Shown piece by piece: positions 1 to 64,000 of a DNA stretch of 64,000 nt. The DNA is from an uncultured Dehalococcoidia bacterium (lineage in GTDB: Bacteria; Chloroflexota; Dehalococcoidia; Lucifugimonadales; UBA3495), in the NCBI GenBank assembly GCA_958296385.1, contig OY282494.1:3058981-3122980 (forward strand), in the 5' to 3' direction. Each line of letters begins with the position of its first letter. The stretch's first letter is position 1. The translations under genes were made by a program, and so were the position numbers. The notes beneath the pieces were generated by a model. That model searched no databases. It was not told the DNA's origin and saw only the letters and a list, made by a program, of their open reading frames with translations.

Positions 1-36
1 TGCCCCAAATAACCGCCGCAACGCAACTGCGCCGCA

Positions 37-66
37 ATGGAACCGGGTAGCCGCCCGGAGTAAAAT
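37..66 (+). promoter_or_regulatory. Probable leaderless promoter of the MscS gene
   Basis: A TAAAAT -10 hexamer at 61-66 ends exactly 6 nt before the ATG at 73, and ATGGAA at 37-42 sits 18 bp upstream as a weak -35. No Shine-Dalgarno sequence fits between them, so transcription would start at or next to the start codon. The same -10/6 nt/ATG geometry precedes cmk. Confidence 0.5.
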
Positions 67-72
67 TGCCCC

Positions 73-1305
73 ATGCGACAAGCGATTAGCGAATGGCTCC
101 AGGCCCTGTCAGCGGACGCCGCCATCGTAACGCCCACCTGGGTTGACCTGGCGGTGAGCGCCGTCATCCTGGCGGTGGCCGTTCTGATTGCCCTGCTGTT
201 CAGCAAGGTCATCTTTCGGATGCTGCTGCGGCTGGCCCGCGTTTCCTCCGGCGATTTGGACGACCGCATCGTTACGGCGGCCCGCCTCCCGGTGGTGGTG
301 TACATCACGCTGCTGGGGCTGTACCTGGCGTTGACGGTGCCGCTGTCGCTGCCGCCCACCGTGCAGGACGTGGTCAACAAGGCCGCCGCCGTCATCGCCA
401 TCATCAACGGCGCCTTTCTGCTCAACGCCGTCGGTTCGGCGGCCCTGCGCTGGCTGCAAGGCGTGCTGCAAGACACGGCGGCCGGCAGCACCGGCAGTTG
501 GGCCCTGCCCATGGCCCGCCGGGGTATGCTGGTCGTCATCTTTGTCATGGCCGGCATGGTGTCGCTGGACGTGCTGGGCATCAACATCAGCCCCCTCATC
601 GCCGGCCTCGGCATCGGCGGCCTGGCCGTCGCCCTGGCCATCCAGCCCACTTTGAGCAACCTTTTCGCCGGCACCTACGTTATCACCGAGGGCGTCGTCA
701 GTCGCGGCGATTACATCGAGATGGAGAACGGCGTCAGCGGCTACGTGGTTGACGTGAACTGGCGCAGCACCCGCCTGCGTACCTGGTCCAACAACCTGGT
801 CATCATCCCCAACTCCCGTTTCGCCGAAACCATCCTCACCAATTACAGCAAGCCCGATGCCCACGTGAACGTCTATCTAACCTGCGGCGTCGCTTACGAG
901 AGCAACCTGATGCAGGTTGAGGAAGTTAGCCTGGACGTGCTGAACCGGGTGCTGTGGGAGCATCCCGGCGCCGTGTCCGCCTACGGCGCCTACTTCGGCT
1001 ACGAGGCTTTTGGCGACAGCAACATTGACTTCTGGCTGTTTATGCAGGCGCAGGACCGGCTGGCCAGCTTTGAGGTGCGCAGCGAACTGGTCAAGCAGCT
1101 GCACCATCGCTTGACGGCCGAGGGCATCACCATCAACTACCCGGTGCGGGAGCTGCGGTTCCCCGCTGACGGCCCATCGTCAGACGGCGCCATACCGTCG
1201 GGCGCGCTGGCGGCCCGTGCGGCGGCAATGCCGGTTGCTACCTACCGCACCCGCGCGCCCGCTCCGGGCAGTGATACCGGCGATGCCGACGGGCCGGACT
1301 TCTAG
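73..1305 (+). CDS. MscS-family small-conductance mechanosensitive channel
   Basis: The 410-residue product is an inner-membrane channel of the MscS family, which opens under membrane tension to release solutes during hypo-osmotic shock. Hydrophobic segments lie at about residues 25-50, 72-93, 101-122 and 147-170. They are followed by the Gly/Ala-rich pore helix (about 170-200, GLGIGGLAVALA then QPTLSNLFAG) typical of MscS TM3. The following beta domain (about 205-270) has the GDYIE and IPNS signatures, and a mixed alpha/beta C-terminal domain ends at about 365. The last 45 residues are low-complexity Ala/Pro/Gly and probably disordered. The gene stands alone and converges on the selenoprotein gene to its right. 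The family call is firm; which osmolytes it handles is not visible. Confidence 0.93.
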   Translation: MRQAISEWLQALSADAAIVTPTWVDLAVSAVILAVAVLIALLFSKVIFRMLLRLARVSSGDLDDRIVTAARLPVVVYITLLGLYLALTVPLSLPPTVQDVVNKAAAVIAIINGAFLLNAVGSAALRWLQGVLQDTAAGSTGSWALPMARRGMLVVIFVMAGMVSLDVLGINISPLIAGLGIGGLAVALAIQPTLSNLFAGTYVITEGVVSRGDYIEMENGVSGYVVDVNWRSTRLRTWSNNLVIIPNSRFAETILTNYSKPDAHVNVYLTCGVAYESNLMQVEEVSLDVLNRVLWEHPGAVSAYGAYFGYEAFGDSNIDFWLFMQAQDRLASFEVRSELVKQLHHRLTAEGITINYPVRELRFPADGPSSDGAIPSGALAARAAAMPVATYRTRAPAPGSDTGDADGPDF

Positions 1306-1347
1306 CCCGGCGCCGTCAGCGTTTCCGTTAGCCGTTCCTTGACTGAC

Positions 1348-2577
1348 CTACCGCGACAGCCCGTAGGCGGTGGCCTGCAACCTGGTATCGCCCGTAGCGT
1401 TGAGCCGCTGCGTGATGCGGTCAATCAAAGCCCCAACGGCCGTTTCGCCCCAGAACCAGCGGTGCACGTCCGCCTCGCTGTCCGATGGACGCTGATTCAT
1501 CCGCGCCTCGTAGCAGAACGCCTTAAGGTCGTCGGCGCAGTAGCGCACGAACTGCGGCACCGAAACGTCGGCCGGCCGGTCGTCAAAGTCGGCGTCGTCG
1601 CTGTCCGCGTAGGCTTCCAGAAACCGGATAATCCCTCGAAACCGGCGCTGCGGCACCCCCGTTAGGCCAACGGCCGAACGCCCCCGCTGCTCCACCCACC
1701 GCTCATAATAGCTCCGCAGAGCCGTAATCTCGTCGGCAGCATCCAGCGGCTTTGATGCTCCGTTGCCCGATGCGCCGTTGCCCGCACCCCCGTTAGCGGA
1801 TGCGGCCACTTCCGATGCCTGCGGCATCCCGATTGGCCCGGCATCATCCGGATAATCGGCCAGCACCGGCCCGGCGTCGGCCCGCAGCGTGTCCAGCGCG
1901 GCGGCCAAAACGTCGTGCTGAAAGGCCGGGTCATCCGGCTGGCCCATTGCGTAGCCGAAGTAGAACGGCACCCACAGGGCCCGTGGCGGGCGGGTGCGTT
2001 GGGCGTGTTCCCGCACCAATGCCACCGCAACGGTAGTCAGCCCCGCCGCCTCAAACACCCTGGCCAGCACGCTCACGGCGTGCGTGCAGAGGGGTCAAGT
2101 AGGCGTCAAAAGTACCAGGTTCACCCCTTCCGCTTGCAGCCGCCGGGCCACCTCCGGCCCGGTTTCCTCCGCCACGACGGTACAATCCCGCAGCGCGCCC
2201 ATAAAGGAGTAATGATTGGGCGCCAGCCGCCCCAGCCGCCCCTGCTCCACCAGCTCCCGCATCCGGTCGATGGGGAAAGTAACGTTGAGGTCCTTGTAGA
2301 TGGCGGTACGGTCAAACCCGATGCTGAAGTGGCTTTGCACAATGTCGGCCGGGTCAGCGTCGCTGGGAATGATGCGGTACGTTGACTCGCCGCCCGGATG
2401 GTCGCGGTTGAACGGCTTGTCATCCCGCAAGTGCAGCCCGCCGGTAGTGACGATGGCCGCCGTGCTGGCCGACAAATCCCGGCCCAGCGGCGTCCACGGC
2501 ACGTCGTCGGATTCCATACAGGGAAAGAACTCCAGCATCCGGCGCTGAACTTCGGACAGTATTTCAAGGCGGGGCAT
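1348..2577 (-). CDS. GrdB-like selenoprotein (glycine/sarcosine/betaine reductase selenoprotein B family) with in-frame UGA
   Basis: An ordinary ORF finder gives two pieces, 2577-2095 and 2076-1348, in the same frame, separated only by TGA at 2097-2095. Reading the TGA as selenocysteine gives one protein of 409 residues with Sec161 in a T-U-P-L-C motif (UxxC redox motif). It sits in the hydrophobic-strand context LVLLTPT-U typical of this family, and downstream PPRALW and a GQPDD segment also match the family. Start ATG 2577 has an AGAGGAG Shine-Dalgarno. The C-terminal ~150 residues beyond the core are less familiar. The gene lies 54 nt after a TcuA-like flavoprotein gene on the same strand, suggesting a shared reductive or dehydrogenase pathway; the substrate is unknown. 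The alternative is a nonsense-disrupted gene, but the reading frame is intact on both sides and the stop falls exactly at the family's Sec/Cys site. Confidence 0.85.
2067..2087 (-). promoter_or_regulatory. Candidate bacterial SECIS hairpin for the GrdB-like selenoprotein
   Basis: On the minus strand the stem GCACGC (2087-2082) pairs perfectly with GCGTGC (2072-2067) around a 9-nt loop. It begins 7 nt after the UGA. A further CCCT/AGGG pairing can extend it across an internal loop. Position and form suit a bacterial SECIS element read by SelB, but this is a fold made by eye in GC-rich coding sequence. Confidence 0.45.
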
Positions 2578-2631
2578 AGTGCAACTCCTCTGCTTGGCAA
2601 GTGGGCCCGCGTCAAACCGGCGGCCCGTCCG

Positions 2632-4137
2632 CTATACGTCGCTGGCTACCAGAGCGTCGGCGCCGGCGCTGTTGCCGGCCAGCCGTCCAAAGACCATACC
2701 GGCGCTGAGGCCGCTGCCGCCGGGGTAGTTGTGGTAGAACAGCCCGCCCACCATCTCGCCGGCCGCGTACAGGCCGGGGATGGGCTCCTGCGCGTTGGTT
2801 ACCACCTGCCCCCGGTTGTTGACCTTGACGCCGCCAAAGGTAAAGGTGATGCCCGTCGTTACGGCCCAGCCCCGGTACGGCGGCGTGTCCAGCGTTTGCG
2901 CCCAGTTCGTCTTGTCCACCGCCAGCCCCTCGGTGCGCCGCCCGTCTTTCACCGTGGGGTTGTACTCAATGTCGGCCCGCACGGCGGCGTTGTACTCGTT
3001 CACCGTCTGCACCAGCCCGGCCGGGTCAATGTCCAGCAGCCGGGCCAGTTCCTCAATTGAATTCGCCTCGGCGGTAGTAGCCTGCGGAATCCAGTATTCG
3101 TCCCGGAGCAGGTGCTTTACTTTCTCGTCAAAGATTTGGAACGCCAGACCTTGCGGCTGCGTCATCAGCGCGCGCCCGTAGGTCACGTAGGTGTAATTGC
3201 GGAAATCGGCCCCCTCGTCCAGGAACCGCTCGCCGTTGATGTTCACCATCAGCCCAAAGGGGTACGAGTGCTTTTGGAACAGCTCGGTTACCGTGCGGTC
3301 GCCAAAAGTCGGCGCGTTCATATCCCACGCGACGGCGTGGCAGGATGACCAGTGGCCGTAGGATTGCGCCCCCACGTCCAGCGCCATTCGGATGCCGTCG
3401 CCGGTGTTGTACGGAATCCCCCGCACCTTGACCGTTTCCCAGCCGGGCCCCAGATAGCGACAGCGCATCTCGGCGTTGGCCTCAAACCCGCCGGCCGCCA
3501 GCACCACCGTCCGGGCCGCCAAGTCCTCAAACCCCTCCGGCCCCTTGACCCGCAGGCCGGCCACGCGCCCCCGCTGGTCCTGGATGAGCGACACGCCCTC
3601 GGTAGAGTAGCGAACCTCAACGCCCATCTCCCGGCAAACGTCAAATTGCTGGTCCGACAGCCCCTTGCCGGCGCCCACCGCCTCCACGACCAGGCCCCCC
3701 CAAAAGCGGAACTTGTCCCCATCCCGGAACGCCTGCCGCCCAAAAGACAGCACAAACCGGACGCCGTGCTCTTGCAGCCATTTCATCGTCGGATACGACT
3801 GGCTAACCAGAATCTCGGCCAGTTCCGGGTCAGACAGCCCGTGGGTGACGCGCATCATGTCGTCGTAAAACTGGTTCTCCGAGTACTGCCCCACCTCAAC
3901 GGAGTTAGCCTCGGTTTCCGACATATCGGGAATCAGCCCCTTGATGTCGTCCAGCCCGTTATAGGCAAAGCGGATGATGCCGCCGGTGAAGTAAGTATTC
4001 CCGCCGCGGAAATACTCCGGCGCTTTCTCCACCACCAGCACGGATTCAGTCTGCTCGCGGGCAGCAATAGCAGCGGACAGGGCGGCATTCCCGGCCCCCA
4101 CCACGATAACGTCATAAGCATTGTCATTAGCAGGCAA
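2632..4137 (-). CDS. FAD-dependent dehydrogenase, TcuA / fumarate reductase flavoprotein family
   Basis: This 501-residue flavoprotein resembles FAD-dependent tricarballylate dehydrogenase TcuA and related succinate dehydrogenase/fumarate reductase flavoprotein subunits. The N-terminus carries the Rossmann dinucleotide motif GAGNAAL (about 15-21) followed by VVEKAP. A RGGNT segment (about 45-49) and the C-terminal GLYAAGEMVGG and YPGGSGLSAGMVFGR segments are FAD-contacting signatures of the family. No signal peptide is visible, so it is probably cytoplasmic. It is the first gene of a likely two-gene operon with the GrdB-like selenoprotein 54 nt downstream. Tricarballylate itself is only the family's named substrate; the partner selenoprotein suggests some other substrate or acceptor. 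Confidence 0.85.
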   Translation of the reverse strand: MPANDNAYDVIVVGAGNAALSAAIAAREQTESVLVVEKAPEYFRGGNTYFTGGIIRFAYNGLDDIKGLIPDMSETEANSVEVGQYSENQFYDDMMRVTHGLSDPELAEILVSQSYPTMKWLQEHGVRFVLSFGRQAFRDGDKFRFWGGLVVEAVGAGKGLSDQQFDVCREMGVEVRYSTEGVSLIQDQRGRVAGLRVKGPEGFEDLAARTVVLAAGGFEANAEMRCRYLGPGWETVKVRGIPYNTGDGIRMALDVGAQSYGHWSSCHAVAWDMNAPTFGDRTVTELFQKHSYPFGLMVNINGERFLDEGADFRNYTYVTYGRALMTQPQGLAFQIFDEKVKHLLRDEYWIPQATTAEANSIEELARLLDIDPAGLVQTVNEYNAAVRADIEYNPTVKDGRRTEGLAVDKTNWAQTLDTPPYRGWAVTTGITFTFGGVKVNNRGQVVTNAQEPIPGLYAAGEMVGGLFYHNYPGGSGLSAGMVFGRLAGNSAGADALVASDV

Positions 4138-4213
4138 AACGGCACCTCAAAAGCCCAAAGGCAATTTCACGCCGATGATGATACCACAGCGCGGGCAAGT
4201 GCCTTTTATAAGT

Positions 4214-4320
4214 AATGTCATTCTGAGCGCAAGCGAAGAATCTCGACGAGGTAGCGCAGACTTTGGGGATAACGCCGTTGCTACGCTATCGAGATTCTTC
4301 GCTGCGCTCAGAATGACATT
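4214..4320. repeat. Palindromic dispersed repeat, copy 1 (inverted relative to copies 2 and 3)
   Basis: This is a 107-bp element whose ~32-bp ends (AATGTCATTCTGAGCG... and its complement) are inverted repeats able to form one long hairpin. Its reverse complement closely matches the element at 62893-62998, including the unpaired centre. It lies between the TcuA-like gene and the tail end of the phage capsid module and may also act as a bidirectional terminator. One extra A in the left arm distinguishes this copy. Confidence 0.9.
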
Positions 4321-4336
4321 GGGGGGAGGGCAACCC

Positions 4337-6382
4337 CTACACCCCCGTCACCCACCACCGCGCCGCCGCCAGCCCAGCGCCCCCATCCCGCAGCTCCATC
4401 CCCTCCAGAAACCACGCCCCTGATACGCCCGGCGCCCCGGCCGGCACCGCAACCACGTCCGATAACCGCCCCTCGATGGCGGCCCGCAGGTTGGCGGCGG
4501 TGGCCAGCGGCAGCGACAACTCCAGCTGCGGACGCCGGCGCGCGTATTCGGCAAACCGGGCATCGGCGGCCTGCTGTGCGGCGGCGTAGTGGTCTATAAA
4601 GCGGCAATCCACGTCCCGGCTAATCCCCTCCGCCGCAATGCCATCATCCGCCGCCCGCCGGTAGGCCGTGGCCCCGGACGGACGCCAGCAGTGGGCCGCC
4701 CGCACCGCCAGCCGTTGCAGATACGCCGTTTGCGCCCCGCGGTTGCTCACCCGCAGCACCACCCCCCGCCCCGCCAGCTTTGACTCGGCCTCCGGCACCA
4801 CTGCGATTGCAACCGCCGCCGTAACGTCGGCCCCCGTGCCGGCGGCATCGGCGGTAGCCCGGTAATCGGTGTTGGCGACGGGCGTTGCCACGTCGGTTAT
4901 CACGTCCCAATCAGCATTGGCCGCCACCACCAGCCGGCTGCCCGCCGCTCCGATGGCCAGCGGTTCGTTCAGATTCCAAATCAGCTGCGCCCCGTTATCC
5001 ACCGCACGCTGATACCGGAACGTAACCTCCCGCTCCACGGCGCCGGCGCCGTCATCCCGCGTCACGCCGCCGACATAAGCCCCGGAACCGCCGGATGCCA
5101 GCGCCAGCGTAACCCTGGCCCCGGCGCCGGGGTTCGCCTGCCCCCGTACCGACTCCCGCGCGGCGGCGGCCTCCATCCGGATGCGCCCCAGCCCGTCGGC
5201 GTAAATCAGCCCGTTCTCCTCCCGTTGCAGCTGCCGCAGCGCCCGTCCCGCCGATGTATCCCACACCGAACGGGGCGCCCCGCTCCGCAGCACCCGCCCC
5301 ACGTCCAGCGCGTACTCTCCGGGGAGCAGTCCGGCCCAGCCCAGAATAGCCGCCCCCACCGCCCCGGAGCGCGTCACTCCGCCGGCCAGCTTGCGATGCA
5401 GTCGCACGCCATCCAGCGCCTGCGTAAAATCGGCGGCCACGATGCGGCACCGCCCGCCGGCGTAGTCCGGTTCCACCGCCCGGATGCGCCCGACAAACAG
5501 CGAGCGGCCCACGCCAAACTCGCCCCAGCGGTCAACCGTGTTGCGGAAAGCGTGCCACAGCCCGTGCCGCCCCGAATCCGGCGCACCCGCGATGCCCGTA
5601 GCCGCAATGATTTCCCGCCGCACCGTGCCGGCCGCCGCCAGGTTGGTAGCGAACACCCGCACCGATGTTGCGCTCTGCTGGATTTCCAGCTCGTGCCAGA
5701 CCCCGGCCGCCAAAGCCGCGCCCGCCGCCAGCCTGGTTGCCCGCCGGCCCGAAACCCGCTCCAGCACCGATTCCCCATCGGCAAACCGCAACCGCAGGCA
5801 GTCATCCCGCGCCGCGCCGCGCAAGACAAACCCGCCCACTCTATTGCCAACCCGCCGGAACCGCACCAGCAGCGATGCCAGCGGGTCGCCGGTATCCAGC
5901 AAAGCCGCCGCATCCGCCGGCCGCCCCCGCCCGGCAACGCCGCGCACCACGCCGGCCTGCGCCTGAAACCCGTTGCCCGCCGCCGCCAACTCCCGCCAAA
6001 CCGCGCCGCCAGCGCCAGCGCCGCCATCAGACGCCGCCCGCCCGTCCAGCCCCTGCGCCGCGCCGCCGGCCGTCGTAAAATCATCCGACGGCCAGGCCGC
6101 CCGCAGCCAAACTTCCTTGCCCGGCGTCACCAGACCCGACAGCGGCGAGCCCGCGTTGCCCGGCGTATAGCGCCCCTCCGGATTGCGCAGCGTCAGCGAC
6201 AGCGACGCCGGCGCCGCAAACTCCGGCGCCGGCCGCCCCCGCCGCCCCCAACCCCACTCGATGCTAACCAGGTCATCCGTAACGTCCGCATCCTGCGCGC
6301 CCCAGATGCCTTGCCCCGTCCAGTCCACCAACGCCTGCCACTTCAGCCCCGGCGCGCGCGCCGGTACTATCGCCGTCATCAT
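4337..6382 (-). CDS. Phage tail / minor structural protein
   Basis: This 681-residue protein is the last gene of the capsid module. Its start ATG (6382) directly follows the stop codon of the tail-tube-like gene. The N-terminus (about 1-95) resembles minor tail proteins that describe a coordinate frame (DLVSIEWGWGRRGRP, NPEGRYTPGN). The middle is beta-rich and Gly/Ala-rich. Residues about 290-400 (VGRIRAVEPDY, CRIVAADFTQAL) are again tail-like. No tape-measure coiled coil or enzymatic motif is visible. Role assignment rests on position and on these tail-like segments; it could be a baseplate or fibre-hub component. Confidence 0.6.
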   Translation of the reverse strand: MMTAIVPARAPGLKWQALVDWTGQGIWGAQDADVTDDLVSIEWGWGRRGRPAPEFAAPASLSLTLRNPEGRYTPGNAGSPLSGLVTPGKEVWLRAAWPSDDFTTAGGAAQGLDGRAASDGGAGAGGAVWRELAAAGNGFQAQAGVVRGVAGRGRPADAAALLDTGDPLASLLVRFRRVGNRVGGFVLRGAARDDCLRLRFADGESVLERVSGRRATRLAAGAALAAGVWHELEIQQSATSVRVFATNLAAAGTVRREIIAATGIAGAPDSGRHGLWHAFRNTVDRWGEFGVGRSLFVGRIRAVEPDYAGGRCRIVAADFTQALDGVRLHRKLAGGVTRSGAVGAAILGWAGLLPGEYALDVGRVLRSGAPRSVWDTSAGRALRQLQREENGLIYADGLGRIRMEAAAARESVRGQANPGAGARVTLALASGGSGAYVGGVTRDDGAGAVEREVTFRYQRAVDNGAQLIWNLNEPLAIGAAGSRLVVAANADWDVITDVATPVANTDYRATADAAGTGADVTAAVAIAVVPEAESKLAGRGVVLRVSNRGAQTAYLQRLAVRAAHCWRPSGATAYRRAADDGIAAEGISRDVDCRFIDHYAAAQQAADARFAEYARRRPQLELSLPLATAANLRAAIEGRLSDVVAVPAGAPGVSGAWFLEGMELRDGGAGLAAARWWVTGV

Positions 6383-6808
6383 CTACCATTCCCCCATCAA
6401 AACGGCGCCGTCCTGCCGGAACACCGCCTCAAACCGCACCGGCTCCCCCGCTTTGCTGAGCACCCGGTACGACAGGCAAACGAACTTGCCCGATATGCGC
6501 CGCTGGCCCGGCCCGTTGCCCACCGGCCCATAGTCAACGCCAACAACGTGCCCCACGATGCCGGCCAGCGCCGCGTCCGGCCCGATGCCCGGCGCCGCGT
6601 CCCACCGGCCGGCGATGCTGAATTCCTGCGCCGTTTCCCGCCCGGCAACCGTTTTCGCCGCCGCGTCGTTCAGCCCGGTAGCGTCCAGCCCAGCCACGGC
6701 CCGCCCCAGCGGCCCGGCCCGTTCCACCCACGCCGACAAATCCCGCATCACGCCGTCCGCATCGGCGATGGCTACGTAGCTGCGCCCCGCGCTGGCATAT
6801 CCCGCCAT
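6383..6808 (-). CDS. Phage tail tube-like protein
   Basis: This small protein of 141 residues lies between the connector-like gene (2 nt away) and the large tail protein. It has the composition and spacing of tail tube proteins: a short N-terminal strand with DLSAWV, then an internal region around GYASAGR/FSIAGRWDAAPG and C-terminal beta strands ending RFEAVFRQDG. In HK97-like tails this protein polymerises into the tube. The call relies on gene order, size and weak sequence resemblance. Confidence 0.6.
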   Translation of the reverse strand: MAGYASAGRSYVAIADADGVMRDLSAWVERAGPLGRAVAGLDATGLNDAAAKTVAGRETAQEFSIAGRWDAAPGIGPDAALAGIVGHVVGVDYGPVGNGPGQRRISGKFVCLSYRVLSKAGEPVRFEAVFRQDGAVLMGEW

Positions 6809-6810
6809 TG

Positions 6811-7665
6811 CTACACCCCCAACGCTGCTGCGCGCCGCCGGTAAGGTTCCAGCAATCGCCGGGCCGTAGCGTCAACGCCGTCCCACTCGCCCCCTCTACT
6901 CTCCGGCGGCAAAGCGAACGGCGCCCCGGCCCGCTGCCGCCACCACGCCGCCGCCTGCACCAGACAAGCCTCCGCCACCGCCGCCGGATAGCGGTACGCC
7001 GACACGATTGCCCCGGCCTCGTGGGCCGCCGCCGCCGTGCCGTTGGCCCCCCGCTGCGCCGTCAGCGTAGCCGTTGCATCCCCAACAGCGGCTTGCCCCT
7101 GGATAACCAGCATCTGCTCGTCGTCAATCAGGACGGTGTGGCCGGGAGCAATCGCCCCCGGCCCGGCCGCCGCCGCCGTCAGCGTAACCTCGGTGGCCAC
7201 CGCGTCCAGCCCCGCCCGGCCCACCCGCCAGCCGGCATCCTCGGCAACGTTCCCGTAGCCCCAGATGCCGTCAATCATGATGTTGGCCCGCCCCGACGGA
7301 AACCGCCGGCCCGCCCCGTCCGCTGCAACGACCCTGGTGTAGGGCCGCCCGCCGGGCCGGGTCGGTTCGGCGTTGCGCGGATAGAGCAGCCAATCCCCGG
7401 CTGGCCAGTCCGTCCAGCGCCCGCCGCCGGCCGCCGTACTGAGCGAACCGACGCTCGCCAGGTCCGGCACCAGCAGCATCCCGGAGCCGTTGCCGTCAAA
7501 CTCCCGCCGGGCCGCCACCGGGCCAAAGGCCCGGTCGCAAAACCCGTCCATCCAGCGCGACGCCGCCTCCAGCAGCGCCAGCAGGCGCGCATCGTGAGCA
7601 TCGTCCGGCACGTTCAGCATTGACGCCGCTTTCAGCGTTGCCAAATCCGCATAGACGTGAGCCAT
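6811..7665 (-). CDS. Phage head-tail connector (gp6-like adaptor)
   Basis: The first ~110 residues have the feature of gp6-like head-tail connectors: AHVYADLATLKAASMLN, then a helix LLALLEAASRWMDGFCDRAF. These proteins form a ring under the portal. The remaining part up to 284 residues is longer than a minimal adaptor and includes a central beta segment with GHTVLIDDEQMLVIQG, seen in some fused connector proteins. Spacing is tight: 14 nt after the capsid gene stop and 2 nt before the tail tube gene, so the five genes form one operon. Confidence 0.72.
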   Translation of the reverse strand: MAHVYADLATLKAASMLNVPDDAHDARLLALLEAASRWMDGFCDRAFGPVAARREFDGNGSGMLLVPDLASVGSLSTAAGGGRWTDWPAGDWLLYPRNAEPTRPGGRPYTRVVAADGAGRRFPSGRANIMIDGIWGYGNVAEDAGWRVGRAGLDAVATEVTLTAAAAGPGAIAPGHTVLIDDEQMLVIQGQAAVGDATATLTAQRGANGTAAAAHEAGAIVSAYRYPAAVAEACLVQAAAWWRQRAGAPFALPPESRGGEWDGVDATARRLLEPYRRRAAALGV

Positions 7666-7679
7666 TCCAGCCTCCCTCC

Positions 7680-9017
7680 TTATACCGTGATGTTGTATTG
7701 CAGCGCGGTGTGCGTTGCGCTGCCCCGACTGCCCGTGCGCTCCATAAACGCCAGCCGCATACTGACCACCATGATGTTCTGCCGTTTCTGGATGTCCCGC
7801 GTGGTTTCAATCATCAGTTCCCGCCGGAACCCCAGCCGCCATTGCGAACGGTTCACGATGAGCAGCCGACCTTTGGCGTTGGCCCCGCCGTCGGTAACCT
7901 TGCCGTCCGCATCCGATTTCGCCAGCTGCTCGGCGACAATCACCGGAATACCGTCCACCTGCGCCAGCTGTCCGTTCAGGATGGTGGCCTGCGGCCCCAG
8001 CTTGTCCAGCGTGCGAAACTCCCCGATGGCCAGCGACTTGATGTAGGCGCTCACGTCGGTTACGTAGGCCAGCTCCGACGGGCGCACGCCGTACTTGCCC
8101 AGCAGCCCCCGCGCCTCGTTGTACATATCGGCGCTGGGCGCGGCGGCGTGGTCGTTGCCCTGCGCCGTGTTGTCCACCAGCGGCAGATGCAGCAGCCCGT
8201 CAAACCCCAGCAGCCAATGCCCCTTGCCCGCCTCCGACGCCGCAATAGTCACCCCGTCGGCGTTGATGTTGTTGACGGTAGTAGTGTCGGCATTGAGCAG
8301 CACGTCGTCGATAACCTCCACCGCATTGCGCACCAACGTGCTGCGAACCTCCCCCGCCATCGCGATAACCGCGTCCTCGTCCAGCGTCAGCGACCACGGC
8401 ACTTCGGCCACCAGCTCATTAGCCGTCAGCGTCTGCCGGGCGGTAGTCAGCGCGCTGTCCGTCGTGGCGGTGTTCTCGGTGCCCGGATACCACGACACGT
8501 TGCCCAGCTGCAACGGAATCTGAAACGGGTTGGTGGGCATATCCACCCGCGGGAACAGCGCGGCCACGTGCGTATCCAGATTCACGTCGGCCCACAGCGC
8601 CGACGCCTCTCCGGTAGCGACCAATTCGTCGCCCTGGCCGGCGGTCGTGCTGTCCATCGCCGCTTTCAGGTTAGACTGCCATTCCTCCAGCGCGCGCGGG
8701 TTGATGTCCCTCGGCTCCCGCAGCTGCGCCGACAGCACGCTGCGGACGCAGGCCAGGTCCAGCTCGTCCATTCCCCGGTACTTGCCGAAGGGCACCCGCA
8801 CGCGTTCCGGCTGCCCCGTCCCGATGCCGTACCGCAGCAGCAGCGCCTGCTGCTCCGCCGCCCGCTGCCGTTCCACCACGCCGCCCACCGTCTGCCGCAG
8901 CCGCCCCACCTCCTCCTGCAACGGCGGAATATCCGCATCCAGCCGCTGCCGGTAAAACTCCCGCACCTCCGCCACCTCATTCTTGATAGTCTCCAACTCC
9001 CACGTTGAAAGCGTCAT
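7680..9017 (-). CDS. HK97-family phage major capsid protein
   Basis: This 445-residue protein matches HK97-fold capsid proteins. Residues about 1-75 form a charged coiled-coil delta/scaffold region (EVAEVREFYRQRLDADIPPLQEEVGRL). The shell domain follows, with TAGQGDELV near 145, FPRVDMPTNPFQIPLQ and the long spine helix around LVRNAVEVIDDVLLNAD. The C-terminal AFMERTG/IETTRDIQKRQNIMVVSMRLAF is characteristic of this fold. The neighbouring prohead protease is expected to remove the N-terminal region on maturation. The sequence is intact, with host-like GC and no sign of decay. Confidence 0.9.
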   Translation of the reverse strand: MTLSTWELETIKNEVAEVREFYRQRLDADIPPLQEEVGRLRQTVGGVVERQRAAEQQALLLRYGIGTGQPERVRVPFGKYRGMDELDLACVRSVLSAQLREPRDINPRALEEWQSNLKAAMDSTTAGQGDELVATGEASALWADVNLDTHVAALFPRVDMPTNPFQIPLQLGNVSWYPGTENTATTDSALTTARQTLTANELVAEVPWSLTLDEDAVIAMAGEVRSTLVRNAVEVIDDVLLNADTTTVNNINADGVTIAASEAGKGHWLLGFDGLLHLPLVDNTAQGNDHAAAPSADMYNEARGLLGKYGVRPSELAYVTDVSAYIKSLAIGEFRTLDKLGPQATILNGQLAQVDGIPVIVAEQLAKSDADGKVTDGGANAKGRLLIVNRSQWRLGFRRELMIETTRDIQKRQNIMVVSMRLAFMERTGSRGSATHTALQYNITV

Positions 9018-9086
9018 AACTGCAATTCTCCTTTGCGATTGATTGTTGCGTTTGATGATTGTGATTGATGATTGCGTGATTGATGC

Positions 9087-9893
9087 CTACCGCCGCAGTT
9101 CCCGCAGCAGCGCGACGACCATCGCCGCCTTTGGCGATTCCCGGGCCGCATCCCGGATTGCATCCCGGCCCGCATCCCGGACGGCATCGTTGACTGCGCC
9201 GGCGCCGGCGCCGCCCCGCAGCAGGGCGTGGCTGTTGGCCGGCACCGGCACCGCGCTGATTTCCAGCAGTTCCTGCTCCAGAAACCGGATGCCCAGAAAC
9301 GCCCCGCTGCGCGCATCCCGCCGTTCCTCAAACCGCACCGGACGGAACCCCACCGACACGCCCCGCTGAAACCCCTGCCGGTACAGCCCGGCCACTTCCT
9401 GAGCAAACTCGGTGGGCGCAAACTGCATCCGGGCCAGCAGCGCCCGCCCGTCGCTCCACACCGCCTCACTCAGCCCGATGGCCGGCTGACGGTAGTCGTG
9501 GGCCCACAGCAGCACCGGATTGCGCCGGTACTCGTCCAGCCGCCAGCCCTCCGGCGACACAATATCGCCGTGCCGGTCAACCTCCCCCGTAGATGCCACA
9601 AAAGTCAGCGCCCCGCCCGACTGCGCTGGCCCGCCGCCCGCGTTCCGCCCCACCGCACCGCCGCCCCCATCCTCCGTGACGCTGGCCCGGTACGAATCCC
9701 CGGCCCCATCGCCAACCGCCGCCGCCGCCCGCTGCGATAGTGCACCCCACTTGCAAACCACCGGCGCCTCAGCGACGCCCCGACGGTAAGCGTCCAGCGC
9801 ATCCAGCAAATCCGCCCGCCGCTGCACCCACCCGACGCCCGGCCCCCACCGTCCCCCCGCCCGCCCGTCGCGCCGCCCCTCGCGTTGCATCAT
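9087..9893 (-). CDS. HK97-family prohead protease
   Basis: I place the start at ATG 9893, where a strong GGGGAGGT Shine-Dalgarno sits 5 nt upstream; the longer open frame to 10007 has no support. The 268-residue product has the S78-type protease core. LTFVASTGEVDRHGDIV and LLWAHDYRQPAIG carry the probable catalytic His, and GVSVGFRPV contains the candidate catalytic Ser. LEQELLEISAVPVPANSHAL completes the family signature. The protease processes the capsid scaffold during head assembly. The N-terminal ~110 residues are Gly/Arg-rich and not conserved. It is the first gene of the capsid-tail operon. Confidence 0.88.
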   Translation of the reverse strand: MMQREGRRDGRAGGRWGPGVGWVQRRADLLDALDAYRRGVAEAPVVCKWGALSQRAAAAVGDGAGDSYRASVTEDGGGGAVGRNAGGGPAQSGGALTFVASTGEVDRHGDIVSPEGWRLDEYRRNPVLLWAHDYRQPAIGLSEAVWSDGRALLARMQFAPTEFAQEVAGLYRQGFQRGVSVGFRPVRFEERRDARSGAFLGIRFLEQELLEISAVPVPANSHALLRGGAGAGAVNDAVRDAGRDAIRDAARESPKAAMVVALLRELRR

Positions 9894-10271
9894 ACAAACC
9901 TCCCCGGCCGGTACGATGCGATACGATACGACGCAATGCGACGCTGGCAGCTCCACCAAACAAAGCCGGCGGAACCGACCCGGCGTCAGGTCAGTCCCAC
10001 CGGCCAATTGCTTTATTAGATTTGATTCAGCCTACAAACCGCCAACCCAACCCGTCAACCGCCGGCGTGTCACAGATAGCATTGCATTTCAGGCGTTTTA
10101 ATCTTTCCCTAATGTCATTCTGAGCGCAGCGAAGAATCTCGATGACGTAGCAACGGCGTTGCCCCCCAAATGTGCCCTACGCTGTCGAGATTCTTCGCTG
10201 CGCTCAGAATGACATTAGGGGATGGGCGCTCAGAATGACATCAGGCAAACTAAACCACCCGAAACGGAACG
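9894..10271. other. Gene-free stretch with promoter side of the capsid operon and repeat copy 2
   Basis: The stretch holds the leader of the prohead protease gene on the minus strand, a short irregular array of CGATACGATGCG-like words at about 9911-9950, the palindromic repeat at 10111-10216 and a solo repeat end at 10227-10241. I see no gene in it. Confidence 0.6.
10111..10216. repeat. Palindromic dispersed repeat, copy 2
   Basis: This 106-bp element has the same terminal inverted repeats as the copy at 4214-4320, in the opposite orientation. It is flanked by CCCT/AGGG, extending the palindrome. A lone fragment of the right end (GCGCTCAGAATGACAT) follows at 10227-10241. Together with copy 1 it brackets the capsid-tail operon. 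Confidence 0.9.
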
Positions 10272-10769
10272 CTACCCGTCGGCATCCCCAAAGGGAAACT
10301 CCACCCCCAGGGCGGCAACCAGGCTGTTGAAAGGCCCGATCAGAAATCCCCCTATCCTGGACTCCATGATAAATTGCCCGACAATATCAGGCGCGATGCT
10401 GGCCAGGGTCGACAGCATGACGCCGGTCACCAGCAGCCCGATAGCCAGCCCGATGGCCGCGCCCAGCCCCCGGTCGGCCAGCGTGCCCAGCGGGATAAAG
10501 CCCACCAGACGCTCCAGCGCCCAGCCCAACGCCATGCCCGCCACCAGCACCAGTATGATGAACACCACGTAAGCCGCCGCCAGCTGCACCCAGCGAATGT
10601 CCGATACGAAACCCAGGTTGTCAGCGATAACGCCGGTCAGCGGCCGCGCTGCGAGCAGCCCGATGACGACAACCACCAGACCGGCCAGCATACCCGTCGC
10701 CCGTTTCTTAAATCCGTAAATCGCCGCCAGCGCCAAAACCGCCAGCAGCGCCCAATCCAGCCAGGTCAT
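10272..10769 (-). CDS. CvpA-family membrane protein
   Basis: The product has 165 residues with four hydrophobic helices and the CvpA-like opening MTWLDWALLAVLALAAIYGFKK, a Gly-rich second helix, and AYVVFIILVLVAGMALGW. CvpA proteins are inner-membrane proteins linked to colicin V production and envelope functions in other bacteria. A second short membrane protein gene lies 88 nt upstream on the same strand. The family call is reasonable; the role here is unknown. Confidence 0.75.
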   Translation of the reverse strand: MTWLDWALLAVLALAAIYGFKKRATGMLAGLVVVVIGLLAARPLTGVIADNLGFVSDIRWVQLAAAYVVFIILVLVAGMALGWALERLVGFIPLGTLADRGLGAAIGLAIGLLVTGVMLSTLASIAPDIVGQFIMESRIGGFLIGPFNSLVAALGVEFPFGDADG

Positions 10770-10857
10770 AGCAAGCCAAGCCTCACCAAACGCAGTTGCC
10801 CAAACGAGTTAATCACGGGCAAGTTATTCACCGACGCCCCAATCACCGACGGCATAG

Positions 10858-11205
10858 TCACAGAAACACCACCCAAACTATCACGCCGATGAGCAGCCCC
10901 AGCAGCAGCCCGCCGGCGTGGTTGATACGCACCAGCTTGGTCGTATAGCCGAGGCGACTCTCCAAACTGCGCCCCACAACGCCGATACTGATAACCGACA
11001 CCACGCCCACCACGGCCAGCGGAGCATAAACCAGCGCCGCCGATTCCGCATCGCGAAACACCCAAGCCACGCCCACCAGCACCCCCAGCACCCCCAAAGA
11101 AAGCGCCATCCGCAGCAGCCCGATGCGAAACCCCCAGCCCATCAAAAGGCACCACCCGGCCAGCCCCAGCAATTGCCACGGCGAATCAAAAATCCCAAAA
11201 ATCAT
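10858..11205 (-). CDS. Small four-helix membrane protein, CvpA-like companion
   Basis: This 115-residue protein is almost entirely transmembrane: helices at about 8-28, 33-50, 58-78 and 97-115, with a short basic loop (GRSLESRLGYTTKLVRINHAGG). It precedes the CvpA-like gene and may be a divergent relative, because both end in an amphipathic segment. A GACAAT hexamer at 11217-11212 ends 6 nt before the ATG, so the mRNA may be leaderless, although a GGGGG run overlaps that gap. I cannot name a function. Confidence 0.6.
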   Translation of the reverse strand: MIFGIFDSPWQLLGLAGWCLLMGWGFRIGLLRMALSLGVLGVLVGVAWVFRDAESAALVYAPLAVVGVVSVISIGVVGRSLESRLGYTTKLVRINHAGGLLLGLLIGVIVWVVFL

Positions 11206-11405
11206 CCCCCAATTGTCCGCTAACCCACCCCCGGATGCAACCCAACGCCCTTGCCCCCGGCAACGGTCACCCCCTCCGAGGGGGTCTGGGGGAAATCATT
11301 TCCCCCAGCGTCCCCCCCAAACCCAAAATCAGTGACACCCCCCCTATTGCCAAACGGTACACCCGTTCGTGTAAGATACATCCATCGGGCAAATCAACCA
11401 ACCCA

Positions 11406-11455
11406 TCCCCGCTCGCCAGCCGTTCTCAGTAAGAGGCATCCCTGGCGAGCGGGGA
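11406..11455. repeat. 14-bp perfect inverted repeat with 22-nt loop
   Basis: TCCCCGCTCGCCAG (11406-11419) and CTGGCGAGCGGGGA (11442-11455) are exact complements. There is no T-run on either side, so it is not a standard intrinsic terminator. It lies in an otherwise gene-free region between the membrane protein gene and cmk. Confidence 0.7.
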
Positions 11456-11829
11456 CATCACACCACACCGCTAGCACCATCGCCGGAGATTCAAGTCAAA
11501 ACGGCCAGTCAGCAAAAAATCGCAATCGGCAAGGGTAGTCCCATCCCCGCTTACACGGCGTGGGCTGCCTCCGCTGGGTATCGAGCTTCAGCCCGCGTGC
11601 AGCCCCTAAAAAGGTAGGACACGTAAAATGAAGGTCCAAAATAGTTGCGTACCAACCTCCGGCCGTAGGGCTGACAACGACTTGAATCTCCGGCAACAAC
11701 CAAACCAACCGAACCCACCGCCCGATACGATAGCCCGATACCAACAACCGCAAACTCTATCGCAAAGGATGACCGATTATGACTTGACCAAACCGCCTGA
11801 AACGGAACGCACCGTGAACCGCTCCATTC

Positions 11830-11859
11830 TTGGAAAGCCTGCGGGCCTACTGCTATAAT
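11830..11859 (+). promoter_or_regulatory. Leaderless promoter of cmk
   Basis: TTGGAA (11830-11835) and a perfect TATAAT (11854-11859) are 18 bp apart. The TATAAT ends 6 nt before the cmk ATG at 11866, leaving no room for a ribosome binding site. Confidence 0.7.
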
Positions 11860-11865
11860 TTGCGT

Positions 11866-12600
11866 ATGCCCGATTTCGCCATATCCGCCGCCGGCCGGCG
11901 CGCCGTGGTGGCCATTGATGGCCCCGTGGCGTCGGGCAAAAGCTCCGTCGGCCAGGCCGCCGCTGCCGAGTTAGGACTGCGCTTTCTCGACACCGGCGTA
12001 ATGTACCGCGCGGTAACCTGGCTGGCCCTGCATCGTGATATTCCGGTATCCGACGCCAACGCCGTCGGCGTGCTGGCCCGCGATTGCCGCATGGCCCTGC
12101 CCCACGACGCCGCAGCGTCCGCCATCACCATTGACGGACACACGCCGGGCCTCGAACTGTGGGCCGCCGCTGTAGTCCGCAGCGTGTCCGCCGTAGCCGC
12201 CGTGCCGGCCGTGCGCCGCGCCCTTGTCCAGCAGCAGCGCGCCATCAGCAAAGATGGCGGCATCGTAATGGCCGGCCGCGACATCGGCTCCATAGTCCTC
12301 CCCAACGCCGACGTCAAACTCTACATCGACGCCAGCGCTGAAGCCCGCGCCCAACGCCGCCTCATCCAGCAGCAGGAATCCAACCCCGCACCGGAATCTG
12401 ACCCCGCAACGGAATACGCCCGCGTGCTGGCCGACGTCATCCGCCGCGATACGCTGGACAGCCAGCGGGCCGATTCGCCCCTGGCCGTTGCCGACGGCGC
12501 CATCGTCATCGCCACCGACGGCATCAGCCTGGCGCAAACCGTCGCCGCCGTCGTGGACGCCGTGCGTGCCGCGCTGGACGGGGCCGCCGCAGCGGAGTAG
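11866..12600 (+). CDS. cmk: Cytidylate kinase (CMP/dCMP kinase)
   Basis: The enzyme transfers phosphate from ATP to CMP or dCMP for RNA, DNA and phospholipid synthesis. The P-loop GPVASGKSSVG is at about residues 20-30. It is followed by LRFLDTGVMYRAVTWLAL, the substrate-binding region of Cmk, and later by the GRDIGSIVLPNADVKLYIDASAEARAQRR lid region. The length (244) is slightly above the usual ~225. The start at 11866 is set by the TATAAT box 6 nt upstream. The phospholipid acyltransferase gene begins 4 nt after the stop, so the two are cotranscribed, a common pairing. Confidence 0.95.
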   Translation: MPDFAISAAGRRAVVAIDGPVASGKSSVGQAAAAELGLRFLDTGVMYRAVTWLALHRDIPVSDANAVGVLARDCRMALPHDAAASAITIDGHTPGLELWAAAVVRSVSAVAAVPAVRRALVQQQRAISKDGGIVMAGRDIGSIVLPNADVKLYIDASAEARAQRRLIQQQESNPAPESDPATEYARVLADVIRRDTLDSQRADSPLAVADGAIVIATDGISLAQTVAAVVDAVRAALDGAAAAE

Positions 12601-12604
12601 CGCC

Positions 12605-13279
12605 ATGGCCTGGCTCTACCAACCCAGCCGTCGTTTCGGCCAAATCATCTGGTCCGTAACCGGCCGGCTCACCGTCACCGGCCAGGAGGCCATGCTCCCC
12701 TACGGCCCCCTGCTCGTCGCCAGCAATCACCTGTCCCTCAACGACCCCGGCACCCTGGTCGTCGCCCTCCCCCGGCCAGTCGTCTTTCTGGCCAAAAAAG
12801 AGCTGTGGGAAAAGCCCATCGGCCGGTTCTACTGCAACGCCGTCGGCGCCGTCCCCCTCGACCGCCAGCGCGGCGGCGGCGCAGCCCTGCGCTACGCCCT
12901 CCAGGCCCTCCAGCAGGACAAGGCCATCCTGATGTTCCCCGAGGGCACCATCAGCCCCACGGCCGGGTTGCAGCGCGGCCGCACCGGGCTGGCGTGGCTG
13001 GCGCTAAAAACCCAGGCCCCCATCCTGCCCGTAGGCATCTGGGGCAGCGAAAAGTTCGCCTCGTGGCATATGCCCGTTCCCCTTGCCCGCTGGCAGGTCA
13101 GCATCGGCACCCCGTTCACCCCGCCGGTCATCGAAGGCCCCATCACCCGCCCCCTGCTCAACTCGGTCACCGACATGGTAATGCAGCGCATCGCCGCCCT
13201 GCTGCCCGAATCCTACCGGGGCGTGTACGCCGCCGGCCAGACGCCGGAAAGAGCGTCCACCGGCGCAGAGCGGACATAA
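12605..13279 (+). CDS. Lysophospholipid acyltransferase family protein (PlsC-like)
   Basis: This 224-residue membrane-associated acyltransferase probably acylates 1-acyl-glycerol-3-phosphate to phosphatidic acid. It shows the NHxSLxD active-site block (NHLSLNDPGTL, about residue 40) and the acceptor motif FPEGTIS near residue 115. ATG 12605 starts 4 nt after the cmk stop. The longer open frame that begins inside cmk is not supported. Confidence 0.9.
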   Translation: MAWLYQPSRRFGQIIWSVTGRLTVTGQEAMLPYGPLLVASNHLSLNDPGTLVVALPRPVVFLAKKELWEKPIGRFYCNAVGAVPLDRQRGGGAALRYALQALQQDKAILMFPEGTISPTAGLQRGRTGLAWLALKTQAPILPVGIWGSEKFASWHMPVPLARWQVSIGTPFTPPVIEGPITRPLLNSVTDMVMQRIAALLPESYRGVYAAGQTPERASTGAERT

Positions 13280-13310
13280 TGCAGAACCCCCATCCCGCCC
13301 CGCCCCGGCA

Positions 13311-13359
13311 GTTTGATTCAGTCGCCTGATGCAGTCGTTTGATTCAGTCGTTCAATTCA
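13311..13359. repeat. Short tandem direct repeats (GTTTGATTCAGTCG-like)
   Basis: GTTTGATTCAGTCG occurs at 13311-13324 and again at 13337-13350, with degenerate copies (CCTGATGCAGTC, TTCAATTCAGCG) between and after. The array lies in the convergent gap between the acyltransferase gene and the NYN gene. Similar 13-18-bp slippage-type repeats recur in other gaps of this window. Confidence 0.75.
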
Positions 13360-14253
13360 GCGCAGCACCGGCGCCGGCTCCCGTTCGTAGCCCACGGGTT
13401 CCTCATCCAGCAGCCGCTCCAGCTCGGCGGCCCGCCGGTTGATGGTTGTCATAATCGCCGGCGGAATCCCGGCGTGCTCGTTGACGTAGTTGCTCAGCAG
13501 CTCCAGCTCGTCAAACCCCTGAAAGCAGTCCACCACCCCCCGCAGCGCCGGCGAGAAAAACTGCGTATCCTGCCCCACGCCGCGCCCGACCGAGAAATGA
13601 TAAACGTACTTCAGGTTGTCCTTCAGGTAACGCAGCGCCGGGAAAAAGTCGCTGTCCCCCGACACCAGCACCGCCGTGTCGTAGCTGTGCATCTTGGCAA
13701 TCATGTCCACGGCAATCCCAATGTCCACCCCCTTCTCCCCCACCTGCGTACCCTGGTACATGATGTTGCCGTCGTAATCGTACTCCAGCCGGTAGGGACG
13801 GAACGGCTGCACCACGTACTGCCCCACGTACTTGAACTCCAGAAAGTTGGTGTTCTGCTGGATGTCCTCAAACACCGACTTGCGCAGCTGATGGAACCGC
13901 CGGAACTCGTGCTCGTACCAGTCCTGCGCCTTCTGGATGACCAGCTCCGAGGTCAGCTCCGGCATCCGCGCCCCGTACTCATCCACGATGCGCTGCGCCC
14001 GCCACAGGTTGGGCGACCAGGGCGTAATGTTCTCGGCGTAATACCAATAGACCCGCACCAGCCGGTGCTCCCAGCCGGTAACGTCGTCAAACTTCGCCAG
14101 CGCGTCCTGAAAGAACTCCTGCCAGCGAAAGTGCTTCTCATCCAGCCGGTACTCCGGATTGTTGGGATGCGGCGGGTCGGAGCGGAAATGAAAATCCCGC
14201 AGGTTGTGGCGAAAGTTTTGCCCATCGACGAAAATCACGGTCTTCAGCGTCAT
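13357..14253 (-). CDS. NYN-domain (LabA/DUF88-type, PIN-like) ribonuclease
   Basis: The 298-residue protein has the NYN/PIN-like metal-binding acidic residues: FVDGQN at about residues 8-13, and further Asp in DTAVLVSGDSDFFPAL (about 190-205), a hallmark of LabA-type NYN domains. The family is thought to cleave RNA. Between the motifs is a long insert with aromatic, charged segments. A Shine-Dalgarno (AAGGAG) precedes ATG 14253. The gene is monocistronic; target unknown. Confidence 0.85.
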   Translation of the reverse strand: MTLKTVIFVDGQNFRHNLRDFHFRSDPPHPNNPEYRLDEKHFRWQEFFQDALAKFDDVTGWEHRLVRVYWYYAENITPWSPNLWRAQRIVDEYGARMPELTSELVIQKAQDWYEHEFRRFHQLRKSVFEDIQQNTNFLEFKYVGQYVVQPFRPYRLEYDYDGNIMYQGTQVGEKGVDIGIAVDMIAKMHSYDTAVLVSGDSDFFPALRYLKDNLKYVYHFSVGRGVGQDTQFFSPALRGVVDCFQGFDELELLSNYVNEHAGIPPAIMTTINRRAAELERLLDEEPVGYEREPAPVLR

Positions 14254-14454
14254 TTCGATACTCCTTGTGATACCAAGGCAAAGCCGGATAATTCCGGCGA
14301 TGTACGCCGACCGGCGGACGAAAGCAGTTATGGGAAATGACGGCCAGTCGGCGGCGGCCGGTGAACCGAGGGGAGCGCGGGAACGATGGCCCCGACTTAC
14401 GGGAACGATGCCCCCGACTTAAACGAGGTCCCCGGCCTGAATGATGGCTGCGGT

Positions 14455-15357
14455 TTAGTCGGTTGGCACCGGTATGTCGATGTCGTAGCGCTCCAGCAGG
14501 GCGTCCAGTTGGGCGGCGGTCTTGGCGTCCGGCGCCACCAGCGGCAGACGCGGTTCGCCCACGTCAAACCCCGCACGGTTCAACCCGTACTTCACCGGAA
14601 TCGGATTCGACACGACGAACAGCCCCTTGAACATATCCAGCAGCCGCAGATGCTCCGCCCCGGCCGCCTCAACGTCCCCCTCCAGCGTCAGCCCCATCAT
14701 CTGCTTAATCTGACTGCCGATGAGATGCGCGGCCACGCTGACCACGCCGTAGCCGCCCATTGACATAATGCCAAAGGTTTCGTCGTCGTTGCCCGACCAA
14801 ACCCGGAAGTCGTCGGGCGTATCGCGAATGACCCGTGCAATCTGCACCGGGTCGCTGCTGGCCTCTTTGATGCCGATGATGCTGTCAATCTCCGACAGGC
14901 GCACCGTAGTGGCGTCGGTCATGTTCAGGCTGGTGCGGCTGGGCACATTGTAAAGCATCCCCGGCAGATTGGTACACTCCGCCAGCGCCTTAAAGTGCTG
15001 AAACAGCCCCTCCTGCGGCGGCTTGTTGTAAGCCGGCACCGTAAGCAGCAGCGCGTCCGCGCCCACCTGCTCCGCCTCCTGGCTCAGCTCAATGGATGCG
15101 GCGGTATTGTTGTCGCTGGTGCCGGCAATCACCGCCCCCCGCGCACCGATGGCATCCTTCACCTCGCCATAAAGCCGGGCCTTCTCCGCCATCGAGAGCG
15201 CCGGCCCCTCGCCGGTAGTGCCCGTAACCACCAGCCCATCGCTCCCGGAGTCCAGCAGGGCTACGGCGAGACGCTTAGCCTGGTCGTAATCAACGTTGCC
15301 CTCGGCATCGAAGGGAGTAACCATAGCAGTAATCAAGCGGCCAATCTCAGCAGGCAT
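14455..15357 (-). CDS. dapA: 4-hydroxy-tetrahydrodipicolinate synthase
   Basis: This is the class I aldolase that condenses pyruvate with aspartate semialdehyde on the lysine/diaminopimelate path. Its 300 residues are of standard length. GTTGEGPALS (about 45-54) binds pyruvate carboxylate. The tyrosine of LYNVPSRT and the Schiff-base lysine in GIKEASSDP (about 160) are present. GAGGAGG precedes ATG 15357. No other lysine genes are adjacent, and related aldolases (N-acetylneuraminate lyase, KDG aldolase) share the fold. Confidence 0.88.
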   Translation of the reverse strand: MPAEIGRLITAMVTPFDAEGNVDYDQAKRLAVALLDSGSDGLVVTGTTGEGPALSMAEKARLYGEVKDAIGARGAVIAGTSDNNTAASIELSQEAEQVGADALLLTVPAYNKPPQEGLFQHFKALAECTNLPGMLYNVPSRTSLNMTDATTVRLSEIDSIIGIKEASSDPVQIARVIRDTPDDFRVWSGNDDETFGIMSMGGYGVVSVAAHLIGSQIKQMMGLTLEGDVEAAGAEHLRLLDMFKGLFVVSNPIPVKYGLNRAGFDVGEPRLPLVAPDAKTAAQLDALLERYDIDIPVPTD

Positions 15358-15544
15358 AAAGCGTCCCTCCTCATGGCATCAGCCCCGTCGCAGCCGGGCA
15401 ACCAACCGCCCCGCCGCCCAACGGCAAGCCAGCGTTATTAGACCGCATTATACACACAAGCGCAAAACAGCGATAGCAACCCCCCGCCGCCGGCAATTCC
15501 AAACGCCGCCGCCCGGCACGCCCCATCAAACGCCCGCATGATGG

Positions 15545-15550
15545 TACAAT
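15545..15550 (+). promoter_or_regulatory. -10 box of tRNA-Ser
   Basis: TACAAT at 15545-15550 lies 44 nt before the mature tRNA 5' end, and the same hexamer serves as the apparent -10 for several genes here. Confidence 0.4.
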
Positions 15551-15594
15551 AAACCTTGCCCACGCCGCCGGGCAGCAGCAACAGGCGGCGCTGC

Positions 15595-15685
15595 GGAGAG
15601 GTGGCCGAGCGGTTGAAGGCGCCGGTCTCGAAAACCGGTATACCCCTCTGGGGTATCGCGGGTTCGAATCCCGCCCTCTCCGCCA
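15595..15685 (+). tRNA. tRNA-Ser (anticodon CGA)
   Basis: The acceptor GGAGAGG pairs with CCTCTCC. The D-loop (GGCCGAGCGGTTGAAGG), the anticodon loop CTCGAAA giving CGA, a long type II variable arm (TACCCCTCTGGGGTA), GGTTCGAATCC and an encoded 3' CCA are all present. Confidence 0.97.
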
Positions 15686-15757
15686 CCCCAACCCGCAACC
15701 CCAGACCGCCGCCGGCCTGAACGCACCCCGACGTGCTCATCGCTAATCCCACTCTGG

Positions 15758-15786
15758 TACAATTGAGCCGGCGCCAACGCCGGCTC
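15758..15786 (+). promoter_or_regulatory. TACAAT promoter and 5' UTR hairpin of the first duplicated gene
   Basis: TACAAT (15758-15763) is preceded by a 17-bp block that is repeated before the second gene copy. Immediately downstream, GAGCCGGCG-CCAA-CGCCGGCTC (15765-15786) forms a perfect 9-bp hairpin in the leader. The second copy keeps the TACAAT and the distance to ATG (35 nt) but not the hairpin. Confidence 0.55.
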
Positions 15787-15798
15787 CGGATTGCACCC

Positions 15799-16470
15799 AT
15801 GACCACCATCAATACCATAAACGACTTGATGCGACTGCTGGACGAAAGCCCGGAGTGGCTGGAGGCAGTTCGCTCCCGCATCCTCACCCGGGAACTGCTG
15901 GAACTGCCGCACCAGTTTGCCCAATTCGTCACAACCACCAACGAACGGTTTGACCGGATTGACGGGCCGATGGACCGGCTCGACAGGCGGATGGACCGAA
16001 TCGAGCGATTATTGGACCAGATCAGGGCGGACGTCGACGAGTTACTGGTTGGGATGACCATCGAATTTGCCCTGAAAAATGCCGCCGCCATCGCCGACGC
16101 CGTTGGGTTAATCCATATCCGGGATGTTAGCCAGGGCGAACTAATCAAGCTGGCCCGTGGGCAGGATACGACGGACATACTGCGCGACGACCTGGTCAAT
16201 TTCTGGATGGCCGACCTGATTATGGAGGCCGCCGACGATGACGGGCAGCTCTACTATGTTGCGGTCGAGGCGTCTTTTGCCGCCGACGAGCGGGACACTC
16301 GCCGGGCCATCCGCAACGCCGGCTACATGACCAGATTCACCGGCCAGCCGTCCCGCACGGTAATCGTCGCCCGGCGCACCGACAACCGGGTCAACGAGCA
16401 AATCGCCTCCGGCGCAGTGCACTGGTACAAAATGCCGGAGCGGAACAGGGGGCGGGATATTTGCGATTGA
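15799..16470 (+). CDS. Coiled-coil protein with nuclease-like C-terminal domain, copy A
   Basis: The 223-residue protein begins with INTINDLMRLLDESPEWLEAVR, a helical head shared by a family of Chloroflexota-type proteins. A heptad-rich coiled coil follows (about 45-85, FDRIDGPMDRLDRRMDRIERLLDQIRADV). The C-terminal domain (about 130-215) reads ADLIMEAADDDGQLYYVAVEASF, with an acid and AVEAS-like strand as in PD-(D/E)XK-type folds, and ends RTVIVARRTDN. Nuclease activity is an inference; no full D-ExK triad is certain. A near-identical paralogue follows in tandem with its own copied promoter. Confidence 0.75.
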   Translation: MTTINTINDLMRLLDESPEWLEAVRSRILTRELLELPHQFAQFVTTTNERFDRIDGPMDRLDRRMDRIERLLDQIRADVDELLVGMTIEFALKNAAAIADAVGLIHIRDVSQGELIKLARGQDTTDILRDDLVNFWMADLIMEAADDDGQLYYVAVEASFAADERDTRRAIRNAGYMTRFTGQPSRTVIVARRTDNRVNEQIASGAVHWYKMPERNRGRDICD

Positions 16471-16548
16471 CGCTCGTAAATCCAGAGCGCCGGGCCGATG
16501 CGCCAATGACCGTAACGCGTAGCAGCCCCGTAGCTAATCCCACTCTGG

Positions 16549-16554
16549 TACAAT
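16549..16554 (+). promoter_or_regulatory. Duplicated TACAAT promoter of copy B
   Basis: The block GCTAATCCCACTCTGGTACAATTG seen before copy A is repeated exactly here, 791 nt downstream, and again ends 35 nt before the ATG. The duplication therefore carried the promoter with the gene. Confidence 0.6.
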
Positions 16555-16589
16555 TGGGGCAGTGCCGACGCCGGTTCCAAAGTGCATCC

Positions 16590-17231
16590 ATGACCACCAT
16601 TAATACCATAAACGACTTGATGCGGCTGCTGGACGAAAGCCCGGAGTGGCTGGAAGCCGTTCGCTCCCGCATCCTCACCCGGGAACTGCTGGAACTGCCG
16701 CGCCAGTTTGCTCAGTTCGTAGAAACCACCAACGAACGGTTTGACCAGATTGAAGGGCGGATAGACCGGGTTGAGCGAAACTTGAACCGTCTCATGAATG
16801 ACTTCGGTGAGTTTCGGGGTAAGGCTGCCATCGACGCTACCCTGAAAGATGCTGACCTTATTGCCGACGCCGTTGGGCTAATCCGCATCAGGGATGTTAG
16901 CCGGGGCGAACTACTCAGGTTGGCCCGCGGGCAGGATACGACGGACATACCGCCCAACGACTTGGTCAGTTTTTATGCGGCTGACTTGATTATGGAGGCG
17001 GCCGACGATGACGGGCAGCTTTACTATGTTGCGGTTGAGGCGTCTTTTACCGCCGACGAGCGGGACACCCGCCGGGCCATCCGCAACGCCGGCTACATGA
17101 CCAGATTCACCGGCCAACCATCCCGCACGGTAATCGTCGCCCTGCGCACCGACAACCGGGTCAACGAGCAAATCGCCTCCGGCGCAGTGCACTGGTACAA
17201 AATGCCGGAGCGGAACATGGGGCGGGACTAG
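16590..17231 (+). CDS. Coiled-coil protein with nuclease-like C-terminal domain, copy B
   Basis: This 213-residue paralogue is nearly identical to copy A in the first ~55 and last ~110 residues. The coiled-coil centre differs (RIDRVERNLNRLMNDFGEFRGKAA) and is ten residues shorter. The ATG at 16590 is chosen because it matches the copy A start and its distance from the TACAAT box. Divergence confined to the coiled coil would suit proteins that must choose self from non-self partners. Function unknown. Confidence 0.75.
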   Translation: MTTINTINDLMRLLDESPEWLEAVRSRILTRELLELPRQFAQFVETTNERFDQIEGRIDRVERNLNRLMNDFGEFRGKAAIDATLKDADLIADAVGLIRIRDVSRGELLRLARGQDTTDIPPNDLVSFYAADLIMEAADDDGQLYYVAVEASFTADERDTRRAIRNAGYMTRFTGQPSRTVIVALRTDNRVNEQIASGAVHWYKMPERNMGRD

Positions 17232-17267
17232 CCGTTTCTCATGTCATCCAGTAATGAGGTGCTGGCG

Positions 17268-17489
17268 ATGAACGTCAATAATTGTTTCTATTGTGACCGG
17301 TCGCTGGAACCCATTTACGATTATTCGTGCATCAGCTGCGGGCGGCTGACTTGCGATGATGACTGCGAAGTTTGCGATGCGGATGATTGCGGGCTCATCA
17401 CCTGTACCCGCTGCATTGGGCCGCATATTCAAGCTGAGCATCCTTTGCTATCCGTAAGCCTGCTATCGGGTTCTCCGGTCTGCGGCTAG
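17268..17489 (+). CDS. Small cysteine-rich zinc-finger-like protein
   Basis: This 73-residue protein has paired cysteines in a zinc-binding pattern: CFYC, CISC, CDDDCEVC, DDC and CTRC, with a final His-rich stretch (PHIQAEH). This recalls treble-clef or B-box-like fingers. ATG 17268 has TGAGGTG 7 nt upstream and is preferred to ATG 17241. It is followed 41 nt later by a winged-helix gene. No catalytic domain is visible. Confidence 0.65.
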   Translation: MNVNNCFYCDRSLEPIYDYSCISCGRLTCDDDCEVCDADDCGLITCTRCIGPHIQAEHPLLSVSLLSGSPVCG

Positions 17490-17530
17490 ATACCGGCGCG
17501 CGGCGTGCCAGGTATAGCGAGGCAATCTCA

Positions 17531-17779
17531 ATGACTGACGATGCGGTGCGGGTGTTGGCGCAAGAGGGGCTGCGTCATATCGAACAGGCCATATTGATGC
17601 TTTTGGAAGCTAACCCGCAGGGCTTGCGCAACGCGCAGATTGCAGAGGCCCTGGGCCTGCGCTCGTCTATCCGCGACGGCCAACGGAATTATTTGACCTA
17701 TTCGGTATTGGGCGGACTGCTGACGCGCGGGGAAGTCGTACAGAATCGGGCAACCAAGTTTTTCACCAAAGCGGTTTAG
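17531..17779 (+). CDS. Small winged-helix protein
   Basis: The protein (82 residues) is a lone winged helix: helix LRHIEQAILMLLEANPQG, helix LRNAQIAEALGLRS, then a wing LLTRGEVVQNRATKFFTKA. Such stand-alone proteins are sometimes encoded beside nuclease or restriction genes. Here it is sandwiched between a zinc-finger gene and a Uma2 nuclease gene on the same strand. Regulatory role is inferred only. Confidence 0.7.
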   Translation: MTDDAVRVLAQEGLRHIEQAILMLLEANPQGLRNAQIAEALGLRSSIRDGQRNYLTYSVLGGLLTRGEVVQNRATKFFTKAV

Positions 17780-17832
17780 TTCTCTTAATGTCATTGCCCG
17801 CTATTGACCCGCTGCACTCCGGAGGCATCGGA

Positions 17833-18429
17833 ATGACTACGACTGCTATTGCTGTTGAAACGCAGCCCCAAATCGCCCGCCGCCTGTTCACTGTGGCCGA
17901 GTATATGGCCATGGGCGAGGCGGGGATTTTGCATGAGGATGAGCGGATTGAGCTGCTGGGCGGGGAGATTATCAAGATGGCGGCTATTGGCAACCGTCAT
18001 CTGTTTTGCACCGATGCGCTGACTATGCTGCTGACCCCGGCCCTGGTGGGCCGGGCCGTGGTGCGGGTTCGGGGTTCCATTCAGCTGGACGACTATAGCG
18101 CGCCGGCGCCGGATGTGGTCATTCTGAGGCCGCGCCCCGGTTACTATGCGGAGTCCGCAATGCCCGCCGACGTGCTCCTACTCATTGAAGTTGCCGACAG
18201 TTCCCTCGAATACGATTACGGCCCCAAGTCGCGGTTCTACGCGGCGGCCGGTATTCCCGAAATGTGGATTGCCAATCTGCGCACGGGCGAGGTTGAGGCC
18301 CGCACTAACCCGGAGGGGTTGCTGTACACGGATATTCGCACGGTGCCGGCCGGCGGCAGTATCAGCCCGCAGGCCTTTCCCGACGTTGCGCTGGATTTGG
18401 GGCAGTTTATGCCTCCCGTTGTGCGTTAG
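17833..18429 (+). CDS. Uma2-family PD-(D/E)XK endonuclease-like protein
   Basis: The 198-residue protein has the Uma2 layout: YMAMGEAGILHEDERIELLGGEIIKM at about 24-49, PAPDVVILRP near 95-104, and LLIEVADSSLEYDYGPKSRFYAAAGIPEMWI, giving the acidic D...E-x-A and downstream K of the PD-(D/E)XK core. ATG 17833 follows GGAGG and is preferred to the longer frame. Uma2 proteins are abundant and mostly uncharacterised. This genome segment has three. Confidence 0.88.
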   Translation: MTTTAIAVETQPQIARRLFTVAEYMAMGEAGILHEDERIELLGGEIIKMAAIGNRHLFCTDALTMLLTPALVGRAVVRVRGSIQLDDYSAPAPDVVILRPRPGYYAESAMPADVLLLIEVADSSLEYDYGPKSRFYAAAGIPEMWIANLRTGEVEARTNPEGLLYTDIRTVPAGGSISPQAFPDVALDLGQFMPPVVR

Positions 18430-18504
18430 CGATGCGCCTTGCGCCGCCGCCCTGATGGGCATACAATCCGCCTATTGCCAGCAGTGGGCTGGCAGGGGGG
18501 CTTT

Positions 18505-19809
18505 ATGGCGGCGACTAATCCGGCGCGCACGGGGGTTTTTTACGGGTGGTTTGTGGTTGCCACCTGTATGTTTATTGCCTTTTTGACCATGGGCACCCGC
18601 AACTCCTTTGGCGCGTTTGTCGTGCCGATGGAGGCCGAGTTCGAGTGGAACCGCACCGTCGTGTCCTGGGCGGCGGCCCTGGGGGCGCTGCTCAACGGCG
18701 TCACCCAGCCTTTTATGGGCTACCTGCTGGACCGGCTGGGCGCGCGGATTGTCGTCATTACGGGCCTCACCGTCGTGGGCGTGTCCGCGCTGCTGATGAC
18801 TTTTACCGGCAGCGTCTGGTATCTCATCGCCGTGTTCGGCGTGGTATCTGCGGTGGGGCAGAGCGGCACGTCTTTGAGCAACACCGGGGCCGTGCTGAGC
18901 AAGTGGTTCCGCCGCCAGCGCGGGCTGGTCGTCGGTCTGAACGCGTCCGGTATGTCGCTGGGCAGCATGATACTGGTGCCTTTCGTAGCGTATCTAATCA
19001 CCCTCATTGACTGGCGGCTCACCTGGGTAGTGCTGGGCGTGATGATTCTGGCGCTGGGGATTCCGCTGGTCTATCTCTTTCTCCACGATGACCCGTCCCG
19101 CAAGGGGCTGACGCCCGACGGCGACCCGGTTCCCCCCACGCCGGCCGGCGGAGCGCAGCCGGGCGGTCAATCCCAGCCGCTGTTCGCCCAAAACTGGCGG
19201 CAGGCGTTCAAGTCCCGCCCCATCTGGCACATGAGCGCCTCTTACTTTGTCTGCGGCTCCACTACCTTTATGCTGGCGGTGCACTTCGTGCCGATGGCCG
19301 AGGAGCAGAACATCGGCCCCCAGACGGCGGCGCTCATTTTTGGCCTGATGGCCGGCCTGAACGCCATCGGCGCCACCAGCGCCGGCTGGATTTCCGACCG
19401 CATCGGCGGACGCAAGAACTGGCTGACCGCAGTCTATTTCTGCCGGGGCTGCGCCTATCTGATTCTGGTAGCGGCGCTGGTCGTGCCGGCGATACCCGTG
19501 ATGGCCGGCCTGCTCATCTTTGCGGTAGTCGCCGGGCTGTCCTGGATTGCCACCGCGCCGCTCACCACCTCGCTGACCGCCGAAGTGTACGGGCTGAAGT
19601 CGCTGGCCACCATCTCCGGCGTAGCGTTCTTTTTCCACCAGCTGGGCGGGTTCAGCAGCATACTGCTGGTCGGCTACCTGCGCGAATTCACCGGCGATTA
19701 CATCCTGGCCTTTCTCATCGCCGGAGTGATGCTGTTCCCGGCCGCCCTCAGCGCGTTCACCATCCAGGAGCGGCGGTACTCCATACGGTATCAAGCCGCC
19801 CCAGCCTAG
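18505..19809 (+). CDS. MFS transporter, OFA (oxalate/formate antiporter)-like
   Basis: This 434-residue protein has 12 predicted membrane helices. The opening GVFYGWFVVATCMFIAFLTMGTRNSFGAFV and the motif A-like GYLLDRLGARIVV are typical of OFA/monocarboxylate MFS proteins. Motif A recurs in the second half (GWISDRIGGRKNW). ATG 18505 follows a GGGGGG run. A second relative lies 0.8 kb downstream with the same start pattern, so these are paralogues, probably for organic anions. Confidence 0.88.
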   Translation: MAATNPARTGVFYGWFVVATCMFIAFLTMGTRNSFGAFVVPMEAEFEWNRTVVSWAAALGALLNGVTQPFMGYLLDRLGARIVVITGLTVVGVSALLMTFTGSVWYLIAVFGVVSAVGQSGTSLSNTGAVLSKWFRRQRGLVVGLNASGMSLGSMILVPFVAYLITLIDWRLTWVVLGVMILALGIPLVYLFLHDDPSRKGLTPDGDPVPPTPAGGAQPGGQSQPLFAQNWRQAFKSRPIWHMSASYFVCGSTTFMLAVHFVPMAEEQNIGPQTAALIFGLMAGLNAIGATSAGWISDRIGGRKNWLTAVYFCRGCAYLILVAALVVPAIPVMAGLLIFAVVAGLSWIATAPLTTSLTAEVYGLKSLATISGVAFFFHQLGGFSSILLVGYLREFTGDYILAFLIAGVMLFPAALSAFTIQERRYSIRYQAAPA

Positions 19810-19822
19810 CGGGGTTACACCG

Positions 19823-20416
19823 ATGACGACGGAAAAACTGCGCACCGGAACCCGGATGTCCCTCGACGAGTTTCTGGCGCTGGGCGAGACGGACGGCAAA
19901 TGGGAACTCGACGACGGAGTGCTTTACATCGGGGCATCCGGCACACCGGAGCATCAGTTTGTAGGGCTCCGGCTTTGTTATCACATCGACGACTATCTGG
20001 ACGAATTTGAGATACCGCCGGCTGAGTTCTATCACGCAATGACCACCATCCTGTCCCGTGAGCTACAGCGCGCTCCGGAACCGGATTTGGTTATCATACT
20101 CCGCGCCCGCCGGCACATCGTCAGTGTCCATCGCGTCGAGTCCCCTCCCGACATCGTGGCCGAAATTCTGTCCACCGACCGCAATCGCGACCTGATACGC
20201 AAGCGGCAGATTTACGCCGAGGCCGGCGTGCTGGAATACTGGCTGATTGACCCGCGCAGCGATACGGTTACGCCGCTGGAACTGCGCAACGGCGGCTACG
20301 TGGCGCGGGCAACCCTGACCGCCGGCGATACGCTGACCACCCCCCTGCTGCCCGGCCTCTCCATACCGCTGGCCGACATATTCCACCATCGCGGCCGCCC
20401 GACGCGTAACGAATAG
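19823..20416 (+). CDS. Uma2-family PD-(D/E)XK endonuclease-like protein
   Basis: The 197-residue protein has a Uma2 core: MSLDEFLALGETDGKWELDDGVLYI at about 12-36, PEPDLVIILRA, and PPDIVAEILSTDRNRDLIRKRQIYAEAGVLEYWLIDP, which supplies the conserved acids and lysine. It starts 13 nt after the stop of the first MFS gene and is likely cotranscribed with it, an odd pairing of transporter and nuclease-like gene. Confidence 0.88.
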   Translation: MTTEKLRTGTRMSLDEFLALGETDGKWELDDGVLYIGASGTPEHQFVGLRLCYHIDDYLDEFEIPPAEFYHAMTTILSRELQRAPEPDLVIILRARRHIVSVHRVESPPDIVAEILSTDRNRDLIRKRQIYAEAGVLEYWLIDPRSDTVTPLELRNGGYVARATLTAGDTLTTPLLPGLSIPLADIFHHRGRPTRNE

Positions 20417-20561
20417 AGGGCGCACCGTACATCCCGCCAGCAGCCCGCCCCGATAGCTGCCCCCCGGCCCCTAGCGATAAGCGTTATCGCCTGCTATTAT
20501 GGCAAATCATTGCGGCGGTTCCCCGCCGTCGCACAGCGTCTTGCCCGACGCGAGGGGGAGC

Positions 20562-22034
20562 ATGGCTTCTAAATCTGCCGCTCCGGTGGCTGCGCCAATG
20601 TATTTTGGCTGGTACATCGTTGCCACCTGTTTCTTCGTATCCTTCCTGTCCATCCCCGGACGGCAGGGCTTTGGCCTGTTCGTTACCGAGATGGAACCTA
20701 CCTTCGGCTGGGACCGCTCCGACATCTCGTGGGTCGGCTCCGTGGGCTTTCTGATGAACGGGGCGATGCAGCCCATTATGGGCGCCCTGTTCGATAAGTA
20801 CGGCCCGCGCCGGGTGTTCGGGATCGGCCTGGCCATAATGGGCCTGGCCATAATGAGCCTGGCCTTCATGATGGACATGGACTTGCTGGTGAACCTGGGC
20901 TTCATCAAGATTCCGCTGGACTTGCTGTGGTTCATCCTGGTCTTCTCCATCGTCATCAACACCTGCCTCAGCGCAGCCTCCATCACCAATATGCTGGCGC
21001 TGGTGGTGCGCTGGTTCCGGCGCAAGCGCAGCAAGGCAACCGGCCTGGCCGCCGCCGGCACGTCCTTCGGCGGGCTGCTGATGATTCCCTTCGCCGCCTA
21101 CCTGATGGGCGTCATCAACGAGTCGGGGTTCAGCCTGCTCGGGATGGAACTGGCCGGCTGGCGCGCAGTGTGGTTCCTGCTGGGAATAATGGTCACTTTC
21201 ATGGCCGCTCCGCTGGCCGTCTTCTTCCTGCGCCCCAACCCGGAGGAGATGGGACTGAATCCGGATGGCGACCCCAACCCGGAGGACTTGCCCCCCGGCA
21301 CCGCGCCGGCGTCGCGCCAATCCGGGCTGTACGAGGTGGACAGCTGGCGCAAGTGCTTCAGCACGCCTCCGATGTGGCAGCTGTCCGGGGCCTACGTAGT
21401 TTGCGGCATCACCACCGGCCTGCTCAGCATCCACTTCATCCCCTATGCCGAGGACATCCTGCCCGATACGGTCAACTTCCTCTGGCTGAGCTTTGACGAC
21501 AAGAAAGTGTTTGCCGCCTTGATATTCGGCCTGATGACCGGACTGAACGCAGCCGGCGTCATCATCACCGGGTTTATGGGCGACCGGATGCGGCGCAAGA
21601 ACGTGCTGTCCATCGTGTATGGAACGCGGGGCGTCGCGTTTATGGCGCTGGTGTTCCTGCCCTTCTTCGGCTACCCCATGCTGGGGCTGGTGGCCTTCGC
21701 CCTGCTGTCCGGTATGTCCTGGGTGGCCAGCGTGCCGCTAACATCCACGCTAACCGCCGACGTGTACGGATTCCGCGCACTGGGCACCATCAGCGGCTGG
21801 GTGTTCTTCTCGCATCAGATTGGCTCGTTCATCAGCATCCAGATGGCCGGCTACGCCTACGAGTGGTTCGGCAACAGCTACTTCTGGCCCTTCCTGATTG
21901 CCGGACTGACGCTGATACCGGCGGCAATCGCCGCGTACAGCATCAAGGAATACCACTACTCCGGGCGGTACAACTCCCGTCCGGCCGGACAGCTGGCCAC
22001 CGCCACCGCCGGAGCCGGGAGCGTCCGCTACTAG
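20562..22034 (+). CDS. MFS transporter, OFA-like (second paralogue)
   Basis: This 490-residue 12-helix transporter resembles its upstream neighbour (YFGWYIVATCFFVSFLSIPGRQGFGLFVTEME; ALFDKYGPRRVFGIG; GFMGDRMRRKN). It has a longer central loop, and a cytoplasmic DPNPEDLPPGTAPAS linker. ATG 20562 has AGGGGGAG upstream. A TATTAT hexamer at 20494-20499 is the likely -10. Substrate unknown; organic anion exchange is typical of the family. Confidence 0.88.
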   Translation: MASKSAAPVAAPMYFGWYIVATCFFVSFLSIPGRQGFGLFVTEMEPTFGWDRSDISWVGSVGFLMNGAMQPIMGALFDKYGPRRVFGIGLAIMGLAIMSLAFMMDMDLLVNLGFIKIPLDLLWFILVFSIVINTCLSAASITNMLALVVRWFRRKRSKATGLAAAGTSFGGLLMIPFAAYLMGVINESGFSLLGMELAGWRAVWFLLGIMVTFMAAPLAVFFLRPNPEEMGLNPDGDPNPEDLPPGTAPASRQSGLYEVDSWRKCFSTPPMWQLSGAYVVCGITTGLLSIHFIPYAEDILPDTVNFLWLSFDDKKVFAALIFGLMTGLNAAGVIITGFMGDRMRRKNVLSIVYGTRGVAFMALVFLPFFGYPMLGLVAFALLSGMSWVASVPLTSTLTADVYGFRALGTISGWVFFSHQIGSFISIQMAGYAYEWFGNSYFWPFLIAGLTLIPAAIAAYSIKEYHYSGRYNSRPAGQLATATAGAGSVRY

Positions 22035-22142
22035 CGGATTACCCCGGCCCCGGCCGGCAATCTGCCCTCGCCCCGGCTTGACGGGACGGGGGCCTGGTGG
22101 GACGAGGGCTTGATGGGATCGGGAATTGGGGAGGCAATCAGG

Positions 22143-22427
22143 ATGGCTGGCGTACCTATAAGCGTTATCCTGGCCGCGCTGGGGCTGCACCACGGCGAGG
22201 CCGACCCCACGCTGCTCCAGTGGATAATGGCCGCCCTTAGCCACATCCTCATCGGCAGCCTGGGCCTCACCGAACTAACCGTAGTAATCATAATCGGGCT
22301 GATAATCCTGGCCATGCCCGGCGCAATAGTTCTCAGCTACTGGGCCAGCACCCGGAGCGCCCGCTCGACAACGCCGCCGCCCCGCATCGCGGTTGACCGC
22401 CCGGCGCCGGCAGAGGCGGACGAATAA
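22143..22427 (+). CDS. Small membrane protein of unknown function
   Basis: The 94-residue protein has two hydrophobic helices (VPISVILAALGL; LTELTVVIIIGLIILAMPGAIVLSYWA) and a Pro/Ala-rich acidic tail. ATG 22143 follows GGGAGG at a good distance. It lies 109 nt after the MFS gene. I recognise no family. Confidence 0.5.
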   Translation: MAGVPISVILAALGLHHGEADPTLLQWIMAALSHILIGSLGLTELTVVIIIGLIILAMPGAIVLSYWASTRSARSTTPPPRIAVDRPAPAEADE

Positions 22428-22624
22428 GGCCCCGGGCCGGAGCGGGGTTGTGCAGTCGGCAAAATCCGGCAGACGCTTGCCGGCGGCGGCGTTTGCGGGT
22501 AATATACGCAATGCTGCCATATCGTTGTTTGCCGGGGGGCCGGAACTGCCGGTAAGCAATTCTCGGTCGGCGGCGCTGGTGAGCCGTAAGGCCGCCGACA
22601 ATCTGGAGGAGGTACCAAGCCAAT

Positions 22625-22819
22625 ATGTTCGACAAGGATTCGCTGGACCGGCTGTTTGAGGAGCTGCGCGACGAGTTCGAGCTGGAGACCGATTGGGAGG
22701 AAATTCAGCGGGACGCCCATCTGGCCGTTGCCTACGCCGACGCCGGGGTGCTCGATGACCAGCAGGGCAGTCTTGACTCGCGCGTGATTGACTACGTAGC
22801 ACGGCACAACCCTGACTAA
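22625..22819 (+). CDS. Small acidic protein of unknown function
   Basis: This 64-residue, strongly acidic protein (FDKDSLDRLFEELRDEFELETDWEEI) is probably helical and soluble. A strong GGAGG precedes ATG 22625 and an intrinsic terminator follows the gene, so it looks like a genuine monocistronic gene. I cannot name a family. Confidence 0.6.
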   Translation: MFDKDSLDRLFEELRDEFELETDWEEIQRDAHLAVAYADAGVLDDQQGSLDSRVIDYVARHNPD

Positions 22820-22881
22820 CTCGCTCCGTCAATACCGGGCCGACGCTCCGGACCGGGCTGAGCTCCGGTTGGAAAAATTGT

Positions 22882-22912
22882 CCCCGTCGGGCCACCGGCG
22901 GGGCTTTCTTTT
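22882..22912 (+). terminator. Intrinsic terminator after the small acidic protein gene
   Basis: A 9-bp stem CCCCGTCGG / CCGGCGGGG with a GCCA loop (one G-U pair) is followed by CTTTCTTTT. Confidence 0.85.
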
Positions 22913-23032
22913 GCCGCCGCAACTCCGGACGCTGACTTTGCTCCGTTGACGCTACGGGTTGCGGTTCTCTAGCGTTGTCCTAGTGGCGCATACATACCAT
23001 CCTGAATCGGCGCCAGTACGGAGTTGTTAGCT

Positions 23033-23305
23033 ATGTTGAATTGCCGACGTTGCGCAGGTGAGCACCTGCTGGAATTGGGGCGGCTGGACGTCCGGGATTA
23101 CCCGGTGTTCCGCTGCCGTCGCTGCGGGTTTCTGTTCAGCCCGCCGGAGCAGGATTTAACCATGGCCCGGGGCGGGCAGGTTGAGTATTCCGCGCCGCCC
23201 CACGACATCGCCGATATTGCCGGCCCGGCCCCGGCGCGCGGTTTGCCGCAACGCGGGCCGGCCCAACGCGTTCCCTCCCGGCGCGGGCCGTCCTCCGCGC
23301 GCTGA
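23033..23305 (+). CDS. Zinc-ribbon protein coupled to the terminase gene
   Basis: The 90-residue protein starts with a four-cysteine zinc ribbon (CRRCAGEH ... CRRCGFLF, about residues 3-30). A disordered Pro/Arg/Gly tail follows. Its TGA stop overlaps the terminase ATG by one base (TGATG), so the two are translationally coupled. This suggests a packaging-related role, for instance a DNA-binding or small terminase-like partner, but it is not a recognisable TerS. Confidence 0.65.
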   Translation: MLNCRRCAGEHLLELGRLDVRDYPVFRCRRCGFLFSPPEQDLTMARGGQVEYSAPPHDIADIAGPAPARGLPQRGPAQRVPSRRGPSSAR

Positions 23306-24741
23306 TGCCGCTGCCGGGGCAGACGGACGGCAAGCAAAGGTATCAGGCATCCAGCACGAAAGCGGACGACGGTTCGCCCGGCCCGGCGGCCCAAGACCCG
23401 GTGACCCAAGACCCGGTCGCTTTTGCCAGCGACGTGCTGGGCGTCCAGCTCTGGTCCAAGCAGTGCGACGTGCTGCGGGCGGTTACCGCCGGCCGCCGGG
23501 TGGCGGTCAAATCCGGCAACGGGCTGGGCAAGGACTTTACCGCCGCCGTTGCCATCCTGTGGTATCTGGGCGCCCACGACCCCGGCATCGTGCTCAGCAC
23601 CGCGCCCACCTTCCGGCAGGTGCGGCACGTGCTTTGGCGTCAGCTGCACCGCCTGCACCGCCGGGCCGCCGGCAGGCTGGGCGGCGAATTGCTGGATACC
23701 CGCTGGGAACTGGCCGACGACCGTTACGCCCTGGGGCTGTCCGCCAGCGGCGCCGACCAGTTCCAGGGCTTTCACTGCGAGAATATGCTCGTCGTAGTGG
23801 ACGAAGCGGAGGGCGTCTCCGAGCCAATCTACGAGGCGGTGGAGGCGCTGATGACGTCGGCCAATCCCAAGCTGCTGCTCATCGGCAACCCCACCGTCAC
23901 TTACGGGGCGTTCCATCGCGCCTTTCACCAGGAAAGCGGCATCTACCGCACCATCACCATATCCGCCCTGGAATCGCCCAACGTGGCCGCCGGCCGGGTC
24001 GTCGTGCCGGGGCTGACTACCGCCGAGTGGGTCGAGGAACGCCGGGCCATCTGGGGCGATGACAGCCCGCTGTTCCGGGCCCGGGTGATGGGCGAGTTTC
24101 CCGATCGCTCCGACGACGGCTTGATTAGCGCAGCCGACATTGAGGCGGCGCTGCTCCCGCCCGGAGCGCGTCCGGCGCTGGAACGGGGTTCAGAGCTATT
24201 CGCTGTGGAGCCGGCGGTTATCGGAGTTGACGTGGCCCGCTATGGCCCGGACCGCAGCGTCATCGTGGTGCGCCGGGGCAGCGTGGTGGTGGACGTGCAG
24301 GTGTATTCCGGCATTGACACGATGGAGCTGGTCGGCTACGTCGTTGTGGCGATGCGGGAGTATGCCCCGGAGCGGGTCAACATCGACGTCGTTGGCCTGG
24401 GCAGCGGGGTAGTCGACCGCCTGAACGAACAGGGCTTGACGGGGGTGCGCGGCGTCAGCGGAGCGGAGTCGCCGGTGCGGGAGGCCGCCTGCGCCAACCT
24501 GCGCGCCGAGGGCTACTGGACGCTGCGCCAGCGGTTCGCCCAGCGGGCCATCCGCATCCCCAACGACCCGGAGCTGATTGCCGAACTGTCGTCCCTGCGC
24601 TACACGTTCAGCAGCCGGGGCAAGGTGCTGATGGAAAGCAAAGAGGACCTGCGGCGGCGCGGCCGGCGCTCCCCCGACAAGGCCGACGCGCTGATGCTGG
24701 CCTTTCTCAACGACACCCCCGCCGTTGAGCTGTTTCTCTGA
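23305..24741 (+). CDS. Phage terminase large subunit
   Basis: The 478-residue protein is an intact packaging motor. The ATPase part has Walker A KSGNGLGKDFTAAVA (about 70), an STAPTFRQVRHVLW coupling segment and Walker B LVVVDEAEG (about 165). The nuclease part has GVDVARYGPDRSVIVVRRG (about 308), the second acidic region NIDVVGLGSGVVDRL and the third SPDKADALMLAF at the C-terminus, the RNase H-like triad. It is coupled to the zinc ribbon gene upstream and followed by the portal gene. Codon use looks host-like. Confidence 0.92.
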   Translation: MPLPGQTDGKQRYQASSTKADDGSPGPAAQDPVTQDPVAFASDVLGVQLWSKQCDVLRAVTAGRRVAVKSGNGLGKDFTAAVAILWYLGAHDPGIVLSTAPTFRQVRHVLWRQLHRLHRRAAGRLGGELLDTRWELADDRYALGLSASGADQFQGFHCENMLVVVDEAEGVSEPIYEAVEALMTSANPKLLLIGNPTVTYGAFHRAFHQESGIYRTITISALESPNVAAGRVVVPGLTTAEWVEERRAIWGDDSPLFRARVMGEFPDRSDDGLISAADIEAALLPPGARPALERGSELFAVEPAVIGVDVARYGPDRSVIVVRRGSVVVDVQVYSGIDTMELVGYVVVAMREYAPERVNIDVVGLGSGVVDRLNEQGLTGVRGVSGAESPVREAACANLRAEGYWTLRQRFAQRAIRIPNDPELIAELSSLRYTFSSRGKVLMESKEDLRRRGRRSPDKADALMLAFLNDTPAVELFL

Positions 24742-24799
24742 ATCAAGAATCCCACGAACCAGCAAATACCAGTCAATTACAGTGAGGTGCCAGAGGATT

Positions 24800-26089
24800 A
24801 TGGATGATAAAGCGACGATGATTACCCGATTGGGCCAGGCGCTGCGAACGGGCGGCATCCGGCGGCATCGGATTGCTCCGGGGCCGCCGCCGCCGGATGA
24901 CCGGACGCCGCCGCCGGCCGCTGTGCCGGGGCGGGTCGAGCGCGCCAGCCGGGCTGCCGCTGCGGAACGCCGCCCGTCCGAGGAACGGCTGCCCGCCGGC
25001 GAGGGCTGGGCCCGGCCCGAATACGGCCGCTACATGGCAACCTCGCCGTCGGTATATGCCGCCGTCAAGCTGCGGGCCGATGCGGTGACGCGCCCGCCCC
25101 TGCTGGTGTACCGCACGTCCGGCGGCCCGCCCGGAACGCCCCGCCGCCGCACGCTGGTAGAGCCCACGCATCCCCTGACGCGCCTGCTGGAGCGGGTCAA
25201 CCCCTGGCACACGCGCGGCGATTTGTGGCGGGCTACGGAAATCTACCTCTGCCTCTGGGGGGCGGCTTTTTGGGCCATTGAACACGGCGCGGACGGCGAA
25301 CCGGAGCTGTGGCCCCTGCGCCCCGACCGGATGGCCGTAATTCCCGACCGGCAGCGCTACGTGCGGGGTTTCGTGTACCGGGGCAGCGCCACGCCGGTTG
25401 CCTACACGCCCGATGAAATCGTGTGGCTGCGCTACTTCAACCCGATGGACGAGCTGGCCGGGTTGTCGCCGCTGGCCCCCGCCCGTCTGTCAGCGGATAT
25501 GGGACACGAGGGCTTGCAGTTCAACCGCAACCTGCTGCGCAACTCGGCGCGCCCCGACTTTCTGCTGCTCACCAACCAGGAGATGAACGAAACCGAGCTG
25601 GAGGAGTTCTACGTCCGGTGGGAATCCCGCTACCAGGGCGCGGCCAACTCCTACCGTCCGGCGGTGGCGTCAGCGGTGCGGGACGTGAAAACGCTGGGGC
25701 TGTCCCACCGGGACTTGGACTTTATCCAGGGGCTGCGCTGGAGTCTGGAGGAAATCAGCCGCACCTACGGCGTCCCCAAGCTGCTGCTGGGCGATTTTGA
25801 GCGGGCTACCTACGCCAACGTGCAGGCCGCCGAGCGGATGTTCTGGCGCAACACCATCGTGCCGGAAGTACGCTTCCTCGAGGAACAGCTGAACAGCGTC
25901 CTGCTGCCCCGCCTGGGCTACTCCGAGCTGACCGTAGAGTTTGACCTGTCGGTAATCGAAGCCCTGCAAGAGGACGAAAACAGCCGGGTGCAGCGAGAAA
26001 CGGCACTTCTCGACCGGGGCGTGCTAACCATCAACGAAGTCCGCCGCGCCCGCAACCTCCCCGAAGTACCCTGGGGAGATGCCCAGTAA
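24800..26089 (+). CDS. HK97-family phage portal protein
   Basis: This 429-residue portal forms the ring through which terminase pumps DNA. SVYAAVKLRADAVTRPPLLVYR, an internal HPLTRLLERVNPWHTR, and the C-terminal LDFIQGLRWSLEEISRTYGVPKLLLGDFERATYANVQAAERMFWRNTIVPEV are strong signatures of the HK97 type. ATG 24800 follows AGAGGA and is preferred over the open frame extending back into the terminase gene. The matching protease, capsid and tail genes are not downstream; they lie 13 kb to the left on the other strand. Confidence 0.92.
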   Translation: MDDKATMITRLGQALRTGGIRRHRIAPGPPPPDDRTPPPAAVPGRVERASRAAAAERRPSEERLPAGEGWARPEYGRYMATSPSVYAAVKLRADAVTRPPLLVYRTSGGPPGTPRRRTLVEPTHPLTRLLERVNPWHTRGDLWRATEIYLCLWGAAFWAIEHGADGEPELWPLRPDRMAVIPDRQRYVRGFVYRGSATPVAYTPDEIVWLRYFNPMDELAGLSPLAPARLSADMGHEGLQFNRNLLRNSARPDFLLLTNQEMNETELEEFYVRWESRYQGAANSYRPAVASAVRDVKTLGLSHRDLDFIQGLRWSLEEISRTYGVPKLLLGDFERATYANVQAAERMFWRNTIVPEVRFLEEQLNSVLLPRLGYSELTVEFDLSVIEALQEDENSRVQRETALLDRGVLTINEVRRARNLPEVPWGDAQ

Positions 26090-26131
26090 CGGGCGCCTCC
26101 CCAAGTCATTCCGAACGCCGCCGCCGCTCGT

Positions 26132-26668
26132 CTAGCCCCCGGTAATAATAGCGACGACTTCGGCGGCCAGCCCTTCGGCCCGTTCCCGCAGGGCGGGGCG
26201 GTCCAGGTTCTCTATGGGATGCTGGGTGTAGATGGTGGGGTAGCCTTCCGCGCCCCACATCTTGGCCATTGCCGTTGCGGTGGGGATGAAACGGTCGGTG
26301 CAAATCGTGGCGGAGGGCAGGCCGGCCTTCTCAACGTGGATTCCGTCGTGCACACTGCACGCGCTGCAACTCCCTCAATCGCCGATGGCCACCACCACCG
26401 AGTCCACGCTGCCCACCAGTTCTTGCAGCTCTGCGGGGTCAGCCGGACGGGATGCGCTGGGCTTGCGCAGCCACCGCACTTCGCGGATTTCGTAGCGGTT
26501 GCGCAGCACTTCGGCCAGTTCCTCCAGCAGCACGTCGGCGTTGCGCTTGCTGTCGTCAATCAGCCCCAGGCGCGTGCCGGCCAGCGAGGGCAGCCGGGGC
26601 GCGCCGTCAAAAGGCGCAATAATCGGTTCGGTCGTCGGGTTCACCAGGACATATTCCTGCGTAGCCAT
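26132..26668 (-). CDS. UGSC-family selenoprotein with in-frame UGA
   Basis: ORF finders split this gene at TGA 26377-26375 into 26683-26375 and 26353-26132, which share a frame. Read through, the protein has 178 residues with Sec98 in the motif G-D-U-G-S-C-S-A-C, exactly the U/C-GSC signature that names the UGSC family. It is followed by the family's VHDGIHVEKAGLPSATIC stretch. ATG 26668 has GGAGGG 7 nt upstream and is preferred to the TTG at 26683. The function of the family is unknown; a thiol/selenol redox role is inferred from the motif. It converges on the portal gene. A pseudogene is unlikely because both flanks are conserved. Confidence 0.9.
26347..26361 (-). promoter_or_regulatory. 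Candidate bacterial SECIS hairpin for the UGSC gene
   Basis: CGTGCA (26361-26356) and TGCACG (26352-26347) form a perfect 6-bp stem with a GTG loop starting 20 nt after the UGA, with G as first loop base, as in bacterial SECIS elements. Confidence 0.55.
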
Positions 26669-26695
26669 CTGCATCCCTCCCAAGTTACGTTCGCT

Positions 26696-26729
26696 GCCGC
26701 TGTTATACCAGTGCCGCTGTTATACCAGT
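26696..26729 (-). promoter_or_regulatory. Two tandem 17-bp repeats carrying -10-like boxes upstream of the UGSC gene
   Basis: ACTGGTATAACAGCGGC (minus strand) occurs twice head to tail at 26729-26713 and 26712-26696. Each copy contains TATAAC, a plausible -10, so the repeat may supply two staggered promoters. The rest of 26684-26931 holds no gene I can support. Confidence 0.5.
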
Positions 26730-26931
26730 TCGCAGGCGTGCTTGCCAAGTTGCCGGGCACAATTTGAGGTGGTTTCGCTGCCGGGGGCTCCCCGTATAGG
26801 CACCTTAAAGAGAATATCTTGGAATCCTGCAACCGTCCATAGGCGGGCGTCAAGGTCGCAGGTAATTGAGGATGCGTTCGTCGCAGATAGCGCGGATTCG
26901 TCACTCGGTTACGTTATTGAGATGTTATCAC

Positions 26932-28062
26932 TTACCTTGCTGTCAAGAGAAGGTCAATTTCGCAGTTGGCTCGCTTTGGAGCGCCACCACGGCTGTAGGC
27001 TTTGGTCTGGGATTGTGGCGGCATCGGGCGTGGTATCTCTGTGATGCGCTTTTCCGGGAAGTTAACTTCCAACGCGGCCTTAGTATTCCGGTAAGTGGAT
27101 TCCCGCTGGTCCGTGCGAACGTAGATTATTGCGTCATCCGCTAGAACGGGCTTGCACTTGGCGAACGCCTGCTCAAGTAGTTGCCGGTATTGGTACTGAT
27201 TGCTAAATTTTCCTCCGTAGCAATTGCTGGCGTAGGTGTCAGGGTACTCTGGCCCGCCAAGCAACCACAGCCGGAGCCACTGGTCGTAGTAGTAGTTGGT
27301 GACATTATGGTAAGGCGGTGATGTGATGAGCAGTTTGGCTTTGTCCCGTTTGCCCTCTCTGACTTCACGCGCCAACCGGGGCAAATATTGCAGACTGTCG
27401 TTAAGATAAACCACGGCATTGCTGGTTTGGGGTGCGCCGTGAACATAGCGCCAGGATATGCGCTTAGCCAGGAATGTAACCGGATCAATTTCGGGCGGCG
27501 TCAATCCTTTTTCCTGCCACCAACGGACGCTGTAATTTGGTGCCATCGCCGTGCTTTGCCGCATTTGGTTGGATAAAGCGCTGCCTTGCTTACCGTGCAA
27601 GGATATGAGGATGAGTGCCATTAGGACACGGTCGGTGTTTGACCGGCGCCAGTTCAGATGGGTGCGGGCGGCCAGGAGAAACTCACGCACTGGGGGCGAG
27701 TAGCAATAATGAAAGAACTCTGGCAACGTCTCTGCGATAGCTCGGTATTGCCCTGCGGCTTCGGCCAGCAATCCCAGCCTGTCGATTACTGCCTTGTACC
27801 CGACAGGTTTGAGTTTCGCATTAGAATAGACATAGCCCAGCGGGTTGATGTCAATGCCGACAGCGGGGCGGCCGGCAGTCGCGGCGCTGAATATAGCCGC
27901 CCCCCGGCCGGCGAAGGGGTCAATGACAGTGTCGCCCGGCCGGGTGTACTCGTCAACCGCCCGGTCGGTGAACGCAGTGGGGAACATTCCATAGTACGGG
28001 CCGATGCCGGCCCAGCGGGCCGCGGCGGTGCCGTACTTCGGGGCTAACTTGGGTTCATTCAT
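26932..28062 (-). CDS. DNA methyltransferase (N4-cytosine/N6-adenine type) of a HerA-NurA operon
   Basis: The 376-residue protein has the SAM-binding motif DPFAGRGAA (about 46-55, followed by VGIDINPLGYVYS) and the catalytic TSPPY motif at about 250, as in amino-methyltransferases acting on exocyclic N4 or N6. Motif I precedes the catalytic motif by 200 residues. The ATG (28062) overlaps the end of the nurA-like gene by 8 nt, so it is the third gene of a three-gene operon. It probably protects host DNA while HerA-NurA attacks unmodified DNA. Base composition is visibly AT-richer than the neighbours. Confidence 0.85.
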   Translation of the reverse strand: MNEPKLAPKYGTAAARWAGIGPYYGMFPTAFTDRAVDEYTRPGDTVIDPFAGRGAAIFSAATAGRPAVGIDINPLGYVYSNAKLKPVGYKAVIDRLGLLAEAAGQYRAIAETLPEFFHYCYSPPVREFLLAARTHLNWRRSNTDRVLMALILISLHGKQGSALSNQMRQSTAMAPNYSVRWWQEKGLTPPEIDPVTFLAKRISWRYVHGAPQTSNAVVYLNDSLQYLPRLAREVREGKRDKAKLLITSPPYHNVTNYYYDQWLRLWLLGGPEYPDTYASNCYGGKFSNQYQYRQLLEQAFAKCKPVLADDAIIYVRTDQRESTYRNTKAALEVNFPEKRITEIPRPMPPQSQTKAYSRGGAPKRANCEIDLLLTAR

Positions 28063-29479
28063 GTTTCATCAGGCCTTCGGCCAAGTTTTGCAGCACGCTG
28101 ACACTAGGACGAATCGGTATAGCTGCGGCGTGGTGAGCCAACCGTATGGGCATCAGGGAGTTGGGGCTTTGGGATGAGGTTATCCCATCCAGCAGCGCGC
28201 AGGTTCTCCCCAAGGACGGGTACAAGGTCAGGTCATTACTGGTCAGGTCGCTTTGCTGCTGATTCAGAAACGCGGTGGTTATGACCAAGCGATACCCGTT
28301 GGCTGCCTTGTACAGTAACTTGCGTCCGAAGTGAGTTGCATTTCCATAAGGTCGGTTTGTTTCGTTGGGGGCGATGCGGCCGGTAATGTAGTCGTTGGTT
28401 GGCATGAACAGCTGGCGTGGCTGGAACCGCTGTACTCCTGGTTCACTGGTCTTGTCGATCAGTTCGAAGTGGTCAACGAAGCGGCCGGTTTTCTCAACCG
28501 CTACGATAATCATATCGTAGCCGGTGCGTTCTTGCACTTTCGTGTTGATGCGTTGGATTTCCGTTTCGAGGGCTTTCGCCATCCACGATGGGCCGCCGAA
28601 TACGGCCAATTGACCGTCGCTGATAAATGCGATACGGTGTGCTTGGGACAGGAAATTGTCATTATTCTCAATCAGGTGCAGGTAGCGAAGCAACTCCAGT
28701 CGTTCCAGCACTTGGGCTACCGCACCTAATTGATTGCCGTTGGGGCCGTCTTCCATAAAGCGTTCGTGGATGCGAGTAGCATCAGTCGACCAGATGGGCA
28801 GCTGATTTGGGCATGGGCATTTTGACTGCCCGGTCGGTATTGGAATTTTACGTTCGCGTTCGTTGGCAATGGCCAGTTTGCAAGATTCCTGTTCGGGCGC
28901 ATCCGGGTCTGGTCTGGAGTAGGGGCATTTGGTAGCGCCTCTGCGGTGTCCAGCGAGTAAGCGCTCGTATGCAGAAAGCAGGCTTTCCTCCGCTACTGCT
29001 CCATTACTCTGGGCGCTATCCAGCGCTGTTGCCAGCATTTGGTACAGTTCATTGCGGAACGAAGTTCTAGCGTTGGGATTGTTGCCTGTGATTAGGTTGG
29101 CACCCGGAAGAGCCGCCGGTGTAGTTGATTCGTCGCGCGTACGACGGTATTGATCCGGGTCCATGGGCCGGCTTTGACTTACCCGACTTAGTTCCGCAGT
29201 TCTCAGTAGCACGGTGCTAAGGGTGATGTAGCCAACCTGTGCGCTCGGATATACATCCTTTTGCAGCGCGCCGGCTGCAGTTTCGTGCCAACTGCTGTCA
29301 AAGGCGATAATGAGGTCGGGTAGAACTCCGTCTTTTTTCGGGGCCGCTTGCGGCTCTATCGGGTAGTCCGGGTCTTCCTGCTGCCACTGTTTGGCGCGAG
29401 CCAACAGGCCGCGCACCTGCTGGCTATTGACAATCCGTTCCAGCGGGCGGTAGCCGGCGCGTTCTCCTTCGTAAGGCAT
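28055..29479 (-). CDS. nurA: NurA-domain nuclease
   Basis: This 474-residue protein contains a NurA-like nuclease fold. The DLIIAFDSSWHE segment near residue 50 resembles the first metal-binding Asp motif, and downstream lie ISDGQLAVFGGPSWMAKALETEIQRI and the C-terminal SLMPIRLAHHAAAIPIRPSVSVLQNLA typical of NurA C-termini. A CPYSRP...C...CPCPN cysteine cluster (about 185-230) may bind zinc. In archaea NurA is a 5'-3' exonuclease that works with HerA; the herA-like gene lies 5 nt upstream. Confidence 0.75.
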   Translation of the reverse strand: MPYEGERAGYRPLERIVNSQQVRGLLARAKQWQQEDPDYPIEPQAAPKKDGVLPDLIIAFDSSWHETAAGALQKDVYPSAQVGYITLSTVLLRTAELSRVSQSRPMDPDQYRRTRDESTTPAALPGANLITGNNPNARTSFRNELYQMLATALDSAQSNGAVAEESLLSAYERLLAGHRRGATKCPYSRPDPDAPEQESCKLAIANERERKIPIPTGQSKCPCPNQLPIWSTDATRIHERFMEDGPNGNQLGAVAQVLERLELLRYLHLIENNDNFLSQAHRIAFISDGQLAVFGGPSWMAKALETEIQRINTKVQERTGYDMIIVAVEKTGRFVDHFELIDKTSEPGVQRFQPRQLFMPTNDYITGRIAPNETNRPYGNATHFGRKLLYKAANGYRLVITTAFLNQQQSDLTSNDLTLYPSLGRTCALLDGITSSQSPNSLMPIRLAHHAAAIPIRPSVSVLQNLAEGLMKHE

Positions 29480-29484
29480 TTTGA

Positions 29485-31608
29485 TTAGCTCCCCGCAGCA
29501 AGAGTCATTTGCCCTTTGGCAACCGTCGGAGGCAGTGAGTTCTTGATGTAGAACTGATTGACTTGTGCCGGCACTACGTATTGGTTAGACAACGTTTTGA
29601 TGCGTAGGAACCCCTTGTCCGCGGCACGCCGGATGCTGGCTTCGAAGTCAGCAAAGTCGTAGTACTTCCGCAGTTCGCGGGTCTCATCTGTGTTGTTCAG
29701 ATGCCCGATGAACCAGTTGGTGGTGTTCTTGAGGATGTTCGGTTGGATAGAACTGACTTCTTGCGTAGAGTACACCAGCCCAATGTTGTACTTGGCGCCT
29801 TCTTTGGCCGTCCTGATCCAAGTGTCGGACAGGTCCAACTCGTTGGACGCGGGCAGTATGTCGTGGGCCTCTTCGACGTACACTAGGATGTCGTGCGGTT
29901 CCTTACCGTTGCGGAACAACTTCTGGTTCTCCTTAAAAATGTATTCCATTGTGCGATATGCAGAGTTTTTGTTCAACGGCAGGTCGCCGCTGGACTGGTC
30001 CACTATTACCATCCGGCCGGCTTTCAGGTGTTCGTAGATGTCGACAGCGAAGTCATCGTCGGTGTCATTGGTATGATTCGGGAGGGCGGCTCCAATAAGG
30101 CGAGGGCCGTTCGGGTATTGCCACATGGCAAGTATTTTCTTCAAGTCCTCGTCGGCCCACTCGCCTGAGCTGCTATTTTTGATGTACGCGTCGTTGAATT
30201 CGGTGTACGCCTTGTTTGGGTTGTTGTTAATGAACTCTCCCAGTACCTCACAGAACCTGGCTGCTTCGTTCCATTCAAGGCTGTCTTTCTCAATTGATTT
30301 TGCTGGGTTAGCGTAATGTTCACCCGCTTTGCGCATGGCATCGCGTAGCTCTTTGTTAAACAAGCTCTTAGCGTTTGGTCGGAAATTGTGCGGCACGCTG
30401 AAACCCGCCTGGGAAAGCAAGGCTCGGTAGGCGAATACACGTCGTTTGTAACGCGTCGCTTCGCTGCCTATGTCTTCGGATGGCTTGCTGAATCGGACAT
30501 CGCGGAAGTTGGCAATGTAGTTCGAACCTCGAGAGCCGCTTTGCGCCAGAGCTTCGTCGATAATTTTTTTGCCAACCTGAAGGTTGCGGTCTTCGTAGAA
30601 ATTGACCAGCATCAGCTTGCGTTCCGGGTCGTAATCTGGCCGGTTTATTCCGTAGGTGACGATGTCGGAGCGCAATTCACCATGCCGGTCTGATGGCGCA
30701 TCCATCCATGCGTTCTTCAGCGCGCTGGGATATTTGGGGTCGTTAGCGTCTTGTGTGTTGACATTGGCATACTCTCCGTCTGGGTCAAAGATAATCTGCC
30801 CGATTTTGCGTTCATTGCCGATTTCCCAGCGCATGGCGAAGACCGAGGAAGCGATGATCTTCACAGTATTAGACTTGCCGGTTCGAGTCATCCCAAACAG
30901 GGCCGTTTTCTGTCCGGATAGGTCTTCGGGCGTTATGCGAACTGGCACATCGTCGACACTCTGGAACTGGCGGTGGGTTGACGCATAGCGTACAAAGCCG
31001 ATTTCCGTCTCATGCTGGGTAGGCTCACTGCGGTAGTTGACGATTTTGGATAAAGCTTTGCCTTTGGGTTTATAGACTTTCAAACCACGGTTCGGGTAGT
31101 AGTTGGAAATGTCGGAACCGAATGACAAAATGCTCTGCGGGGCTTGCCCCGGCCGGTTCTCACGCGTGACATAGAAAGTGCCAATTACCCGGCACTTGAT
31201 ACCAGCGAAGGAGAGCAGGTGGCTGGTTTCCGGGTCCATTACTCCGTCCTCTTCCCAATTACGGTTCGGATCGCCGGACACTTGCCGGCTGAGTTCCACG
31301 CGTATGCCGGTAGCTACGTCTTCGGAAGGCAAGTCCACCCTGTCCATCACCCGAAGCAAGATGACGGAAGCGTCCTCACTCTCAACATCGAAGTCTTCGT
31401 CGGGGCTGATGCGGGTTGCGACAAGGAAGGACAGGGCCGGGATACCGCCGACTTTGCGGCGGTGGTGGTCGTGGACTTGCAATAGCGCAGTCTCGTAGCT
31501 CAAAGAGAAGACCTCGCCAACATAGGACTGTGGGTCGAACAGATCGCTGAGCAGTTTCTGCTCTGGTTCGTTCAGAGAGCGGCTCAGTTCCCGAACTATC
31601 GATGTCAT
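29485..31608 (-). CDS. herA: HerA-like hexameric ATPase (DUF87)
   Basis: The 707-residue protein has an N-terminal HAS-barrel-like region, then Walker A GMTRTGKSN at about 240 and Walker B ILVYVEEAHD at about 570, a layout typical of HerA/FtsK-type DNA translocases. GAGGAGG precedes ATG 31608 and a TATACT -10 lies upstream. It leads the operon herA-nurA-methyltransferase. By analogy it forms a ring that feeds DNA to the nuclease. The region looks horizontally acquired: lower GC and inserted between genes of other functions. Confidence 0.88.
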   Translation of the reverse strand: MTSIVRELSRSLNEPEQKLLSDLFDPQSYVGEVFSLSYETALLQVHDHHRRKVGGIPALSFLVATRISPDEDFDVESEDASVILLRVMDRVDLPSEDVATGIRVELSRQVSGDPNRNWEEDGVMDPETSHLLSFAGIKCRVIGTFYVTRENRPGQAPQSILSFGSDISNYYPNRGLKVYKPKGKALSKIVNYRSEPTQHETEIGFVRYASTHRQFQSVDDVPVRITPEDLSGQKTALFGMTRTGKSNTVKIIASSVFAMRWEIGNERKIGQIIFDPDGEYANVNTQDANDPKYPSALKNAWMDAPSDRHGELRSDIVTYGINRPDYDPERKLMLVNFYEDRNLQVGKKIIDEALAQSGSRGSNYIANFRDVRFSKPSEDIGSEATRYKRRVFAYRALLSQAGFSVPHNFRPNAKSLFNKELRDAMRKAGEHYANPAKSIEKDSLEWNEAARFCEVLGEFINNNPNKAYTEFNDAYIKNSSSGEWADEDLKKILAMWQYPNGPRLIGAALPNHTNDTDDDFAVDIYEHLKAGRMVIVDQSSGDLPLNKNSAYRTMEYIFKENQKLFRNGKEPHDILVYVEEAHDILPASNELDLSDTWIRTAKEGAKYNIGLVYSTQEVSSIQPNILKNTTNWFIGHLNNTDETRELRKYYDFADFEASIRRAADKGFLRIKTLSNQYVVPAQVNQFYIKNSLPPTVAKGQMTLAAGS

Positions 31609-31639
31609 CTGAATAGGCCTCCTCTACCGTATCTGGGTT

Positions 31640-31665
31640 AGTATATCAGATGTATGGTATATCGG
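31640..31665 (-). promoter_or_regulatory. Promoter with repeated GATATAC words upstream of herA-like gene
   Basis: On the minus strand GATATAC occurs twice, 9 bp apart. The second copy contains TATACT (31645-31640), a likely -10 sited 31 nt before the ATG. The duplicated word around the -10 could be an operator. Confidence 0.45.
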
Positions 31666-31698
31666 GATTGCGGAGCTTCTGAACTTTTCGCCAGGTAA

Positions 31699-31803
31699 GT
31701 GCAAAAGGAGCGCTTGGGTGGTCAGCTGATTGCTTTACGAAATCCGTAGCAAATTACTTGATTGCGATGGCTCAACCGTTAACGTAATTCGTCCCTTTTG
31801 CAC
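31699..31803. repeat. Inverted repeat in the gap beside the HerA operon
   Basis: GTGCAAAAGG (31699-31708) and CCTTTTGCAC (31794-31803) are exact complements bounding 105 bp, with an inner AATTAC/GTAATT pair. It lies in the 288-bp non-coding gap between the HerA operon and the next gene. It may be a hairpin, a phage-like attachment remnant or a MITE-like scrap. Confidence 0.55.
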
Positions 31804-31896
31804 CTCAACCCAGTGTTGAACGGTGACCATTTAAGTAGCCGAATCACCTCATTCTTTGACTGGCTCAAGATGGCGCTAGAACTGCCGCCGCGATTT

Positions 31897-32961
31897 TTAC
31901 GGCAGTCGCACCCGCTTGGTTACGGCGGTGGAGCCGACTTTTGGCCCCCAGCTTGGTATCACCGACGACATATTGGATTCCTCGCCGCCGGCGAATACCA
32001 CCAGGATGTCGTCGGGTTCCGGTATCAGCGAAACCATCGCTGCCTCATCGCCGGGTTCCACGTCGCCGCGCAGCACCAGCCCCCGTTTCAAGTCGGCGAC
32101 GGAACGCTGGATGTTGGCGTGCAGATAGGCCCGGATGTCGGCTTTGGTATAGTCGGCCCAAAGGCGGCTGTTGCCGGCGAATGTTGCGACGATTTGACCC
32201 TGCCGGATGCCCACCGAAACGTCGCCCACCGAGCCGGAGGTGGACATTGACGTGCCCAGCGATGAGGCAGCGTCGGCCAGGGCGAACAGGATGGCCTCCG
32301 GCCGGCCCACCGCGCGGGTCTGCCGGGGGCTTTCGCCGGCGAACACCGTAACCGTGCTGTCCGACGCGTCAAAGCCCCGCTCCACGTGCAGCGGCGTCCA
32401 GTGCGTTTCCCCCTCCGCCTCGGCGATGCAGTAAGTGTACTTGCCGGGGTGTCCGATAACGCTGCGGTCAAACAGGCCGGGAATGGCGGCGCAGGCATTC
32501 ATCAGGATTAGACGCACCGCCCGCCCGATGGTGCCGTTGGCCCGGTTGCCCGGCCCAAACAGATTGTTGCGCGAGTTCAGCCCAATCTGGGATACCACCG
32601 GCCCGTTGACGATACAAAGCACCGCCGCGCCGCCCATGCTGGACGACGGCCCAACCAGATTGAACACCGGGTCCAGCATCGCCTCGGCCGCGGCCAGCAC
32701 GACGGGAAAATACTCCGGCCGGCAGCCGGCCATAACCGCATTGGCCGCCGCCTTCTCCACCGTAATAACCCGCCGGCGCTCCGGCAGCTCGCCGATAACG
32801 TCATCGGGCGCCCGCCCGGCATAGCCAATAAACTCCGCCACCCGCTCTGCCGCCGGCGGAACAACGGGCAACCCGTCGCTCCACCCCAGCTCATAGCAAC
32901 GCTCCACGGCATCAAAAATACCGTCCCAGGAAGTGGTAGTAACATCGGTGAAAGTGGTCAA
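31897..32961 (-). CDS. Conserved protein of unknown function, possible UGSC-associated enzyme
   Basis: This intact 354-residue protein begins with WDGIFDAVERCYELGWSDGLPVVPPA. It contains a conserved-looking VMAGCRPEYFPVVLAA (about 80-95) and GNRANGTIGRAVRLILMN (about 143-160). I recognise it as a conserved bacterial protein without a named function. I recall such proteins near UGSC-type genes, but am not certain. Here it is on the same strand as the UGSC gene, with the HerA operon between them. No signal peptide or membrane segment. It starts 11 nt after the HEPN-like pair. Confidence 0.6.
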   Translation of the reverse strand: MTTFTDVTTTSWDGIFDAVERCYELGWSDGLPVVPPAAERVAEFIGYAGRAPDDVIGELPERRRVITVEKAAANAVMAGCRPEYFPVVLAAAEAMLDPVFNLVGPSSSMGGAAVLCIVNGPVVSQIGLNSRNNLFGPGNRANGTIGRAVRLILMNACAAIPGLFDRSVIGHPGKYTYCIAEAEGETHWTPLHVERGFDASDSTVTVFAGESPRQTRAVGRPEAILFALADAASSLGTSMSTSGSVGDVSVGIRQGQIVATFAGNSRLWADYTKADIRAYLHANIQRSVADLKRGLVLRGDVEPGDEAAMVSLIPEPDDILVVFAGGEESNMSSVIPSWGPKVGSTAVTKRVRLP

Positions 32962-32972
32962 TTTGCTTGCCT

Positions 32973-33332
32973 CTAATCGTCGTTAAGTTCGGCAGCTATC
33001 GCAAGCAGCTGTTCGACAAAAAGACGCGCAGTCACTTGGTCAAACAGCAATTCTCGCTCACTCATAAATCCCTTGTCAGAATCAGCGTGCAGACGCATTG
33101 CCGTTTCCAATCCTTCGGTTAAGGCCGGATTTTCCAATCTTTTCACTACTGCCTTTTTGTGCTGGTACTTGCCGTATTCCTGCCCCGTTGCTATCGCGAG
33201 GGCATTGATGGCGTGTTTTACGGCTGACCACAAAATTTCGGACGCCTGGCGATGCCAACCGCGCTCGTTCAGGAACCGAGTGATTTGGAGACAGTCGAGG
33301 GTTTCGGTGACGTGTTCATCATAGGTCAGCAT
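32973..33332 (-). CDS. HEPN-like helical protein, second of a pair
   Basis: This 119-residue all-helical protein (ITRFLNERGWHRQASEILWSAVKHAINALAIATG) resembles PaREP1/HEPN-type four-helix proteins, which often act as ribonuclease toxins or their partners. ATG 33332 is chosen; a GTG at 33347 is possible. The start overlaps the upstream gene's stop by 7 nt. The canonical HEPN RxxxxH is not clearly present, so the assignment is tentative. Confidence 0.5.
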   Translation of the reverse strand: MLTYDEHVTETLDCLQITRFLNERGWHRQASEILWSAVKHAINALAIATGQEYGKYQHKKAVVKRLENPALTEGLETAMRLHADSDKGFMSERELLFDQVTARLFVEQLLAIAAELNDD

Positions 33333-33730
33333 TGGAGCTTCTCGCACAGCTCTTGCATACGGTCAACGAAATCGGTAGCGGATGGCCGGCAGAACAGAAA
33401 ATCCTCCAGCTCCAGAAAATCGTGGCTGGCGTTGTCGTGGAATATCCGCACGGCCTGGTACGACTCCAGGATTCGGCGTTCGGCGTTTTCCTGCTTGTCC
33501 AGCGTTTCGAGCGAGGCAAAAATTTCGTCGTCGGTTTCGTGGGGCAGGTTGCACTGCTTGAGGGTTAGGACGGCCGCCAGCCGGACCCCTGCCCACAGCT
33601 CCTCCGAGCTTTTGACCAGGTTGATAATCATAAGTTCCCGGTCGGCAGCGTCCAGCCGTTCTTTTACGGCGCGGTTGATTGTGACGGTTTGGCTTGTTTC
33701 AGCGGTTTGACTTGTTTCAGCGGTAGTCAT
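33326..33730 (-). CDS. HEPN-like helical protein, first of a pair
   Basis: The 134-residue helical protein contains SSEELWAGVRLAAVLTLKQCNL and SYQAVRIFHDNASHDFLELEDFLF, again similar to PaREP1/HEPN-type sequences. Its N-terminus repeats AETSQT. Overlap with the following gene implies coupled expression. A toxin-antitoxin or RNase pair is possible but unproven. Confidence 0.5.
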   Translation of the reverse strand: MTTAETSQTAETSQTVTINRAVKERLDAADRELMIINLVKSSEELWAGVRLAAVLTLKQCNLPHETDDEIFASLETLDKQENAERRILESYQAVRIFHDNASHDFLELEDFLFCRPSATDFVDRMQELCEKLQC

Positions 33731-33810
33731 AATTCACGTCCTTGAATCTGCGCCGCCCGTCCGCTCACAATCCGGCGGCGGGCGGCGCAAACGGTGTGCG
33801 TCCGGGGGGG

Positions 33811-34758
33811 TTACACCCGTGCGTACTTGGAGAAGCTGCGCAGCTCTTGCGGCGGGTCCATGTGGCTGCCGCGGATGGTGTAGGACACTTCGGCTACGTA
33901 CACGGCGCCGGTGCTGTCCACGGCGATGCCGTGCGGCGCGATGAACTGGCCGGGGCCTTCGCCTTCGTCGGCGGAGCCGAACACGCAGACCCGCGCGCCG
34001 TCCCGGTCGTACACGGTAACCCGGTGGCCCAGGCCCGGCGCATCGTCCACGCCGCCCATTCCGTTGAGCTCGCCCACGTAGATATGGCCGTTCCAATAGA
34101 CCATCGCATCCGGTCGGTGGATGTTGTTCCACATCGTCAGGTAGTTGCCCTCGGTGTCAAACAGCTGGATGCGGTGGCACTCCCGGTCCACCACGTACAC
34201 CCGCTCATCCTCGTCAAAAGCGATGTTGTGCGGCCGGATGAACTGGCCGGCGTCAATGCCCGGCTCGCCCCACGAGAACTTGTAGCCGCCCTCGGCGGTG
34301 TACACGTGGATGCGCGAGTTGCCGTAGCCGTCGGATACGTAGATGTCGCCGTTGCTGGGCCGGATGGCCGCCGAAGTGGGGCGATTGAACGGCTGCCCGC
34401 TCCAGCGCGGCGCCGGATGGTTCTTCTCCCCAATCTCCATCAGCTTTTCGCCGGTGACGCTGAACTTCTGGATGGTATGGATGCCGTCGTCGGCCACCAG
34501 CAGCGAGTCATCAGCCGCGCTGTAATACAGGCCGTGCGTGCGGTTGTCGCTGAAATGGCCCTCGCCAAAGGAACGCAGGAAATTGCCGTCCTTGTCAAAC
34601 ACCATAATGGGGTGCACGCCGCGCGTCAGGATGAAAACCCGGTCCGCGCCGTCAACGGCAACGCCGGGACATTCCAGCAGTTTCATCCCGTCGGGCAGTT
34701 TCAGCCAGTTGTCAACGAAAGTGTATTGAAAATCGCCTTGTCCGTAAGTGTCAGGCAT
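33811..34758 (-). CDS. NHL-repeat beta-propeller protein (peptidyl-alpha-hydroxyglycine amidating lyase-like)
   Basis: The 315-residue protein is built of about six NHL-type blades (for example GVAVDGADRVFILTRG, FIRPHNIAFDEDERVYVVD, FIAPHGIAVDSTGAVYVAE). This pattern is seen in bacterial proteins annotated as peptidyl-alpha-hydroxyglycine alpha-amidating lyase-like. No export signal is evident. GGAGGG precedes ATG 34758. It may bind a ligand or act as a lyase/hydrolase in the adjacent catabolic gene cluster. Confidence 0.8.
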   Translation of the reverse strand: MPDTYGQGDFQYTFVDNWLKLPDGMKLLECPGVAVDGADRVFILTRGVHPIMVFDKDGNFLRSFGEGHFSDNRTHGLYYSAADDSLLVADDGIHTIQKFSVTGEKLMEIGEKNHPAPRWSGQPFNRPTSAAIRPSNGDIYVSDGYGNSRIHVYTAEGGYKFSWGEPGIDAGQFIRPHNIAFDEDERVYVVDRECHRIQLFDTEGNYLTMWNNIHRPDAMVYWNGHIYVGELNGMGGVDDAPGLGHRVTVYDRDGARVCVFGSADEGEGPGQFIAPHGIAVDSTGAVYVAEVSYTIRGSHMDPPQELRSFSKYARV

Positions 34759-34824
34759 AGTTCCCTCCTTGTGAGTGTGATTGATAAGTGTCGGTTGTCC
34801 GTTGGGATATATTGTCAGGATAGG

Positions 34825-35601
34825 TTACTGTGCGATGCAGCCGCCGTCGATAACCAGTTCGGCGCCGGTTACGAAAGACGCCTCGTCGGAGGCCAGATAA
34901 AGCACGCCGTAGGCAACCTCGATGGGGTGCGCCCGGCGGCCCAGCGGAACCAGCGCCAGCCGCTGCGCCGCCACCTCCGGGTCTGCGTAGGTTGATTCGC
35001 TCATCGGCGTCATAATCGGCCCCGGATGCACCGAGTTGGCCCGGATGCCCTCGGCGGCGTGCTGGATGGCGGTGGCCTTGGTGAACAGCCGCACCGCCCC
35101 TTTGGACGCATTATAAGGATGCGAGCGAGACCACGCCCCGGTCATTCCGGCGATGGACGATATGTTGACGATGGAACCGCCGCCGGCCCGGCGCAGCGCC
35201 GGAATCGCCGCTTTGGTGCCGAGAAACACGCCTTTGGAGTTGATGTCCATTACCCGATCCCAGTCGTCAACGCTGGTATCCTCCATCGCGATGTTGCCGG
35301 CGCCCCCGCCGGCCGAGATGCTGATGCCGGCGTTATTCACCAGCGCATCCAGCAGGCCGTAGCGTTCCTCCGCCAGCGCAACGATGCTCTGCCAGTCCGC
35401 CTCGCTGGTAACGTCCAGATGGGCATAGGCTACATCATGGCCCAAGGCCCGCTGTTCGGTTTCCACCTGCTGGCCCAAGTCGTCCAGAATATCGCCGAAA
35501 ACCACCCGTGCGCCCTCTCGGGCAAACAGGCCCACCTCCTCGGCGCCCATCCCCCGCGCGCCGCCGCTGATTAGAACAACCTTGCCGTCAACTCGCCCCA
35601 T
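34825..35601 (-). CDS. SDR-family NAD(P)-dependent oxidoreductase
   Basis: The 258-residue classical SDR has the cofactor motif GGARGMGAE (about 12-20), NNAGIS (about 88), the catalytic Ser in ISSIAGMTG and YxxxK as YNASKGA (about 155). The ending VTGAELVIDGG is typical. The Asp of FGDILDD after the second strand favours NAD(H). The leader contains three copies of a Shine-Dalgarno-bearing repeat. Confidence 0.9.
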   Translation of the reverse strand: MGRVDGKVVLISGGARGMGAEEVGLFAREGARVVFGDILDDLGQQVETEQRALGHDVAYAHLDVTSEADWQSIVALAEERYGLLDALVNNAGISISAGGGAGNIAMEDTSVDDWDRVMDINSKGVFLGTKAAIPALRRAGGGSIVNISSIAGMTGAWSRSHPYNASKGAVRLFTKATAIQHAAEGIRANSVHPGPIMTPMSESTYADPEVAAQRLALVPLGRRAHPIEVAYGVLYLASDEASFVTGAELVIDGGCIAQ

Positions 35602-35653
35602 GATACGTGCCTCCTGTCCGGGATACGTGTCTCCTGTGATACGTGCCTCCTGT
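35602..35653 (-). repeat. Triplicated 16-bp repeat containing Shine-Dalgarno sequence
   Basis: ACAGGAGGCACGTATC (minus strand) occurs at 35617-35602 and 35653-35638, with the variant ACAGGAGACACGTATC at 35637-35622. The copy next to the SDR ATG supplies its ribosome binding site; the other two place GGAG-type sites further upstream. Confidence 0.85.
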
Positions 35654-35673
35654 CAGATCAGGCCGGCGCTGTT

Positions 35674-36054
35674 CTAGCCGGCGCTGTTGTCGTCCATAAA
35701 CATACCGACAACGTTGCCCTCGGTGTCGCGGAAATTGGCGAAATAGCCCACGCCCGGAATGACGGTGCGCGGCGTCACAATCTCCGCGCCGGCGGCCGTC
35801 ACCTTGCCGATGTAGGCGTCCAAATCGTCCACCGCAATGACTACCAGGGTGCCGCCCCGGTTGAGGGCGGCGGCCCGTTCAATCAACGCCCCGGATATGC
35901 CGTAGGTTTCGTCGTCCGGGCCGGTTTGTTGCAGGTAGTAGTCCTCCGGCCCGCCCTCAAACTTGCTGGCCTGCCAGCCGAACACGTCGGCGTAAAACTT
36001 GTTGGCCCGTTCGGAATCGTCAAACGGCATCTCAAAATGCACTACTTTCGGCAT
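35674..36054 (-). CDS. VOC-family protein (glyoxalase/bleomycin resistance fold)
   Basis: The 126-residue protein has the VOC pattern of paired beta-alpha-beta modules: VVHFEMPFDDSERANKFYADVFGWQ at the N-terminus and ANFRDTEGNVVGMFMDD at the C-terminus. The His in VVHFEM and Glu in TEGN are likely metal ligands. It is encoded among oxidoreductases; substrate unknown. Confidence 0.88.
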   Translation of the reverse strand: MPKVVHFEMPFDDSERANKFYADVFGWQASKFEGGPEDYYLQQTGPDDETYGISGALIERAAALNRGGTLVVIAVDDLDAYIGKVTAAGAEIVTPRTVIPGVGYFANFRDTEGNVVGMFMDDNSAG

Positions 36055-36103
36055 GATTACTCCGCTGTTTGCTGTGCTGGTGAATATGATTCCCGGTATC
36101 CTT

Positions 36104-36137
36104 TAACGGCATCCGTCTTATAACGGCATCCGTCTTA
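36104..36137. repeat. Tandem 17-bp direct repeat
   Basis: TAACGGCATCCGTCTTA occurs at 36104-36120 and 36121-36137, followed by a degenerate third copy (TTAACGGCTTCAGTC). It lies between the VOC gene start and the GMC gene stop. Confidence 0.8.
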
Positions 36138-36166
36138 ACGGCTTCAGTCAAAGGAGTGGGGAACCT

Positions 36167-37771
36167 TTACGCGATGGCCGCTGCGCCTTCGCCTTTGAGA
36201 TAGTCGGCGGTGCGCAGGGCCAGCGCCTGGATGGTGGTAGTTGGGTTGATGCAGGCGCCGGTGGTAAAGATGCTGCCGTCAATGATGAACAGGTTTGGCA
36301 CGTCGTGGGCCCGCCCCCAGCGGTCAACTACCGACGTATCGGGGTCTGCGCCCATTCGCGCGGTGCCCAGCAGATGCCAGCCGGCGTTGCGCCGCAGCCG
36401 GGATGACATTACCCGCACGGCCCCGGCCGTTTCCAGCGCCTCGGCAGCGCGGGCCACGCCGTGGTCCAGCATGGTCCAGGTATTGTCGCTGACGGTGTAG
36501 TCTATCTTGGGCGCGGGGATGCCGTGCGCGTCGGTCAGCGTCGGGTCCAGGGTGACCCGGTTGTGCGCCTCCGGCAAGTCCTCGGTCATTATGACGATGC
36601 CCATTTGATGCCGGAACCGCCTGGCAAAGTCCCGGTGGTGCGACTCGCCCCAGGGCACCGCCTGGCCAACCAGCCCGCCCAGGGCAACTTGCAGCGGCGC
36701 GCCGCCGACGTTGGACGCTTGCGACACCTGCAAGTCGTAGCCCCGCACGAACCCCCGGCGCAGGTCGGTTTCGTAAAACTCCTGGCTCAGCATCGACGAG
36801 CCGCGCGGCCCGTGGTCCGATCCCAAATCCTCGTCAAACACCCCCAGCACGTAGCCGCAGGGATGGTGCATCAGGTTGCGCCCCACTTGCCCGCTGCTGT
36901 TGGCCAGCCCGTCGGGGAACAGTGCGCTTTGCGAGTTCAGCAGCAGCCGGGAAGTGCCTACGCCGTTGCACGCCAGCACCACGACTTTGGCGTACTGCGC
37001 CTGCAATTCGCCGTGGTGGTCGTAGTAGGCGGCGCCGGTGGCCCGGCCGCTGTCGTCAACCAGAATCTCCCGAACCCGCGCGTGGGTAATCAGCCGCGCG
37101 CCCTGCTTGAGGGCCTTGGGCCAGAATATGATGTCGCTGGACGACGGCGAACGCAGGTACTCGCCCACGTCGGCGGCGCGCCCGTCCCAGGCGGTGGAGT
37201 GCACCGCGTTGTCCGCTGACCACCAGTGCCACCCCAGCTTGTTGAACGCCGCGCCCAGCAGCTCGCCGCCCCGTCCGATGGGCAGCGGCGGCGTCGGGCG
37301 CGCCGGCTTGGGCGGATACGCCGGGTCGCCCTGCAAACCGCTCACGCCGTGCATCCGGTCGTTCAGGTCGTAGTAGGGTTCCAGCTCAAAGTAATCCATC
37401 GGCCAGTCGTCGGCCACGCCGTCCAGCGAGTTCACCCGGAAATCGGACGGATGGAACCGGGGAAAATGCGAACCCCAATGGACGGTGCTGCCGCCGACGG
37501 CGTTGTACATATACGGCGCAATGGGCGTGTTCGCCTCGTTAACCGGATAATCCTCCGGCAGCCCCCGAAAGTTGGGGTTGGGATGAAAGTCCGTCTGCCA
37601 GTGCAACTGCGCCTGCGGTTCGCTAACCGGAAACGCCGTCGGCGCCACCCAGCCGCCCTGCTCCAGGCACACCACCTTAACGCCGGCCTCAGTAAGGCTC
37701 CAGGTAAAAGCCGCCCCGGACGCCCCGGCGCCGATAACGAGAACGTCGGCAATATCGTGCTTGCTGCTCAT
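36167..37771 (-). CDS. GMC-family FAD oxidoreductase
   Basis: The 534-residue flavoprotein has the FAD motif GAGASGAAF (about 14-22), a GMC signature region YNAVGGSTVHWGSHFPRF (about 88-105) and the C-terminal LLGTARMGADP with NPTTTIQALALRTADYL. The active-site His/Asn pair would lie in HLLGT and NPT. GMC enzymes oxidise alcohols or sugars. The context of SDR, VOC and PPOX genes suggests a catabolic cluster. Confidence 0.9.
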   Translation of the reverse strand: MSSKHDIADVLVIGAGASGAAFTWSLTEAGVKVVCLEQGGWVAPTAFPVSEPQAQLHWQTDFHPNPNFRGLPEDYPVNEANTPIAPYMYNAVGGSTVHWGSHFPRFHPSDFRVNSLDGVADDWPMDYFELEPYYDLNDRMHGVSGLQGDPAYPPKPARPTPPLPIGRGGELLGAAFNKLGWHWWSADNAVHSTAWDGRAADVGEYLRSPSSSDIIFWPKALKQGARLITHARVREILVDDSGRATGAAYYDHHGELQAQYAKVVVLACNGVGTSRLLLNSQSALFPDGLANSSGQVGRNLMHHPCGYVLGVFDEDLGSDHGPRGSSMLSQEFYETDLRRGFVRGYDLQVSQASNVGGAPLQVALGGLVGQAVPWGESHHRDFARRFRHQMGIVIMTEDLPEAHNRVTLDPTLTDAHGIPAPKIDYTVSDNTWTMLDHGVARAAEALETAGAVRVMSSRLRRNAGWHLLGTARMGADPDTSVVDRWGRAHDVPNLFIIDGSIFTTGACINPTTTIQALALRTADYLKGEGAAAIA

Positions 37772-37865
37772 AGATGTTGCTCCTTGCGCGGAGGTTAAAG
37801 CGCATTATAGAGAAAATGACGGAATGACAAAGCGGTCAGGCGGTTCGCCCTGGCAATGGCGCAGC

Positions 37866-38372
37866 TCAGCGGTCTTTATACCGCCGCCCCCGTTCCGCAA
37901 CGGTTCGTTCTTTAAGCAGTTCCATCACCGGAACGCCGTAGCCGCAGCTGGTTGACGTAGCATCCACCGCAATCTCAATGACTTGACGCGTGGGCAGGTT
38001 GATGTCGGAGGCTTCGTTAGCCAGCATCAACTCCCGGTGGGGCGATTCGCCCAGCGGCGTGGCCCGCGCGTGGCCGTACAGCCGGACGATGGCGGCGTCG
38101 CTGGCCGTGAACGAGCAGACCATCACGGTGACCGGCCCGTTAGCGGCGGCGTGGCGTCCGGTTTCGTTGCCGCTGCCCGTGTAGTCCAGGTAAGCAACAG
38201 AATTCGGCCCCAGAATATGCAGCGGCACGCCCCCTTTGGGCGACAGATTCACCGGCCCGATGCCGTCCGGCCCGCCGCCAAGCTCCGGGTCAACGCTGGC
38301 CACAAAGAACAGCGGCGCGCTGCGGATGAGGTCGGCCTGCTCCGGAATAATTTGCCGGTAAGTAGTTGCCAT
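37866..38372 (-). CDS. Pyridoxamine 5'-phosphate oxidase-family (split-barrel flavin) protein
   Basis: The 168-residue split-barrel protein includes FFVASVDPELG, VNLSPKGGVPLHILGPNSVAYLDYTGSGNETGRHAAANGPVTVMVC. This is typical of PPOX-family flavin or F420-binding reductases. The ATG overlaps the preceding Uma2 gene stop by one base (TGATG), so they are coupled. Confidence 0.85.
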   Translation of the reverse strand: MATTYRQIIPEQADLIRSAPLFFVASVDPELGGGPDGIGPVNLSPKGGVPLHILGPNSVAYLDYTGSGNETGRHAAANGPVTVMVCSFTASDAAIVRLYGHARATPLGESPHRELMLANEASDINLPTRQVIEIAVDATSTSCGYGVPVMELLKERTVAERGRRYKDR

Positions 38373-39163
38373 CAGGTATCCGACTGACTATCCCGCAGCC
38401 GTTCCTCAAGCTGCCGAATCCGCTCATTAGCGGCATCCAGTCGATCTTTGGCCCTATCCCGTTGCGATGCGGCGTTATCCCGTTGGGCCTGTACTGTGCT
38501 CAACTCCGCCGCCAGTTCCTCCGGGCTTTTGAGAAACTCGTCGGTTTTGGGGTCGTAAAAGCGCAACTTGCGGTTGTCCCAGCAGAGGTACAAGTCCAGC
38601 GCCGCGCTGTACCCGGACAGCATCCCGAACATTTTGCCGGGGCGGTCGTCGGCCAGCGGGATTGGTTCGTACTGGCCGTTCACCAGCAAATCGCCGGCCA
38701 GCGGCGCGTCGTGGTAGCGGCCGCCGGTGTAGTCAAACCGCCAGTATTCGCCCACCCCAAAGCCGGCGTAGCCGTCGCGCTTGACGGTGTAATCCCGCCG
38801 CCCGGTGTGTATTGAGGCCACTTCCAGCACAAACTCCGGGGACTTGCCCACGTCGTCAATCTCGTAGCCGTTGTTGTCCTCAATGGCGTCCGGGTCAACG
38901 CCAAAGGCGATTACCAGATCGGGCTCCAGCCAGCCGGAGCGTATCCGGCTGCGCTCAAAGCACAGATAGCCTTCGCCGCTGACCAGGACGTCCGCGCGGC
39001 TGGCGATAAAGTGGCGGTAGAGGGTGTTGCCGATGGCGGCGCGGTTGTAGTGGTTGTACCGCTGCATATCGGGCTTTTTGGGCGGGCTGGGCAGCGGAGG
39101 CTTGCGCGGCGCCGGCCTGACGCTGCCCGACGGGGGTGTGACGGCGCGCTGGCTTGTCATCAT
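38372..39163 (-). CDS. Uma2-family endonuclease-like protein with C-terminal coiled coil
   Basis: The 263-residue protein has a Uma2 domain (about 60-200: LEPDLVIAFGVDP, GKSPEFVLEVASIHTGRRDYTVKRDGYAGFGVGEYWRFD). A C-terminal coiled coil (ELAAELSTVQAQRDNAASQRDRAKDRLDAANERIRQLEERL) follows. The N-terminal 40 residues are Pro/Ser-rich. This fused coiled coil occurs in a subset of Uma2 proteins. It is coupled to the PPOX gene. Confidence 0.85.
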   Translation of the reverse strand: MMTSQRAVTPPSGSVRPAPRKPPLPSPPKKPDMQRYNHYNRAAIGNTLYRHFIASRADVLVSGEGYLCFERSRIRSGWLEPDLVIAFGVDPDAIEDNNGYEIDDVGKSPEFVLEVASIHTGRRDYTVKRDGYAGFGVGEYWRFDYTGGRYHDAPLAGDLLVNGQYEPIPLADDRPGKMFGMLSGYSAALDLYLCWDNRKLRFYDPKTDEFLKSPEELAAELSTVQAQRDNAASQRDRAKDRLDAANERIRQLEERLRDSQSDT

Positions 39164-39215
39164 TGACCTCGCAACTGCATCTGCATCTGCAACTTGATAT
39201 TGACCGGCGGCAATT

Positions 39216-40415
39216 CTACCGCCGCTCGAACACCGCCGCCACGCCCTGCCCGCCGCCCACGCACATGGTTTCCAGCCCCCATTGCGCGTCCTGCCGTTCC
39301 ATCTCGTGGAGCATGGTGGCCAGGATGCGGGCGCCGGTGGCCGCGATGGGGTGGCCCAGGGAGATGCCGGAGCCGTTGACGTTCAGGTTGTCCTCATTAG
39401 GCAGCTGCCACTCCCGCAGCACCGCCAGCACCTGCGCGGCAAAGGCTTCGTTCAGCTCGATGATGTCCATATCGCCCAGCGTCATCCCGATTTTGCCCAT
39501 CACCTTGTTGACCGCCGGCACCGGGCCGATGCCCATAGTAGCCGGATGGCAGCCGGTTACGGCCCAGCCGCGCAGGTAGGCCATCGGCGTCAGGCCCAGT
39601 TCCTCCAGCTTGTCCTCCGCAACCACGAGGCACACCGAGGCGGCGTCGTTCTGGCTGCTGGCGTTGCCGGCCGTTACGCAGCCATCCCGCATCACCGGCC
39701 GCAGGCGCCCCAGCACGTCCATAGTAGTGTCGGCCCGCGGGCCTTCGTCGGCGTCAAAGATTTTGGGATCGCCCCGCCGCTGCGGGATGCTCACCGGCAC
39801 GATTTCGTCGCTGAACTTGCCGGAATCGCGGGCCGCAATGGCCCTTTGATGACTGCGCAACGCGTACTCGTCCTGCTCTTGCCGGGGAATCTCATACTCC
39901 CGGGCCAGATTCTCGGCCGTCTCCACCATACCGCCGGGGATGGGGCCAAAGCGTTCCTCCGGGGCGATGGTAACGCGGGCCCGGGCCAGCCGGTCGTGAA
40001 AGGTAACCGACCCGAAACGCGCGCCCCAGCGTGATTCGTTGCTGTAAAACTCAGCGCCGCTCATACTCTCGGCGCCGCCGGCGATTACCACGTCGGCGTT
40101 GTCCGTCTGCACCAGCATGGCGGCGTTCAGGATGGCCTGCAAGCCGGAGGAGCAGCGGCGGTCCAGCTGGTAGCCGGGCACCTCAATGGGCAAGCCGGCT
40201 TTCAGCCCGGCCAGCCGTCCGATGGCGGGGTTCTCCCCGGAGGGGTAGCCGTGGCCCAGGATAACGTCATCCACTCTGGCCGGGTCAACGCCGCTGCGCT
40301 CCAGGGCGGCCTGGATGACGGTGGACGCCAAATCAGCGGCCGTAACGTCGCGCAAAGCGCCGCCAAAGTTGCCGACGGCAGTGCGAACTGGTGAAACGAT
40401 GGCGACTCCTCGCAT
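39216..40415 (-). CDS. Thiolase-family acetyl-CoA acyltransferase
   Basis: The 399-residue thiolase starts at ATG 40415 after an AAGGAG site; the longer frame is unsupported. The nucleophilic Cys is in LDRRCSSGLQAI (about 89). The His is in GSGISLGHPIAATGAR (about 350) and the second Cys in ETMCVGGGQG (about 383). It condenses or cleaves acyl-CoA. Together with the CoA transferase at 58 kb it points to fatty-acid or organic-acid catabolism. Confidence 0.93.
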   Translation of the reverse strand: MRGVAIVSPVRTAVGNFGGALRDVTAADLASTVIQAALERSGVDPARVDDVILGHGYPSGENPAIGRLAGLKAGLPIEVPGYQLDRRCSSGLQAILNAAMLVQTDNADVVIAGGAESMSGAEFYSNESRWGARFGSVTFHDRLARARVTIAPEERFGPIPGGMVETAENLAREYEIPRQEQDEYALRSHQRAIAARDSGKFSDEIVPVSIPQRRGDPKIFDADEGPRADTTMDVLGRLRPVMRDGCVTAGNASSQNDAASVCLVVAEDKLEELGLTPMAYLRGWAVTGCHPATMGIGPVPAVNKVMGKIGMTLGDMDIIELNEAFAAQVLAVLREWQLPNEDNLNVNGSGISLGHPIAATGARILATMLHEMERQDAQWGLETMCVGGGQGVAAVFERR

Positions 40416-40573
40416 AATGGGCTCCTTGTGCCGCGCTTGCACGCGGGTAAAGTAGGGTACAAAACCGATGGCAGTATGATACCCGCTGCCCGGCAGTATG
40501 TAAAACAAAGCGCATCGTCCGATAGCGCCCGGCCCAATAGCGCCCGGAATGACACGGGCGGTCCCATCCGTTC

Positions 40574-40579
40574 TGCTAT
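40574..40579 (+). promoter_or_regulatory. -10 box of tRNA-Ala
   Basis: A perfect TATAAT lies 35 nt before the mature tRNA 5' end. Confidence 0.55.
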
Positions 40580-40614
40580 AATCAACCGTGCCGGGGCCTC
40601 GTATCGGGGCCCAT

Positions 40615-40689
40615 GGGGGCTTAGCTCAGTGGGAGAGCACCTGCTTTGCAAGCAGGGGGTCAGGGGTTCGAATCCCCTAGCCTCCACCA
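40615..40689 (+). tRNA. tRNA-Ala (anticodon TGC)
   Basis: GGGGGCT pairs with AGCCTCC in the acceptor stem. GCTCAGTGGGAGAGC forms the D arm. The anticodon stem CCTGC/GCAGG encloses TTTGCAA, giving TGC. GGGGTTCGAATCCCC and an encoded CCA complete it. Confidence 0.97.
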
Positions 40690-40728
40690 TCTATCTACCT
40701 ATCTGCCGGCCTGCTCCGGCTGCATCTT

Positions 40729-41376
40729 ATGACCGCTGCCATTCTGCTTGCCATCCACATCGCCGCCGGTTCGGTTGCCTTGCTTGCTGCCGTGCTGGCC
40801 CTGCTGACGATGAAAGGCGGCCGTTATCACGTGCTGGCGGGCCGCACTTACGCCGTTGGGATGACGCTGATATTTCTGACCGCCGTTCCGCTGGCGATAT
40901 TGGGTTCCAGCGTATTCCTGCTGCTGATTGCCGTTTTCAGCTTTTACCTGGTGTTCGCGGGCTGGCGTTTTGCCCGCAACCGCCGGGGGCTGCCCCAACT
41001 TGTCGATTGGCTGGCCATGGCGATTATGGGGCTGACCGGCCTGGCCATGTGGGCCTACGCCGTCGTGCTGGCCGCCTCCGGCGACGGGCAGTGGGTAACG
41101 CTGCTCAGCTTTGGCGCCATCGCGGTTGCCCTCAGCGCGGTTGACGGACAGTATTACCGGCGGCTGGCCAAAGGGCAGGGGCGCGCCGGCGTCCGGCGCA
41201 TCCAGCGCCATCTCACCAATATGCTGGCCGGCACCATCGCCACCGTAACCGCCGTCGCCGTAGTGAACGTTGACGTCAACCCGGTATGGCTGCCCTGGCT
41301 GCTGCCCACCGTCATCATAACCCCGCTCATCGTCTGGTGGAACATACGCGTGCGGCGGCGGGAACGGGCCCGGTAA
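40729..41376 (+). CDS. Membrane protein, DUF2306-like
   Basis: This 215-residue protein has six or seven hydrophobic helices. The first is AILLAIHIAAGSVALLAAVLALLT, with a His and Gly pattern typical of DUF2306 proteins. The segment KGGRYHVLAGRTYAVGMTL and a later RIQRHLTNML supply further His residues. Function of the family is unknown. It lies 39 nt after tRNA-Ala and 28 nt before the PLP enzyme gene. Confidence 0.7.
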   Translation: MTAAILLAIHIAAGSVALLAAVLALLTMKGGRYHVLAGRTYAVGMTLIFLTAVPLAILGSSVFLLLIAVFSFYLVFAGWRFARNRRGLPQLVDWLAMAIMGLTGLAMWAYAVVLAASGDGQWVTLLSFGAIAVALSAVDGQYYRRLAKGQGRAGVRRIQRHLTNMLAGTIATVTAVAVVNVDVNPVWLPWLLPTVIITPLIVWWNIRVRRRERAR

Positions 41377-41404
41377 AGAATAGATTGCGGAGAGAATAAG
41401 CAAA

Positions 41405-42538
41405 ATGAACATTGAAACCCTTGCCGTCCACAGCGGCAGCGCGGCGGACGCCGCCACCGGCGCCGTGGCCCCGCCGCTGTATATGTCCACCACCTTTGAG
41501 CGGGACGCCGACGGTTCTTTCCCCAGCGGGTTTGTGTACGGGCGTTCCGGCAATCCCACCCGCCAGGCCCTGGAGGAGTGCGTGCGCGACCTGGAGGGCG
41601 GCGTGGCGGCGGCGGCCTTCGCGTCGGGTATGGCGGCCATTATGAGCGTGTTGCAGGCCCTGTCGGCCGGCGACCACGTCATCGCCCCCCAGGACAGCTA
41701 TCACGGCACCGCCCACCTGCTGCGCGCGCGGCTGGCCCGCTGGCGGCTGCATACCTCTTTCGTCGATATGACCGACCTCGCCCAAATCCGCCAGGCCATC
41801 ACGCCGGCCACCAAACTTATAATGATGGAAACGCCCTCCAATCCCCTGCTGAAAATCACCGACGTTGCGGCGGTGGCCGACCTGGCCCATCAGCACGGAA
41901 TACCCTGCGTCTGCGACAACACCTGGGCCACCCCGGCCCTGCAACGCTGCCTGGACTTGGGCGCTGACTTGGCGGTGCATTCCACCACCAAGTACCTCGG
42001 CGGGCATAGCGACGTAACCGGCGGCATCGTCGTCGCCGCCAACGCTGATGAGGACAGCCTGTTCTCCGAAATACGCCGCATCCAGGAGGACGGCGGGGCG
42101 GTGCCGTCGCCCTTTGACTGCTGGCTAATCCTGCGCGGCATCCGCACCCTCCCCTACCGGATGCGCGCCCACTGCGCCAACGCCGGCCGGCTGGCCGCTT
42201 TCCTGAACGAACATCCCGGCGTCCGGCAAGTGTTCTACCCCGGACTGCCCGGCCATCCCGGACACGATATAGCCGCCCGTCAAATGTCCGCTTTCGGCGG
42301 GATGCTGTCCTTTCGGGTGCGCGGCGGTATGGACGCGGCCTTTCGCGTCGCCGCCCGCGTCAACCTGTTCACCCGCGCCACCAGCCTGGGCAGCTACGAA
42401 AGCCTGATTGAACACCGCGCCTCCGTAGAGGGCCCGGCCAGCGCCACCCCGGACGACCTCTTGCGCGTGTCCGTCGGGCTGGAACACCCCGACGACCTGA
42501 TTGCCGACCTGGAGCAGGCGCTGGATTACGGCGGTTAA
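41405..42538 (+). CDS. Cystathionine gamma-synthase-family PLP enzyme
   Basis: The 377-residue trans-sulfuration-type enzyme has YGRSGNPTRQALEECV (about 40-55), FASGMAAI (about 77), ETPSNPLLKITDV (about 140), and the PLP lysine in HSTTKYLGGHSDVTGG (about 197). The ending VSVGLEHPDDLIADLEQAL is typical. It may make or cleave cystathionine or degrade methionine; the sequence alone does not decide which. Confidence 0.92.
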   Translation: MNIETLAVHSGSAADAATGAVAPPLYMSTTFERDADGSFPSGFVYGRSGNPTRQALEECVRDLEGGVAAAAFASGMAAIMSVLQALSAGDHVIAPQDSYHGTAHLLRARLARWRLHTSFVDMTDLAQIRQAITPATKLIMMETPSNPLLKITDVAAVADLAHQHGIPCVCDNTWATPALQRCLDLGADLAVHSTTKYLGGHSDVTGGIVVAANADEDSLFSEIRRIQEDGGAVPSPFDCWLILRGIRTLPYRMRAHCANAGRLAAFLNEHPGVRQVFYPGLPGHPGHDIAARQMSAFGGMLSFRVRGGMDAAFRVAARVNLFTRATSLGSYESLIEHRASVEGPASATPDDLLRVSVGLEHPDDLIADLEQALDYGG

Positions 42539-42561
42539 GCCGCCCGGCTTGCTGGCCTCAA

Positions 42562-43143
42562 TTACTGCCCTTGTCGCTGCTGTTGCCCCTGCTGCTGCTC
42601 TTGCTGCTGTTGCTGCTGCTGCACAAAGCGGCGGTACACTTCCTCCTCGGACAGGGCTTCCTGGTGGAACCAGCTGTCGTCAATCACCCCGTACACGTCG
42701 CCCAGCCGCTCCAGCATCGTGTTGGTCAGCAGCAGCGCGTCCAGCGGCGTTTCCGGCATCACAAAATCGCCCTCCAGCGTGTTGAGCAGTGCGGCCACGG
42801 CCCGCAGCATCTCCACGGTGCCAACCTGCGTGGCGTTGTTGCGGACGGCGACGATGCTGTGATAAATGGACGATGCGCTGTGGTCTTTCAGCAGCATGGG
42901 CAGCGTCTGCTCCGGCACAGTAACATCAACCGTGATGCCCCGGGTAGCGGCGGCGGTGTTCAGCGACCGCTGAAAGGTCTCCATGTCGCTGCCCTGGTCA
43001 ACGGCAATGCGGGCGAAAGTGTTGACCACCCGCACGGTGGTGTCCGCCCGCTCCAGCCAGCGCCCCAGCCAGATGAGGTTGTACACGCGGGAGTCGTTCA
43101 GCCACCGATCCGTGCTGAACTCTATTGACCGTGGTTCTGTCAT
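42562..43143 (-). CDS. Short alpha-E domain-like protein with poly-Gln tail
   Basis: The 193-residue protein resembles the alpha-E (DUF403) helical proteins that accompany ATP-grasp and transglutaminase genes: YNLIWLGRWLERADTTVRVVNTF at about 23-45. It is much shorter than the usual ~300. It ends in a Gln-rich tail (about 173-193) encoded by CTG/TTG-rich repeats. The position in this operon supports the identity. The usual domain C-terminal half seems to be missing. Confidence 0.7.
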   Translation of the reverse strand: MTEPRSIEFSTDRWLNDSRVYNLIWLGRWLERADTTVRVVNTFARIAVDQGSDMETFQRSLNTAAATRGITVDVTVPEQTLPMLLKDHSASSIYHSIVAVRNNATQVGTVEMLRAVAALLNTLEGDFVMPETPLDALLLTNTMLERLGDVYGVIDDSWFHQEALSEEEVYRRFVQQQQQQQEQQQGQQQRQGQ

Positions 43144-43208
43144 AATCTAACCGTGCTCCTCATTATTGGTGTTGCCGGCTTGGTGTCATCGGCTTGGTGT
43201 CGCGGATG

Positions 43209-43252
43209 ACGGGATAATCTTTACGGGATAATCTTGCAGCGGGATATTCTTT
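43209..43252. repeat. Three tandem ~14-bp repeats
   Basis: ACGGGATAATCTT occurs at 43209-43221 and 43223-43235, and a variant GCGGGATATTCTT at 43239-43251. Just left, CGGCTTGGTGTC is also duplicated. The array lies between the transglutaminase and alpha-E-like genes. Confidence 0.75.
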
Positions 43253-44154
43253 CATCCGGCGCCGGGCAGCATCAGCAGCGCGTCGTCCACCGACAGGCTG
43301 TCCCGGTCAAAAAATACGGCGGCGGTGGCAAAATCCAGGTAGCCGTTGCCGGTGGACACGAACGAGCCGGTTACCGGCGGCACCTCCGCGTAGTCCCGCC
43401 CCACGGCAAACTTCATATAGTCCGCCCCCGTGTTGATGACCACGCCCCGCGTCGGGTCGGCGGCCAGCCAGCCGGCGTTGGGATGCAAAAACTCCACCCA
43501 GGCGTGGGTCTCCCCGGCCTGCCGCGTCAGCAGCCCGCTGACGTAACGCGCCGGTATGCCCAGCCCCCGCATCATCCCCAGCGCCAGATGCGTCTTGTCC
43601 TGGCACACCCCCGACATCGCATACAGCACGTCGGCGGCCGTAGTGTTCACCGACGTTGTGCCGCGCACGTAGCGCACCTGCGTCTGTACCCAGTCCACGA
43701 TGCCCTGCACCGTCCCCAGCAGGGTATCCGCGCTGCCGGCGGCGGTGCGGGCCGCCGCCTTCACGCTGTCCGGATTCACCAGCGGCGTCGGCGTCAGAAA
43801 CTCGTCGGCCTCAAAGTCGTAACTGAGGGACGCCAGCGGCAAGTCGCCAACGCGGGGCGTCTCCCCCATCAGATGCACCGCGCCCACGGCGGCGATGACC
43901 AGTTCCCGGTGCGGGGTAGTGATACGCACCCGATGCACCTGATTGCCCAGCCGGTCCGGGTAGGCAATCTTGCGGCCGGCGGGATTGGTGCTGATGTCGC
44001 AGGCGCCGGCCGTCTGCTGGCCGTCCGAGAAGGCGGACAGCCGCAGGAAATTATCGTTCTGCACGACAATCTCGCTGTACTCGTACCGGGCCACGTATGC
44101 GTAGTGGGCCGGCACGGCGTGCCCGTTCACCTGACGACCCAGCTCGGCTTGCAT
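43252..44154 (-). CDS. Transglutaminase-like cysteine peptidase family protein
   Basis: The 300-residue protein has an N-terminal beta domain (Bact_transglu_N-like, about 1-120) and the transglutaminase core with catalytic Cys in GVCQDKTHLALGMMRGLGIPARYVSG (about 185) and His in ETHAWVEFL (about 222), then the Asp in AADPTRG. It is cotranscribed with the ATP-grasp gene, overlapping it by 28 nt. The trio is thought to make or process a peptide-like product. Confidence 0.9.
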   Translation of the reverse strand: MQAELGRQVNGHAVPAHYAYVARYEYSEIVVQNDNFLRLSAFSDGQQTAGACDISTNPAGRKIAYPDRLGNQVHRVRITTPHRELVIAAVGAVHLMGETPRVGDLPLASLSYDFEADEFLTPTPLVNPDSVKAAARTAAGSADTLLGTVQGIVDWVQTQVRYVRGTTSVNTTAADVLYAMSGVCQDKTHLALGMMRGLGIPARYVSGLLTRQAGETHAWVEFLHPNAGWLAADPTRGVVINTGADYMKFAVGRDYAEVPPVTGSFVSTGNGYLDFATAAVFFDRDSLSVDDALLMLPGAG

Positions 44155-45506
44155 GACCCTCCCGACGAGTTGTTGGTGACCCGGCCATCGGCGTGGGATA
44201 CCCGGGTCAGCCCGCCCGGAAACACCGTAACGTCGCCGTACCCGTTCTGGATGGCGAACACCCGCAGGTCAACGTAGCGCCCCTCCAGCTCGCCGCTGGC
44301 GTCGTCAAAGACCACGTGCTGCGAGAAATCCAGCGTTTCCTGCGCGATGAACACCTGCGGCTGCTCAATCAGCTGCTGCGCCAGCCGGTTGCGGTACATC
44401 ATCCCCAGGTCCGGCATTATGAACACCCCCAGCCCGCCGTAGCCCTGCCGCGTTTTCAGCACCAGGCTCTCCAGGTTCTGCAACACGTACTGCCGGTTGG
44501 ACGCCGAGCGCAGGTCATAGCTCACCGCCTGCTCCAATACGGGCGTTTCGCCCAGGTATTTCTCAATCATCTCCGGCACCCACAGGAACACCAGTTTATC
44601 ATCGGCGGCCCCCGTGCCCATAGCGTTCACCAGGACGACTTTGCGCTCCAGATAAGCGTCGGTCAGGCCCGGCACGAACAGCTCCAAGTCCTCCACCCGG
44701 CGGTAAATCAGGTCAACCTCAAAATCGCCCCCCATCGCCCGGGCCCAGACGCGCCCGTTGGCGCCGATGTACAGGTCGGAACCCTCAACCAGCGTGATGC
44801 CGAACAGTTCCGACAGGTAGCGATGCTCAAAGAAAGCGGCGCCAAACTTGCTGTCCGTCAGCAGCACGCAGTTCGGCGAATCCGTTTCGCAAAGCGAAAC
44901 AAACATTTCCTGATACGCCGCCTTGATGTCATACGGAATGATGTCGTACCCCTGCGCAAACTCCGGCATCACCGACAGCCCAATCTCGGTGCTCTTCATC
45001 TGATAGGTAATCCCCGACGGAATACGCAGGTTGTCCTCCAGAATGACGTACCGCCCGTTGCCCATGTGCACCAGGTCGATGCCGTAGATGTGGACGAACA
45101 CGTCCTGCGGCGGGTGAAAGTCCTGCAATTCCGGATTGTAATACTGGCTGGAGAACATCACGTCCGGCGGCACGATGTCCTGGTCGCCGCAGTACAGTTC
45201 CATCAGGAACCGATTGATGGCCCGCAGCCGCTGCCCCACGCCCCGCGCGATGACGTCCCAATCGCCGGCCGGAATCAGCCGGGGCACCCAGTCCGCCGGC
45301 ACCGGGCGAAACTCCCGGGGGTCCAGCAAAAAAGAGAAAGCGTCCCGCCTGGCCCGGTCATTAGCCCGCTGCCACCGCCGCTGCATCTCCGCCGGCCCCA
45401 GATCATCCATACTGTCCAGCAGCCCCCGGTAAGTCGGCTTGGCCGACCCATCCGGGTTCAAAAACTCATTCAGCCGATCCTTGACGGCAATAGAACGATT
45501 CAGCAT
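44127..45506 (-). CDS. Circularly permuted ATP-grasp type 2 protein
   Basis: The 459-residue protein matches the circularly permuted ATP-grasp family: the N-terminal FSFLLDPREFRPVPADWVPRLIPAGDW, central VHMGNGRYVILEDNLRIPSGITYQM and C-terminal VLKTRQGYGGLGVFI motifs. It is predicted to ligate amino acids or peptides using ATP. It heads the operon ATP-grasp, transglutaminase, alpha-E-like, a widely conserved bacterial trio. Confidence 0.92.
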   Translation of the reverse strand: MLNRSIAVKDRLNEFLNPDGSAKPTYRGLLDSMDDLGPAEMQRRWQRANDRARRDAFSFLLDPREFRPVPADWVPRLIPAGDWDVIARGVGQRLRAINRFLMELYCGDQDIVPPDVMFSSQYYNPELQDFHPPQDVFVHIYGIDLVHMGNGRYVILEDNLRIPSGITYQMKSTEIGLSVMPEFAQGYDIIPYDIKAAYQEMFVSLCETDSPNCVLLTDSKFGAAFFEHRYLSELFGITLVEGSDLYIGANGRVWARAMGGDFEVDLIYRRVEDLELFVPGLTDAYLERKVVLVNAMGTGAADDKLVFLWVPEMIEKYLGETPVLEQAVSYDLRSASNRQYVLQNLESLVLKTRQGYGGLGVFIMPDLGMMYRNRLAQQLIEQPQVFIAQETLDFSQHVVFDDASGELEGRYVDLRVFAIQNGYGDVTVFPGGLTRVSHADGRVTNNSSGGSCKPSWVVR

Positions 45507-45666
45507 AACAATTCACCCCCAAAAGCCGGCCGCAGCAAACCGCACCACAACCAGCATCCAGTACAAACAGCATTTCCCACCCCATCATCCCCCCCAAATG
45601 TTGCCACAGCATTACCAAAATGTAAAACCTTGATTACGCTGGGCGCAGACGTTCCCGGATTTGCCG

Positions 45667-46119
45667 TTAGCGGGTTGTGTTGGCCTCCCTGCGCATGGTA
45701 ATTGTCGCGTCGCCGTACATTCCACCCGAAAGCGACTCCGGGCTGCGGTGTTCAATCACTGGCCCTTGGCCCATTTTGCTGCGCCAGCGTCCGTTGGGCA
45801 ACTGCGCCGCCGCGTGTTGAAACTTGCCTTCCGCTTCGTACAGCGCCACCTTCTGGTAGCCGCTTTCGACCCCACTGTCCGCGCATTGTTCGTAGCCCAG
45901 TCCGGCGAACACTTCCGCCAGACTTTCCATCCGGTTATCTAGTGCTGCGTAGGGGGGCCAGTAGTTTATTCCATCGGGCCACCACCATTTGCCGGTGTCG
46001 CCGGCGGCGTATGCAATACAGTTGTACTGTTCTGATGGTTCACCTACGATTGCAAAGTTTTCGTTGGCCAGCTTCGGGAATGCTCCAACCAGGCGCTCCG
46101 TCCAGTTAGACGTAGCCAT
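45667..46119 (-). CDS. DUF7689-like protein, partner of the restriction enzyme's C-terminal domain
   Basis: The 150-residue protein carries a YNCIAYAAGDTGKWWWPDGINYWPP signature (about 32-56), a Cys and Trp-rich block that I recognise from small uncharacterised proteins with the motif NCIA-A-GD-WWWPD. In other bacteria such genes often follow a small gene with an HPAYQxIxGMG motif. Here that sequence is fused to the C-terminus of the restriction enzyme, and the two genes overlap by 14 nt. Function unknown; the Cys-His arrangement would permit hydrolase activity. Confidence 0.65.
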   Translation of the reverse strand: MATSNWTERLVGAFPKLANENFAIVGEPSEQYNCIAYAAGDTGKWWWPDGINYWPPYAALDNRMESLAEVFAGLGYEQCADSGVESGYQKVALYEAEGKFQHAAAQLPNGRWRSKMGQGPVIEHRSPESLSGGMYGDATITMRREANTTR

Positions 46120-49100
46120 TGTCGGCGCCCCATTGCAGCCAGGATTCCTGCATCGCGGCCACTTTGCCCCGGTCGGCCGGCTGGACCGGGTCGGCGTTGG
46201 TGATGCCGCGCAGCGCGTGGAACCAGTGGCCGCCCTGGGACTGCATCCGTTCCAGGATTAGCGGCACTGCCGGTTGCCCCATGCCGACGATTGCCTGGTA
46301 GGCGGGGTGTTCAGTTGCCCGGTCTGAGCTCGACAGCAGTACGGTTTCGCTCTCCCATTGGTCGGCCAGTTCCCGGAACCGTGCGCGTTCCGCCGGTGCC
46401 ACGGACACCGCATCCCCATACTGGTTGTAGCCCAGGCCCCGCACGTGGGGCTCCTGGTGCAGCAGACCACGCAGCCGCCCCAGCTCCGCGCCATCCCACC
46501 CCAGCGCCTCCGCTACCGCCTCATCCCACTGCCGACGCACCGCACACTCCCCATCCCGAAACTGCGGCACATCCACATCCCGCGTCCGCTCCCAGCAGTC
46601 AGCCAGTATTTGCCGCGTTCGCCCGTCCTTGACGTCGGGGATGCGGATGTTGCCGGCTTCGGCGGTGCTGTAGGTGGGGAACGCCAGTTTCTTGCCCAGG
46701 TTGCGCATCAGCTGCAAGCGGCCGGGCGTTGAATTGATGAACACGGCCAGCGCTTTCGCCTCCGTTGCCGTCAGCCCGTCAACCGGCATCCAGCCGTTGC
46801 CCACGTAGGCCGTGTCCGCCGCCGTCGCCGTGAGACGCCCAGTGCTGTTGTCCTGGCCGGCCGTAATCAGCAGATGCCCGACTTTGGCAAGGATTTTGTC
46901 CGATTCCGGGTACGTACCGCCGTTGGCCTCGCGGATGCGCTCGTCGCGTTTCTTGGGAATCCAATGCTCGTCAGGCTGGCTTTGGATACGGGTTTGGGCA
47001 TCGGCGCCTTTGGAACTCAATATCGGAAAACTCCCCGGAGTGCCGGCGGCTGCGCGCTCAAAAGAACCGCGTAGCAGCTGGCCTGTCGCTTGTGCCGACA
47101 GGCCAGCTGCTTTGATGCTGTGCATACTTTCGTCATCGGCAAACTTGGCGGCCGCTTGGGCCAGTTCCGGAGAACGCCAGATTGCCGGCGTCCAATCCCC
47201 AGCCGCAATCAGTTCGGCCGGCCATTCGCATACTTCGCCCCAACCGTTGGCGATGACGCCTCGGGCGCAGTCCGTCAGGCATTGGTGCAAATCGTCAACC
47301 TCGGCGTCATCAACCGGCAGCCGGTCCAGATTGATAAACCGGGTAGGCGGTTTGGCGCCGGCGTGCCGGGTGGCAACGATGATGCTTTCGTTGATGTTGG
47401 TGTTCTGGCTCAAGTTAATCTGCCCCGGTTGGTGACAAGTCAGCACGGTGTGGATGTGATAGCGCGACGCCAGCAACAGCCTTTTGTTTTGCTTTGATGG
47501 AGCGGTTAGCGCGATGGTTGGCTCCACCATAGTGAGAACACCCGACAATTTGGACAAACATTTGTCTGCCAGGGCGGTGAACAGTGGCCCTATGGAGTTC
47601 TTGTCAACGAATCCCCTCAACTCAGGGTCATTATTGACCAGCCCCTGCTCTAGATTGTTGGTGCGCTGGCGTAGTGCCTGCTGGACTAGATCGGGGTATT
47701 TCTCGCCCATCTTGGCCCGGTTAGTAAATGGCGGGTTCATGATGACGATGCGGGCGTCTTTGGCGGCGTCCACGGCGTCCTCCAGCTCGGCGTCGTCCTG
47801 CTGGTTCCAGATGGTTTGGGACTGGATGCGGTCGTCGGCCAGGTTCAGTTCCCGGTCTCTGGGGACGATGGCCTTTTGCGCCAGCAGTTCCAGCGTGCCG
47901 GCGGCCACCGGCGCCGCGCTATCGGCTTGCGGGCCGTAAGGCATCAGGTGCAGCCCCATCTGGCGGTAGCGGATTTCCTGATTGCCGGCCGTCAGCTGCG
48001 AGGCGGCCAGTTGCAGGGAAACCGGGTTGATGTCCAGCCCCTTGACGGTATCCTCCACCGCCAGCTTTTGCAGATCGGCAATCTGCTTTTCACCGGCGCC
48101 CTGCGCGCGGGCCCGGCGTTTCATATCGGTAAGCATCGCGGCCAGCAGCGTACCGCTGCCGCAAGCCAGGTCAACCGTCTTGTAATCCCGCCAAACCCCA
48201 GCGTCCGTCCAATCCGCATCCCCCCCCGCGTCCAGCGTCAAGCGGGCCGCAATAGACGCCGCCACCGGCCGCGTAAAAAACGCCCCGTCGCTGGCCTGGT
48301 TGCCCATCACCCGGTTGAACAGCGGGCCGGCGTGGTCGGCGCCCATGTCGGCGTAAGTTTCGGCGATGCGTTCCGCCTCCGCCGCAATGTGCCGCAGCGC
48401 CCGTTCCAGCCCGGCCAGCTTGCCGGTGTCCTCAACGGATTCAATGGCGTTGACGGCCGGTTCCAGCACCGGGCGGAAATCGCGGCGCATGATGCCATAC
48501 CATTCTCGCAAGACAAGCCGGACTACATTGACATCATTCTTCACCGCAGCCAGGTCTTTGACGCCGGGCAGCCAGCGGCCGTTGGCGATGCGCTGGTGGA
48601 GCATGGCGGCGTTCATCAGCAGCAGGGCGGCGATGGTGCAGCCGTCGGCCTGGTTGCTCCGGCTTTTCGTATTCAGATTGTCCAGCCCAAAATGCCGGTC
48701 CAGCGCCGGCTGCAGCTCATCATTTCGCATATGATGGGCCGCCTCCTTAATACTGGATTCCAGGATGTTCAGGTCGCGCACCACCCGGTTGTCAACCAGG
48801 CCGGACTTGGCCAACAGGTTCATCTTGATGGCGTCGCCGTACTCGCTCATACCGGACATCATCAGCATTTGGAAGGCGTAGCGTTCGGCCCGTTCCTCAC
48901 GGGTGGGCCGGGCTTTCCGCTCCTGGCCGGTCTTAAGGCGCACGCCATCGCCCTTGTTAATCATACCTTTGGCTTTGGCTTTAGACTTTGGGATGTCCAC
49001 CGGCCCCCGGGTGCCGTCCGGGGCCGGTTTGCCGCGGGCCACGGTATCCATCCGCAGCTCACTGCTGCCGTCGCTGTTCTTTTTGCCGGTAACGATTTGC

Positions 49101-51652
49101 GTCGGCTCGCCGGCCGGCGCGGGCGCGCCGGTTTGGTACTCCGTCTGGCCGGCCTCAGCGATGCACGGCGCCCCGCCGGCCGGCGACGGCGTTTGCGGCG
49201 GCCCGGAACCCGGCGTATCCGCAGCCTGCGGTTCCAGAATCTGCGGTTCCAGGATGGGGTGAAACTCTTTTGACAGCGTGCTTTTGCCGTCCAGCACCCG
49301 CTCCACCGCCTCTTGCGCCGTCCCCGGCGGCCCCTCATGCTCCCGGTACTGGATGCGTTTGTCCTCCCCGCTGGCGATGGCCACGATGGTGCGCTGCACG
49401 TCCGGCGGTTCGGGAATGTACAGTTGCAGCAGGTCGGACAGCTTGTCCTCAATGCGCTGGTCGTGCGCCCGCAGAGCCAAAAGTATCTGCCCCAACTCCG
49501 CCCAGCCCTCATCCGGATGGCTGGTGCTGAGCCAATACTCCGGGTCAGCGTTGGGCGGAATGAGGATGGGGCAGATGATGTAGCCCGTTTCCTTGCCCGG
49601 CGCAATACGCATGGCCCGGCCCACGGCCTGAATTACGTCGATGGGACTCCTGCGGGCCTCCAGAAAAGCCACGGCGCTCAGCGACGGCGAATCGGTGCCC
49701 TCGCCAAAAATGCCCACGTTGATAATGCCGTGCGGCTGGCTTTCGCTGGAATCGGCCAGGCGGCCTTTGGCGCTGTCGCGGGCCGCAACGTCGCTGGTGG
49801 CGTCCAGATGTTCCAGACTGTACGGGGCCGCCGTCCGCCCGTCGCCGTTTTCGTTCAGCCAGCCCTGAACCCACTGCTGCACGGCGTCCGTCTCCAGGTC
49901 TTGCGCCATATTTTTGGACTTGTCCACCGTATTCATAAAGGCAATGCAGGACTTGATAGGCACGGTGCCGCGCTCCCGGTTCTGAGTAGCGCCGCCCATC
50001 GCCAGCGCAAACGCCAGCCCCCGCAGGTAGTCGGTGGTGGTGAGGGCGCGGCGGCCCTTACTCTTGGTGTCGGCCGCCAGCAAGTTGGCCTGCCGGAAAG
50101 CCGCGGCCCCCATCCCATTGGCCCGCAGGAAAGCCTCGACCCCCATCCCATTGGCCTGCTCGAAAGCCTCGTCCGTCATCTTGTTGGCCTGCATGAAAGC
50201 CTTGACCGCCAGCAAGTTGGCCTGATCGTAAGCCTTCTGGTCGTTGATGCCCAGGGCGATGATGCGGTAGTCGGAAAGCCAGCCGTTGTTGACGGCCTCC
50301 ATGTAGCTCTTGCGGTACAGCTCCACGCCAAACACGGTTTCGTCGTCCATCGTGCGGACAATCCAGTCGCTGGCCTGGTCCTGGTTAGCATTGCGCGTGT
50401 CGTAAATGCGCGGCGTAGCCGTCTGATAAACGCGGTAAGTCGCCGGAAACGCCCCGTTGTCGTGGCACAGCGTAAAGTCGCGGATGCGCCGCTCCTCATC
50501 GGTTAGCGTGCCGGCGCCGGCCTTGCGCTTGCGGCGCAGCCCGGCGGTGCGATGCGCCTCGTCAGCAATCAGCACACAGGCCGTTACCCCGGTTTCCTGA
50601 AGCGCCTCCGCGAGGCGGCTGCCGCTTTGATAGGTGCCAAAGATAACGCTGCGCTGATCGGTTTCCCCCCCGTCGCGTATCCACCGGGCGATTTCGTCCG
50701 GGTCGGTAGTAACCGGGCCTTTGACCTCCGCTGCGCTAACGTTGCTGTTGTCCAGCGTAGGGTCAACGGCCGTGTTGCGCGTGCTTTCTTTCTTGATGTC
50801 ATAGCCGGCGGTTTCATCCGAACAGACGGCCAGTGCCCGAATATCCTTTGCGGCGTGTTGCAGATACTCCCGCCGGATTTGAGCCACCAGCGCAATAGAC
50901 GGGCAAAGCACGATGGACAGCGCCCCCTTCGGCGTAAGTTTCTCAACGATGCGCAGCGAGATGCGCGTCTTGCCGGTGCCGCAGGGCAGGATAATCTTGC
51001 CCCGCGCCTGGCCCTCCGGCAAACCGCCGCTGTCCGACCGTTCATGCTCCCGCAGGATACCCACGCTGGCGGCAATCGCCTCATTCTGCATACAGGTACG
51101 GGTTTGCCGGACGTCTGCCTCGTCGGGATTGGGCGTGCAATGCGGACATTCCTCATCCGAGAACGCCGCCGCCTGCTGCTGCAAGTCGTTGGCAATGTTG
51201 ACCATCTTGAGCGGCTTGCCGGTCATCGACACGGCCTGCTGAGTATTGCCGCTGATGGGGTTGTCGCCGTTGGTAACAACCCACCGCTCGGCCCAGAACT
51301 CGCCGGCCGACGTGCTGGCGAACTTGTCGGTTTCGCCTTTGCCGATGGGCGCGCCCCGGCCGTCGGCATCCAGCTGGCGCGATTTGCACTGGATGGCGAT
51401 GTGCTTGCCATCGCCGCGCCGCACCGCCACCACGTCAATGCCGATGTCTTGTCGCGTCGTCTGGGGAAAGCGCTGTTCCCGTGCGGGCCATTCGTCCCAA
51501 AGGTAGCAGTCCACCACATCCCATTCTTTAATATGCGGAGCGACATCGACGGTCAGGTATTCCAGCCATTTGCCGTCCGTTTGCTGCGGGCTCATCTCGG
51601 CTACGGCGCTGATAGCATCGGCAACGATGGCGGGTGCGTCAGGGTTCTGCAT
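46106..51652 (-). CDS. Single-chain restriction-modification enzyme (type ISP-like) with C-terminal extra domain
   Basis: The 1848-residue protein combines a Mrr-like nuclease (IAIQCKS at about 85-91 after DVVAVRRGDGKH), an SF2 helicase/translocase with Walker A PCGTGKT (about 220) and DEAH (about 362), and a gamma-type DNA methyltransferase with DLACGSGTLL (about 1160) and NPPF (about 1305). A presumed target recognition domain follows. This order matches type ISP enzymes. Residues about 1745-1848 (RFRELADQWESET, HPAYQAIVGMGQPAVPLILERM, WFHALRGITNADP) are a separate small domain. ATG 51652 has GAGGAAA upstream and is preferred to the frame extending to 51760. A -10 TACAAT is at 51722-51717. 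Confidence 0.9.
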   Translation of the reverse strand: MQNPDAPAIVADAISAVAEMSPQQTDGKWLEYLTVDVAPHIKEWDVVDCYLWDEWPAREQRFPQTTRQDIGIDVVAVRRGDGKHIAIQCKSRQLDADGRGAPIGKGETDKFASTSAGEFWAERWVVTNGDNPISGNTQQAVSMTGKPLKMVNIANDLQQQAAAFSDEECPHCTPNPDEADVRQTRTCMQNEAIAASVGILREHERSDSGGLPEGQARGKIILPCGTGKTRISLRIVEKLTPKGALSIVLCPSIALVAQIRREYLQHAAKDIRALAVCSDETAGYDIKKESTRNTAVDPTLDNSNVSAAEVKGPVTTDPDEIARWIRDGGETDQRSVIFGTYQSGSRLAEALQETGVTACVLIADEAHRTAGLRRKRKAGAGTLTDEERRIRDFTLCHDNGAFPATYRVYQTATPRIYDTRNANQDQASDWIVRTMDDETVFGVELYRKSYMEAVNNGWLSDYRIIALGINDQKAYDQANLLAVKAFMQANKMTDEAFEQANGMGVEAFLRANGMGAAAFRQANLLAADTKSKGRRALTTTDYLRGLAFALAMGGATQNRERGTVPIKSCIAFMNTVDKSKNMAQDLETDAVQQWVQGWLNENGDGRTAAPYSLEHLDATSDVAARDSAKGRLADSSESQPHGIINVGIFGEGTDSPSLSAVAFLEARRSPIDVIQAVGRAMRIAPGKETGYIICPILIPPNADPEYWLSTSHPDEGWAELGQILLALRAHDQRIEDKLSDLLQLYIPEPPDVQRTIVAIASGEDKRIQYREHEGPPGTAQEAVERVLDGKSTLSKEFHPILEPQILEPQAADTPGSGPPQTPSPAGGAPCIAEAGQTEYQTGAPAPAGEPTQIVTGKKNSDGSSELRMDTVARGKPAPDGTRGPVDIPKSKAKAKGMINKGDGVRLKTGQERKARPTREERAERYAFQMLMMSGMSEYGDAIKMNLLAKSGLVDNRVVRDLNILESSIKEAAHHMRNDELQPALDRHFGLDNLNTKSRSNQADGCTIAALLLMNAAMLHQRIANGRWLPGVKDLAAVKNDVNVVRLVLREWYGIMRRDFRPVLEPAVNAIESVEDTGKLAGLERALRHIAAEAERIAETYADMGADHAGPLFNRVMGNQASDGAFFTRPVAASIAARLTLDAGGDADWTDAGVWRDYKTVDLACGSGTLLAAMLTDMKRRARAQGAGEKQIADLQKLAVEDTVKGLDINPVSLQLAASQLTAGNQEIRYRQMGLHLMPYGPQADSAAPVAAGTLELLAQKAIVPRDRELNLADDRIQSQTIWNQQDDAELEDAVDAAKDARIVIMNPPFTNRAKMGEKYPDLVQQALRQRTNNLEQGLVNNDPELRGFVDKNSIGPLFTALADKCLSKLSGVLTMVEPTIALTAPSKQNKRLLLASRYHIHTVLTCHQPGQINLSQNTNINESIIVATRHAGAKPPTRFINLDRLPVDDAEVDDLHQCLTDCARGVIANGWGEVCEWPAELIAAGDWTPAIWRSPELAQAAAKFADDESMHSIKAAGLSAQATGQLLRGSFERAAAGTPGSFPILSSKGADAQTRIQSQPDEHWIPKKRDERIREANGGTYPESDKILAKVGHLLITAGQDNSTGRLTATAADTAYVGNGWMPVDGLTATEAKALAVFINSTPGRLQLMRNLGKKLAFPTYSTAEAGNIRIPDVKDGRTRQILADCWERTRDVDVPQFRDGECAVRRQWDEAVAEALGWDGAELGRLRGLLHQEPHVRGLGYNQYGDAVSVAPAERARFRELADQWESETVLLSSSDRATEHPAYQAIVGMGQPAVPLILERMQSQGGHWFHALRGITNADPVQPADRGKVAAMQESWLQWGADNGYV

Positions 51653-51716
51653 GGTAATTTCCTCGGCAGTGGCATTGGCAGTGGCATTAGTGTTGGTGTC
51701 AAAGGGCGCTGCGTAG

Positions 51717-51722
51717 ATTGTA
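51717..51722 (-). promoter_or_regulatory. -10 box of the restriction enzyme gene
   Basis: TACAAT on the minus strand lies 64 nt before ATG 51652. No clear -35 is seen. A short run of GGCAGTGGCATT repeats sits in the leader. Confidence 0.4.
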
Positions 51723-51797
51723 CTATGGGCGGCGCCGGCCGCGCCCGTCGCCCGCCCCAAAATCCCGGTTTTCCCGTTTTTTCGTCCGTATTGAGCC

Positions 51798-51826
51798 TTG
51801 ACGTATCAAGCATTGCCGATTACAAT
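51798..51826 (+). promoter_or_regulatory. Strong sigma70-type promoter of the 88-residue gene
   Basis: TTGACG (51798-51803) and TACAAT (51821-51826) are separated by exactly 17 bp, the best -35/-10 pair I find in the window. Confidence 0.7.
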
Positions 51827-51886
51827 AACAATAATCGTATTCGCCTATACGGGTGAACGAACCGGCACGGGAGGTGGCTACCTACT

Positions 51887-52153
51887 ATGGTTACTGTCAA
51901 CGAACTGATTACCGCCAGGCAGTTTGAGCAGCGCCCCGGCCTGCTTAGCGAGTGGGTCGAGCAGGACATGGCCGACATTCTCTCCGAGTACGGCGCCCGG
52001 GTCGAGGACTCGGCAGCCGACCGCCCCCGCCGCTGCGCCAGCCCCGACTTCGGCTACGGCGTGCCGATGGCCGGCGTGCGCTACTACTACACCTATATGC
52101 CGGAGGGCTACTCCCCCACGCCCCGCCGCGTCGCGGGCCGCGCCTCCGAATAG
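51887..52153 (+). CDS. Small orphan protein of unknown function
   Basis: This 88-residue protein starts after a GGGAGGTGG ribosome site. A helical first half (LITARQFEQRPGLLSEWVEQDMADILSEYGARV) precedes a Tyr-rich segment (GVRYYYTYMPEGYSP). It has a near-consensus promoter and an intrinsic terminator, so it is a stand-alone unit expected to be well expressed. I recognise no family. It diverges from the restriction enzyme gene. Confidence 0.65.
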   Translation: MVTVNELITARQFEQRPGLLSEWVEQDMADILSEYGARVEDSAADRPRRCASPDFGYGVPMAGVRYYYTYMPEGYSPTPRRVAGRASE

Positions 52154-52176
52154 CCGCTGCGCCGGAACACCCCACT

Positions 52177-52202
52177 GGCCGGGAGCAATCCCGGCCTTTT
52201 TT
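52177..52202 (+). terminator. Intrinsic terminator of the small orphan gene
   Basis: A perfect 8-bp stem GGCCGGGA / TCCCGGCC with a GCAA tetraloop is followed by six T. Confidence 0.93.
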
Positions 52203-52237
52203 ATGGACTACTGCCCCGCCGGCGCGCATCCCGCCGC

Positions 52238-53503
52238 CTACCCGCCGCCGGCGTACCCCCGGTTGCCAATCTCCGCCTCCATGTGTGCGCGGATGCCGAT
52301 TAGGGCGGCGGCGCCTTCGCCTACGGCGGTGGCAACCTGCTTGGTGCTGCCCGCCCGCGCATCCCCGGCGGCAAATATGCCGTGCCGGTTCGTTTCCATC
52401 CCGCCGCCCGTCTTGATAAACCCCCGCTCGTCCAGCTCTACGCTGCCGGACAGAAACCCCGTGTTGGGGTCCAGGCCAATGAATACGAACACGCCGGCAG
52501 GATGCAGCTCCTCTTGCGCGCCGGTGTTCACGTCCTCCACCAGCACGGACGCCAGCTTGCCGCTGCCATCGCCCCGAAACTCGCGGACGGTAGTATTCAG
52601 GCGAATGTCCATCTGCGGGTGGGACGCCGCCTTGTCCTGCAAAACCCGGCTGGCCCGCAGCCGGTCGCCAACTTCCAGCACGGTCACACGGGACGCAAAC
52701 CGCGTCAAAAACAGCCCCTCCTCAATGCCGCTGTTGCCGCCGCCCACCACCAGCGCCGGCAAATCGCGGTAAAAAGGCCCGTCGCAAGTGGCGCAAAAAT
52801 GCACGCCGGCGCCAATAAAGTCATCCTCTCCGGGGACGTTCAGACGGCGATAGCGCGTGCCGGGCGCCAGCAGCACCGCCGGCGCGCGGTATTCCTGCCC
52901 CGATTCGGTAACGACGGCGTGGACGGCGGCCCCGGCCTCAGCGCCCTCTCCATCAACGCGCGTCGTGACGGGCGTCGTATCGATGCCGGACACGGTTTGA
53001 GCGATGAGCATTTCCACGCCGAACCGCGCGGCCTGCTCCCGCATCCGGTCGGCCAGGTCAGCCCCGGAGACGCCCTGGGCAAACCCCGGATAGTTGTCAA
53101 TGCGCTCCGTAGCACCGGCCTGCCCGCCGATGCCGCTGCGCTCGATAACCAGCGTGTCCATACCCTCGCGCGCAGCGTAAATAGCGGCCGTCAAACCGGC
53201 CGGCCCGCCGCCCACGATTATCAAATCATAATAAGAACGCCGGGCCGCCGCGTTGATACCCAGCCGCGCCGCCAATTCAGCGTTAGTCGGCTCCGCCAGC
53301 ACGGAACCCCCATCGCCAAACACAATAGTAGGAATAATCCGCCGCCCGCCGTTCAATTCCTCAACAACCCGCTGCGCCGCCAAATCTCCCTCAACATCCA
53401 CCCACTGATAAGGGATGCGATGCTCCGCCAGAAACTGCTTGGAGCGGCGGCAATCCGGGCACCACAAAGCGCCATAGACGGTAAGATTAGGCAAAGCAGG
53501 CAT
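52238..53503 (-). CDS. Glutaredoxin-thioredoxin reductase fusion
   Basis: The 421-residue protein joins an N-terminal glutaredoxin/mycoredoxin-like domain (LTVYGALWCPDC, CPDC at about 15-18, and RRIIPTIVFGDG) to a thioredoxin reductase-type flavoprotein. The latter has FAD motif VGGGPAGLTAAIYAAREG (about 97), redox CATC (about 236-239), NADPH motif VVGGGNSGIEEG and FAAGDARAG near the end. The fusion places electron donor and acceptor in one chain, probably to reduce low-molecular-weight or protein disulfides. Confidence 0.9.
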   Translation of the reverse strand: MPALPNLTVYGALWCPDCRRSKQFLAEHRIPYQWVDVEGDLAAQRVVEELNGGRRIIPTIVFGDGGSVLAEPTNAELAARLGINAAARRSYYDLIIVGGGPAGLTAAIYAAREGMDTLVIERSGIGGQAGATERIDNYPGFAQGVSGADLADRMREQAARFGVEMLIAQTVSGIDTTPVTTRVDGEGAEAGAAVHAVVTESGQEYRAPAVLLAPGTRYRRLNVPGEDDFIGAGVHFCATCDGPFYRDLPALVVGGGNSGIEEGLFLTRFASRVTVLEVGDRLRASRVLQDKAASHPQMDIRLNTTVREFRGDGSGKLASVLVEDVNTGAQEELHPAGVFVFIGLDPNTGFLSGSVELDERGFIKTGGGMETNRHGIFAAGDARAGSTKQVATAVGEGAAALIGIRAHMEAEIGNRGYAGGG

Positions 53504-53581
53504 GGCCGGATTATACCCACCGCGCCGCCGGATGGCAAAACAGGGCTGCTAGTTGTATAGTATGCAATCGTGAATGGCGAT

Positions 53582-55108
53582 ATGGAAAACGCTGCACCCC
53601 CTCCCACATTTAGCTGGCAAAACCCCGCCCTAGTAGCAAAGGCGTTCAAGTTCGTATTCGCCGGGTTGCTCATCGCAGTAGCCTTCGCCGCCACCTACAC
53701 CTCGTCCACGGACGCCTTTTCCGATGCCGATTTCCGGGAGATTCTGCTCTACGGCGGCGCAGTCAACGCCATCCTGCTACTGGCCGCGCTGCTAATCCCC
53801 TCCCGGATACTAGCCAACGCGGCCCTCGCTCTGGTCGCGCTGGCCGGCATTGCAACAGCCTACCTCATTCACACCGACCTTTTCCTTGAACGAAGCTTGG
53901 TCATCATCCTGCTGGTCCCGGCGTGCTACGTAGGGCTGTTCGTCGCCTTCAAGGTCATTGACGACCTCCGCTGGGGCGGCGCGGCCCTCTCCGCGGCAAC
54001 GCTGCTGGGCCTTGCGATAATCGCCGGCGGCCATTGGACATCCGAAGGCCCGGCGGGCGTAACCGGCGACGTATCCAACATCCGGCACGTCACCTTTCAG
54101 GAAACGCCGAACCTGTACTTCGTCTCTTTTGATGCTCTGGCGCCGCGCCCGCTGCTCAATAAATACCTTGATATAGAAACCACCGAGTTTCACGACTTGT
54201 TTGATGCACATTTCCGCCGATTCCCCAATTTCTTTGCCAACTCAGTCCGGACCACGCACTCCCTCAACACGCTTTTATCGCTGGATGTTGGTGTGTACAC
54301 CTCGCAAGAATATGAGTTAGTGGCGAGAGGAGACGACCCCAACCCGTCCCTATTCACAGGCCGGAATCCGAGTCCGCTACTCAACATCCTTCACAAAAAC
54401 GGCTATGAGACCACCTCAATCTACCACAACACCCACTTTGGCAATCGCAAAGGTCCTTATATTAACCACTACGTCACCTTTGAGGAACACGTCGTTTGCA
54501 ATCTGTTAGACGATTGGATACTAAACTGGGCTTTCTGGGGATACTGCCGATTTTTTGACGGTAGCTACTATAAGAATAAACGGCTCGTCGCTGAACGGGT
54601 TACGCAGGTGAATGCTAACGGCGGCCCTCAATTCACACTGGCACACTTGTACTCGCCGGGTCATACGAACAAATCATTCCGCTACGACAATGCAGAGCAA
54701 CTCGAAAAGTTTCGCGCCGATTACATCAGGAAGAGCGCAATAGCGGCCAGCTACCTGGAACTAATCATCCAGCACCTGGCCGAAAACGACCCCACTGCCA
54801 TCTTGCTGGTGTACGGCGACCACGGCTTATTCTTGTCCCAGGGGCTGGATTTCGCGGACAACCGGGAGTTTGTCTTCCAGGACAATTACGGCATTCTGGG
54901 CGGCATCTATCCCCCGGATACGTGTTCCACTTGGTTTGACGAGGCATCCAGCAAGGGCTACCTGACAACCCTGGACGCCGTTCACACCCTGCTCCGCTGC
55001 CTGTCCGGCGGCGAAAGACCCTTCATCGAGCCAGTGCAGCAAACGACTTGGTACGGCCCGGTTCCGTGGAATGTAAAACTAGACTACAAGGAGTTTCTGT
55101 ATGAATGA
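53582..55108 (+). CDS. Sulfatase-like membrane protein, intact copy
   Basis: The product (508 residues from ATG 53582; a GTG at 53570 is possible) has five or so N-terminal helices (about 20-160). An extracellular alkaline-phosphatase-superfamily domain follows: LYFVSFDALAPRPLLNKYLD (about 178-198), THSLNTLLSLDVGVYTS and LVYGDHGLFLSQG with the metal-ligand DHG near 420. The layout matches phosphoglycerol or phosphoethanolamine transferases and sulfatases of the outer face. A frameshifted near-copy follows in tandem. The stretch from ~54200 to ~54760 is noticeably AT-richer. Confidence 0.8.
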   Translation: MENAAPPPTFSWQNPALVAKAFKFVFAGLLIAVAFAATYTSSTDAFSDADFREILLYGGAVNAILLLAALLIPSRILANAALALVALAGIATAYLIHTDLFLERSLVIILLVPACYVGLFVAFKVIDDLRWGGAALSAATLLGLAIIAGGHWTSEGPAGVTGDVSNIRHVTFQETPNLYFVSFDALAPRPLLNKYLDIETTEFHDLFDAHFRRFPNFFANSVRTTHSLNTLLSLDVGVYTSQEYELVARGDDPNPSLFTGRNPSPLLNILHKNGYETTSIYHNTHFGNRKGPYINHYVTFEEHVVCNLLDDWILNWAFWGYCRFFDGSYYKNKRLVAERVTQVNANGGPQFTLAHLYSPGHTNKSFRYDNAEQLEKFRADYIRKSAIAASYLELIIQHLAENDPTAILLVYGDHGLFLSQGLDFADNREFVFQDNYGILGGIYPPDTCSTWFDEASSKGYLTTLDAVHTLLRCLSGGERPFIEPVQQTTWYGPVPWNVKLDYKEFLYE

Positions 55109-55109
55109 A

Positions 55110-55183
55110 CCAACAGTCATCCTGCCGTACATCGCCCCCGGCGCAGCGGCAGTCCGGGCGCCACAGACGGTGCGATTGGGGTA
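55110..55183 (+). pseudogene. Remnant of the YIDPGA small-protein gene
   Basis: The reading frame MNEPTVILPYIAPGAAA matches the first 17 residues of the intact small gene at 56870, then runs into unrelated sequence resembling the region upstream of the first sulfatase-like gene. It marks the tandem-duplication junction. The exact boundary is uncertain. Confidence 0.7.
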
Positions 55184-55347
55184 AGCGGGCATGGCCATCA
55201 AAGCAAAACCAACGGACAGTGCGGGCCGGGGAGGTTACCATTGCGCTGAATATGCAGTATGCTAGGTTCCAGCATCTTTGCCGGATTATAGCCAAGGCGC
55301 GGCCGGATGGCAAAATCACGACGGCCGCGCATAAAATAGCATCCCAA

Positions 55348-56877
55348 ATGGAAAAGCAGAACTGTGGCTGTACCCCTCACATTTAGCCGGCAAAAATCCG
55401 CCCTCGTAGCAAAGGCGTTCAAATTCGTATTCGCCGGGGCAAGCATCGCAGTAGCCTTCGCCGCCACCTACACCTCGTCCACTGACGCCTTTTCCGATGC
55501 CGATTTCCGGGAGATTCTCCTCTACGGCGGCGCAGTCAACGCCATTCTGCTGCTGGCCGCGCTGTGCATCCCGCCCCGGATCGTAGCCAACGCCGTCCTC
55601 GCGCTGGTCGTGCTGGCCTGCGTTGCAACAGCCTACATCATCCACACCGACTGTTCCTGGGCCGAAACCCCGTCATCATCCTGCTGGTCCCCGCATTCTA
55701 CATCGGCCTGTTCGTCGCCTTCAAGGTCATTGACGACCTCCGCTGGGGCGGCGCGGCCCTCTCCGCGGCAACGCTGCTGGGCCTTGCGATAATCGGCGGC
55801 GGCCATTGGACATCCGACGGCCCGGCGGGCGTAACCGGCGACGTATCCAACATCCGGCACGTCACCTTTCAGGAAACGCCGAACCTGTACTTCGTCTCTT
55901 TTGATGCCCTGGCGCCGCGCCCGCTGCTCAATAAATACATGGGCATAGAAACCACCGAGTTCCACGACTTGTTTGAGAGTAATTTCCGCCGCTTCCCCAA
56001 TTTCTTTGCTGACTCAGTCTCAACCCGCCACTCCTTCAACACACTTTTGGCACTGGATGTAGCAGTGTACACCTCGCAGCAAGAGGCGTTATTGGAGCAA
56101 GGTGACGACCCCGATCCGTTCCTATTCTCAGGACAGAACCCGAGTCCACTGCTGGGTATCCTGCATGAAAATGGCTACGAGAGTACCTCAATCTACATTG
56201 ACAACTATTTTGGCAAGAACAAAGGCCCTTATATTAATCACTACGTCACGTTTGAGAGGCATATATTGTGTAATCTGTTAGATTACAGATTACCAAGCTG
56301 GGCTTTCTGGGGATACTGCGATTTTTTTCACGGTGCCCAAGATTGGGATAACTGGCTTACTGCCGAACGGATTACGCAGGTAAACGTGGACGATGAGCCT
56401 CAATTCGTGATAGCCTATCTGTATTCGCCGGGACACACGGGGAGTTCATTCCGCTATGACAATGCGGAGCAAGTTGAAAAATATCGATCCAAATACCTCA
56501 CGAATAGCGTGGATACGGCCAGCTACCTGGAACTAATCCTCCGCCACCTGGCTGAGAACGACCCCACTGCCATCCTGTTTGTGTTCGGCGACCACGGCCC
56601 CTGGCTTTCCCGAGGGCTGGATTTCGAGGACAACCGGGAGTTTTTCGTCCAGGACCGCTTTGGGGTCGTAGGCGGCATCTATCCGCGCGATACCTGCGCT
56701 GCCTGGTTCGATGAGGCGTCCGCTCAAGGCTATATAACAATCCTGGACGCAGTGCACACCCTGCTCCGCTGCCTGTCCGGTGGCGAAAGCGCCCTCATTG
56801 AGCCACGGCAGCATACGCCCCGGTACGGCCTTCCCTGGGATGTAAAACTGGACTACAAGGAGTTTCTCTATGAGTGA
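55348..56877 (+). pseudogene. Second sulfatase-like gene, frameshifted
   Basis: This copy is nearly identical to the first in the membrane part and the C-terminal third, but has two lesions. The ancestral ATG (55348) reads into TAG after 12 codons because of changes after the start; a GTG at 55364 could restore the frame. At about 55651 one base is missing (GACTG where the intact frame needs GACCTG), throwing the first segment out of frame with 55652-56877. The residual 400 codons are otherwise intact, including DALAPRPLLNKYMG and FGDHGPWLS. A sequencing error could explain one lesion, less easily both. Confidence 0.8.
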
Positions 56878-57067
56878 ACCAACAGTCATCCTGCTGTACA
56901 TCGACCCCGGCGCAGCCGGTTTCATCATCGTAACCGTGCTGGGGTTCATGGCGGCCATCGGCTACACGGCCCGCGCCTACTTCTACCGCATCAAGCAGCA
57001 AATCTTCGGCAAGGGCCGGCCCCCGACGACGCGCCGCCCCAGCCGGAGGCGTAATGCTAAGCGCTGA
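56870..57067 (+). CDS. Small YIDPGA-type membrane protein
   Basis: This 65-residue protein contains LLYIDPGAAGFIIVTVLGFMAAIGYTARAYFYRI, a single hydrophobic helix after the YIDPG motif, and a basic tail. Such small proteins are found beside sulfatase-like or glycan genes and methyltransferases. It overlaps the end of the sulfatase-like copy by 8 nt and the methyltransferase gene by 14 nt, so the three are coupled. Confidence 0.8.
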   Translation: MSEPTVILLYIDPGAAGFIIVTVLGFMAAIGYTARAYFYRIKQQIFGKGRPPTTRRPSRRRNAKR

Positions 57068-58469
57068 CGGCGGTTCTTTCAAAGACCCGGCCGGCCGGGT
57101 GTACCGCATTGCTACTGATGCCGGCGCAACCCGCATCGTGCGCGGCCTGAACGACGCGGCCGCCGCAACGCTGGAATCCCTGCTGTCCGAGCCATTCTTT
57201 CGCCGCCTAACCGCCGACGGAGACGTTGCCCGCACCACGCTGCTGCCCGGCGCTGACCCCGCTTTCCCCGGCATAGTCGCCGCCGGATGGGCTGCCGCAG
57301 CAGAGCACGAGGCCGTTGACTTCCTAACCTGGCCCTACGAGTGGCCCTTCTCAATGCTCAAAGATGCCGCCCTGCTGCAACTGCGCCTGCTGGCAACCGC
57401 CGTGCAGCACGACTGGATACTCAAAGACGCAACCCCTTTCAACATCCAGTGGGCCGGCGCCCGGCCGGTGTTCATCGACGTACCCTCTTTCGTCCCCTGG
57501 CACGGCGGCGAATACTGGCAAGGCTACCGCCAGTTCTGCGCTACTTTCCTGACGCCGCTGCTGCTAACCGCGCACCTGGGCATCCCGTTCCAACCGCTGC
57601 TGCGCTCCCAGCTCGAGGGCATCCCGCCGGAGGATGCGGCCCGTTACTTCTACGGCCTGCGCCGTTTCAAGCGGGGCGTGCTGTCCCACGTCTGGTTCCC
57701 GTCCAAAGCCGAAGCCCGCCTCCGCAAACGCGACGGCAACGGCGCTGCCGGCGGCCGCTCCCAACGCCGCCAATCCAAAACGATGCTGCTGGCCCTGCTG
57801 GACAGCCTGCGGCGGCTCATCGCCAAATTGTCTTACGGCCCGTCGCTCTCCAACTGGTCTGAGTACGCCGAAACCCATTCCTACGACACTGCGGATTTTG
57901 AGCGCAAAAAAGACTTCGTGCAGCGTCACACCGCCAAGCTCCAACCCGCCCTCACCTGGGACTTGGGCGCTAACACCGGCGTATTCTCCCGCCTCGCCGC
58001 TCCGCATTCCCGCACGGTAGTCGCCGTGGACGGCGATTACGACGCCATCGAGCTGCTCTATCGCACAGTGCAGGCGGATGGCCCGCAAAACATCATCCCC
58101 CTGGTAATGGACTTGGCCAACCTGTCACCCGGACAAGGCTGGGCCGGCCGCGAACGCCCCGCCTTCGACCGGCGCCGCCAACCCGACCTGGCCCTCTGCC
58201 TCGCCCTGGTGCACCATCTGCGCGTATCCGCCAACATCCCCCTGCCGCTGTTCACCGACTGGCTGCGCAGTTTGGATGCAACAGTCATTCTGGAGTTCGT
58301 CGGGCGCGATGATGAGATGTTCCAAAAATTATTGGAGAACAAGCGGGAGGACTACGCCGACTACACCGCAGAGAACTTCGTCGCCGCGGTCGGCAAACGC
58401 TTTGCCATCCGCGACCGGCTGGATCTGAAAGGCGGCAAACGGGAACTATTCCTGCTGAACCCCCTCTGA
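57054..58469 (+). CDS. NoeA-like class I SAM-dependent methyltransferase
   Basis: The 471-residue protein has a unique N-terminal half (FDVPSF-like segment FIDVPSFVPWHGGEYWQGYRQFCATFLTPLLL) and a C-terminal Rossmann methyltransferase with motif I LTWDLGANTGVFSRLA (about 301-315) and VVAVDGDYDAIELLY. This matches nodulation protein NoeA-like methyltransferases. Linked to the membrane phosphatase/sulfatase-like and YIDPGA genes, it probably acts on an envelope glycan or lipid. Confidence 0.85.
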   Translation: MLSADGGSFKDPAGRVYRIATDAGATRIVRGLNDAAAATLESLLSEPFFRRLTADGDVARTTLLPGADPAFPGIVAAGWAAAAEHEAVDFLTWPYEWPFSMLKDAALLQLRLLATAVQHDWILKDATPFNIQWAGARPVFIDVPSFVPWHGGEYWQGYRQFCATFLTPLLLTAHLGIPFQPLLRSQLEGIPPEDAARYFYGLRRFKRGVLSHVWFPSKAEARLRKRDGNGAAGGRSQRRQSKTMLLALLDSLRRLIAKLSYGPSLSNWSEYAETHSYDTADFERKKDFVQRHTAKLQPALTWDLGANTGVFSRLAAPHSRTVVAVDGDYDAIELLYRTVQADGPQNIIPLVMDLANLSPGQGWAGRERPAFDRRRQPDLALCLALVHHLRVSANIPLPLFTDWLRSLDATVILEFVGRDDEMFQKLLENKREDYADYTAENFVAAVGKRFAIRDRLDLKGGKRELFLLNPL

Positions 58470-58488
58470 TACTAAAGGATTGCCCCTA

Positions 58489-59757
58489 TTAAAGGATTAC
58501 CCCGGCATCGCGCCATCCGGCGATTTCTCCGGGCTGGCAGCCCAATTCGCCCAGCACGTCGTCGGTGTGCTGGCCCAGTGCCGGCAAATCCCCCGCCCGC
58601 AGCGGCGTTGCGCTGAACGACACCAGCGGCCCGGCCATCCGCACCGTACCCAGGTCGCGGTGCGTTACGTCGGCGGCCATGTTGTTCTGCAATACCTGCG
58701 GATGCTCAAACAGTTCCTCTACGAACCGCACCGGCCCGGCCGGCACGCCGGCGCCGTCCAGCAAGTCCAGCCACTCCCCGGTAGTCTTGCCGGCGAACAC
58801 CGCCTCAGCGTCCGACATCAGCTGCTCCCCGAAAGCGGCGGCCTCCGGCGAGTGCTGGTCATAGCCGTCGTCAAAGCGGATGTCGTGCAGCCCAATCACG
58901 CCCAGCAGTTTCCGGCGCAGCCCGGTATTCAGGCAGCCCACCACCAGCGCGCCGTCCGCCGTCTGGTAAAAGCGATAGTAGATGTTCCCCGGCGATTGAA
59001 AGTGCTGCGCCTCGTAGGTCTCCAAAATATCGGAGTAAGGCAGCCCGGCGGCGCGCATGGCGTCCAGCGACTCCATAATCCGGGCGTGGGGTTCCCGGTC
59101 CAGCTCGTCAATCCGCACAAAGCGCATCCCCAGCATCATCAGGCTGGTGCCCAGCAGCGATGCCTCCAGCTTTTGACCCGTGCCGCCGCTGCGTTCCCGC
59201 GCGAACAATGCGCCGCAAACCGCCCAAGCCTGCGCCAGTCCGCAAGCCGAATCCACCAGCGGGCTGGACACGATGTGCACCGGCACCCCCCGCTGCACCT
59301 TGCCCTCGCTGGCGGCGATGCCCGACATACCTTGTATGATGATGTCGTAGCCGGGGCGGTACGAATCCGGCCCGTTGTGTCCAAAGGCCGAACCCTCGCA
59401 GTAGATGATGGCCGGATTGATGGCCGACAGTGTCGCGTAGTCAATGCCCAGCCGTGCTGCCACGTCGGGCCGGTTGTTCGCCAGCACCACGTCGGCCTGC
59501 TCGGTGAGGCGATGCACCACGCCGGCGCTCTCCGGCTTGGCCAGGTTCAGCGTAATCGACCGCTTGCCCCGGTTGTACGCCATAAAAGGCCGCCCCTCGG
59601 TAGGCGCCACCGCCTGCGCCCCACGCCACAAATCCCCCCACGGCGGCTCCACCTTGACCACGTTGGCCCCCATATCCGCCAGCAGCATCCCGGCGGTGGG
59701 CGTCGCAATCATCGTCGAGAACTCGACGACGTTGATGCCGTCTAGCGGGCCCGGCAT
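58489..59757 (-). CDS. CaiB/BaiF (class III) CoA transferase
   Basis: The 422-residue enzyme starts at ATG 59757. LDGINVVEFSTMIATPTAGMLLADMGANVVKVEPPWGD is the family N-terminus, and the catalytic Asp is probable in GYDIIIQGMSG (about 138). LLDGAGVPAGPVRFVEELFEHPQ is the family C-terminal signature. It moves CoA between organic acids. The 3' end of the CDP-alcohol phosphatidyltransferase gene lies 4 nt upstream, making it the last gene of the inositol lipid operon, a surprising companion. Confidence 0.93.
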   Translation of the reverse strand: MPGPLDGINVVEFSTMIATPTAGMLLADMGANVVKVEPPWGDLWRGAQAVAPTEGRPFMAYNRGKRSITLNLAKPESAGVVHRLTEQADVVLANNRPDVAARLGIDYATLSAINPAIIYCEGSAFGHNGPDSYRPGYDIIIQGMSGIAASEGKVQRGVPVHIVSSPLVDSACGLAQAWAVCGALFARERSGGTGQKLEASLLGTSLMMLGMRFVRIDELDREPHARIMESLDAMRAAGLPYSDILETYEAQHFQSPGNIYYRFYQTADGALVVGCLNTGLRRKLLGVIGLHDIRFDDGYDQHSPEAAAFGEQLMSDAEAVFAGKTTGEWLDLLDGAGVPAGPVRFVEELFEHPQVLQNNMAADVTHRDLGTVRMAGPLVSFSATPLRAGDLPALGQHTDDVLGELGCQPGEIAGWRDAGVIL

Positions 59758-59761
59758 AGTG

Positions 59762-60409
59762 TCATCCCCCCGTCGTCCCATCGCCGTCGTCCTGCTGCTC
59801 CAGTATGCCCCGGATGGTGAACATCCGCTGGAACAGCGTAAAGCACGACACCGCCGCGATTGCCCAGATGACCCATACCATTACGGGGAAAGGCGCCAAC
59901 CCCTCGGCAATCAGGCCCACGCCGAGTATCACCACCCGCTCCGGACGCGTCATTATGCCCGACCGGGTGAACGCCCCCAGCCCTTCGCCTCTGGCCCGCA
60001 GGTACGACACGCCCTGCGAGAACACCAGCCCCAGCAGCACGGCCAGCATACTCAGCAGCAGCTGCGCCGGCGCCAGCTCGCCCAGCAGGTAGTACAGCCC
60101 CAGCCCCACGAACAATGCCGCCTCGCCCAGCCGGTCAAACACCGAGTCCAGCAGCGCCCCAAAGGGCGATGCCCGTCCGGTCAGCCGGGCCAGTGCGCCG
60201 TCAAACAAGTCCATTATCCCGCCGGCCAGAAACACCACGCCGCCCCACAGGGGCCAGCCCAGCGCGGTCAGGGCCGCCCCCGCCGCGCACACCGCAAAGC
60301 CCAGCAGCGTTATGCTGTTGGGCGTAATTCCCGCCGCCCGCAGCGCCTTTGCGCCGGGTAGCTCCACGTAGCGCAGCACTGCGGCCCGAAACTGCTCTCT
60401 ACCGGGCAT
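59762..60409 (-). CDS. CDP-alcohol phosphatidyltransferase, probable phosphatidylinositol(-phosphate) synthase
   Basis: The 215-residue membrane enzyme carries the full CDP-OH-P motif D-G-x2-A-R-x8-G-x3-D-x3-D in DLFDGALARLTGRASPFGALLDSVFD (about 70-93) and about six helices. It starts at ATG 60409, overlapping the glycosyltransferase gene by 11 nt. Position directly behind ino1 and a PimA-like gene supports inositol phosphate as acceptor, as in Actinobacteria. PgsA-like glycerophosphate specificity remains possible. Confidence 0.85.
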   Translation of the reverse strand: MPGREQFRAAVLRYVELPGAKALRAAGITPNSITLLGFAVCAAGAALTALGWPLWGGVVFLAGGIMDLFDGALARLTGRASPFGALLDSVFDRLGEAALFVGLGLYYLLGELAPAQLLLSMLAVLLGLVFSQGVSYLRARGEGLGAFTRSGIMTRPERVVILGVGLIAEGLAPFPVMVWVIWAIAAVSCFTLFQRMFTIRGILEQQDDGDGTTGG

Positions 60410-61559
60410 TGCCACCGGCGGCCACCTCCTCAATACAGTGATGGTAATAGTCCTCCACATCGGCGGCGATGCGTTCCCAGCGGTATTCCTGCGCCCGCTT
60501 GCGCCCGCCCGCCGCCAGCCGGCCGGCCAGTTCAGCATCCCCGGCGATGCGGGAGATTGCGGCGGCGATGGCCTCCGGAGACTTGGGCGGAACCAGCAGC
60601 CCCTGCTTGCCGTCGGCTACCACGTCCCGATACCCGTTGATGTCCGATGCAACCACCGGCACGCCGGCCGCCATCGCCTCCAGCAGCACGATGCCAAAGC
60701 TTTCGCCCCCCGTCGCCGGACTGCAAAACACGTCCGCGCTGGCGTAATAGCGGGGCAAATCGTCGTTGGATACCGCCCCGGCCAGCGCCGCCGCGCCCGG
60801 GGCCAGCCGATTGATTTCATCCAGCAGCCGCGCACACTCCCGGTCCGGCTGCCCCGGCCCTACGATGGTCAGCCGCTGCCTGCCCCCCTGCTGTACTAGT
60901 TTCGCAAAACCCTCCAGCAGATAGCGCAGCCCCTTGCGCTCATCCTTGCGCCCGACGAACAGCACGTTCGCCCGCCCGTCGCCGGCCTCCGGCAGCGGCT
61001 CCGCTCCGGCAAACCGTTCGTACTCCACGCCGTTAGGTATCACCCGATAGGCATGATTGGGAAAGTGCGGCTCCACGAACCCCAGCGCCGCCGGCGATAC
61101 GGCGATGCGCCCGTGCAGCCGCCGTTGCAGCCGCCCCAGCGCCCCCCGCGACAGCCGGTACAGCCGCTGCCGCTCCGAGTAGGCGTGAAACGTGCCGATG
61201 TTCACCGCCCGCGAGTGCCGCAGAACCATGTACGGCAGCAGCGGCGCCAGCGGCTCGTGCAAGTGCACCACGTCAAACGCCTCCCGCGCCATCATCCGCC
61301 GCACCCGCGGATCCAGCCACCACGACAGCGAAACCCGCGCCTTGGAACCCCCCGCCGACAGTGCCACCGCACGGCCCATCGGAATGAAACGGTCATCGCC
61401 ATCCAGGTCCTGCCCAGCATCATCCCGCCCGCCCGATTGCGGCGCAATCAGAGACACGCCATGCCCCCGCCGGCGCAGCTCCCCGGACAGCTGCGTCAAG
61501 TGCGCGTTCACGCCCCCCGGCCACGAGTAATCGTAGGGCGAGACCATTGCGATTTTCAC
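60399..61559 (-). CDS. GT4 glycosyltransferase, PimA-like
   Basis: The 386-residue GT-B enzyme begins MKIAMVSPYDYSWPGGVNAHLTQLSGELRRRGH and has the donor-site motif GESFGIVLLEAMAAGVPVVASDINGYRDVV (about 288-315), as in phosphatidylinositol mannosyltransferase PimA. The GTG start at 61559 has GGAGG 9 nt upstream. With ino1 and the phosphatidyltransferase it forms a pathway from glucose 6-phosphate to a mannosylated inositol lipid. Confidence 0.88.
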   Translation of the reverse strand: MKIAMVSPYDYSWPGGVNAHLTQLSGELRRRGHGVSLIAPQSGGRDDAGQDLDGDDRFIPMGRAVALSAGGSKARVSLSWWLDPRVRRMMAREAFDVVHLHEPLAPLLPYMVLRHSRAVNIGTFHAYSERQRLYRLSRGALGRLQRRLHGRIAVSPAALGFVEPHFPNHAYRVIPNGVEYERFAGAEPLPEAGDGRANVLFVGRKDERKGLRYLLEGFAKLVQQGGRQRLTIVGPGQPDRECARLLDEINRLAPGAAALAGAVSNDDLPRYYASADVFCSPATGGESFGIVLLEAMAAGVPVVASDINGYRDVVADGKQGLLVPPKSPEAIAAAISRIAGDAELAGRLAAGGRKRAQEYRWERIAADVEDYYHHCIEEVAAGGNAR

Positions 61560-61586
61560 GTCGCCCGGGCCTCCACAAGCCCGACT

Positions 61587-62705
61587 TTAACCCTGCCCGT
61601 TCTGCCCCGGACGGACGATGCTGGCCGATGCCACCTCCGGGTCGGCGATGAACGCCTCCACCATGTCGTGAGCCTGCGCGTCGGTGAACTGGATTGGCGG
61701 GCTTTTCATAAAGTAGGCCGACGGCCCGAACACCGCCCCCCCCTGGCCATGGTCCATCGCCAGCTTGGCGCACCGGATGGCGTCCACCACCACCCCGGCC
61801 GAGTTGGGGCTGTCCCAAACCTCCAGTTTCACTTCCAGCTTGACCGGCGCCCCGCCGAACACTTTGCCGTCAATGTGGATGTAACACCACTTGCGGTCTT
61901 GCAGCCACGGCACGTGGTCGCTTGGCCCGATGTGCACCGCGTCCGCATCCGGCTCGTCGTCCATCTGGCTGGTTACCGAGCCGGTCTTGGAGATTTTCTT
62001 GCTGACCAGTCGCTCCCGCTCCAGCATATTCAGAAAGTCGGTGTTGCCGCCAAAGTTCAGCTGATAGGTGTTGTCAATCTCCGCCCCCCGGTTCTCCATC
62101 AGACGCGTCAGCACCCGGTGCACGATGGTTGCGCCCACCTGCGACTTGATGTCGTCCCCGATGATTGGCACGCCCCGTTCCTCAAAACGCCCCCGCCAGT
62201 AATCCTCTCTGGCGATGAACACCGGGATGCAGTTAATCATCCCGCAGCGCGCGTCCAGTATCTGCTCCACGTACCACTTGGTCGCCATCTCGCTGCCCAC
62301 CGGCAGATAGTTGATTACCACGTCCACTTCCCGCTCTCTCAGGATGCCGGAGATGTCGGCGGTGCTGTGCGGCGACTTCACCACCAGCTCGGACACGTAC
62401 CGCCCGATGCCGTCGTGCGTCATCCCCCGCTCCACCGGCACGCCCAGATGCGGCACGTCGGCAAACTTGATGGTGTTGTTCGGCTCCGTAAAGATGGCCT
62501 GCGACAGGTCTTTGCCCACCTTGTTCTGGTCCACGTCAAACGCGGCCACCACGTTAATATCCTCAATCCGGTAGCCGCCAATGCGGTTGTGCATGACGCC
62601 GGGGATGATTTCGTCGTCGGGCACCTCAACGTACTTGTGAATACCCTGCACCAGCGACGAAGCGCAGTTGCCCACACCAATGATGGCAACATTAATCTTG
62701 CCCAA
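61587..62705 (-). CDS. ino1: Inositol-3-phosphate synthase
   Basis: The 372-residue enzyme converts glucose 6-phosphate to 1D-myo-inositol 3-phosphate with [21 protein letters not shown] is the NAD motif, [18 protein letters not shown] and [12 protein letters not shown] are signature blocks, and [23 protein letters not shown] lies near the C-terminus. The start is TTG 62705, which has GAGGAG 6 nt upstream; no in-frame ATG has one. It is first in the inositol lipid operon. Confidence 0.93.
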
Positions 62706-63075
62706 TTTTGTACTCCTCAAGCCCCGGCTACGCCGGAGGGAAACCCTCCCCACGCCGCCGGCATAATGTTCCGCCGGGTAAAACCCGCAACTAGTCTAAC
62801 ACAACCCCGCCAACGCTTTCCGGGCCCGGCTGGTAAATCCCCGCCCTTTCTGCGCACCCCTACTACCATTCCGAGCGCACCCCTCTACCCCCAATGTCAT
62901 TCTGAGCGCAGCGAAGAATCTCGATAGCGTAGCAACGGCGTTACCCCCAAAGTGTGCGCTGCCCCGTCGAGATTCTTCGCTGCGCTCAGAATGACATTAG
63001 GGGGACGGAATGACATTGAGGGTAAGGAATGACATTGGGGAATGGCAGATTGGCCGGGCCGGCGGCAGCGCCCGT
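62706..63075. other. 370-bp gene-free stretch with repeat copy 3
   Basis: The stretch contains the leader of ino1, the palindromic repeat at 62893-62998, and two more lone copies of its terminal word GGAATGACATTG at 63007-63040. I see no gene. Confidence 0.6.
62893..62998. repeat. Palindromic dispersed repeat, copy 3
   Basis: This 106-bp element shares both arms and most of the central loop with copies 1 and 2; it has the same orientation as copy 2. Lone end fragments follow at 63007-63040. Confidence 0.92.
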
Positions 63076-63753
63076 TCACTCCGCAAAAAAACGGAATATC
63101 GCCGTTTCGTCGTCGTGCCGGAACCGCCCCCCCCGGAAGCGGATGTCCCGCCCCTGCTCAATGTGCTCGTTCACCAGCGCTTTCACCCGCTGGCTGGCCG
63201 ACTCCGCATCATCCGCACTGCGCACAATGTCCATCAGCTCCTCCCCCAGCAGGTTGTCGCTCACCCCGTCGGTGCAGCACACCAGCCGGTCGGCGGCCGA
63301 CAAGTCCAGCGTCGTCTGAAACACTTGCAGCGTAGCCTCGGCCCCGATGGCTTTGGACACGCCCAGACGAATCAACCCGCCCCGCCGTCCGCTGTACTGT
63401 TCGTAAGCGTCGGGCCGGATGACGAATATCGGGCTGTCCCCGGCGCTGACGATGTGCAGCTTGCCATCCAGATACAGCGCCGCCGATGCGGTAGTCAGCA
63501 GAAACCGCCCGCCGCCCACCTGGTAAAAATCGGCGTTCTGGTCGTCAAGGATTGCTACGATGTCCTCCGGCCCCTTGATGTCGGCCTGATTCAGTGCGTC
63601 GGCAACCGACGTGCTCGCCTCGTTGCCCCCGTGATTGGTAACCCCGTCCAGCACCACGTCCAGAAAATTGCCCCCGCCCAGGTCGCGGATTACAAAGCTG
63701 TCCTCGCCGTGGGCCGTGTTGTCGTGCAGAGTAGCTACGGAACTGGTCTGCAT
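63076..63753 (-). CDS. PP2C-family protein phosphatase
   Basis: The 225-residue protein has the PPM/PP2C metal-binding pattern: HGEDSFVIRD (about 15), DGVTNHGG (about 36), SAGDSPIFV (about 102), CCTDGVSDNL (about 159) and HDDETAIFRF (about 214). It dephosphorylates Ser/Thr in signalling with Ser/Thr kinases. No kinase gene is in the window. The start may instead be the upstream ATG at 63763 in the other frame, which I do not support. Confidence 0.92.
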   Translation of the reverse strand: MQTSSVATLHDNTAHGEDSFVIRDLGGGNFLDVVLDGVTNHGGNEASTSVADALNQADIKGPEDIVAILDDQNADFYQVGGGRFLLTTASAALYLDGKLHIVSAGDSPIFVIRPDAYEQYSGRRGGLIRLGVSKAIGAEATLQVFQTTLDLSAADRLVCCTDGVSDNLLGEELMDIVRSADDAESASQRVKALVNEHIEQGRDIRFRGGRFRHDDETAIFRFFAE

Positions 63754-63796
63754 TATTCGTCATCCCCCCGTCAAAATGTTCAATTCGTATCAGCGT

Positions 63797-64000
63797 TCAG
63801 CCGGACAAGCCGGCAAGCTCAGCGTCCGCGTCAAACTGATAGCGCGTCCAGTGCTCCTCTTTGAGCCGTCCCAGCGCCCCGCGCCACGCCGCCAGCGCCG
63901 CCTCCCGCCCGGCCATATTGCCGTTGCGAATGTTAATAAGATGCAGACATTCCTGCAAGTCCCGCCCAAATTCGGCCACCCCGCCGTAATCCCGCCGCCT
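63797..64000 (-). CDS. 3' end of a gene that continues beyond the window
   Basis: The frame stays open to the right edge, giving at least 67 residues. The visible part (LQECLHLINIRNGNMAGREAALAAWRGALGRLKEEHWTRYQF) is a helical, Arg/Ala-rich stretch. It lies 44 nt upstream of the PP2C gene on the same strand. I cannot name a family from this piece. Confidence 0.5.
   Translation of the reverse strand, partial: RRRDYGGVAEFGRDLQECLHLINIRNGNMAGREAALAAWRGALGRLKEEHWTRYQFDADAELAGLSG

Follow-up and report, generated by a model that had tools for sequence, protein, structure and literature searches.

A UGSC-family selenoprotein gene with a conserved in-frame UGA and a candidate partner gene in a SAR202 genome

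Introduction

Does the single TGA inside a 178-codon reading frame of a SAR202 bacterium end the gene or is it decoded as selenocysteine (Sec), and what kind of enzyme would the full-length protein belong to? The frame lies on the minus strand of a stretch of 64,000 nucleotides (the window), and a preliminary description of that stretch had put it forward as a second hidden selenoprotein of the UGSC family. Thus far we know that this family is uncharacterised although it has been on record since 2008, when it was seen in the GOS data mostly in its Sec form (255 Sec vs. 21 Cys forms) and was reported as fused to a domain called "Unknown_1" (PMC2398784). The gene described here is an additional member of the family and not a novel kind of protein. 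The genome consists of a single contig of 3.30 Mb; the relatives that the public record names are MAGs of SAR202/Dehalococcoidia, whose genes are at most 92% identical to the UGSC gene of the window. From the kind of MAGs among these relatives the organism is probably marine and sponge-associated. In the literature searched, which most subscription papers fall outside, SAR202 and selenoproteins are not named together in any paper. The features of the locus are collected in Table 1.

Table 1. Positions of the UGSC gene, its signals and its neighbours in the window.
Feature	Position	Strand	Remarks
PrdB/GrdB-like selenoprotein gene	1348-2577, TGA 2095-2097	(-)	TIGR04483 E 1e-43, below its cut-off; hairpin
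UGSC-family selenoprotein gene	26132..26668	(-), read 26668→26132	178 codons + TAG stop, Sec = codon 98; family profiles, orthologues
bSECIS hairpin CGUGCA-GUG-UGCACG	26347..26361, loop 26353-26355	(-)	conservation, covariation, published geometry
In-frame TGA read as Sec (U of the UGSC motif)	26375..26377	(-)	sole TGA within the frame, codon 98
Shine-Dalgarno GGGAGGG	26675..26681	(-)	6 nt 5' of the UGSC ATG; sequence
Cassette between u1 and UGSC, about 5.2 kb	26682..31896	(-)	absent from orthologous loci
DNA methylase, cassette	26932-28062	(-)	
Unassigned 474-aa protein, cassette	28055-29479	(-)	NurA-like by position only
HerA-like ATPase, cassette	29485-31608	(-)	
Partner gene u1, 354 aa	31897..32961	(-)	directly upstream of UGSC in relatives
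NHL-repeat protein	33811-34758	(-)	conserved upstream cluster gene
SDR	34825-35601	(-)	conserved upstream cluster gene
GMC oxidoreductase	36167-37771	(-)	conserved upstream cluster gene

The UGSC gene and its in-frame TGA

The read-through product (MATQEYVLV...VVVAIGD-U-GSCSACSVHDGIHVEKAGLPSA...IITGG*) belongs to the UGSC family by whole-protein scores that exceed the curated cut-offs of two profiles, reaching 183.6 bits with Pfam UGSC PF24696 (cut-off 25, E 4.4e-54) and 147.9 bits with NCBIfam UGSC_fam NF041046 (cut-off 125, E 2.1e-43). The preliminary description, which had suggested a BLAST search with this product, had placed the gene correctly but left its minus strand unmentioned. Its reading of G-D-TGA-G-S-C in one frame at the family's Sec site is borne out, as is the strong Shine-Dalgarno ahead of the ATG. 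The word "hidden" is fair with regard to ordinary ORF calling, although both the family and the Sec in it had been known before.

The TGA is kept in 53/53 UGSC orthologues (the window copy and 52 others from SAR202/Dehalococcoidia MAGs), aligned in each at the first position of U-G-S-C, and this excludes a sequencing error. The genus was covered by 14 genomes, each with 6-10 UGSC matches, and of these 113 matches in total 111 contain exactly one TGA. The two remaining matches, a split-gene fragment and a copy minus seven codons, both come from one MAG (G004). The second of these (L111 4592-5083, from G004:C45) has lost GVGDUGS in frame, Sec codon included, and keeps the hairpin and the remaining frame; either this is a natural loss, which would show that loss of the Sec motif has happened at least once, or the assembly is wrong. 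Six UGSC genes are present in the genome under study, every one with a TGA. These paralogues have no long conserved block in common; the U, the G, the C and a downstream D are invariant among them. When the window gene is compared with the orthologues closest to it, dN/dS lies at 0.04-0.15 ahead of the TGA and at 0.04-0.10 beyond it. Purifying selection acts on the two halves to a similar degree, and the low values beyond the TGA mean that the downstream half is translated in frame. It could be supposed that the TGA is an ordinary stop or an error for TGC or TGT, or that the gene is a pseudogene beside inserted elements, as decay would be unsurprising where a foreign cassette and terminase/portal genes flank it, however, a TGA shared by independent assemblies, a dN/dS of about 0.08 beyond it and the invariant hairpin codons make this extremely improbable, and it is refuted already at the family level.

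Machinery for selenocysteine decoding

Bacterial selenoproteins require tRNA-Sec, SelA, SelB and SelD, and the genome carries all four. The tRNA-Sec scores 66.4 bits, above the Rfam cut-off, and is called by ARAGORN as tRNA-SeC with anticodon TCA; SelB and SelA score 357 and 537 bits, respectively. The SelD gene (L020, G000:C1:1766127-1767047) has one in-frame TGA and is probably a selenoprotein gene itself. The preliminary description had considered UGA decoding very likely in this organism, had called for a tRNA-Sec search and would have given the idea up if tRNA-Sec and SelB were absent; both are present, and the machinery together with the conserved TGA supports its view. A frame that is open with TGA read as Sec looks identical with TGA read as Trp, and reassignment to Trp or general read-through could in principle account for it, however, the presence of the complete Sec machinery, a conserved bSECIS after the UGA and a family described with Sec or Cys, but not Trp, at this site leave that explanation hardly any credit.

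A second gene of the window with a TGA at a family Sec site had also been claimed, and it is real: the PrdB/GrdB-like gene has its TGA in the context ...LLTPT-U-PLC, and the same TGA occurs in nine loci of the genus including this one. The Pfam model PF07355 stops matching directly ahead of this Sec and so seems to have been built on truncated sequences. An unbiased scan of the window, which looked for TGAs flanked by coding bias on either side and followed by a hairpin, ranked this site and the UGSC site among its top three.

A conserved hairpin behind the UGA

According to the published rule, a bSECIS has a loop of 3-9 nt on a stem of 4-16 bp, with a G within the first two loop positions and the loop 16-37 nt after the UGA (PMC13188914). 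The UGSC hairpin falls within this geometry: counted from the TGA, nt 14-19 pair without mismatch with nt 23-28 in a 6-bp stem, and the triloop at nt 20-22 begins with G, in agreement with the hairpin first described as lying 20 nt after the TGA. The significance of the hairpin is due to its conservation and not to its strength. Stability alone was rejected as evidence, since a 54-nt segment folds at -11.8 kcal/mol with z = +0.43, which is not unusual, and an equally good bSECIS-like stem follows 11% of the TGA triplets in the window.

The conservation is visible at the level of codons. Across 47 orthologues the hairpin codons 103-108 show zero synonymous variation, against a mean of 0.44 elsewhere, and among the 107 codons with conserved residues only seven are free of synonymous variation, namely these six and the Asp codon preceding the TGA. 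A run of six invariant codons of this kind was reached in 0/200,000 permutations. The Asp codon is GAT in 47/47 orthologues, whereas the other Asp codons of the gene are 83% GAC. The stem also covaries: over 22 distinct sequences, paralogues included, it pairs in 97% of cells and has a covariation score of 0.294, whereas slid stems do not exceed 0.103 and shuffles average 0.088. Two stem pairs have changed on both sides, and at one of them the amino acids shift together (Cys→Arg with His→Arg, Cys→Gly with His→Leu); by the pair count, the stem change in the L141 group is a G-U. The coordinated amino-acid changes on the two arms show plainly how, in nature, the structure of an RNA can constrain the sequence of a protein. 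The covariance check proposed at the outset has come out in favour of the hairpin as to geometry and covariation among paralogues. None of the Rfam families reports it at its threshold.

We are highly confident that this is a Sec-decoded UGSC selenoprotein gene; this judgement covers the decoding, with actual Sec insertion inferred from sequence, and does not extend to the reaction. That UGA stands for Sec in this SAR202 lineage is settled as far as sequence can settle it. One consequence is that gene callers stopping at TGA would truncate at least six UGSC genes, the SelD gene and the PrdB-like gene in this genome.

The partner gene u1 and the neighbourhood

In 50/52 related loci a u1 gene was detected that precedes UGSC and shares its strand; the two usually follow NHL-repeat, SDR and GMC-oxidoreductase genes and are often separated by just tens of bases. 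In the genome under study a u1 homologue lies near all six UGSC genes; five pairs adjoin, one of them fused into a 572-codon frame (L034), and the window pair is split by the cassette. In a phylum sample of 61 genomes the two families occur in the same two, one having 6+6 copies and the other (G032) 1+1, and G032 holds a fusion that carries a TGA of its own. Genes in which UGSC and u1 are naturally fused, with the TGA inside, are seen in two different Chloroflexota families (L034 9612-11330, and L167); in the L034-type fusion the hairpin loop does not start with G.

There is good evidence from these sequence patterns that u1 is the unnamed obligate partner of UGSC, and the orphan family can now be addressed through a concrete hypothesis. 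The partner may be the "Unknown_1" domain of PMC2398784. It matched no Pfam and no NCBIfam family, a PDB sequence search gave no credible match, its structure model showed no confident fold, and a profile comparison of UGSC with u1 showed no similarity. An assignment of u1 to the cyanuric-acid-hydrolase (Toblerone) family was considered and rejected: the best fold matches of the model consistently fell in this family and were weak (E about 2e-3, TM about 0.2), and VIA-align, with a best Z of 6.8, pointed to other folds. Since the Toblerone matches are not backed by VIA-align, we make no claim on the fold of u1.

Homology to relatives ends at the u1 stop codon and restarts about 13 bases ahead of the UGSC ATG. 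The HerA-helicase/DNA-methylase cassette between these points is a foreign insertion that has split a conserved pair, with UGSC itself intact and conserved. It is possible that this is a phage-defence cassette; PADLOC returned no full system match for it. Close to the edge that faces UGSC, a 17-nt sequence is repeated perfectly in tandem (26695-26728). Beyond UGSC, away from the cassette and on the opposite strand, genes for a phage terminase large subunit and an HK97-type portal occupy 23305-26089 (+). No other phage genes were recognisable beside them among the ORFs tested, and they have no counterpart in the related loci examined; the stretch is a phage remnant or a satellite.

Structure and proposed function

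AlphaFold predicts for UGSC, at pLDDT 86.6, a Rossmann/flavodoxin-like sandwich of five beta-alpha units in which Sec follows directly on the third strand (90-94). Among the fold matches listed, the best are flavodoxin-like proteins, lumazine synthase and receiver domains. A PDB sequence search with UGSC matched no solved structure. A thioredoxin-type fold was suggested for the family in 2008 (PMC2398784), and the similarity of U-x-x-C to redox motifs would suit a plain thiol/selenol redox protein of that type with no special link to u1. We consider this improbable: the model predicts five successive beta-alpha units in a sandwich, and neighbourhood, fusion and co-occurrence all bind UGSC to u1. 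Thioredoxin is also missing from the fold matches listed for the predicted structure, although absence from such a list is no proof.

Another reading takes UGSC for a distant, free-standing relative of that part of GrdB/PrdB which bears the Sec; the pair would then form an enzyme resembling glycine or proline reductase. The GrdB profile TIGR01917 matches UGSC over the Sec site (E 3e-4), and in a profile alignment with the read-through PrdB-like protein of the window Sec falls on Sec. However, the first match is weak, with 19.8 bits against a cut-off of 602.2, and the second is not significant (E 0.068, probability 0.8%); a comparison with the truncated PrdB-like protein showed no similarity. 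We regard this kinship as rather unlikely, while giving it more weight than a thioredoxin-type protein.

The reading that we prefer is that UGSC and u1 most likely work as a two-part selenoenzyme, with a proposed role in the catabolism of organic compounds; their pairing is shown by gene order, fusion and one-to-one counts. SelB carrying Sec-tRNA-Sec would be recruited by the bSECIS 14-28 nt downstream and would allow the ribosome to pass the UGA at codon 98, and read-through would yield a protein of 178 aa whose active-site motif is U-x-x-C. The Sec/Cys pair, located where a helix begins behind the third strand of the predicted alpha/beta sandwich, could then form a reversible selenenylsulfide and, by redox or nucleophilic chemistry, act on an organic substrate that u1 delivers or binds jointly with UGSC. 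Whether redox chemistry and such a substrate are right is, in our estimate, evenly balanced. The presence of six paralogous pairs suggests that their substrates have diversified, as is reported of other enzyme families in SAR202. In its widest form the proposal is that UGSC and u1 constitute an undescribed class of two-subunit, sometimes fused, selenoenzymes, which in one SAR202 genus has expanded until each genome holds 6-10 UGSC copies with Sec, each pair serving its own organic substrate, so that selenium would be part of the breakdown of dissolved organic matter by this clade; we give this an even chance of being correct.

Comparison with known systems

Set against the UGSC family as known (PF24696/NF041046; the GOS selenoproteome of 2008), the gene itself shows no difference: the whole-length profile match, the UGSC motif, the in-frame TGA and the bSECIS-like hairpin are common to both. 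What is added here is that this genome has six copies with Sec and the genomes of the genus have 6-10 copies each, that there is a one-to-one partner family, and that the predicted fold is an alpha/beta sandwich instead of a thioredoxin fold. With the bSECIS consensus model the UGSC hairpin likewise shares a 3-nt G-first loop and a 6-bp stem, with the loop 19 nt after the UGA, whereas the loop of the fusion paralogue is shifted and has no G in front. With GrdB/PrdB of glycine, betaine and D-proline reductase, UGSC shares a Sec in U-x-x-C and a weak profile similarity around it, however, it scores far under their cut-offs, u1 matches no NCBIfam model, and the genome carries a separate PrdB-like selenoprotein. 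Finally, paralogue expansions have been described for SAR202 catabolic enzymes (PMC6946804), and the multiple UGSC-u1 pairs resemble them.
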